A DNA stretch of 33,287 nt from Chloroflexia bacterium (lineage in GTDB: Bacteria > Chloroflexota > Chloroflexia > Thermomicrobiales > UBA6265). The translations under genes and the position numbers were made by a program. This document shows positions 1-33,287 of the stretch, one piece after another. The stretch lies in the NCBI GenBank assembly GCA_013697005.1, contig JACCXM010000386.1, positions 1 to 33,287 on the forward strand, in the 5' to 3' direction. The notes under the pieces are model-generated. The model saw nothing but the letters and a program-made list of their open reading frames with translations, made no database searches and was not told the origin of the DNA. Positions within the stretch are counted from its first letter, which is position 1. Each line of letters opens with the position of its first letter.

Positions 1-566
1 GTCACCATGTCTCGGAACTGATCGACCATGCGATCGGAGATCCCCTGAACGTGGATCACATCATCGACGGATCGATATGGTCCGTTTTCCTCGCGGAAAA
101 GCACGATTCGCTCCGCGGTGATCGCGCCAATTCCCGGTAGAACCTCGAGCTCGGAAACATCGGCGGTGTTCAGGTTGATACGCTGCATCAGTTGACCAGC
201 ATTCGCAATGGGCTGATTCGATGGCTGTGGCGCAGGCAAGGTTCCCGGAGCGACTATCTCCTGAATGACGAGGGCCTCTCCGTCACGAACCCGGCGCGCC
301 AGGTTGATGGTCGAGAGTTCTGCTGACGAGGAAAGTCCACCAGCGGCGGAAACTGCATCCTGCACGCGAGCTCCGCTGGGAAGAGTAAAGACACCAGGTG
401 TATTCACCGCACCCCGCACGTCGATCACCACCGGTTGGTCCGCCGTGGCATCTTCAATAACGATTGGTGGCGCGGCCCGGTCATCGAACGCCTGAAACAG
501 GGCATACACGGTGACTATCGCCGCAGCGATCGCCACGATGGTCAATCCAATGCGCGTCAGACTCAC
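1..566 (-). CDS. comEA: ComEA-like competence DNA-binding protein (SLBB + helix-hairpin-helix), 3' end outside window
   Basis: Read on the minus strand from a GTG at 566; a TGA lies 33 bases upstream in frame, so this is the first plausible start. About 188 residues are visible. Residues ~4-20 form one hydrophobic membrane anchor. Residues ~40-100 resemble an SLBB domain (VVIDVRGAVNTPGVF). After a Pro/Gln-rich linker comes a helix-hairpin-helix region with RINLNTADVSELEVLPGIG, the classic ComEA signature. In this family the protein is anchored outside the membrane and binds double-stranded DNA during natural transformation; the channel gene comEC often follows comEA, but here the window ends before the stop. 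The gene is divergent from mfd. Only a weak Shine-Dalgarno (ggactgg) precedes the start. The family call is firm; actual competence is inferred. Confidence 0.88.
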   Translation of the reverse strand, partial: MSLTRIGLTIVAIAAAIVTVYALFQAFDDRAAPPIVIEDATADQPVVIDVRGAVNTPGVFTLPSGARVQDAVSAAGGLSSSAELSTINLARRVRDGEALVIQEIVAPGTLPAPQPSNQPIANAGQLMQRINLNTADVSELEVLPGIGAITAERIVLFREENGPYRSVDDVIHVQGISDRMVDQFRDMV

Positions 567-675
567 GGTGTCCAGTCCGTCGTGTATGAGTGCTCTTCAT
601 CGTTTCGCTGCGGCGTATCCTAACTCCACTTGATGGCTTCGGGATGCACAGGATCATCGTGGTAGGCTTGGTTGC

Positions 676-691
676 CCGCGGCGCCCCGCGG
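676..691. other. GC-rich hairpin in the mfd 5' leader
   Basis: Two CCGCGG hexamers separated by cgcc form a 6-bp all-GC stem with a 4-base loop, 41 bases before the mfd ATG. No T-run follows, so it is not an obvious terminator. Each hexamer is itself palindromic, so chance in GC-rich DNA is possible. It sits in the 166-bp region between the divergent comEA and mfd starts, where no convincing -35/-10 pair was found. Confidence 0.3.
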
Positions 692-732
692 CACACCTTC
701 GAAGACCGGTTACGTTCTCAAGCCAGGCATTC

Positions 733-3700
733 ATGGCGTTCTCGCACCTCGTCGACCAATTGCTCGAGGAACCGAGCGTAGCCGCCGCCATCGAGGCGCT
801 GAAGCGACAGTCGGTCGCCGTTCTGGATCTTCCGTTATCGGCGCGCAGCGCGGTCGCCGCCGCGGTAATTGCTGACCACGCCGGGCCGACGCTCGTGGTC
901 GTGGCGAGAGCGGACCGCGCTGAAGCATTGGCGACGGCAATCGCTGAATATCTCCCGCCAAGAACGGTCTTAACCTGGCCGGCCCCCGAGGCCCTTCCCT
1001 ACGAGCAACTTCCCTTCGACCTCGAGACCGCCACCGAGCGCGCCGCGCTGCTCGATCAGCTTTCACGACGCGATGCGTCGTCCGGCCAGTTAATCGTCAT
1101 CACTCCCGCCCACGGTTTGATGCAGATTGTCATGACGGCCGAAGCCCTGGCAACTGCCACCCGCATGCTGCGCGCTGGGACCCACCTCTCGCAGGGTGAG
1201 CTGATGCATTGGGCGCTCGACCATGGCTTCGAAGTGGTCCCACTCGTCACCGAACCCGGGCAGATCGCCAGGCGCGGCAGCATCCTCGACATTTTTCCGC
1301 CGGGCACCGAAGAACCCGTTCGCGTCGATTTTTTTGGAGACGAGATCGACGCCATCCGTCCATTTCATCCGCATACGCAGCGCTCGCGAGATCGCCTTCG
1401 GGAGGTCCGCATCCTGCCCCCCGCCGAGCTGCCGTTGGACCGGCTGAAGGACGCGTCCCAGCAATTAGCGACGCTTGATCTCGACGGGCTCCGGGCCGAA
1501 GTTAGGGCCGAGTGGTCGAGGACGATCGAGTCGATGGCGTCGGGCCGCACGCCAGCCTCAATCGATCTCTTTGCACCGTACCTGATCGCGCGGCCATCCA
1601 CCCTCATCGACTACGCCGATGAAGAGACCCTTATTGTTCTGGATGAGCCTGCGGCGATCGATCTGGTGGCTTCTCAATTGGAACGACAGGCCACTGAGCT
1701 TCGGGATGCGTTTGTCGCCAACGGCGAATTACCCGCGGGGTTACGAAGTCCGATCGCCGAATGGTCACGGGTGAGGCAAACGCTGAGCGAACGCCGCACA
1801 CTGTCGCTGGGTACCGCCCTGGAAGGCAACATGGCCGCGGACCATGAAATTGCACTGGTGGAGCCGCCCCGCTTCGCCGGCCGTTTGGGCGATGCGGTTG
1901 ACGCCGTACGAGAGCGGCTCGCGCAAGGATGGAAGGTCGCAATCGCCACCGATCAGGTCGAACGGCTTACCGAGCTATTCGAGGAACGCGATGTTTTCCC
2001 GCGCCGGGATCTGCGGCGAGACGCTCAGACTGCTCCGTTACCGCTCTTGCCCGGCGTCCTGGAAATCCGCGCCTCGGACCTCGACAGTGGCTGGTCCGCA
2101 CCAGAGTCCAAGCTTCTGCTGTTGGCCGATCTCGAGCTCTTTGGATTTCGGAAACAGACGCGGCGCGCGCATCGTCGCCAGCACGCCGAGGCAGCGCCGC
2201 TCGCGGCTTCGTTGTCACCGGGGGACCACGTCGTACACGTGGACTACGGCGTTGGTATCTTCCGCGGTCTGGTTCGCCTGGAGGCCGGTGGGGTCGAACG
2301 GGAATACCTCCACGTCGACTATGCCAAGGGTGATCGGCTCTATGTCCCCGTGGATCAGACCGACCGGGTCGTCCGGTACTCCGGCGGCGGCATCGACCCC
2401 ACGCTCACCAGACTCGGCAGCGGCGAATGGCAGCAAACGCGGCGCCGCGTCAGGCGGGCGGTGCGCGAGATGGCATTCGAGCTGATACAGCTCTACGCCA
2501 GCCGAGAGACCACCAGAGCGCAGCCATATGGACCCGACACCGTTTGGGATCATGAGTTGGCGTCATCATTTCCGTACGTCGAAACTCCCGACCAACATGC
2601 GGCGATCGAGGCCGTCACGAAAGACCTGCGCTCGTCCGAACCGATGGACCGCTTGATCGTGGGTGATGTCGGGTTTGGCAAGACGGAGGTGGCGCTGCGC
2701 TCGGCGTTCCGGGCTGTCAACGACGGCCGGCAAGTGGCGGTCCTGGTGCCAACAACAATCCTGGCGCTGCAGCATTACACGACGTTTGCCCAGCGTCTCG
2801 CGGCATTTCCGGTTCGGGTCGAGATGCTATCCCGTCTACGCTCCCGGGCGGAACAGCGCAAGGTTCTCGCGGGTCTCGCGGACGGACAAGTCGATATCGT
2901 CATCGGCACCCACCGGCTGGTTCAGCATGACGTCCAGTTCAAGAATCTGGGTCTCGTCGTCATCGACGAAGAGCAACGGTTCGGTGTGCGTCAGAAAGAG
3001 TTTCTCAAGCGCCTGCGGACCGAAGTCGATGTTCTGACCATGAGCGCGACTCCGATCCCGAGAACGCTTCACATGGCGCTCGCCGGTATTCGCGACATCA
3101 GCATGATCGACACCGCCCCACAAGCGCGCCTCCCGATCCGCACCTTCGTTACCCCGACGCAAGATCAATTGATCCGAGAAGTCATCTTGCGCGAGATCGA
3201 CCGTGGCGGTCAGGTCTATTTCGTTCACAACCGGGTTCACGATATCGACCGCGTTTCACACAGGCTGCGGCATCTCGTCCCAGAGGCCCGGTTTGGCGTC
3301 GGCCACGGTCAGATGGACGAGGAGGTGCTCGAGGAGATCGTGCTCGGATTCGTCCGATGCGACTTCGACGTGCTGATCTCGACGACGATCATCGAATCAG
3401 GCGTCGATATTCCCAACGTCAACACCATCATCATCGACAACGCGGACACCCTTGGTCTCACCCAGCTTTACCAATTGCGGGGACGGGTCGGCCGGTCCAC
3501 GAACCGCGCCTACGCGTATCTCCTGTACAAACCCGACAAGTCGCTGTCCGCCGAAGCGCAAGAGCGGCTAGTCGCGATCCAGGAGGCGACGGAGTTAGGA
3601 GCAGGACTGCGCCTGGCTATGCGCGACATGGAAATCCGCGGCGCCGGCAACATCCTGGGCGCGGAGCAAAGTGGCCATATCGCCGCGATCGGCTACGAGC

Positions 3701-4236
3701 TGTACATCCGGCTCCTGGCACAAGCGGTCGACGAAATTCGATCGGGTGAGCCGCACCACGAAACCGGCCCGGTCATCATGGACCTTCCGCTGACCGCGTT
3801 GATTCCCTTTGATTACATCGTTGACACCGAGCTGCGGCTCGCCATCTACCGCCGCATCGCCGCGATTGCCGACCATGGCGGACTGGCCGATATACGACTC
3901 GAGCTCGTGGACCGATTTGGTCAGATTCCGGAGGAAGTCGAGCATCTGCTGGCGCTCATCGCGCTCCGCATTCGTGCCCAGGCGCTCGGCATTGAATCAC
4001 TGATCGAACGCGAGCGCGAGATCGTGATCAGGCCGGTGCCAACCGCCGGATTGGAGCGCGGTCTGACTACACATCTCGGCCGGGCGGTGAAACTGACCGC
4101 GCACTCCATCCGCATCCGGCTCCCGGACCTCACCGTTCCCTGGCAAGAAGCCGTTGACGTCGTGCTCGACGCCGTTGCGTCGATCGACACGGAAAAAGAA
4201 TCTCGCCGTGAACCCACAACCGCGATAGCGGACTGA
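733..4236 (+). CDS. mfd: Transcription-repair coupling factor Mfd
   Basis: At 1167 aa this is the usual Mfd length. The N-terminal ~300 residues are UvrB-like (RRGSILDIFPPGTEEPVR). The CarD-like RNA-polymerase-interacting domain is at ~494-560 (GDHVVHVDYGVGIFRGL). The SF2 translocase follows, with Walker A GDVGFGKT at 644-651, the Walker B-type DEEQ at 745-748, TMSATPIPRTLHMAL, and the late motifs IIESGVDIPN and QLRGRVGRS. A TRCF C-terminal domain covers roughly the last 150 residues. Mfd displaces RNA polymerase stalled at DNA lesions and recruits UvrA for nucleotide excision repair. The ATG at 733 has only a weak ribosome site (ccagg), but no better start lies nearby in frame. It converges on sat-cysC with a 15-base gap. 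Confidence 0.98.
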   Translation: MAFSHLVDQLLEEPSVAAAIEALKRQSVAVLDLPLSARSAVAAAVIADHAGPTLVVVARADRAEALATAIAEYLPPRTVLTWPAPEALPYEQLPFDLETATERAALLDQLSRRDASSGQLIVITPAHGLMQIVMTAEALATATRMLRAGTHLSQGELMHWALDHGFEVVPLVTEPGQIARRGSILDIFPPGTEEPVRVDFFGDEIDAIRPFHPHTQRSRDRLREVRILPPAELPLDRLKDASQQLATLDLDGLRAEVRAEWSRTIESMASGRTPASIDLFAPYLIARPSTLIDYADEETLIVLDEPAAIDLVASQLERQATELRDAFVANGELPAGLRSPIAEWSRVRQTLSERRTLSLGTALEGNMAADHEIALVEPPRFAGRLGDAVDAVRERLAQGWKVAIATDQVERLTELFEERDVFPRRDLRRDAQTAPLPLLPGVLEIRASDLDSGWSAPESKLLLLADLELFGFRKQTRRAHRRQHAEAAPLAASLSPGDHVVHVDYGVGIFRGLVRLEAGGVEREYLHVDYAKGDRLYVPVDQTDRVVRYSGGGIDPTLTRLGSGEWQQTRRRVRRAVREMAFELIQLYASRETTRAQPYGPDTVWDHELASSFPYVETPDQHAAIEAVTKDLRSSEPMDRLIVGDVGFGKTEVALRSAFRAVNDGRQVAVLVPTTILALQHYTTFAQRLAAFPVRVEMLSRLRSRAEQRKVLAGLADGQVDIVIGTHRLVQHDVQFKNLGLVVIDEEQRFGVRQKEFLKRLRTEVDVLTMSATPIPRTLHMALAGIRDISMIDTAPQARLPIRTFVTPTQDQLIREVILREIDRGGQVYFVHNRVHDIDRVSHRLRHLVPEARFGVGHGQMDEEVLEEIVLGFVRCDFDVLISTTIIESGVDIPNVNTIIIDNADTLGLTQLYQLRGRVGRSTNRAYAYLLYKPDKSLSAEAQERLVAIQEATELGAGLRLAMRDMEIRGAGNILGAEQSGHIAAIGYELYIRLLAQAVDEIRSGEPHHETGPVIMDLPLTALIPFDYIVDTELRLAIYRRIAAIADHGGLADIRLELVDRFGQIPEEVEHLLALIALRIRAQALGIESLIEREREIVIRPVPTAGLERGLTTHLGRAVKLTAHSIRIRLPDLTVPWQEAVDVVLDAVASIDTEKESRREPTTAIAD

Positions 4237-4251
4237 ACTTCGAACTCCGCG

Positions 4252-6075
<1,824 letters not shown>

Positions 6076-6132
6076 TCAACCGCGAAGCCTAACATGGAGC
6101 TGTGCAGCGGAGAGTCGCGAGCTTGTTCGGGA

Positions 6133-8520
6133 TCAGGATGCGCCGCGCAGCAGCGCCACCGTGGCCCCGTCCCCGCCCTGGTTGGCCGGCGCCATCTCGT
6201 GGCTCGCCACTGCAGGGTGCACGGAGAGGACCTCTTTGACCACGTTGCGCAACACCCCGGTTCCCTTGCCATGGATGATGCGTACGAATGGCATTCCCGC
6301 GCGGTATGCGTGTTCGAGATACTGATCGAGCATTTCCTCGATTTCCGCGGCTCGGTAGCCACGTAGGTCGAGCTCCAGGTTGACCGGTCCGCTCGGCGGC
6401 GGCATCACAATGGGACGCGCTGTCTCCTCCGTACGTACCCGGCCGAGCCGATCGAGCGCGCTGACTGGCTGACGGGTCTTGAGTGCACCCAACATAATGT
6501 CGGCCATGCCACCGTCGACGGCGATGACTTCGCCTTCCTGATCCAACGACACGACGCGCACGCGATCTCCCGCCGCGATCGGCGTGGCTCCCGCTGCCGC
6601 CGGAGGATTTCGGATTTTTTCGCGCCGAAACTTGCGAACGTTCTCCGCGGCGCGGTCGACGTCGCGGCGCCGTTCGTCAAGTTGCTCCCTCGCAATCTGC
6701 AGCGAATCGCGGTCGCGTTGCAGTCGCTTCAGCGTCTCGCGGGCCGCTTCGAGGTCGGACTCCGCTTCCGCCAGCGCCTCACCGCGCGCGTTTCGCCGCT
6801 CGCCCTCAGCCACCTGTAGTTCTTGCTCGACGGATCCCCGAAGCACCTGCGCCTGCTCTTCCGCGGCGCGGGCCCGTTCCAATGAAGCGTCTGCCTCATC
6901 CCGCCGGCGGCGAATGTCCTGCAGGAGACTATCGACGCGATGCTCGTCAGGATCGAGCATCCCGCTGGCGGCGGTGAGGATGCCCGGGGGCATACCAAGC
7001 CGGCCCGCGATGGCCAGTGCGTTCGAGCGGCCGGGGACACCGATCAGCAGCCGGTACGCCGGCGCCAGCGTCTCTTGATCGAATTCGACGCTGGCATTTT
7101 CTACACCTGGGGTCGCGAATGCATACGCTTTGACTTCTGGATAATGCGTCGTGGCAATGACTAACGGCCCAAGCTCGAGCAAACGACTCACGATTGCCCG
7201 CGCCAGCGCCGAGCCCTCCTGCGGATCGGTCCCCGCGCCGAGCTCATCGAGAAGCACCAGATCGCCGGCGGTCACCTCCCGCAACATGGCGATGACCGTT
7301 CGGATATGTCCGGAGAATGTCGACAGACTCTGGGCGATGCTTTGCTCGTCACCAATATCGATGAATACCGCGGGAAACACCGACACGACTGAAGTTTCGT
7401 CGGCGGGGATAAAGAGCCCCGTCTGCGCCATAAGCGCCAGCAGCCCAATCGTTTTCAAGGCGACGGTTTTCCCGCCCGTGTTCGGTCCGGTGATGAGCAA
7501 CACGCGAAAGTCTTCGCCAAGCTCGACGTCGATGGGAACGACAGTTGCCTGATCGAGCAGCGGATGCCGTGCCCGGCGCAGCGAAAGCCGCCGCGTGGGA
7601 TGACCGTCCGCGGAGCCCGGGGCACCCGTCCAGAGCGTGGGACGAAACGCGCGCATGTCGAATGCGAGCCGCGCTTTGGCCATGGCGAGGTCGATGGCGG
7701 CGGTTGCCTCAACCGCACGGGAAATTGGCTCCGCGTGGGTCCCAGTTTTGTCGCTCAAATCGTCTAGGATGCGATCGATCTCGTGCTGTTCGTCGAGTTG
7801 ACGTTCCCGCCAGCGGTTGTTCAGCTCGACGATTTCGAGCGGCTCGATAAATATCGTCTGACCACTGGCCGAGGTGTCATGGACTACACCCGGGAGCGCC
7901 GCGCGCGAATCCGCGCGCACCGGCACCACGTATCGCCCATCGCGCATGGTGACGATTGAATCCTGGAGCACGGCGGCGTATTTACCGCCGCTCACCAGCC
8001 CGTTGAGCCGGTCCATCAGGCGGCTGTGGGCGACACGCACATCGCGCCGGATTCTTCCCAGCGCCTGCGTTGCCGTATCGAGGACGTCGCCGCGCGGTCC
8101 AATTGACCGACTGATGTCCGCTTCGAGTTCGGGAAACTCGCCAAGATGGTCGACAAACTCCAGGAGGTGCGGGAACCGGTCCGGTCCGTCCGGAATCCGC
8201 CGGAATGCCCGGCGCAGGTTGCGCGCGGCTCCGATCATATCCAAAACCAGCAGGAGATCGGGTGGCTGGAGCCGGCCGCCTTTGGCGGCCCGTTCCACGA
8301 TTTCGCGGACGTCGCGTGCGCCGCCAATGGTGACGTCGGGAAACTCTGTCAGGAGAGCAACGGCCTCCGCCGCGACATCAAGGAGATAGCGCACGGTCTC
8401 TGGATCGCCGCTTGGTCCCAGCTCGCGCGCGCGCTCGGCGGCGACATCGAACCGGCATAGCCGCGCCAGACGCTCGAGAATCTCGGGAAATTCGAGTTTG
8501 GCCAGGACATGTTCATACAC
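6133..8520 (-). CDS. mutS2: MutS2 family ATPase with C-terminal Smr domain
   Basis: From a GTG at 8520 preceded by GAGGA nine bases upstream the protein has 795 aa, close to the ~785-aa family norm. A longer reading from 8574 only adds a low-quality 18-residue tail. The MutS lever/clamp region fills the N-terminal third. The ABC-type ATPase shows Walker A GPNTGGKT at 345-352, the signature STFSGH, Walker B LVLLDELGAGTDP and ATTHYPEVK. A charged coiled coil spans ~500-620. A KOW-like stretch (DRVRVVSLDQEGEVIAVDGG) is followed by the Smr nuclease domain from ~714 (ELDLRG, then HGKGTG). MutS2 acts on branched DNA and, in some bacteria, rescues collided ribosomes. It is divergent from lexA. Confidence 0.96.
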   Translation of the reverse strand: MYEHVLAKLEFPEILERLARLCRFDVAAERARELGPSGDPETVRYLLDVAAEAVALLTEFPDVTIGGARDVREIVERAAKGGRLQPPDLLLVLDMIGAARNLRRAFRRIPDGPDRFPHLLEFVDHLGEFPELEADISRSIGPRGDVLDTATQALGRIRRDVRVAHSRLMDRLNGLVSGGKYAAVLQDSIVTMRDGRYVVPVRADSRAALPGVVHDTSASGQTIFIEPLEIVELNNRWRERQLDEQHEIDRILDDLSDKTGTHAEPISRAVEATAAIDLAMAKARLAFDMRAFRPTLWTGAPGSADGHPTRRLSLRRARHPLLDQATVVPIDVELGEDFRVLLITGPNTGGKTVALKTIGLLALMAQTGLFIPADETSVVSVFPAVFIDIGDEQSIAQSLSTFSGHIRTVIAMLREVTAGDLVLLDELGAGTDPQEGSALARAIVSRLLELGPLVIATTHYPEVKAYAFATPGVENASVEFDQETLAPAYRLLIGVPGRSNALAIAGRLGMPPGILTAASGMLDPDEHRVDSLLQDIRRRRDEADASLERARAAEEQAQVLRGSVEQELQVAEGERRNARGEALAEAESDLEAARETLKRLQRDRDSLQIAREQLDERRRDVDRAAENVRKFRREKIRNPPAAAGATPIAAGDRVRVVSLDQEGEVIAVDGGMADIMLGALKTRQPVSALDRLGRVRTEETARPIVMPPPSGPVNLELDLRGYRAAEIEEMLDQYLEHAYRAGMPFVRIIHGKGTGVLRNVVKEVLSVHPAVASHEMAPANQGGDGATVALLRGAS

Positions 8521-8601
8521 AACCGTCGTTCCTCGGGTGGCAGCGCGGCATTTCCCAGAGTGTAGCGCCGCCAATGAGACCTTTGGCGTGTTATCTTCCT
8601 G

Positions 8602-8631
8602 TTGACACGAACATGTGTTCTCTCATATGCT
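8602..8631 (+). promoter_or_regulatory. lexA promoter
   Basis: A consensus -35 TTGACA (8602-8607) is followed after 18 bases by TATGCT (8626-8631), a fair -10 (4/6). The LexA operator fills the start of the spacer, so repressor binding would occlude RNA polymerase. The lexA start lies about 90 bases downstream. Confidence 0.75.
8608..8621 (+). promoter_or_regulatory. LexA (SOS) box, Gram-positive type
   Basis: The sequence CGAACATGTGTTCT matches the GAAC-N4-GTTC core of the Bacillus/actinobacterial SOS box. It lies between the -35 and -10 of the lexA promoter, the expected position for autorepression. No second copy of this core was noticed in the other intergenic regions of the window. Confidence 0.85.
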
Positions 8632-8720
8632 CTACGCCAGACGAGGTTCATTCCCACGGAATGGGCCCGAGCGGCGCACCTGGCCCGCGAGCAGCCGCCG
8701 AGAAAGCAGGAGCCTTCCTC

Positions 8721-9359
8721 ATGAAAGACTTGTCCCGCCGCCAGCAATCGATCCTTCACTTTATCGAGCATTTTCTGGATGCGAACGATTACCCTCCGAC
8801 GATCCGTGATATCCAGACCGAGCTCGGTATCTCATCGACCAGCGTCGTCGATTACAACCTCAAAGGTCTCGAAGCCCGGGGCTTGATTCGCCGCAATAGC
8901 AAGATTTCACGCGGCATCGAATTGGCAAGCCGCGGTTCCAGCCGCCGGAACATGGTGACTATTCCGGTCATCGGCCAGATCGCTGCCGGTCAACCGATTC
9001 CGGTCCCCGGCGATCTCGAAGGTTCGGATGTGACCGAGACCGTCGAGCTCGGGTCCGACTTGATGTCGAACAGTGGGCAGGGGCTTTTCGCCTTGCGGGT
9101 CAAGGGTCATTCGATGGTCGATGCCCTGATCAACGACGGCGATGTCGTCGTGCTCAGGCAGCAGGAGACCTGTGAAAACGGCGAAACCGTGGCGGTGTGG
9201 CTGAAAGAGCAACGCGAAACCACCCTCAAGCGGTTCTATCTGGAGGGTGACCACGTACGACTGCAGCCGGCCAACGTGACAATGGATCCGATCTACACTC
9301 CCGCCGAGAATGTGGAGATTCAGGGACGGCTCGTCGGCGTGGTCCGTTCGATCGACTAG
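8721..9359 (+). CDS. lexA: LexA repressor / SOS autoprotease
   Basis: The ATG at 8721 has AGCAGGAG about eight bases upstream and gives 212 aa, the normal LexA size; the open frame extends further upstream but through the promoter. Residues ~1-70 are the winged-helix DNA-binding domain (YPPTIRDIQTELGISS). The self-cleavage bond is A89-G90 in IAAGQ. The catalytic dyad is S131 (GHSMVDALI) and K170 (TTLKRF). LexA represses SOS genes until RecA filaments trigger its cleavage. An SOS box in its own promoter supports autoregulation. Confidence 0.97.
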   Translation: MKDLSRRQQSILHFIEHFLDANDYPPTIRDIQTELGISSTSVVDYNLKGLEARGLIRRNSKISRGIELASRGSSRRNMVTIPVIGQIAAGQPIPVPGDLEGSDVTETVELGSDLMSNSGQGLFALRVKGHSMVDALINDGDVVVLRQQETCENGETVAVWLKEQRETTLKRFYLEGDHVRLQPANVTMDPIYTPAENVEIQGRLVGVVRSID

Positions 9360-9389
9360 CGGCGGTCAATCAGTTCCGGAGGGGTGCTC

Positions 9390-9959
9390 GTGGAAACCGC
9401 GATACTCACCGGACTTGGACTCGCCGCGCCAGCGGGACTGAACGCGTACATTCCACTGCTGGCTCTCGCCCTCGCGGACCGAGCGACGTCTCGCGTGACC
9501 CTTGGCGCACCGTATGACGCGCTCTCCTCGAACGTGGGTATCGCGATTCTGGTGATTCTGCTCACCATCGAAGTGACCGTCGACAAGATCCCCGGCGTGG
9601 ACCATCTCAACGATATCGTCCAGTCATTCATTCGTCCTGCCGCGGGAGCCATCGCGGCTCTGGCCGCGACCGGCGGCGTGGCGGCCATCCATCCCGCAAT
9701 CATGGTTCTCCTCGGTCTGGTGCTCGCCGGTTCCGTCAACGTCGCCAAAGTCACGACCCGCCCGGCGGTGACGCTGGGAACCGCCGGGGTGTTCAATCCG
9801 CTAGTGAGCATTGCCGAAGATGCCGTTGCTATCATCGCCTCCACCGTCGCTATCTTTTTGCCGATTCTCGTCATTCTGGTCCTCCCCTGCTTCGCCATTT
9901 CCTCTATTCTTCTCATGCGTCGGGTTCGCACTTTGCGAACACGGGGTACATACCCATAA
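9390..9959 (+). CDS. DUF4126-like integral membrane protein
   Basis: This 189-aa protein has four to five hydrophobic segments, among them LTGLGLAAPAGLNAYIPLL at the N-terminus and a long C-terminal segment (VAIIASTVAIFLPILVILVL). The N-terminal glycine/alanine-rich helix with AGLNAY and the central DKIPGVDHLNDIVQ pattern recall the DUF4126 family of unknown function. GGAGG at 9378-9382 is spaced seven bases from the GTG at 9390 but only one base from the GTG at 9384, so 9390 is preferred. It follows lexA by 30 bases and may be co-transcribed. Role unknown. Confidence 0.72.
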   Translation: METAILTGLGLAAPAGLNAYIPLLALALADRATSRVTLGAPYDALSSNVGIAILVILLTIEVTVDKIPGVDHLNDIVQSFIRPAAGAIAALAATGGVAAIHPAIMVLLGLVLAGSVNVAKVTTRPAVTLGTAGVFNPLVSIAEDAVAIIASTVAIFLPILVILVLPCFAISSILLMRRVRTLRTRGTYP

Positions 9960-9960
9960 T
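9933..9960 (+). promoter_or_regulatory. Possible dnaJ promoter
   Basis: TTGCGA (9933-9938) and CATAAT (9955-9960) are separated by 16 bases, about 60 bases before the dnaJ ATG; the -10 overlaps the preceding stop codon. Neither an HspR-type HAIR element (CTTGAGT inverted repeat) nor a CIRCE element was seen here. Confidence 0.4.
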
Positions 9961-10021
9961 CGAAACCAGCGGACTGGCGCTTCCGCGGCGCAATTTCCGG
10001 TAAAGAGGTTCAGAGACAGGC

Positions 10022-11182
10022 ATGCCCAGCGTTCAGGTCAAGAATTACTATGAGACGCTTGGCGTGCCGCGCACCGCGAGCGAAAAGGAAATCCGCGCGG
10101 CGTATCGCAAGCTGGCGCGACAGCACCATCCCGATCTCAATCCCGGTGACAAGGGAGCCGAAGAGCGATTCAAAGAGGTCAATGAGGCACACGAGGTACT
10201 CATCGACCCGGACAAGCGGAAGCTGTTCGATCGATTTGGCGAAGATTGGCAGCGCTATCGAGATGCCGGTTTTACCGGAGACGAGCGGACTGCCACTCCT
10301 GGGGCGGGTGGCGGCGCCGCGTCCCGGGCTGGCCGCGGCGCCACGTTCGATCCCAACGACTTTACCCAGTGGTACTCGTCGCAAGGCGACGGCTCCGGTG
10401 ATTACACCTTCTACGCACCGAACGAAACCGACGAGTCACACTCGGACTTTTTCGAAACCTTGTTCGGGCAACGCGGATCGCCGTTTGACCGCTTCAGCGG
10501 TTTCGGCGGGGGGTTTTCTTCGAGCCGGGCGCGCCCCCGCTCACAAGCGACGCCCGCCAGACCGCGCCGTGGCGAGGACGCCCAAGTACCGGTCGAGGTC
10601 TCATTTGACGAGGCCTTCCGGGGGGCTTCGCGCCAGATCCAGTTGCAGGTGTCGGAACCATGTCCGACCTGCGGCGGCACCGGCGAGGCGCGTGGTCAGG
10701 AATGCCCCACCTGCGACGGTACCGGGTCCGTGCGCCGCACCAAGACCCTGGAGGTCGCGATTCCCCCTGGCATCGACTCGGGCAAACGCGTGCGCATGGC
10801 GGGTCAAGGTGGACCGGGGCTCAATGGCGGACCTGCCGGCGACGTCAACCTGATCATCACGGTCCGCCCCGACCGCCGCTTCGAGCGCGATGGCGACAAT
10901 CTCCGCACCGACGTCGACGTTCCTGTCACGACCGCGGTACTCGGGGGCGAAGTCGAAGTCAGCACCCCGTCGGGGATGGTGGCGCTGACTGTTCCACCGG
11001 AGACGCAGAGTGGCCGCAGCTTTCGGCTGCGCGGCCAAGGCATGCCCAAGCTGAGGCACCGCGGTGGCGAACGTGGCGATCTGCTGGCGCGGGCGCGTAT
11101 CGTGACCCCGACGGCACTTTCGGATCGCGAGCGCGAGCTGTTCCAGGAGCTTCGCGAGTTGCGGGAGGAGCGATCCTCCTGA
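10022..11182 (+). CDS. dnaJ: DnaJ-family co-chaperone with a reduced zinc-finger region
   Basis: The 386-aa protein begins with a J domain (residues ~8-70) carrying HPD at 36-38, the site that stimulates DnaK ATPase. A Gly/Ser/Phe-rich linker follows. The cysteine region has only two CXXCXGXG-type motifs (C214/C217 and C228/C231) instead of the four of canonical DnaJ, enough for one zinc centre rather than two. Two C-terminal substrate-binding beta domains follow (IPPGIDSGKRVRMAGQG; LRGQGMPKL). It could be called DnaJ or a CbpA-like relative; the two-motif finger makes it intermediate. It overlaps hspR by one base (TGATG). No dnaK or grpE lies in the window. Confidence 0.9.
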   Translation: MPSVQVKNYYETLGVPRTASEKEIRAAYRKLARQHHPDLNPGDKGAEERFKEVNEAHEVLIDPDKRKLFDRFGEDWQRYRDAGFTGDERTATPGAGGGAASRAGRGATFDPNDFTQWYSSQGDGSGDYTFYAPNETDESHSDFFETLFGQRGSPFDRFSGFGGGFSSSRARPRSQATPARPRRGEDAQVPVEVSFDEAFRGASRQIQLQVSEPCPTCGGTGEARGQECPTCDGTGSVRRTKTLEVAIPPGIDSGKRVRMAGQGGPGLNGGPAGDVNLIITVRPDRRFERDGDNLRTDVDVPVTTAVLGGEVEVSTPSGMVALTVPPETQSGRSFRLRGQGMPKLRHRGGERGDLLARARIVTPTALSDRERELFQELRELREERSS

Positions 11183-11532
11183 TGGGACACCCTCGCAAGA
11201 CCACGATGATGAGCGTCACGGTGAGCGATTGGATTGTCAAAGATGGCGCCAGTGACGAGCCTCGGTTTGCCATCTCAATTGCCGCAGCACGCTGCGGGGT
11301 GCGGATTGGCACCTTACGCCGCTACGAGGAATGGGGATTACTTGAGCCTGTGCGCTCCGGGCAACGGCGCCTCTACTCGGAGGCGGATATCGAGCATGTG
11401 CTACGCATCCGGCGCCTCGTTGACGATCTTGGCGTCAATCTTGCTGGTGTCGCGGCGGTCCTGCATCTTCGCCATCAGGTGATTGCCTTGCAACGCGAGA
11501 TGGAAATGCTCCGCGATCAGAACATTCGCTGA
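11182..11532 (+). CDS. hspR: MerR-family heat-shock repressor HspR
   Basis: This 116-aa protein has an N-terminal MerR-type winged helix (FAISIAAARCGVRIGTLRRY, then EEWGLLEPVRSGQRRLYSE) and a short C-terminal helix with leucine-rich spacing (LHLRHQVIALQREMEML). HspR represses chaperone operons in actinobacteria, often with DnaK as co-repressor. The ATG at 11182 shares its A with the dnaJ TGA, and GGGAGGAG lies about 11 bases upstream inside dnaJ, so translation is probably coupled. Adjacency to dnaJ supports HspR over other MerR proteins. Confidence 0.88.
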   Translation: MGHPRKTTMMSVTVSDWIVKDGASDEPRFAISIAAARCGVRIGTLRRYEEWGLLEPVRSGQRRLYSEADIEHVLRIRRLVDDLGVNLAGVAAVLHLRHQVIALQREMEMLRDQNIR

Positions 11533-11595
11533 ACTAGAGGCGGGATCGCCGCATGACGCCGGTGGTCGCGCTGGATTGACAGGAGACGATGCGAG

Positions 11596-12906
11596 ATGCC
11601 CGCCACAATCATCATGGGCGGTCAATGGGGTGATGAGGGCAAGGGCAAACTCACCGATACCTTAGCCGCTTCGGCCGACATCGTCATCCGGGCTAACGGC
11701 GGCGCCAACGCCGGTCACACGGTCCAGACCGATCAGGGAGTGTTCAAGCTTCACCTCATTCCGTCCGGGATCTTGAATCCGCGCTGTCTCTCCGTCGTCG
11801 GCGCGGGAGTCGTCATCGATCCCAAGCTCATGCTCGAGGAAATGGATCAGCTGGCGACGCGCGAGGTGTCGCTGGAACGACTCCGCATCTCCGAACGAGC
11901 CCACGTCGTTCTTCCCTACCACCCAATTCTCGATGGCCTCGAAGAGGCGGAGCGGCTCGAGGGTTCGATCGGCACGACCCTGCGCGGGAATGGCCCGGCC
12001 TACAGTGACAAGGTCTCACGACGTGGAGTTCGCGTTGGCGACCTCATTGATTCCGGCGCCCTGCGCCATCGGTTGAGCCATGAGTTGCCACGCTGGAACC
12101 GCATTCTAAGCAATGTCTATGCCGCTGATCCGATCGATTTGGACATCCTGTTCGAGGAGCTCAACAGCTACGGAGAGCGGCTGCGGCCATTCGTGGCCGA
12201 CACCGAGCCACTCATTGCCGATGCCCTCGAGAACGAGAAACAGATCATCATCGAATGCGCCCAAGGGGCCATGCTTGACATCGACTACGGCACCTATCCG
12301 TTCGTCACGTCTTCGTCGACCACGGCGGCGGGCGCCTGCCAGGGAGCCGGCGTACCACCGACCCAAGTCGAGCGGGTTCTCGGGGTGTTCAAGGCTTATT
12401 CGACACGAGTGGGCGCTGGTCCCCTGCCGACAGAGCTCGTGGACATGACCGGGGATCTCATTCGCGAGCGTGGCCGCGAGTACGGCACGACCACCGGCCG
12501 GCCACGAAGAACCGGCTGGTTCGACGCGGTCGCGGCGCGCTATGTGGCCAGACTCAATGGCCTCACGGATATCGCGATCACGCTGCTCGATGTCTTCGAT
12601 CCGTTCGAGACGCTCCGGGTATGCGTCGCCTATGACCTCGACGGTGAGATCATCACGACCGTCCCTGCCCGGGCGGATCGGCTTGCGCGGGCTCGCCCCG
12701 TATATGAGGAGATTCGAGGGTGGCAGGAGTCGACGGTTTCCGCACGTCAGGCAGCCGATATTCCTCGCCCCGCCCACGACTATCTGAGTTTCATCGCGCA
12801 GCAGGTCGGGGTCCAGGTTTCGCTCGTCGGGGTTGGACCAGACCGGGAACAGATCGTGCCGCTTTCCGCACCGCCGCGGGCGCTCGTCACCGGGGTCCGA
12901 ATCTAA
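11596..12906 (+). CDS. purA: Adenylosuccinate synthetase
   Basis: The 436-aa protein carries the P-loop-like [10 protein letters not shown] at residues 9-18, [35 protein letters not shown] and [14 protein letters not shown]. It makes adenylosuccinate from IMP, aspartate and GTP, the first committed step to AMP. In the guanine-recognition motif, TKLD in E. coli, the sequence reads TLLD (329-332); I recall this position also varies in Firmicutes, so loss of function is not implied. AGGAG about ten bases before the ATG at 11596 supports the start. It lies 63 bases after hspR. Confidence 0.97.
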
Positions 12907-12964
12907 CCGCGGTCCATTTTGGCAACGTACCCTGGCCGCGGAGGAGAACGAGAAGGAGTCCGCC

Positions 12965-13438
12965 ATGGCTGTTACGGACCCATCGGGGATGATCGATGCC
13001 GAGGGCATCCAGAAGATCTTGCCCCACCGCTATCCGTTTCTCCTCGTCGACCGTATTGTCGAGCTATCACCGCCACGCCACGCTGTCGGCATCAAACAGG
13101 TTACGGTGAACGAGCCGTTTTTCCAGGGACATTTTCCCGGTTACCCAGTCATGCCGGGTGTGCTTATCGTCGAGGCCATGGCGCAGGTCGGTGGGGTGGC
13201 AGTCCTGTCCGACAATGAGTACCGGGACAAACTGGCCCTCTTCGCCGGTATCGACAATGTTCGTTTCAAGCGGCAGGTCAAACCCGGCGATACGATGCGG
13301 ATCGAAGTCGCGCTCCAGCAAATTCGGCGTGGCATCGGGATGGGGTCCGGTACTGCCACCGTTGATGGCGAGCTGGCCTGCCGCGGCGACATCATGTTCG
13401 CGCTCGTAGACAAACCCGAAGCGCTCAAGGGTCGCTGA
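12965..13438 (+). CDS. fabZ: 3-hydroxyacyl-ACP dehydratase FabZ
   Basis: This 157-aa hot-dog-fold enzyme has [12 protein letters not shown] and the active-site motif [20 protein letters not shown], with catalytic His56 and Glu70. FabZ dehydrates 3-hydroxyacyl-ACP in type II fatty-acid synthesis. The ATG at 12965 has AAGGAG eight bases upstream. It follows purA by 58 bases. No other fab gene is nearby. The stop codon lies in the loop of a small GTCGC/GCGAC hairpin (13431-13443) that could weakly terminate transcription. Confidence 0.96.
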
Positions 13439-13517
13439 GCGACATTTCGCCGACTTGTGCCCTGGCGTAAACTCTCTACGACTGGTCTCCTGAAAGTGCC
13501 ATGGAGAATGACGTTTC

Positions 13518-14108
13518 GTGTCTTCATCCGGCCGCGTCATTGGTCTGATCTTGATCGCCGCGGGGGTCATCATCGCCGGCATTGCTGGCGCGTGGCTTCT
13601 GTCTGGCATGCGCGAAGGGAATGTCCAGGGTTCTGGCGCACTCTTCGGGCTCCTGTTCGTGGTCCTGATTCTGGTGGCGCCGCTGGTGGGCGGGGGCATC
13701 TTCTTTCTCACCCGGGGCCGCGCCGAGGAGAAAGCGACCGAGCGCGTTCGCGGTCAGCGCCGGTTACTTGACATGGTGACAACACGTGGACAGCTCTCGA
13801 TTGTGGACGTCGCGCTGGAGCTCGGCATGACGCGGGACCAGATCGAAAGCGACCTCTACGATCTCGTGGGACTCGGTCTTTTCACGGGGTACGTCGATTG
13901 GCGAAAAGGCGTGCTGCATTCGGTCGAGGCCGTGCAACTCGAGGGGCGGCAGACGTGCCCCAACTGCGGCGGCGAGCTCACATTAGCAGGCAAGGGTCTG
14001 ATCAAATGCCCATACTGTGGCGCCGAAATCTTCCTCGGTTCAGCCGGTACGCGAGCACTGCCACTTGCGGAAGCTGAGGCGCTGCCGGCGGGAGGTCGCG
14101 CCCAGTGA
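13518..14108 (+). CDS. Membrane protein with winged-helix-like domain and C-terminal zinc ribbon
   Basis: A 196-aa protein I cannot assign to a named family. Residues 6-28 and 42-65 are membrane segments. Residues ~79-135 look like a winged helix (QRRLLDMVTTRGQLSIVDVA, then LGMTRDQIESDLYDLVGLGL). A zinc ribbon follows with CPNC at 147-150 and CPYC at 164-167. The domain order suggests a membrane-tethered sensor or adaptor facing the cytoplasm. The GTG at 13518 has GGAG about 11 bases upstream. Its stop overlaps the next start by four bases (GTGA), and PspA and SPFH genes follow, so a membrane-stress role is inferred. A TAAACT (13468-13473) upstream may be its -10. Confidence 0.8.
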   Translation: MSSSGRVIGLILIAAGVIIAGIAGAWLLSGMREGNVQGSGALFGLLFVVLILVAPLVGGGIFFLTRGRAEEKATERVRGQRRLLDMVTTRGQLSIVDVALELGMTRDQIESDLYDLVGLGLFTGYVDWRKGVLHSVEAVQLEGRQTCPNCGGELTLAGKGLIKCPYCGAEIFLGSAGTRALPLAEAEALPAGGRAQ

Positions 14109-15121
14109 GTCAAAAGCCAGAGGAGTATCTGGAACGGAAAGTTCGCCAGACGTTGGACCGGATACCCGGCTACCGCGGGTACCGCCTCAAAGAGGAGCGC
14201 CGCGACGCCGACCGGCGCGTCCGCGCGGCAGTAGCCGACGCCTATGCGGTCGAGCTGACGCGCGTCGAGAGGATTGGCCGCGACCTGGCGAACGACCGGC
14301 GTCTTGGCGAAATCTCCGCGGTGGAGCGCGCCAGCCAGAGCATTCGTCACTACATCGATCGCGTCCGCGCCGCGACTCCTGGCTACGGCGGTCTCTTTGG
14401 CGACCGTGACATCGATGGCGTGGCGTTGGATCAGCTTCGGCTCTTTGACGAAGGATTGCTCTTGGGGGTGGATGAGCTGCGGCCGTCGATCGACCGCCTC
14501 GAAAAAGACTTCGCCGCCGGCAACCCACTTGCACCGGGCGCCAGCGAAGCGGCGGCAACAATCGAAACCCAGCTCGCGAGATTCGACCGCCGCCATGAAG
14601 TCATCGACACCGGAATCGCTCTCAGCCGGGAGAATGTGCTGGCACTTCTGCAGCCGATGGCAGAGCTCATCCCAGCCGAGGCGTTTTCGGCCCGGCCGGG
14701 AGATGCCATTTCCATTTTGGGCGACGATTTCCTCGTCGATGCGATGATCGACGTCGACGGCCGTCCGCATTCGTTTCGCGTGTTCCGCATCGCGCGCGAT
14801 CCCGAAGAATGGCTCATGGTTGGCCGTGAGCCGTCGCAGCCGAATGTTCGCATGAGCCCGGTTGACGCACCGGAAAGCGGTACGACAATACCGGGCGATA
14901 GTCTGCGTCAGCAATCGGCGGGCACCGGCGATGGCGAGGTCGTGAGCGATCGCGAACCGAGTGGTTTGCGCGCCGTGCGGTACGCTCTGCTCGATGACCC
15001 GGACGACCCGGAGCGATTCGGGCTGATTCTCGATTGGGACGGCGTGCGCCAGGCGTTCGTTGGCCGTCGCATCGAGCCGATAGATGTCGAGGTGTTCCGG
15101 CGGGCTGACCCCGCGCACTAG
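14105..15121 (+). CDS. Conserved-looking hypothetical protein of PspA/SPFH cluster
   Basis: A 338-aa soluble protein with no membrane segment and no motif I recognise. Residues ~1-190 are strongly helical and charged (many Arg/Glu/Asp, few aromatics), suggesting coiled-coil or scaffold structure. Residues ~195-245 look like beta structure (GDAISILGDDFLVDAMIDVD). A low-complexity linker (~265-290) precedes a short C-terminal alpha/beta segment. The GTG start at 14105 overlaps the preceding stop (GTGA), so the two are probably translated together. The next gene is pspA, 42 bases on. Function unknown; a partner of PspA or the SPFH protein is the natural guess. Confidence 0.75.
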   Translation: MSQKPEEYLERKVRQTLDRIPGYRGYRLKEERRDADRRVRAAVADAYAVELTRVERIGRDLANDRRLGEISAVERASQSIRHYIDRVRAATPGYGGLFGDRDIDGVALDQLRLFDEGLLLGVDELRPSIDRLEKDFAAGNPLAPGASEAAATIETQLARFDRRHEVIDTGIALSRENVLALLQPMAELIPAEAFSARPGDAISILGDDFLVDAMIDVDGRPHSFRVFRIARDPEEWLMVGREPSQPNVRMSPVDAPESGTTIPGDSLRQQSAGTGDGEVVSDREPSGLRAVRYALLDDPDDPERFGLILDWDGVRQAFVGRRIEPIDVEVFRRADPAH

Positions 15122-15163
15122 CGTTTCGCCACGGGGCGGGACGGATGAAATGGGAGGGTGTTC

Positions 15164-15856
15164 ATGGCTGGAATAATGGACCGCTTGGCACGTCTCATCC
15201 GTGCCAATGTCAACGACATGATCGATCAGGCAGAAGATCCCGAGAAGATGATCGATCAGATTCTGCGGGAGATGAACGAGAGCATCGTCATGGCGCGGGC
15301 CCAGGTCGCATCCATGATCGCGCAGGAGAAGGAGCTCGAGCTGGAGGCCGCCGAAACCAGCAAACTCGCCGGGGAATGGGGCCGCAAGGCCGAGCGCGCC
15401 GTCACCGCCGGGAAGGACGATCTGGCCCGCGAGGCGCTGCGTCGCAAACGAGACAATGAGGAAAACTCCAAAATCTACGGCGAGCAGCTTGGCGTGCAAA
15501 CTCAAGCCGTGACCAAGTTAAAGGAGCAATTGCGGCAAATCGAGGCGAAGTACCAAACCACGCTGGGCGCGCGCGATTCGTTGGTCGCGCGCCAGCGCCG
15601 GGCGCGGTCGCAACGGCAAGTCGCCGAGGCCATCGTCGTCGTGACCCCGCTCGATCCTTCGTCCGAGTTGGATCGGATGGAGCGCAAGATTCGTGGCGAA
15701 GAAGCGTACGCAATGGCCGCATTGGAGGTTGGTGAGGAGAGCTTCGAGAGTCAGTTCCAGGCGTTGGAGGCCGAATCCGACGTCGAGGACGAGCTTGCCG
15801 AACTCAAGCGTTCGCTTGGGGCGGGTGGGTCACCCAGTCTGACGGCCGGAAACTAG
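15164..15856 (+). CDS. pspA: PspA/IM30 family membrane-stress protein
   Basis: The 230-aa, almost entirely helical protein starts MAGIMDRLARLIRANVNDM and continues with AEDPEKMIDQIL, the PspA/Vipp1 N-terminal signature (amphipathic helix 0 and helix 1). Long coiled-coil helices follow (residues ~25-190). PspA-type proteins are ESCRT-III relatives that polymerise on damaged membranes and hold proton-motive force. GGGAGGG sits about six bases before the ATG at 15164; an earlier GTG at 15158 overlaps that site and is rejected. It is followed 21 bases later by the SPFH gene, as pspA-like ydjF is grouped with ydjI in Bacillus subtilis. Confidence 0.92.
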   Translation: MAGIMDRLARLIRANVNDMIDQAEDPEKMIDQILREMNESIVMARAQVASMIAQEKELELEAAETSKLAGEWGRKAERAVTAGKDDLAREALRRKRDNEENSKIYGEQLGVQTQAVTKLKEQLRQIEAKYQTTLGARDSLVARQRRARSQRQVAEAIVVVTPLDPSSELDRMERKIRGEEAYAMAALEVGEESFESQFQALEAESDVEDELAELKRSLGAGGSPSLTAGN

Positions 15857-15877
15857 CCAGAACTCTTAGAGAGCCGC

Positions 15878-16837
15878 ATGGCCATCATTGACATCATCCA
15901 GCATCCGAGTGAACGCTCGGACGAGATCGTCTTTCGCGTGCCACAGCAGGGCGCCGGCGAGTTTCCATTTGGCTCCCAGTTGATCGTGCGCGAGGGCCAG
16001 GCGGCGGTCTTTTTCCGTGATGGCAAGTCGCTGGATACGTTCGGCCCCGGCCGCCACACGGTGAGCACGGGTAACCTGCCCCTGCTCTCGGGGCTGATGG
16101 GCATCGCTTTCGGTGGCAACTCACCATTTACCGCCGAGGTCTATTTCGTTTCGATGCGCGAATTGACCGATTTCAAATGGGGAACGGTGCAGCCTATCGT
16201 TTTCCGGGACGAGCAATTCGGCATGGTCCGGCTGCGCGGCTTCGGCACGTTTTCGGCGCGAGTCGCCGATCCCCAACTCTTCATCCAGCAGGTCGTCGGT
16301 TCACGCGGCGCCTATACCACCGGGCTGATCGAGGACCATTTGCGCGGGCTGATTGTCAACGAGTTCAATGACCTGCTCGGCGCCGTGCACACCTCACTCC
16401 TCGACTTGCCCGGACAGACGAGTGAACTGGCGGCGGCCATGCGGAACGCGCTGGGGGACGATTTTCGGCGGTTGGGGCTGGACCTCACCAGTTTTCAGAT
16501 CGTGGCCATCACGCCGCCTGACGAGGTGCAGCGGCGCATCGATGAGCGGACCGGGATGGCGGTGCTCGGCGTTCAGGAGGTGGATCGGCCGGGCGCCAGT
16601 CTGGAGCCGGTAGGAGCCGGTGAGGAGTCAGCTGCGCTTGCCCCAGGCAACGTTGGGCTGGAGCTTGGCTCCGGTGAAACCGGCGGTGAGATCATCCAAT
16701 TTCCCGTGCGCGAAACGGTCAGTGAGCCGGCGCATCTTGAAAAAACAGGAACGATCGAGTGCCCGCACTGCCACGCCCAGGCACCGGTGGGATCCCGATT
16801 CTGTCCGAACTGCGGCCGCTCGCTGCAAACCGAGTAA
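15878..16837 (+). CDS. SPFH-domain protein with C-terminal zinc ribbon (YdjI-like)
   Basis: At 319 aa, the protein starts MAIIDIIQHPSERSDEIVF, typical of the YdjI-like SPFH group, with the SPFH/band-7 core at ~25-230 (SQLIVREGQAAVFFRDGK; GRHTVSTGNLPLLSG). A short linker follows, then a zinc ribbon with C295, C298, C309 and C312 (CPHC...CPNCGRSL). No transmembrane helix is evident. YdjI-like proteins are recruited to membranes together with PspA under envelope stress in Bacillus. Spacing of 21 bases from pspA supports an operon. Co-function with the two upstream unknown proteins is inferred. Confidence 0.88.
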   Translation: MAIIDIIQHPSERSDEIVFRVPQQGAGEFPFGSQLIVREGQAAVFFRDGKSLDTFGPGRHTVSTGNLPLLSGLMGIAFGGNSPFTAEVYFVSMRELTDFKWGTVQPIVFRDEQFGMVRLRGFGTFSARVADPQLFIQQVVGSRGAYTTGLIEDHLRGLIVNEFNDLLGAVHTSLLDLPGQTSELAAAMRNALGDDFRRLGLDLTSFQIVAITPPDEVQRRIDERTGMAVLGVQEVDRPGASLEPVGAGEESAALAPGNVGLELGSGETGGEIIQFPVRETVSEPAHLEKTGTIECPHCHAQAPVGSRFCPNCGRSLQTE

Positions 16838-16861
16838 TCGGAACATCGGGCTGCATCATCG

Positions 16862-16896
16862 CGTAAAACCGGTTACGATATCGAGAAGTGTTCTCG
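16862..16896 (+). promoter_or_regulatory. Paired inverted repeats at a possible -10, upstream of small secreted gene
   Basis: CGTAA (16862-16866) pairs with TTACG (16873-16877), and CGAGAA (16882-16887) pairs with TTCTCG (16891-16896) around GTG. A possible -10, TACGAT (16874-16879), lies between them. The second repeat ends five bases before the AGGGGG ribosome site. It could be an operator or a small translation-blocking hairpin. Not a GAAC-type LexA box. Confidence 0.4.
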
Positions 16897-16910
16897 GGAC
16901 AGGGGGCAAA

Positions 16911-17198
16911 ATGACCAACATGAGTCGACTGCGCACCGCGGGCGCGTTGGCGCTCGCCATCGCGGCGCTCGGTACTGGAACTGGCGGTGCCTTCGCGCAA
17001 GAGGAACTCGGTTCCACGATCACAATCGGCGGCGGAACCGACGAAGTCGCCGGCGGCGAGTTTGTCGTGATCGCACCTGGGGTGACGATCAGCGGCGGTG
17101 AAGTGGTCAACGAAACCGGAATCGGGGTCATCATCGGCGGCGGTTCCTCCGTCGGCGCCGCAACTGGCGGTGGCGACAATGCCGCGCTCGACGAATAG
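16911..17198 (+). CDS. Small secreted glycine-rich protein, unknown function
   Basis: A 95-aa protein with a clear signal peptide: basic N-terminus (MSRLRTA), hydrophobic core (GALALAIAALG) and an AFA-Q cleavage site after residue 29. The mature ~66 residues are acidic and rich in Gly, Val and Ile, with repeated short hydrophobic patches separated by GGG (TIGGGTDEVAGGE, then VIIGGGSS), suggesting a beta-rich secreted or surface peptide. No cysteine is present. The ATG at 16911 is preceded by AGGGGG. I do not recognise the family. Next gene starts five bases after the stop. Confidence 0.7.
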   Translation: MTNMSRLRTAGALALAIAALGTGTGGAFAQEELGSTITIGGGTDEVAGGEFVVIAPGVTISGGEVVNETGIGVIIGGGSSVGAATGGGDNAALDE

Positions 17199-17203
17199 CA
17201 CAG

Positions 17204-17593
17204 ATGCGCGGCCCGATTGGTCCGCGGTGCGCATTCCTGGTCGCGTGCCTCATCGCGGCCGCTTTCATGATGGGGATGCTTGGTCCCGCCAGTTCTCACA
17301 CTGTCGAGGCTCAGCCGCGCCCGACCGCAACCATCTTGGCGATTCAGTTTCCGCCGCCGGTTCCGGGGCTTGAGTACCCGGCGATCGAGTCAAGCCCTGG
17401 AGCGGTCACGCGTCCTGCGTTGGCGGCGGCAACCCCCGCGCCGTCAGGCGATGTCACAAGCGGAACGCTCGAAGTGGCCGGGCCCGGCAGCGGAGGATCG
17501 CTGACGGCGAGTCTCGCGGGGCTGGACAGCAGCGCCTCCAGCGTCGGCGATTCTCACGATGTCGATCGTCCCGCAAGGCGAAGTAAAAAATAG
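17204..17593 (+). CDS. Small secreted Pro/Ala/Ser-rich hypothetical protein
   Basis: A 129-aa reading with a hydrophobic N-terminal segment (AFLVACLIAAAFMMGMLG) resembling a signal peptide, then a low-complexity Pro/Ala/Ser/Gly-rich region and a basic tail (RPARRSKK). It follows the preceding secreted gene by five bases, but no good Shine-Dalgarno is visible before the ATG at 17204, so it may be translated by coupling. Function unknown; the low complexity lowers confidence that it is a true gene. Confidence 0.5.
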   Translation: MRGPIGPRCAFLVACLIAAAFMMGMLGPASSHTVEAQPRPTATILAIQFPPPVPGLEYPAIESSPGAVTRPALAAATPAPSGDVTSGTLEVAGPGSGGSLTASLAGLDSSASSVGDSHDVDRPARRSKK

Positions 17594-17600
17594 AACTATT

Positions 17601-17616
17601 CCGCGTCCGTACGCGG
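17601..17616. terminator. Possible weak terminator hairpin before gyrA
   Basis: CCGCGT and ACGCGG pair around ccgt eight bases after the stop of the small secreted gene. An A-run (17585-17590) lies upstream and only a short T-rich stretch (ctcgattt) downstream, so termination is plausible but unproven. Confidence 0.3.
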
Positions 17617-17643
17617 CTATCTCGATTTGATGCGCTGAAATTG

Positions 17644-17652
17644 TGGTAAACT
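17644..17652 (+). promoter_or_regulatory. Extended -10 promoter of gyrA
   Basis: TGG-TAAACT is an extended -10 (TG-N-TAAACT) ending 52 bases before the gyrA start. A weak TTTGAT lies 15 bases upstream. The same GTGGTAAACT decamer recurs upstream of hppA (29766-29775). Confidence 0.55.
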
Positions 17653-17704
17653 TATGTTCGATTAGCGATGCTGGGTTTGCTTTCCAGGTTAGGGGAATCG
17701 ACTC

Positions 17705-20194
17705 GTGGAAATCGGCAACGTACGGTTGGCCAGCGTCGAAACCGAAATGCGGCAATCGTTTCTCGATTATGCCGTCAGCGTCATCGTGCAACGTGCCCTG
17801 CCAGACGCTCGCGATGGACTCAAACCGGTCCACCGGCGGGTTCTCTTTGCGATGTCGGAGATGGGACTTCGCTCCAATACGCGCTATCGCAAGAGTGCCG
17901 GTATCGTCGGCGAGGTGCTGAAGAGCTATCACCCCCACGGCGACCAATCGGTTTATGACACCCTGGTTCGCATGGCGCAGGAATTCAACCTCCGCTATCC
18001 CCTGGTTGACGGACAGGGCAACTTCGGATCCGTGGATGGGGACGGCGCCGCGGCGATGCGCTACACCGAGGCCCGCCTCACCGCGATCTCCGACGAGCTG
18101 CTCGCCGACCTGGACAAGAACACGGTCGATTTCCAACCAAACTACGATGCTTCCAGCGAAGAGCCCAAGGTTCTGCCGGCTCGCCTGCCGAACCTCCTCC
18201 TGAACGGGAGCACCGGCATTGCGGTCGGGATGGCGACCAACATTCCCCCACACAATCTCAACGAAGTGTGCGATGCGATTTCGCTGCTAATCGAGAATCC
18301 CGACGCCACGGTCGAAGATCTGCTGGAGGTCGTGACCGGACCCGATTTTCCGACCGGGGGCACGATTCTCGGCCGCGAAGGAATCAAGGCGGCCTATGCC
18401 ACCGGGCGCGGCCGCATCGTGGTCCGCGCCAAAGCATTCGTCGAAGAGTCTCCCCGCGGTGGTCGTTATCAGATTGTCGTCTCCGAGTTGCCATACCAGG
18501 TCAACAAAGCCCATCTCCTGGAGCGGATCGCCGATCAGGTCCGGGAGGGCAAGCTCGACGGCATCAGCGACCTCCGGGACGAATCTGACCGCTCCGGGAT
18601 GCGCGCCATTATCGAGCTGAAGCGCGATGCGCAGCCGATGAAGGTGCTCAACAACCTCTTCAAGCATTCACAGCTGCAATCAAGTTTCGGCGTAAACATG
18701 GTCGCCCTGGTCGATCGCGGCACCCAGCCGCGCACGCTCACGTTGAAGCGGGCGCTGCAGGAATACATCTCCCATCGTCAGGAGGTCGTCACCCGGCGTA
18801 CGGAGTTCGAGCTGGAGCGCGCTCGTCGCCGCGCTCATGTGCTCGAAGGACTCAAGATCGCGCTCGACAACATCGACGAGGTGATTACCACGATTCGGGC
18901 GTCGCGTACAACGGAAACCGCGCGCGCGAACCTGATGAAGAAATTCACCCTCACCGAGGTCCAATCGTCGGCCATTCTCGATATGCGGCTCGCGCGTCTG
19001 GCGGGGCTGGAGCGCAAGAAGATCGAAGACGAGCTGAAAGACGTTCGTGCCGAAATCGTCAGGCTGGAAACCCTGCTCGGTGACCCAAAGCTGATCCTTG
19101 GCGTCATTCGAAGCGACATGGCCGCGCTCAAGGAGAAATACGGGGACGAGCGGCGCACCAGGATTCAGGACATCTCCGGCGCCTTGTCAGAAGAAGATCT
19201 CATCCCGGAAGTCGATGTCCTGGTTACGCTGACTAACCGCGGGTACGCCAAGCGCAGCGTCGGCGATGTGTTCCGGACTCAGCACCGCGGGGGGCGCGGT
19301 GTTACCGGCGTGACGATGCGGGACGAGGACGAGGTGCAACACATCCTCGCCGCCAATAGCCACGACTGGCTCCTGGTGTTCACGAACCGGGGCAAGGTCT
19401 ACCAACTCAAGGTCCATGAGCTCCCGGACGCCGGGCGCACCGCCAAAGGTATGCCGATCATCAATCTCGTCAACATGCAGCCTGATGAAACTGTCACCAC
19501 CCTGATGAAAGTCCGCGACTACGCAACGGGTCTTTATTTGTTCTTCACGACGAGACTCGGCCGCGTCAAGCGCACTACCCTCGATCAGTTCCGGTCCGTA
19601 CGCTCATCCGGGTTGATTGCCATAGGCCTCGATGATGAGGATGAGCTCGCCTGGGTGCGGATGACGAGTGGCGAGGACGACGTGATGCTCGTCAGTCAAG
19701 GCGGGCAAGCGATCCGCTTCCGGGAAGAAGTGGTGCGGCCGATGGGCCGGCCGGCGGCCGGCGTGATTGGCATTCGTATGGCAAAGGGAGACCGGGTCAT
19801 CGCTTCCGAGGCGGTTGTCGCGGGCAAAGATCTGCTCGTCGTGGCGCAAACCGGACTGGGCAAGCGAACCCGTACCGATCACTTCATGACGAAGGGCCGT
19901 GCCGGCAAGGGAGTCGCGGCGATGAAACTCACTGCCCGCACCGGTCAGATCGTCGGAGCCGGCATGGTGAACGACGATCACACCTTGATGCTGATGAGCA
20001 CCTCCGGCAAAGTCATCCGTCTCCCGGTCTCCCAGATCCCCACGATTGGGCGGCAGACGCAAGGCGTGACGTTGATGAAGCTCGTTCCCGGCGAAATGGT
20101 CGCGACCATGACGATCGCCGATCAGACCAGCGAAGACCCAGATCCCAGCCTACCTCCGCTCAATGGACACGGCGACGTATCGACGCTCTCCTGA
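17705..20194 (+). CDS. gyrA: DNA gyrase subunit A
   Basis: This 829-aa protein has the catalytic tyrosine Y120 in AMRYTEARL and the quinolone-resistance region [18 protein letters not shown] GyrA-box variant QHRGGRG at 526-532 marks a DNA-wrapping gyrase rather than topoisomerase IV, and a C-terminal beta-pinwheel domain follows. Gyrase A cuts and rejoins DNA to introduce negative supercoils together with GyrB; gyrB is not adjacent. E. coli Ser83 corresponds to Gln81 here, and Asp87 to Asp85. The GTG at 17705 has AGGGGA about ten bases upstream. Its 3' end converges on a minus-strand membrane gene after 25 bases. Confidence 0.97.
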
Positions 20195-20228
20195 GATGCT
20201 GGTAGGCTCCAATGGCGCCCTACATCTC
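20193..20228. terminator. Candidate bidirectional terminator between convergent genes
   Basis: GAGATG (20193-20198) pairs with CATCTC (20223-20228) and, past a small bulge, TAGG with CCTA. The imperfect stem spans the gap between the gyrA stop and the convergent membrane-protein stop. There is no T-run on either side, so Rho-independent function is doubtful. Confidence 0.3.
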
Positions 20229-21128
20229 ATCGTTCCGGCGAGAACCTCGCGCTGGGGCTCGCGATGGCCGGAGCACCCCGGATTGTTCTTCGACGGTTTG
20301 GGTGAATCTCCGGCTGAACAACGCGCCCAAGGGTGTGAGAACGGTCAGCAAGACCGTCATCGTCAGCAGGACCGCTGCGCTGAGTGGCGCTACCCGGCCC
20401 GCATCGGGGGCGATGGTCGGTCCCCGGTCCAGCACCCAGAGCAGGACGAACTGCGCCCCCAGGGCGATGGCGCCGGTGATGGGGCGCCTACTAACCGGAA
20501 TGAGGAGCCCAATGAACGTGACCGCACCCGCCAACAGAAATGCTTCGCCCAGCATGGAGAGTGCCGACGTTTCATCCAGCGACCCTGGAGCACCGAGAAT
20601 GGCGGGAACCAGGAAAGCGGCCGACAAAAACAGCAACGCGCCATCTTGCGGCGTTTCGTTCGATTGATGGGCCGCAAACAACCATAACCCGAATAGGGTG
20701 ACGCACGTCGCCAGTGTGAGCCACAGGAGCGGCCCCGCCGAGCCGCGAGAGATCGCCACGAATGGCACCCGTGATGCGGACGCTTGCAATGTGACAACTG
20801 GCATCAGAATGAGTGTCACCAGCAGCGCCATCTGCCAGTACGGCCGCACTCCCGGTCTATCCATCACCACTGTCAGCCCGATGCCGATGGCCAGAACCAG
20901 CACCACGACACCGATCCGCACTGGCGTCGCGCCCGTCGGCAGCGATACCGAGTCGATGGCTCCCGCGAGCGCCACGGCAGCAGCCAGAAACGTGGGGGCG
21001 ACGCGCGCCGCGGCGCGATTGACGGCAGCTCGGACACTCCGGTGCGGTCCTGCCGAAGCAACGGCTTGCCGCGCTAGTCCGGGACTGGCGCGACGCGGTT
21101 CGTCGCTTCGGTCGCGTGGCGTGCTCAC
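20220..21128 (-). CDS. Polytopic membrane protein, unknown function
   Basis: A 302-aa protein with a basic, cytoplasm-like first ~40 residues and about eight hydrophobic segments (for example VAPTFLAAAVALAGAIDSV, RIGVVVLVLAIGIGLTVVM and LLWLTLATCVTLFGLWLFAA). No catalytic or transporter motif stands out. The GTG at 21128 starts 17 bases after the stop of the histidinol-phosphatase gene, implying one transcript, though no good ribosome site is visible. The C-terminus is basic (APARGSRRNDEM). Function unknown. Confidence 0.72.
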   Translation of the reverse strand: MSTPRDRSDEPRRASPGLARQAVASAGPHRSVRAAVNRAAARVAPTFLAAAVALAGAIDSVSLPTGATPVRIGVVVLVLAIGIGLTVVMDRPGVRPYWQMALLVTLILMPVVTLQASASRVPFVAISRGSAGPLLWLTLATCVTLFGLWLFAAHQSNETPQDGALLFLSAAFLVPAILGAPGSLDETSALSMLGEAFLLAGAVTFIGLLIPVSRRPITGAIALGAQFVLLWVLDRGPTIAPDAGRVAPLSAAVLLTMTVLLTVLTPLGALFSRRFTQTVEEQSGVLRPSRAPARGSRRNDEM

Positions 21129-21145
21129 ACAGGAGCGCCCAACGG

Positions 21146-21967
21146 TCAGCTACCCCGCATCTGAAGATCGGCGATGGGAACGTGTTGCGCTCGTCGCGCC
21201 CGAAATGACGCTACGGTATCGATACCGCACAAGGTGAGCATGTCAAGCGTCTTGGCCAAACCTGAGCCAACGGTCTGCGCGGCGTGCGAATCGGTTCCGG
21301 TCGTGATTATCCGCCCCCCGCGCTCGACGTACCAGCGCACCACCGCCGGGCCCGGCATGCTGGTTTTCGGTGTTTGACGCAGTCCTGAGGTATTGATCTC
21401 AAACGCCACGCCGCGCTCGATCATCGCGTCAAAAATGGGTTCGAGCCGCTCCCGATAGCGCGCCGGATCGTAGTTCCGGTGCGACTTCGGCGCATACCGT
21501 TTCGGCAGATCGAGATGCCCGATCGTGTCGAACCAGCCAGATTCCACTGCCTGCTGGATTTGATCGAGATACGGCAGAAACACGTCATCTTCAGTGCGAT
21601 CGGCAAAATAGTCGGGAAAGATCATGGTCCCGTTAGGGGCATAATGAACGGAGCCGATGACAAAGTCGTACGCGGCGCCATACTCGCCTATGAACGACGC
21701 TACGACATCGGTCGTGCCCTGATTGAAGTCAACCTCAGCGCCTTTGAGCACCGTGAGCGCTCCGGCAAACCGGTCCTGGGCGCGTTCAATCTCCAGCAAA
21801 TACGCGTCTGGTCGGTAGTAACCGTAGCCAGGGTCAGCAGGCACGTGGTCGACGTGATCGGTGAAAGCGATTTCTGTTACGCCGGCCGCAATCGCCGCCC
21901 GGCACGATTCCTCGATCGGGATAACGCAATCGACCGAAAAGGTGCTATGAACGTGGTAGTCGAACAC
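21146..21967 (-). CDS. PHP-domain histidinol-phosphatase (HisJ-like)
   Basis: From the GTG at 21967 the protein has 273 aa and begins with VFDYHVHSTFSVDC, the metal-binding HxH of the PHP fold right at the N-terminus as usual for HisJ. FTDHVDH, IGSVHY, IGHLDL and TGTDSHA supply further metal ligands. A GTG at 22009 would add 14 residues lacking family character. HisJ removes phosphate from histidinol phosphate in histidine synthesis, but PHP enzymes vary and no his gene is near, so substrate is not certain. GAAGG lies about ten bases before the chosen start. Confidence 0.85.
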   Translation of the reverse strand: MFDYHVHSTFSVDCVIPIEESCRAAIAAGVTEIAFTDHVDHVPADPGYGYYRPDAYLLEIERAQDRFAGALTVLKGAEVDFNQGTTDVVASFIGEYGAAYDFVIGSVHYAPNGTMIFPDYFADRTEDDVFLPYLDQIQQAVESGWFDTIGHLDLPKRYAPKSHRNYDPARYRERLEPIFDAMIERGVAFEINTSGLRQTPKTSMPGPAVVRWYVERGGRIITTGTDSHAAQTVGSGLAKTLDMLTLCGIDTVASFRARRAQHVPIADLQMRGS

Positions 21968-22066
21968 TGCTGACTGCCCTTCTTCTTCGACGTGCCGCGC
22001 GCCGGGCACTATAGCAACCTTCGATCGTGTGCAGAGAAGCGGGGAAATGAGACCGCGTTCGCGCGT

Positions 22067-22075
22067 TGTTACAAT
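22067..22075 (+). promoter_or_regulatory. Extended -10 promoter of the mscS-nadD pair
   Basis: TGT-TACAAT is a near-consensus extended -10, ending 34 bases before the channel gene start. A poor -35 candidate (TGAGAC) lies 16 bases upstream. Confidence 0.6.
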
Positions 22076-22109
22076 CCGACTTCTTCGCTAGAACTGCTAC
22101 GGGGGATAA

Positions 22110-22922
22110 TTGCAGGTGGACTTCGCAACCTTCGGGGATGAAATCAAGGCATTCCTCGGTCTCGACGAAGTGCATGCCGCGAAAACTATTGCCAAGGCAC
22201 TCCAGCTTCTCATCGTCGTGCTGCTTACACTCTGGATTGCTCGTTGGGTGCGGGAAAAGTTCCGGCGTCGCGCGACAGGCGGACGCCTCAGCGCTGAAGT
22301 GGCGACGCTGCTCAGCCAGGCGGCCACCGTGGCCACCTACGGCTTGGGTACGACCGTTGCCCTAGCGGTTCTCGGTGCCACCTGGACCGCAATTGCGGCC
22401 ATTGTCGGCGCCACCACACTCGGCATCAGTCTCGCCTTGCAGGATGTCGGTCGCGGTTTCGTCAATGGCATCTACATTCTCATCGAGCGGCCGTTTCGCA
22501 TCGGCGACCGCGTGCGCGTTGGGTCCGCCGAGGGACGCGTCGAGGAAGTGGGAGTGCGCTTGACCGTGCTCCGCACACCCGCTGGCGACCGGATCATCGT
22601 TCCCAATACCGTGGTCTTCTCGAGCATTATCGAGAGCTCAGCCAACGGACAGCAGGATCGGCAGCACTACGCGGTCAGCGGCATCGAACTCCCCATCTCC
22701 GACATCGAAAACGCGGTCCGCCGATCGCTGGCGGGAATGCCGCATCTCTCCGCTCGTTCGCCAATCGTCGCTCTCATGGCATCGAGTCCGGATGGGACAA
22801 ACATCCAGGTTACGGTCGAGCACGATCTTGGAAACAAGGTGGACGATCAGGTTATCACGCGCCTGCGATCGCTGTTCCCTGGGGCTACGGTGGCCACCGT
22901 GTCTGCGGTTCCGGCATCGTGA
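22110..22922 (+). CDS. MscS-family small-conductance mechanosensitive channel
   Basis: A 270-aa protein with two or three N-terminal membrane helices (AKALQLLIVVLLTLWIARWV; AATVATYGLGTTVALAVLGA). The pore-lining glycine/alanine helix follows (AIVGATTLGISLALQDVGRG). The soluble MscS beta domain comes next (IERPFRIGDRVRVGSAEGRV; RIIVPNTVVFSSIIE). Such channels open under membrane tension to release solutes on osmotic downshift. The start may be the TTG at 22110 or a GTG at 22116; GGGGG at 22101-22105 fits the second better. The stop overlaps nadD by four bases (GTGA). Confidence 0.9.
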   Translation: MQVDFATFGDEIKAFLGLDEVHAAKTIAKALQLLIVVLLTLWIARWVREKFRRRATGGRLSAEVATLLSQAATVATYGLGTTVALAVLGATWTAIAAIVGATTLGISLALQDVGRGFVNGIYILIERPFRIGDRVRVGSAEGRVEEVGVRLTVLRTPAGDRIIVPNTVVFSSIIESSANGQQDRQHYAVSGIELPISDIENAVRRSLAGMPHLSARSPIVALMASSPDGTNIQVTVEHDLGNKVDDQVITRLRSLFPGATVATVSAVPAS

Positions 22923-23569
22923 CCGGGGGAACGCCGTCGCCGCGGGTTGGGGTGTTCGGGGGGACATTCGACCCCGTCCACAATGGCCACCTGCATGTAG
23001 CGCGGGAACTGCGGGAGGCGCTTGGGCTCGACCGCATTTTCTGGGTTCCGGCCGGCCGTCCGCCACACAAGACAGGCCAGATTGTGAGTAGCGATCGAGA
23101 CCGGCTCCAAATGCTGCGCCTAGCGTTGCGGGAGTCACTTGGGGATGAGATCAGCTCGGTCGACATCGACCGGTCGGGACCTTCCTATACCGCCGACATG
23201 CTCGAGTTACTTCACGACACGATGGCGCCTGCAACGCTCGTCTTCCTCATGGGTGAAGATTCGCTGCGCGATTTTCCGACCTGGCGCGATCCCGATCGCA
23301 TCATCCGGGCCGCGGAGTTGGCGGTGGCCGCGAGACCCGGAATCGACATCGACATCGAATCCATCGCCGCCCAGTTCCCCGTGGTGCGCGGCCGCGTGAG
23401 GGTTATTCCCACGACGGAGCTCGCCGTTTCTTCTTCCGAGATCAGGGAGCGGGTCAGAGACGCGAAATCCCTGTACGGGCTGGTACCCGACTCCGTAGCG
23501 AACTACATCCGCGAGCACCATCTTTATCTGGACCGTGCAGACAACGGGACGCTCATCCCTGCACGCTAG
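22919..23569 (+). CDS. nadD: Nicotinate-nucleotide adenylyltransferase
   Basis: This 216-aa enzyme shows GVFGGTFDPVHNGHLHVA, the nucleotidyltransferase HxGH-type motif, PAGRPPHK, and the C-terminal SSSEIRERVR (the family ISSTxIR motif). It adenylylates nicotinate mononucleotide in NAD synthesis. The GTG start lies within the mscS stop (GTGA) with no separate ribosome site, so translational coupling is likely. It converges on the aminotransferase gene with only four bases between stops, leaving no room for a normal terminator. Confidence 0.95.
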   Translation: MTGGTPSPRVGVFGGTFDPVHNGHLHVARELREALGLDRIFWVPAGRPPHKTGQIVSSDRDRLQMLRLALRESLGDEISSVDIDRSGPSYTADMLELLHDTMAPATLVFLMGEDSLRDFPTWRDPDRIIRAAELAVAARPGIDIDIESIAAQFPVVRGRVRVIPTTELAVSSSEIRERVRDAKSLYGLVPDSVANYIREHHLYLDRADNGTLIPAR

Positions 23570-23573
23570 TCAT

Positions 23574-24932
23574 TCAGATCAACTTTCGCTCCCTGGCGAT
23601 CTCGTCAATCGACTGTGCCGCCACCCGCACCGCTTCATCCAGATCGGACTTTGTCGAAATCAACGGCGGCGCAATTTCAAACGCGGTGCCGATCGGACTG
23701 GCAATCACGCCATGCTCGTACATGCGGCGGACCACGGCCCGCACCGTATCGTCCGCAAACGGTTCGCGGGTTGCCTTGTCTTTCGTGAAATCGACCGCGA
23801 GCCACATGCCTTTGCCCCGCACCTGTCCCACAATCGGGTGCGGATCGAGATACTCCTGGAGCGCATCGAGGATGTAGGCGCCATTGTCCCGTGACTTCGC
23901 GATCAGATCGTCGCGCTCTTTGATGGCAATCGTCGCGTTGGCCGCTGCCGCCGCGCCCGCATGGCCGCTGAAGGTATGCACGTGGCGGAATACCGGCAAG
24001 GCGTCGATCAACTCCGGGCGCGCGATGACCGCACCCATCGGCACGTAGCCAGCCGTCAGCGCCTTGGCCATCGTCATGATGTCGGGAGTGATGCCGTAGT
24101 GCTCGCTAGCGAACCAGGCGCCGGTTCGTCCAAACCCCGTTATGACCTCGTCGACGATCAGCAATACGTCATAGCGGTCGCAGATATCGCGAACCCGCCC
24201 GAAATACTCGGTGGACGCGGTCTGGACCCCATGTGCCTGCATGATCGGCTCGGCGATGAATGCCGCGACATTCTCCGGTCCCTCATGCTGAATCTGGCGC
24301 TCGAGATAATCGGCGCAGAACGAAAAGTACGCCTCTTCCTCCATGTCGAACGGATTGCGATAGCGGCTGGGACCGGGGATCAGCGAGTAACCCGGCACCC
24401 CAGGCTCCGCGATGTGCCTCGTGCCGAGCCAGTCGGTCGCGCCAATCGCGCCCATCGTCGCCCCGTGGTAGGCATTCCAACGCGAGATGATCTTGTTCGC
24501 CCGGGGTTTGCCGGTGTGCGCGTGATACTGCTTGGCAATCTTGATCGCCGCTTCGACCGCCTCCGAGCCCCCGGTGACAAAGAGCACCTTGCTCAGTCCG
24601 TCCGGCGCCAGTCGGGCGATAGTACTGGCCAGGGCAATCGTCGGTGGCGCCAGATTGGTCACCGTTCCCACGTAATGTAGCCGCGTGAGCTGCTCGCCCA
24701 CCGCGGCGGCAACTTCCGCGTTTCCGTAGCCGAGCGTGTTGGCTCGCGTATGCGAGCTCATCATGTCGAGATATTCCCGGCCGTCGCTCGCCGTCAAGCG
24801 AACGCCGTCACCTTGCGTGTAGATGTTCAGGCCGTCAAGCTGCACATCCTCCGCCAGTGCCAAGGGAAAGATGCAATGCTTCAGAGCCTCAGCGGTCAGC
24901 TCCGCGGAATCCGCTTCACGTATCTCGATCAT
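23574..24932 (-). CDS. Class III pyridoxal-phosphate aminotransferase
   Basis: A 452-aa omega-aminotransferase-type protein: FVTGGSEAVEAAIKIAKQY, NAYHGATMGAIG, LLIVDEVITGFGRTG, and the PLP lysine in MAKALTAGYVPMGAV. These enzymes move amino groups from omega-amines such as taurine, beta-alanine, putrescine or 4-aminobutyrate. The sequence alone does not fix the substrate, and no pathway neighbour helps. The ATG at 24932 has GAGGGGG about seven bases upstream; the open frame extends 15 codons further to a GTG without a ribosome site. Confidence 0.9.
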   Translation of the reverse strand: MIEIREADSAELTAEALKHCIFPLALAEDVQLDGLNIYTQGDGVRLTASDGREYLDMMSSHTRANTLGYGNAEVAAAVGEQLTRLHYVGTVTNLAPPTIALASTIARLAPDGLSKVLFVTGGSEAVEAAIKIAKQYHAHTGKPRANKIISRWNAYHGATMGAIGATDWLGTRHIAEPGVPGYSLIPGPSRYRNPFDMEEEAYFSFCADYLERQIQHEGPENVAAFIAEPIMQAHGVQTASTEYFGRVRDICDRYDVLLIVDEVITGFGRTGAWFASEHYGITPDIMTMAKALTAGYVPMGAVIARPELIDALPVFRHVHTFSGHAGAAAAANATIAIKERDDLIAKSRDNGAYILDALQEYLDPHPIVGQVRGKGMWLAVDFTKDKATREPFADDTVRAVVRRMYEHGVIASPIGTAFEIAPPLISTKSDLDEAVRVAAQSIDEIARERKLI

Positions 24933-25004
24933 CGATTGCCCCCTCGTACTTCCCTCAACCCTCGAAACACGATCCACGAATGGTCAGTACGCCCTTCAAT
25001 GCGC

Positions 25005-25036
25005 TCATCACCCCATCACCCTATCACCCAATCGCC
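25005..25036 (+). repeat. Short tandem array, period 8 (core GGTGAT plus two purines, read on minus strand)
   Basis: Four consecutive octamers on the plus strand read TCATCACC, CCATCACC, CTATCACC and CAATCGCC. On the minus strand the unit is GGTGATRR with a variable purine pair; the outermost copy is degenerate. The array lies in the 227-bp region between the divergent aminotransferase and M13 peptidase genes, 15 bases before the extended -10 of the latter. Period 8 is not codon-compatible, and no gene was seen in this region. Confidence 0.8.
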
Positions 25037-25051
25037 CAAGGCGTGGCGCTA

Positions 25052-25060
25052 TGCTATAAC
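25052..25060 (+). promoter_or_regulatory. Extended -10 promoter of the M13 peptidase gene
   Basis: TGC-TATAAC is a strong extended -10, 99 bases before the peptidase ATG. No -35 is evident, because the octamer array covers that region. Confidence 0.55.
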
Positions 25061-25159
25061 CAACGCCATCGCGCCGGGTGGCGCCCCCGGAGAGTTCCGC
25101 CCCTCCCCTGGGAACCCCGTGTCTCACCGGGCTTCCTGCCCCTGATCGGAGTCTCGTCG

Positions 25160-27199
25160 ATGTTCAGAATCCTATGGCCGGCCGCCATGGCCGCGCTATT
25201 GCTCATCGCGCCTGGGGTTTCCACGGCCGCCACCGTAGCTCAGAACAAGACCTACGGCATCGACCTTGCCAACATGGATCTAGGGGTCAGTCCCCGTGCG
25301 GACTTCTATCGGTTCGCCAATGGCGGCTGGCTCGAAAAGACAGAAATTCCTGAAGACAAGTCCTCCTATGGCACGTTTACCGAGCTGTATGACATCACTC
25401 TCGAGCAACTTCTCACCATTCTGGACGAGGCGGTCACCGGCGACCGCGCGCTCGCGCCGGACTCCGACGAAGCGAAAGCGGTCCGCATGTGGCAACAGGG
25501 AGTGGACGTCGAGGCGCGGAATGCATTGGGGTTGACGCCGATCGAACCGTTCCTCGCGGAAATCGCCGCCATTGCCGACCTCCCGGCATACCACGAGTTT
25601 CAGCATGGCGCCATGTTTCTCGGCTTGTCAGGCTCCCTTCCCATCGGAGTCGGGCCCGATCTGCGTGACAGCGGAACGAATGCCGTGTACTTGGGTGGAC
25701 CCTGGCTTGGACTGCCCAACCGGGACTATTATCTCGAAGAAGGCAACGCAGCCGTTCAGGAGTCATATATCGCCACAAACGCGAAGTTCCTCGAGCGATT
25801 GGGCACTGACCCCGCAACCGCGCGCGATGCCGCCCAGGCGGTCTACGATCTCGAAGCCGCGTTTGCCGCTACGACGCTGACCCGGGAAGAGGAACAGGAC
25901 CCCGAGCTTTCATACAATCCACTGACGATCACCGAGCTGCAAACCCGGTTTCCAGAAATGGACTGGCAATCCTATCTCGATGAGCTCGAAATCTCCGGAA
26001 CCGAGCGGCTTATCGCGACCCAGATCGATTATCTCGATCAGCTCGCAGGGATTCTCGAGCAAACGCCGATCGAAACCCTTCGTGATTATTTGCGCTTGCA
26101 GCTTCTCTGGAACTTCCACAACAACCTCGATCTGGAGCTCGAAGAAACCGCGTTCGTCTTCTTGCAGTCGCTCGGCGGACAGCCCGACATGCCGCCGATC
26201 GATGAACGCGCACTCGGTCAGACCAGCGGCCTGATGGGAGACGCCCTGGGCAAGCTCTATGTCGCCGAGCATTTCCCGCCCCAGGCAAAAGCGGAGATGG
26301 AGAATCTCGTCGCCAACATCGTCTCGGCGTTTGGCAATCGGCTCGAACGCAACGAATGGATGACGCCGGAAACGCGCGAAAAAGCACTGGCGAAGCTGGC
26401 GACACTCCGCGTAAAGGTGGGCTACCCAGACGAATGGGAAACGTACGAAGACGTGGAAATCGGCGAATCGTATGCCGACTCTGTTATCAGCGCGGCTAAT
26501 GCGTCCCTGCGGGAGTCGCTGGCCGAGGCGGGGCTACCGGTCGATCGTGAAGAGTGGGGAATGAACGCCCAGACGGCCAATGCTTACTACAGTCCGCTGA
26601 ACAACGAAATCGTTTTTCCAGCGGCAATACTGCAATCCCCATTTTTCGATTACCGGGCCGATCCGGCCTCGAACTATGGCGCCATTGGGTTCATCATCGG
26701 ACATGAGATCACCCACGGCTTCGATCTTCAGGGATCGCGCTTCGACGAGGAGGGGAACCTGGCCGAGTGGTGGACTGCCGCCGACCGGGAGCGGTTCGAG
26801 GCACTCAATCAGGACCTCGTGGCCCAATATGACGCCATCGAGGTACTCCCGGACCTCTTCGTCAATGGACAGATTACCGTGACCGAGAATGTCGCCGATC
26901 TGGGTGGCGTCGAGACGGCTTATGATGCGTTGCAGGCCGTGTTGGCCGAAGAGCCCGCAGGCGCGACGTACGGGGAGTTCACACCGGAGCAGCGCTTCTT
27001 CGTCGCCGCCGCGACGGTCTGGCGCGGCGAAATCCGGGAGGAGGCGCTGATCACGCGGGTGCGCAGCGGCGTGCATGCCCCGCCGGAGGTTCGCGCCAGC
27101 CAACCGCTGCGAAATGTCGATGCATTCTTCAATGCATTCGAAATTGTCGAGGGCGACCCCATGTATTTGGCGCCGTCGGAGCGGGTCCGCATCTGGTAG
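25160..27199 (+). CDS. Secreted M13 family zinc metallopeptidase (neprilysin/PepO-like)
   Basis: A 679-aa protein, the usual M13 size. Residues 1-24 are a signal peptide (RILWPAAMAALLLIAPGVST, then AA). The zinc site is HEITH at 515-519 with the third ligand in ENVAD at 576-580. NAYYSPLNNEIVFPAAILQ and the C-terminal ERVRIW are further family landmarks. It probably degrades peptides outside the cytoplasmic membrane. GGAG nine bases before the ATG at 25160 sets the start; the open frame extends upstream through the promoter and repeat but is non-coding there. Confidence 0.95.
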   Translation: MFRILWPAAMAALLLIAPGVSTAATVAQNKTYGIDLANMDLGVSPRADFYRFANGGWLEKTEIPEDKSSYGTFTELYDITLEQLLTILDEAVTGDRALAPDSDEAKAVRMWQQGVDVEARNALGLTPIEPFLAEIAAIADLPAYHEFQHGAMFLGLSGSLPIGVGPDLRDSGTNAVYLGGPWLGLPNRDYYLEEGNAAVQESYIATNAKFLERLGTDPATARDAAQAVYDLEAAFAATTLTREEEQDPELSYNPLTITELQTRFPEMDWQSYLDELEISGTERLIATQIDYLDQLAGILEQTPIETLRDYLRLQLLWNFHNNLDLELEETAFVFLQSLGGQPDMPPIDERALGQTSGLMGDALGKLYVAEHFPPQAKAEMENLVANIVSAFGNRLERNEWMTPETREKALAKLATLRVKVGYPDEWETYEDVEIGESYADSVISAANASLRESLAEAGLPVDREEWGMNAQTANAYYSPLNNEIVFPAAILQSPFFDYRADPASNYGAIGFIIGHEITHGFDLQGSRFDEEGNLAEWWTAADRERFEALNQDLVAQYDAIEVLPDLFVNGQITVTENVADLGGVETAYDALQAVLAEEPAGATYGEFTPEQRFFVAAATVWRGEIREEALITRVRSGVHAPPEVRASQPLRNVDAFFNAFEIVEGDPMYLAPSERVRIW

Positions 27200-27203
27200 C
27201 CAA

Positions 27204-27232
27204 TTGACCCGGCGCGGCTCCCCTCTTATACT
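27204..27232 (+). promoter_or_regulatory. secDF promoter
   Basis: TTGACC (27204-27209) and TATACT (27227-27232) are separated by exactly 17 bases, the best sigma-70-type promoter in the window. It starts five bases after the M13 peptidase stop and lies 86 bases before the secD start. Confidence 0.75.
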
Positions 27233-27317
27233 CCGCGCCGTCGCGCCGCCGGTGAAACATTATGTCGGTCAGCGCGGCGTTGAGTGATTCGTCGCTGGTG
27301 TCCTGGGAGATCGTCGC

Positions 27318-28757
27318 TTGCGGAATCGAACCTGGCTCACCTTGGCGTTCATTATCGTGCTCGCCCTGTTTTCCGGCTGGGTTTCGCTTCCGGGCTCCGA
27401 CCTCGACGTCAGGGGCTTTCGCGCCGGGCATCCCATTCGCCAGGGTCTCGATCTCCAGGGTGGTCTCCAAGTCGTCCTGCAGGCGCGCCCCGTGGCCGGA
27501 CAGTCGCTCGATGGCGAAACGCTCGAAGGGACCCGGCAGACGCTCGAGCGGCGCGTCAACGGACTCGGGGTCAGTGAGCCGTTGATCCAGACCCGCGGCG
27601 CCGATCAGATCATCGTGGAATTGCCCGGTGTCGATGACCCGCAGGAGGCGATCGGCATCCTGCAGCAGACGGCGCTGCTCGAAATCGTCGATCCCTTAGG
27701 TCAGTATCTGCCGCCGGGAACCATCGTCGATACCACGTTAGGACTGGCAAACGACATGCCCGGCGCGTCTCAGGTGGGAACGCCGGAGGTCACTCCCAGC
27801 GGTTCCACAATCGCGGCAACACCAATTGCTGAGGCGCCGCCCCCTGCCGGACCAGTCTTTGAGACGATCATCAGTGGCGCCGATCTCAAAGATGCCTATG
27901 TGACTACCGGAAACACGGGCATGAATCAGGTCGTCGGATTCGAGCTGCAAGGCGACGCTTCGAGCCGCTTCTTCCAGTACACCAGCAGCCATCTTGGACA
28001 ACCGATGTCGATCGTGATCGACAAACAGGTCGTCTCGTCGCCGACGATCAACGGCGCGATCTCGACCCAAGGCATCATCGAGGGAGTTCCCCCGACCGAG
28101 GTTGACGATCTCGTCATCCAGCTCAAGGCCGGCGCTCTCGCCGTGCCCCTCGATGTCATCCAGAGCCGTACCGTTGGCCCCTCGCTCGGTCAGGACTCCA
28201 TCGACCGGAGCATTCTCGCCGGGGTGATCGGGCTTGGCATCGTCGGGCTCTTCATGATTCTCTACTATCGCGTACCCGGCATTGTCTCGGTGATCGCGCT
28301 CCTGGTTTACACCGCGATCGTCTTCGCCATCTTCAAACTCGTACCCGTCACCCTGACGCTGGCCGGGATCGCGGGTTTCATTCTCTCCATCGGGATGGCC
28401 GTCGACGCGAACGTGCTCATCTTTGCCCGCATCAAGGAAGAAGTGCGGCAGGGCCGGCCGCTGCGGCAGGCCATCGAATCCGGGTTTTCCCATGCCTGGC
28501 CGTCGATCCGCGATTCGAACATCACCACCATGATCACGACCTTTATTCTGTACTTGTTCGGGAATTACACCGGCACCTCGATCATCACCGGATTTGCGCT
28601 GACCCTGTTTATCGGTGTCGTCGTGAGCATGTTCACCGCTATTACCGTCACCAGGACGCTGCTGCAGCTGCTGGTGATCTTGGGCGTCGTCGGCGACCGT
28701 TGGTGGTTCGGCGCGAAGACCGCTCCCCCTGTGCTCGCTGCCCCGGCGGCGCCATGA
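27318..28757 (+). CDS. secD: Protein translocase subunit SecD
   Basis: The 479-aa protein has one N-terminal membrane helix (LTLAFIIVLALFSGW) and GLDLQGGLQVVLQA. The P1 periplasmic head includes RRVNGLGVSEPLIQ. Five C-terminal membrane helices carry the RND-type motif GMAVDANVLIFARIKEE. SecD with SecF uses proton-motive force to pull exported proteins through SecYEG. The start is a TTG at 27318 with GGGAG about nine bases upstream. YajC, often encoded next door, is absent. A Pro/Ala/Thr-rich insert at ~140-175 separates head subdomains. secF follows after 25 bases. Confidence 0.95.
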   Translation: MRNRTWLTLAFIIVLALFSGWVSLPGSDLDVRGFRAGHPIRQGLDLQGGLQVVLQARPVAGQSLDGETLEGTRQTLERRVNGLGVSEPLIQTRGADQIIVELPGVDDPQEAIGILQQTALLEIVDPLGQYLPPGTIVDTTLGLANDMPGASQVGTPEVTPSGSTIAATPIAEAPPPAGPVFETIISGADLKDAYVTTGNTGMNQVVGFELQGDASSRFFQYTSSHLGQPMSIVIDKQVVSSPTINGAISTQGIIEGVPPTEVDDLVIQLKAGALAVPLDVIQSRTVGPSLGQDSIDRSILAGVIGLGIVGLFMILYYRVPGIVSVIALLVYTAIVFAIFKLVPVTLTLAGIAGFILSIGMAVDANVLIFARIKEEVRQGRPLRQAIESGFSHAWPSIRDSNITTMITTFILYLFGNYTGTSIITGFALTLFIGVVVSMFTAITVTRTLLQLLVILGVVGDRWWFGAKTAPPVLAAPAAP

Positions 28758-28782
28758 AAAGCCTTTCAGGAGTCTCGACCCG

Positions 28783-29730
28783 ATGACGCGGCTTGCCAGC
28801 AAGCGCAAGCTGTGGTTTACGATTTCGCTCCTCGTCATTATTCCGGGGTTGATCTCGTTGGTCTTCTCTGGACTCAAGCTGGGCATCGACTTTACCGGCG
28901 GGACGTTGTGGGAAATACGATTCGCGCAACCAGCCGCGGCGGCCGATGTGGAGGCCGCTCTCCGCGACGAGGGTCTGGATAGCGTCATCGTTCAGCGCTC
29001 TGGTCCGGCCAGCGACGAAACATTCTTGATCCGTATGCCCGAGATTGCCGAAGGCTCCGCGGAGAAAGCGGAATTGGAAGAGGCCCTTCATTCGGATTTG
29101 GGACCTTTCACGGAGCTTGAGTACTCGACGGTAGGTGGGGCGCTCTCCTCTCAGATTCGCAACCGCGCCATTCTGGCGGTGGCAATCGCGTCCATTGGCA
29201 TCTTGCTCTACATGGCCTACGCCTTCCGCAATACCCAGAACCCACTGCTCTATGGCAGCGCAGCCCTGGTGGCGATGCTGCACGACGTCCTCGTCGTCAT
29301 CGGCATATTCTCGATTCTCGGGTTCTTGTTCAACGTTCAGATCGATGCCCTCTTCATCACCGCCCTGCTGACCGTCATCGGTTTCAGCGTTCACGACACC
29401 ATCGTCGTGTTTGACCGCATCCGGGAGAATCTCGGCAAGCATCCCGAGGAGTCGTTCGAAGAGATCGTCGACTATTCGCTCGCGCAAACGATCGTGCGGT
29501 CTCTCAACACGTCGTTGACAGTGGTCTTCACATTGTTGGCACTGGTGCTCTTCGGCGGCGGCTCGACCCGGTTGTTCGTTCTGGCCTTGCTGCTGGGAGT
29601 CGTCAGCGGCACGTACTCCTCGATCTTCAACGCCAGCCAACTGCTGGTCGCCTGGGAAAACGGCGAGATTCAACGCCTGTTTGGCCGGTTGTCGCGCACC
29701 AGACCTGGCGCCGCGATGCCCGAAGCCTGA
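28783..29730 (+). CDS. secF: Protein translocase subunit SecF
   Basis: The 315-aa protein starts with one membrane helix, then GIDFTGGTLWEIRFAQ, a periplasmic domain, and five further helices. SVHDTIVVFDRIREN is the SecF counterpart of the SecD proton-path motif. It forms the SecDF complex with the upstream product. AGGAG lies about 11 bases before the ATG at 28783. The C-terminal tail is short and basic. Confidence 0.95.
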   Translation: MTRLASKRKLWFTISLLVIIPGLISLVFSGLKLGIDFTGGTLWEIRFAQPAAAADVEAALRDEGLDSVIVQRSGPASDETFLIRMPEIAEGSAEKAELEEALHSDLGPFTELEYSTVGGALSSQIRNRAILAVAIASIGILLYMAYAFRNTQNPLLYGSAALVAMLHDVLVVIGIFSILGFLFNVQIDALFITALLTVIGFSVHDTIVVFDRIRENLGKHPEESFEEIVDYSLAQTIVRSLNTSLTVVFTLLALVLFGGGSTRLFVLALLLGVVSGTYSSIFNASQLLVAWENGEIQRLFGRLSRTRPGAAMPEA

Positions 29731-29954
29731 GCTGCACGTTCGCCAATATCTCGGCACTCGACCTCGTGGTAAACTCGATACTCGCGTGTAACTCAGGGTC
29801 GCGGTGACGGTGCGCGGGCTCGGCGACGACGGCGCTGGCGCCTCTGGTTTCCGGCTGCAACGTTCGTGTGATTGCAAACACGCCTCGCTGGGTCGGTCAG
29901 CGAACGATCAACATGTTTCCCGCCATTGGGCGGGGACAATTCGAGGAGGGGGAC
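29731..29954 (+). other. 224-bp leader between secF and hppA
   Basis: This gap holds an extended -10 (TGG-TAAACT, 29767-29775) and the hppA ribosome site (GAGGAGGG, 29943-29950). If that promoter is used the hppA mRNA has an unusually long ~170-base leader. An in-frame GTG at 29868 could add 29 residues to HppA, but they lack family character. No known riboswitch was recognised. Confidence 0.5.
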
Positions 29955-32126
29955 TTGGAACCTCGAGAGCTTTATTCGCTGCCAGTGCTCATCTGCGGCG
30001 TAGCGGCCATTCTGTTCTCGAGCTGGCTCGCCAGGGATGTCCTCTCTCGAGATTCCGGCACTCCCGCGATGCAGGACATCGCGAATCGCATCTACATCGG
30101 GGCGGTGGCATTCTTGCGCCGCCAATACTCGACCATCGCCATTCTCGCGATTGTCGTCGCGATCCTCATCGGCGTCGTCGTCGGTTTCTTCGAGACCGAG
30201 TATCAGATGACGCGTGGGTTGATCACCTCCTTCGCGTTCCTGTTCGGCGCACTCCTCTCCGGAATTTCCGGGTACATCGGGATGTACATCGCGGTCCGCT
30301 CAAATAGCCGCACCGCATCCGCCGCCCGCCGCAGTCTAGGCGAGGCGCTGACTGTCGCCTTGCGCGGAGGCGCGGTTTCCGGCTTTCTCGTCGTCGCCCT
30401 CGGTCTGCTCGGTGTGCTCGTCATGTACTGGGTGGTCTATCCCCTCGTCCAGAGCACGTTGCCGGCAGAAGCCGAGACGCCCTTCTGGATCGTTGGTTTT
30501 GCCTTTGGCGCATCGTTCGTCGCTCTCTTCGCCCAGCTCGGTGGCGGTATTTACACCAAAGCCGCCGACGTGGGAGCCGACCTTGTCGGCAAGATCGAAG
30601 CGGGCATCCCCGAGGACGACCCGCGGAACCCGGCGGTGATCGCCGATCTCGTCGGCGACAACGTCGGTGACTGCGCCGGCCGCGGCGCCGACATTTTCGA
30701 ATCGTCGGTGGCCGAGATCATCGGCGCGATGATCCTGGGCGCGACCCTGTTTACCGCCGCCCAGGGCGCGGACAACGCCCAGAGCATCAGCTATGTCTTC
30801 TTCCCGCTCGTGCTCGGCGCGCTCGGCGCCATCGCGTCCATCGTCGGCATCCTCTCCGTGCGCCCGCCGGCCACGCCGAAGGATCCCATGGACGAGTTGA
30901 ACAAGGGGTTCTACGTCACAGCGGTGCTGTCCTTCTTCGCGCTGATCATCGCCGCATTCTGGATGCTTCCCTACGGCAAGCTGGAATATCTGATCTGTGG
31001 AGTCATCGGGATCGTGACCTCCTTTGCCTTCGTCCAGGTCACGCAGTACTACACCAGCGGCCGCTACCGGCCGGTCAAAGACATCATGGAGGCATCGCGC
31101 ACCGGCCCCGCGACGAACATCATCTCGGGCATCTCAGTTGGATTCGAAACTACCGGCGCCGCGGCGATCGTCATTTCCGCCGCGCTGCTCTCCTCCTACT
31201 TCGTCGGCGATCGCGTCCAGGGTGCGTTCCCGGTCGATACCGGATTTCTCCGTTCCTCCGGTATCTATGGCACCGCCGTGGCCACGATGGGCATGCTGAT
31301 GTCGGCGGCGTACATCCTGGCGATGGACACCTTCGGCCCAATCACCGACAATGCGGGCGGCATCGTCGAGATGAGCGACCAGCCGGAAAGCGTGCGCGAC
31401 ACGACCGACGCGCTCGACTCCGCCGGTAACACGACCAAGGCTCTCACCAAGGGCTATGCCATCGGCACCGCGGCGTTGGCGGCGTTCCTGCTTTTTTCCG
31501 CCTATCTTCAGGAAGTCGCTCGTTTCGGTGGCGGGGCGCTGCAATCCCAGGTCGTCGATCTCGCCAACCCGCGCGTCTTCGTCGGCGGATTGATCGGGGC
31601 CGCGCTCGTCTTCGTCTTCGCGTCACTCGCGATGCGCGCCGTCGGCCGCGCCGCCTCGGCCATGATCGAGGAAGTACGCCGCCAGTTCCGCAACGATCCC
31701 GGCATCATGGCTGGCACCTCGACACCCGACTACACCTCCTGCGTGGATATCGCCGTGCGCGCCTCGCTGCGAGAGATGATCGCCCCTGGCATCCTGGCGG
31801 TCACCGTCCCAATTCTGGTGGGGTTGATCCTCCGCTGGGAGGGCGCCGCCGGCATGCTGATGATCGGCACTATCGCCGGCATTCTGTTGGCCAATGTGCT
31901 GAACAACGGCGGCGGCGCCTGGGACAACGCCAAGAAAATGATCGAAGCCGGGCATCTGCACGATGCCAGCGGTAACGTGCTCGGCAAGGGCACGGATGAA
32001 CACGCCGCCTCGGTGGTCGGTGACACGGTTGGCGATCCCTGGAAGGACACCGCCGGACCATCCATACACGTACTGATCAAGCTCATGGCTACGATCACGC
32101 TGGTTATGGCATCGCTGTTCATTTGA
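29955..32126 (+). CDS. hppA: K+-independent type membrane proton-translocating pyrophosphatase
   Basis: From the TTG at 29955, five bases after AGGAGG, the protein has 723 aa, the usual length. About 15-16 membrane helices are evident. Signature motifs are GGGIYTKAADVGADLVGK, EDDPRNPAVIADLVGDNVGD and CAGRGADIFESS, plus a C-terminal DTVGDPWKDTAGPS. The selectivity motif reads GNTTKALTKGYAIG with lysine at residue 495; lysine here, rather than alanine, marks the K+-independent H+-pumping subfamily. It couples pyrophosphate hydrolysis to proton export. The stop is one base before a heptamer repeat array. Confidence 0.96.
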   Translation: MEPRELYSLPVLICGVAAILFSSWLARDVLSRDSGTPAMQDIANRIYIGAVAFLRRQYSTIAILAIVVAILIGVVVGFFETEYQMTRGLITSFAFLFGALLSGISGYIGMYIAVRSNSRTASAARRSLGEALTVALRGGAVSGFLVVALGLLGVLVMYWVVYPLVQSTLPAEAETPFWIVGFAFGASFVALFAQLGGGIYTKAADVGADLVGKIEAGIPEDDPRNPAVIADLVGDNVGDCAGRGADIFESSVAEIIGAMILGATLFTAAQGADNAQSISYVFFPLVLGALGAIASIVGILSVRPPATPKDPMDELNKGFYVTAVLSFFALIIAAFWMLPYGKLEYLICGVIGIVTSFAFVQVTQYYTSGRYRPVKDIMEASRTGPATNIISGISVGFETTGAAAIVISAALLSSYFVGDRVQGAFPVDTGFLRSSGIYGTAVATMGMLMSAAYILAMDTFGPITDNAGGIVEMSDQPESVRDTTDALDSAGNTTKALTKGYAIGTAALAAFLLFSAYLQEVARFGGGALQSQVVDLANPRVFVGGLIGAALVFVFASLAMRAVGRAASAMIEEVRRQFRNDPGIMAGTSTPDYTSCVDIAVRASLREMIAPGILAVTVPILVGLILRWEGAAGMLMIGTIAGILLANVLNNGGGAWDNAKKMIEAGHLHDASGNVLGKGTDEHAASVVGDTVGDPWKDTAGPSIHVLIKLMATITLVMASLFI

Positions 32127-32127
32127 C

Positions 32128-32169
32128 GAGTCGTGGGTCGTGGGTCGTGAGTCGTAAGTCGTGAGTCGA
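32128..32169 (+). repeat. Heptamer tandem array, left arm (core GTCGT plus purines)
   Basis: Six successive heptamers read GAGTCGT, GGGTCGT, GGGTCGT, GAGTCGT, AAGTCGT and GAGTCGA. The core GTCGT is constant except for the last base, while the purine pair varies. The array starts one base after the hppA stop. Its inner 30 bases (32137-32166) are complementary to 32230-32259 with a single mismatch. Confidence 0.92.
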
Positions 32170-33287
32170 GAAGACGGCGCGGAACCGATTGGGTGGAAGT
32201 CGGATCCAAATGCCAGCACACGTGCTTTCACTCACGACTCACGACTCACGACCCACGACATACACGTCGCCGTCATCGGCGGTGGCATCACCGGGCTCAC
32301 CGCCGCCTACCGATTGGCGCAAAAAGGGTTTCAGGTCACACTCTGGGAACGGGGCGAGCTGCTCGGCGGTCAGGCGAATGCCTTTCCAGTTGCCGGGACC
32401 GCGATCGAACGGTTTTATCATCATCTCTTCCAGAGCGACCGTGAAATTGTCGCCCTGGCCGTGGAGATTGGAATCGGCGATCGGCTCCTGTGGCTGCCCT
32501 CGAACGTCGGGTACTTCGCCGACGGGCGCATTTGGCCGTTGAACGGCGCGCTCGACCTCATGCGACTGGGGTTCATTCCAATCCAGGATCGCATCCGGGT
32601 CGGACTGGTCACCGCCTATCTTCAGCGCGTCCGCAACTGGAAACGCTTCGAGCATGTCACCGCCGCGTCGTGGCTGCGGCGCGCGCTTGGGAACCGGGCC
32701 TACGACCGGACCTTTGGCGCCCAGCTCCGCGCCAAGTTCGGGCGCTATCATGACCGCGTTGCCATTGTCTGGTTCTGGGGCAAAATCTGGCTGCGCACAA
32801 CCTCTCGCCGGTCGCCGCTGGAAGGCGAACGCCTGGGGTATTTTCGCGGCAGCTTCAACGTGCTGATCGACGCGTTGGCGGCGGCGGCGCGCTCTGCGGG
32901 AGTCACGGTCGTAACCGGCAAGGGGCCGAACGAGCTGCGCGCCGCCGAGCGCAGCGGGTGGGAAATCGTTTTCGACGACGAATCGATCGCGGTCGACGCT
33001 GTCGTCGTCACCACGCCGTCCCCGGTGCTGGCCCGTTTAGTCCCCGCTCTGCCCCCGCCCTATCGCGAAACGTTGAGCGGTCTCGAGTACGAAGCGGCGG
33101 TTGTCGCCCTCCTTCAACTCGACAGGCCACTCTCGGACATCTACTGGCTCAATGTCGCCGACGACGATCTTCCCTTCACCGGGGTCATCGAGCACACGAA
33201 CTTCATGTCACCAGACGACTATGGCGGCAAACGCTTCGTCTACTTGTCCAAGTATCTCGAACCGGACCACCCCTTCTTCGCCATGTC
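32161..33287 (+). CDS. FAD-dependent oxidoreductase of the amine-oxidase/protoporphyrinogen-oxidase type, 3' end outside window
   Basis: The Rossmann dinucleotide-binding motif VAVIGGGITGLTAAYRL is clear, followed by VTLWERGELLGGQANAF and YHHLFQSD, typical of NAD(P)/FAD-binding amine-oxidase superfamily enzymes often found in polysaccharide or isoprenoid loci. The substrate cannot be told. Family members start a few residues before the glycine motif, but here no ATG, GTG or TTG occurs in frame between that motif and a GTG at 32161, which lies inside the heptamer repeat. The resulting 36-residue lead-in is partly repeat-encoded (THDSRLTTHD) and has no ribosome site. The true start is uncertain. 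Confidence 0.82.
   Translation, partial: MSREDGAEPIGWKSDPNASTRAFTHDSRLTTHDIHVAVIGGGITGLTAAYRLAQKGFQVTLWERGELLGGQANAFPVAGTAIERFYHHLFQSDREIVALAVEIGIGDRLLWLPSNVGYFADGRIWPLNGALDLMRLGFIPIQDRIRVGLVTAYLQRVRNWKRFEHVTAASWLRRALGNRAYDRTFGAQLRAKFGRYHDRVAIVWFWGKIWLRTTSRRSPLEGERLGYFRGSFNVLIDALAAAARSAGVTVVTGKGPNELRAAERSGWEIVFDDESIAVDAVVVTTPSPVLARLVPALPPPYRETLSGLEYEAAVVALLQLDRPLSDIYWLNVADDDLPFTGVIEHTNFMSPDDYGGKRFVYLSKYLEPDHPFFAM
32230..32259 (-). repeat. Heptamer tandem array, right (inverted) arm
   Basis: Three ACTCACG units and one ACCCACG, followed by AC, are the reverse complement of the left array. With 32137-32166 it forms a 30-bp stem (29 of 30 paired) around a 63-base loop. It lies within the predicted 5' coding part of the oxidoreductase gene. 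Confidence 0.92.

Follow-up and report, generated by a model that had tools for sequence, protein, structure and literature searches.

What two unfamiliar proteins do ahead of PspA and a YdjI-like SPFH protein is the question raised by a four-gene operon of a Chloroflexia bacterium (Thermomicrobiales; assembly GCA_013697005.1, contig JACCXM010000386.1). The window, that is, the whole stretch of 33,287 nucleotides analyzed, had been described in a sequence-only reading as carrying a four-gene PspA-SPFH module with two uncharacterised partners. The ORF list and the sequence confirmed the four ORFs (p1, p2, pspA, and the SPFH gene) on the + strand, as well as the GTGA overlap between p1 and p2 (Table 1). 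Gaps of 42 nt and 21 nt separate p2 from pspA and pspA from the SPFH gene, respectively; a second in-frame start, GTG at 15158, is present near pspA. Protein-level matches in Chloroflexota were obtained for p2 in 32 of 201 genomes and for p1 in 22 of 201, and because both are kept as proteins far outside the genome of the window, they are not chance ORFs. A hydrophobicity scan of the four products detected two hydrophobic segments in p1 and none in the other three. Sites found in a promoter and terminator scan of positions 13300-17720 were no commoner than in shuffled sequence.

Table 1. Positions of the four genes and of the domains assigned to their products.
Feature	Position	Strand	Description and basis
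p1	13518..14108	+	GTG start, 196 aa; predicted membrane hairpin, winged helix, and zinc ribbon
p2	14105..15121	+	GTG start, 338 aa; predicted helical-bundle adaptor and DUF4178-like domain
GTGA overlap	14105..14108	+	p1 stop/p2 start; sequence
pspA (PspA/IM30)	15164..15856	+	ATG after GGAGG, 230 aa; PF04012
SPFH gene (YdjI-like)	15878..16837	+	ATG start, 319 aa; PF13421
P1 residues 1-67	13518..13718	+	Predicted transmembrane hairpin; hydrophobicity; homologous to fused-protein N terminus (profile positions 9-91)
P1 residues 92-137	13791..13928	+	Predicted winged helix, PCI-like by fold; DSSP of model, VIA-align
P1 residues 145-173	13950..14036	+	Putative C4 zinc ribbon; invariant C147, C150, C164, C167; sub-threshold Pfam zinc-ribbon matches
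P2N, P2 residues 1-172	14105..14620	+	Predicted four-helix bundle; common to ~180-aa stand-alone proteins of type A loci; alignment
P2C, P2 residues 195-335	14687..15109	+	Probable divergent DUF4178; hold-out fused-protein profile, PF13785 in orthologues
SPFH C terminus, residues 295-316	16760..16825	+	Zinc ribbon; PF13240, 29.7 bits (cut-off 25), 5.3e-07

The two downstream products were readily assigned. PspA, the sole PspA of its genome, matched PF04012 with 154 bits (cut-off 33.9; 5.7e-45) over profile positions 1-217 of 220, and the SPFH protein matched PF13421 (Band_7_1) with 216.9 bits (cut-off 24; 3.2e-64) over residues 18-228. The latter is YdjI-like in having Band_7_1, in being TM-free (no hydrophobic window), and in ending with a zinc ribbon; among loci, the tail of this protein varies between zinc ribbon, SHOCT-like, and HTH_17-like forms. 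These matches and the P1 model bear out the earlier description of an operon in which PspA and a YdjI-like SPFH protein are joined by two others, one of them a tethered protein with a winged helix and a zinc ribbon.

Profile searches and structure prediction, as had been proposed for the 196-aa and 338-aa proteins, led to the assignment of domain limits and predicted folds to both P1 and P2, for which (P2 in its P2N part) no full-length Pfam models were found in our scans. Pfam yielded nothing above cut-off for p2, and a match to NCBIfam LIMLP_15305 reached 18.3 bits, far under the cut-off of 210. The part of p2 matched in most of the 32 genomes corresponds to query residues ~10-172. A Foldseek search of the P2 model (pLDDT 84.5) against the PDB returned no match at E <= 0.001, and the top VIA-align rows were IncA (Z 12.2) and others at Z 8-11.6; as a helical-bundle match is specific only at higher scores, P2N is named simply a four-helix bundle. 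Some weak matches of the P2 beta domain to lipid-binding barrels (E 0.2 or worse) were discarded. In general, fold matches of the P1 and P2 models were at the level of common folds.

The nature of the P2 C terminus became apparent from relatives. DUF4178 (PF13785) had no direct match in the P2 of the window at E up to 1, and none in the genome of the window; it scored above cut-off in four of seven P2 orthologues scanned. In six other genomes, the P1 hairpin, P2N, and DUF4178 constitute one fused protein, with DUF4178 above the Pfam cut-off in four of the six. A hold-out profile built from these six proteins, with the window left out, was searched among 7481 ORFs and matched p1 of the window at positions 9-91 (iE 1.6e-14) and p2 at positions 90-383 (iE 1.8e-14), end to end and without overlap. 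Judged from these alignments, p2 and the p1 hairpin correspond to a single protein that is fused in relatives and split in the window. By way of the orthologues and the hold-out profile, P2 residues ~195-335 are most probably homologous to DUF4178, so that the 338-aa protein, earlier called unknown, reads as a helical bundle plus a divergent form of a domain known from PspA operons (PMC11237479, excerpts). Speaking against a link of this domain with PspA, the long P2 of locus L181 has a C terminus unmatched by DUF4178 profiles, and five more genomes encode a fused DUF4178 protein and have pspA on another contig.

For P1, the predicted structure (pLDDT 76.5) consists of two long helices, then a winged helix, then a CxxC...CxxC ribbon, and the family alignment contains 14 invariant columns, the four Cys among them. 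Foldseek gave no match to the P1 model in the structure database at E <= 0.001. Using VIA-align, the best match to the winged helix was a COP9 signalosome subunit (Z 8.9, rmsd 1.5 over 68 residues), while transcription-factor winged helices scored Z 7.5 or lower; the PCI family PF01399 matched at E 0.016 with 15.8 bits, under its cut-off of 22. The tethered winged helix had been suggested as a sensor of envelope state, in which case it would bind DNA and pass this information on to transcription, the zinc ribbon being the sensor. Although the transcription factors TM1602, NiaR, and BirA also match the P1 fold (Z ~7), and some type A SPFH proteins (defined below) carry a terminal HTH_17 (PF12728, 3.2e-10 in locus L208), the top fold matches are winged helices of PCI scaffolds, and the presumed recognition helix has a net charge of -3 to +1 in 12/12 sequences. 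On both grounds, DNA sensing by P1 is not favoured; by fold, the modeled winged helix appears closest to those of PCI scaffolds. The match between the fused form and P1 covers just the first ~90-110 residues of P1, short of showing a winged helix or ribbon in the fused form, which also speaks against signaling. Overall, we consider a signaling function quite improbable.

A precedent for the arrangement exists in B. subtilis, where localization of both PspA and YdjI, a soluble SPFH protein, depends on two membrane proteins (PMC8581546, excerpts). Like pspA-ydjG-ydjH-ydjI, the operon in the window combines PspA and a soluble Band_7_1 SPFH protein with two more proteins, at least one of them membrane-anchored, and an anchor as well as the SPFH protein bears zinc ribbons in both systems; pspA is third here and first in B. 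subtilis. YdjG comprises two zinc ribbons, a YpeB-related NTF2-like domain, and a TM segment, and YdjH a TPM domain (PMC8581546 and PMC11237479, excerpts). P1 differs from YdjG, which was compared by description, in its N-terminal TM hairpin, winged helix, and single C-terminal ribbon, whereas P2, unlike YdjH, consists of a helical bundle and DUF4178; TPM had no match in the four products at E up to 1 (for p1, among the best 25 of 47 families). In line with the sequence-only reading that the first two proteins do not look like YdjG or YdjH, the domains described for those two are absent from P1 and P2, whose proposed anchoring role is analogous, not homologous, to that of the Bacillus pair. 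CesT/Tir-PspA operons, in which DUF4178, DUF350, and a spermine/spermidine-type synthase occur alongside PspA (PMC11237479 section 19, excerpts), likewise encode DUF4178 and PspA in one operon; in the window, however, DUF4178 is joined to P2N and has an SPFH partner, and the Pfam scan of the four products found no CesT/Tir, DUF350, or spermine/spermidine-type synthase. No paper on Chloroflexi, PspA, and SPFH was found in the literature collection searched, and the main survey names Chloroflexi once, for PspAA, in keeping with the earlier view of an under-described system.

The conserved unit, as profiles, structure predictions, and a comparison of over 100 related loci show, is a three-gene core, P1-P2N-YdjI-like SPFH, widespread in Chloroflexota. 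The four-gene PspA module is therefore not the basic unit, as the core occurs mostly without pspA and usually behind DUF2207. In type A loci, found in most classes, a DUF2207 gene precedes P1-P2N-SPFH, P2 is short, pspA is absent, and the SPFH tail is mostly SHOCT-like or HTH_17-like. Type B, that of the lineage of the window, has P1, P2N, and SPFH genes homologous to those of type A and in identical order, but is without DUF2207, carries the divergent DUF4178 at the C terminus of P2, and has pspA between P2 and SPFH. A strong p1 match was present in 13 genomes of the sample of 201, with any PspA match in only 6 of the 13. P1 also occurs without pspA in type A loci, which lowered the standing of its winged helix as a PspA-specific nucleator. 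Within the order of the window (61 genomes), P1 was found in 37. In 32 of these, pspA is on the same contig at a distance of less than 2 kb, and in the remaining 5, P1 lies near a contig end. The two proteins thus occur mostly away from pspA across the phylum, the outcome that had been named as speaking against the module, but not inside the family of the window, and the original interpretation is partly supported.

Long P2 and pspA were found together. The P1 loci surveyed were the best 80 of 238, with near relatives of the window over-represented, and in 58 of the 80, P2 was complete and the downstream flank measured 2.2 kb or more; in the other 22, P2 was cut off or not found, or less than 2.2 kb followed. 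Across the 58 loci, 25 had a long P2 and pspA, 33 a short P2 without pspA, and none was mixed. Among the 22 dropped loci, L164, L167, L171, and L175 have a long P2 and pspA, and L219 and L224 a short P2 without pspA. Against the coupling, in L197 the SPFH gene directly follows a long P2, and the contig ends before any pspA. Independent DUF4178-pspA links occur in genomes G158 and G001; on the opposing side, G002 and G015 (73 and 84% complete) have two DUF4178 proteins each, and no PspA was found in them. On the tree, 3 changes suffice for long P2 and 4 for pspA; because only 1 to 3 independent changes are supported, the coupling is suggestive but unproven, and an independent-pairs test with 1 supported pair cannot reach significance.

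Most type B loci belong to a single lineage in which the place of the operon, between fabZ and gyrA, is fixed: among the 25 pspA-bearing loci whose upstream sequence exceeds 1.3 kb, 24 are preceded by fabZ, and gyrA is close by in 16/29. Both this vertical fabZ-P1-P2-pspA-SPFH synteny and the few tree changes are consistent with DUF4178 on P2 and pspA each having been gained once in an ancestor of the Thermomicrobia-like lineage and co-inherited without any direct link in function, P1-P2-SPFH and PspA acting separately. However, locus L189, which lacks fabZ and lies beyond the main clade, has a long P2 and pspA, plus DUF2207; DUF4178 adjoins pspA in unrelated settings, namely the links in G001 and G158 and those in the literature cited above; and operon order is maintained across deep divergence. 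We regard such hitch-hiking as somewhat unlikely.

With about even confidence, we propose that the products of the operon make up an SPFH scaffold tethered to the membrane and able to dock PspA, in which P1 and P2 provide the anchor and DUF4178 recruits PspA. The four products would form a complex held at the membrane by the TM hairpin of P1, whose PCI-like winged helix and zinc ribbon would be exposed protein-binding surfaces. The YdjI-like SPFH protein, itself soluble, would assemble at the membrane and be linked to P1 by the P2N four-helix bundle, and DUF4178 at the end of P2 would contact PspA as a specific adaptor, bringing it to the platform to act on stressed membrane. By analogy with PspA-YdjGHI of B. 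subtilis, such a complex would serve in membrane repair or under envelope stress. The core of Anaerolineae and related classes may do without PspA and have DUF2207 instead. SPFH proteins can also scaffold membrane proteases, as in HflKC-like assemblies, and SPFH with P1 and P2 could instead be a chaperone-like or protease-linked membrane assembly for protein quality control, with PspA merely one client. The exchangeable SPFH tail would fit such client selection, but no protease gene was seen in the string of genes tracked at the loci, and we judge this alternative improbable.

A broader and more tentative possibility is that Chloroflexota possess an SPFH membrane platform of their own that is PspA-independent, existing as P1-P2N-SPFH and in another form with DUF2207, and that DUF4178 is a transferable PspA-docking domain that enables the platform to recruit PspA once it is present on P2. 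In that case, any DUF4178 protein would be expected to be a partner of PspA, and P1, with its membrane-tethered PCI-like winged helix, would be a scaffold beside an ESCRT-III-type protein, like the winged-helix ESCRT-II proteins of archaea and eukaryotes. The analysis defines two protein families, P1 and P2N, and gives context to DUF4178 and DUF2207, so far annotated as of unknown function or as predicted membrane protein. Outside a few model bacteria, little is known of how PspA is delivered to the membrane. For a deep bacterial lineage, the operon supplies an answer that is well defined and open to testing, made up of a membrane anchor, an SPFH scaffold, and a probable DUF4178 whose presence accompanies pspA.

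ORF calling on the sequence recovered all four frames of the operon (p1-p2-pspA-SPFH), with the coordinates and GTGA overlap described in the sequence-only reading. In Pfam searches, pspA and the SPFH gene were secure in identity. Pfam and NCBIfam profile scans returned only sub-threshold zinc-ribbon matches for p1 and no match over cut-off for p2. Hydrophobicity analysis placed segments of membrane-spanning length in P1 alone of the four products. A genome search found one PspA and one match each for p1, p2, and the SPFH protein; the DUF2207 gene of this genome lies apart from the operon. The interval from the SPFH gene to gyrA contains two small ORFs without a match in a Pfam scan; of 80 related loci, only L162, the nearest relative, matched them, and it matched both.

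Positions of features in the window, related loci, and predicted structures
Feature	Location	Description
Small ORF	window 16911-17198	signal-peptide-like start, Gly-rich body
Small ORF	window 17204-17593	
DUF2207 gene, window genome	C148:2750-3466 (L153)	on another contig
Type A SPFH gene	L208:9088-10137	
P1 helices	residues 3-32, 38-90	
P1 winged helix	residues 92-135	
P1 ribbon	to residue 172	
P2 helices	residues 29-63, 67-89, 105-138, 143-161	bundle (P2N)
P2 strands	residues 201-331	beta domain (P2C)

Structure prediction gave a helical hairpin, winged helix, and ribbon for P1 (pLDDT 76.5), and a helical bundle followed by a beta domain for P2 (pLDDT 84.5). Fold searches with both models returned no more than common folds. 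The P1 ranking was led by PCI winged helices from COP9 and the proteasome lid and also included UFL1/DDRGK1; transcription factors trailed the top score by roughly one Z unit or more. In each of 12 sequences, the presumed recognition helix carried a charge between −3 and +1. The PCI lead and this charge favor, without proving, a protein-binding winged helix in the modeled P1.

Across 201 genomes spread evenly over Chloroflexota, p2 was matched in 32, p1 in 22, and PspA (PF04012) in 104; the SPFH query matched 56, some of them in the zinc ribbon only. Most p2 matches covered only query residues ~10-172, in ~180-aa frames that by sequence constitute a stand-alone P2N protein. Neighborhoods (31 regions around these matches plus 20 more) were scanned with profiles built from the same set, and the recurrent string was DUF2207-P1-P2N-SPFH, with pspA absent. 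The pieces were separated in several members; many genomes of one family carried P2N and no SPFH gene in the fetched region.

A scan of genome contigs with the P1 alignment yielded 238 relatives, of which the best 80 were analyzed; 78 were labeled as Chloroflexota/Thermomicrobiota groups, the exceptions being L197 ("bacterium") and L232 ("Bacteroidetes"). L232 was nested deep within Anaerolineae on the P1 tree and is thus probably a misbinned contig. Two arrangements were seen: type A (P1-short P2-SPFH, lacking pspA and usually following DUF2207) in Anaerolineae, Ardenticatenia, Caldilineales, and Thermoflexales, and type B (P1-long P2-pspA-SPFH, lacking DUF2207) mainly in genomes labeled Thermomicrobiales or Chloroflexia. 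Of the 80 loci, 58 had a complete P2 and 2.2 kb or more of downstream sequence; among these, 25 combined long P2 with pspA, 33 had short P2 without pspA, and neither mixed class occurred. A wider set of 66 rows (complete P2, pspA or SPFH in view, window included) held 31 long P2s, 30 with pspA; the sole mismatch was L197, with long P2 and no pspA. Where enough upstream sequence was present, DUF2207 preceded 1 of 20 long versus 19 of 21 short loci, and one Anaerolineales locus (L189) had all five genes. Five loci (L213, L215, L228, L234, and L236) carried a DUF2207-P1 pair with no P2 or SPFH gene downstream; this pair may thus constitute a separate unit.

The P1 tree required three changes for long P2 and four for pspA, with one independent pair on well-supported branches, in the expected direction, and three on all branches; given so few events, the Fisher value of the 58-locus table is not evidence of many. 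Type B had a fixed position, with fabZ upstream and often gyrA downstream, as in the window. Within the window's order, P1 occurred in 37 of 61 genomes (a set overlapping the 80 loci), 30 of them among the 32 genomes of the window's family. In 32 of the 37, pspA was no more than 2 kb away on the P1 contig; in the other five, P1 was near a contig end. P1 was found in 0 of 21 genomes of another family of the order, f2. The PspA of f2 genomes, where present, matched PF04012 more weakly (best E 1e-21 to 1e-27 versus 1e-44 or better in P1-bearing genomes) and would be a different PspA with other partners.

SPFH tails were typed by motif in frames not flagged as cut. At loci with pspA (n = 24), 22 ended in a zinc ribbon and two in other tails; at loci without pspA (n = 34), 15 were SHOCT-like, nine HTH_17-like, six zinc ribbons, and four other. 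Pfam checks of two tails gave SHOCT 24.2 bits and HTH_17 40.5 bits (cut-off 27 for each). Among the "other" tails, L175 lay at the end of its contig, and the frames of L225 and L232 looked broken. In PspA-free operons, the YdjI-like SPFH protein, such as that of type A locus L208, frequently has an HTH_17-like (excisionase-type) domain or a SHOCT-like segment at its C-terminus where others have a zinc ribbon; the tail is exchangeable.

A 397-aa fused P1/P2-like protein was encoded between DUF2207 and pspA in G158, from the same class as the window. Five further genomes carried such a protein, four with DUF2207 upstream and none with adjacent pspA. A profile of the six fused proteins, window excluded, was searched against 7481 ORFs: window p1 matched positions 9-91 and p2 positions 90-383, and the remaining hits to E 1e-2 outside the six were P1 proteins (~4-116), P2N proteins (~83-220), and DUF4178 proteins (from 233). 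The fused protein thus corresponds to the p1 hairpin plus p2, the p1 winged helix and ribbon lying outside the matched region, and the fusion shows that P1 and P2 belong together. DUF4178 (PF13785, cut-off 25 bits) was over cut-off in four of the six fused proteins and in four of seven P2 orthologues (62.5, 61.1, 53.5, and 44.5 bits); the other three orthologues scored 24.9 (one) and 14 to 15 (two, including L162), and direct search of window p2 with PF13785 gave no match. Because of the orthologue scores and the fused-profile match, P2C is identified, at the sequence level, as a divergent DUF4178. In genome G001, a stand-alone DUF4178 protein lies directly upstream of pspA, and PMC11237479 describes DUF4178 in other PspA operons.

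Searches of the main text of open-access papers on PspA, SPFH, DUF2207, DUF4178, and Chloroflexi returned no description of the operon among the papers they listed. We class it as a variant within the known PspA-SPFH kind. DUF2207 has a role in stress tolerance in S. mutans, according to PMC10457818. In B. subtilis, as reported in PMC8581546 and PMC9239133, the SPFH protein YdjI is soluble, YdjH interacts with both YdjI and PspA, and membrane foci of YdjI and PspA are lost without YdjG or YdjH. In the window operon, P1 is the sole candidate anchor and P2 the sole further partner. A strict dependence between DUF4178 and PspA is countered by L197, by genomes G002 and G015, and by those fused proteins that occur in genomes with pspA on a different contig. 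Since the DUF4178 part of P2 marks operons with pspA, we propose that it may serve as the dock for PspA.
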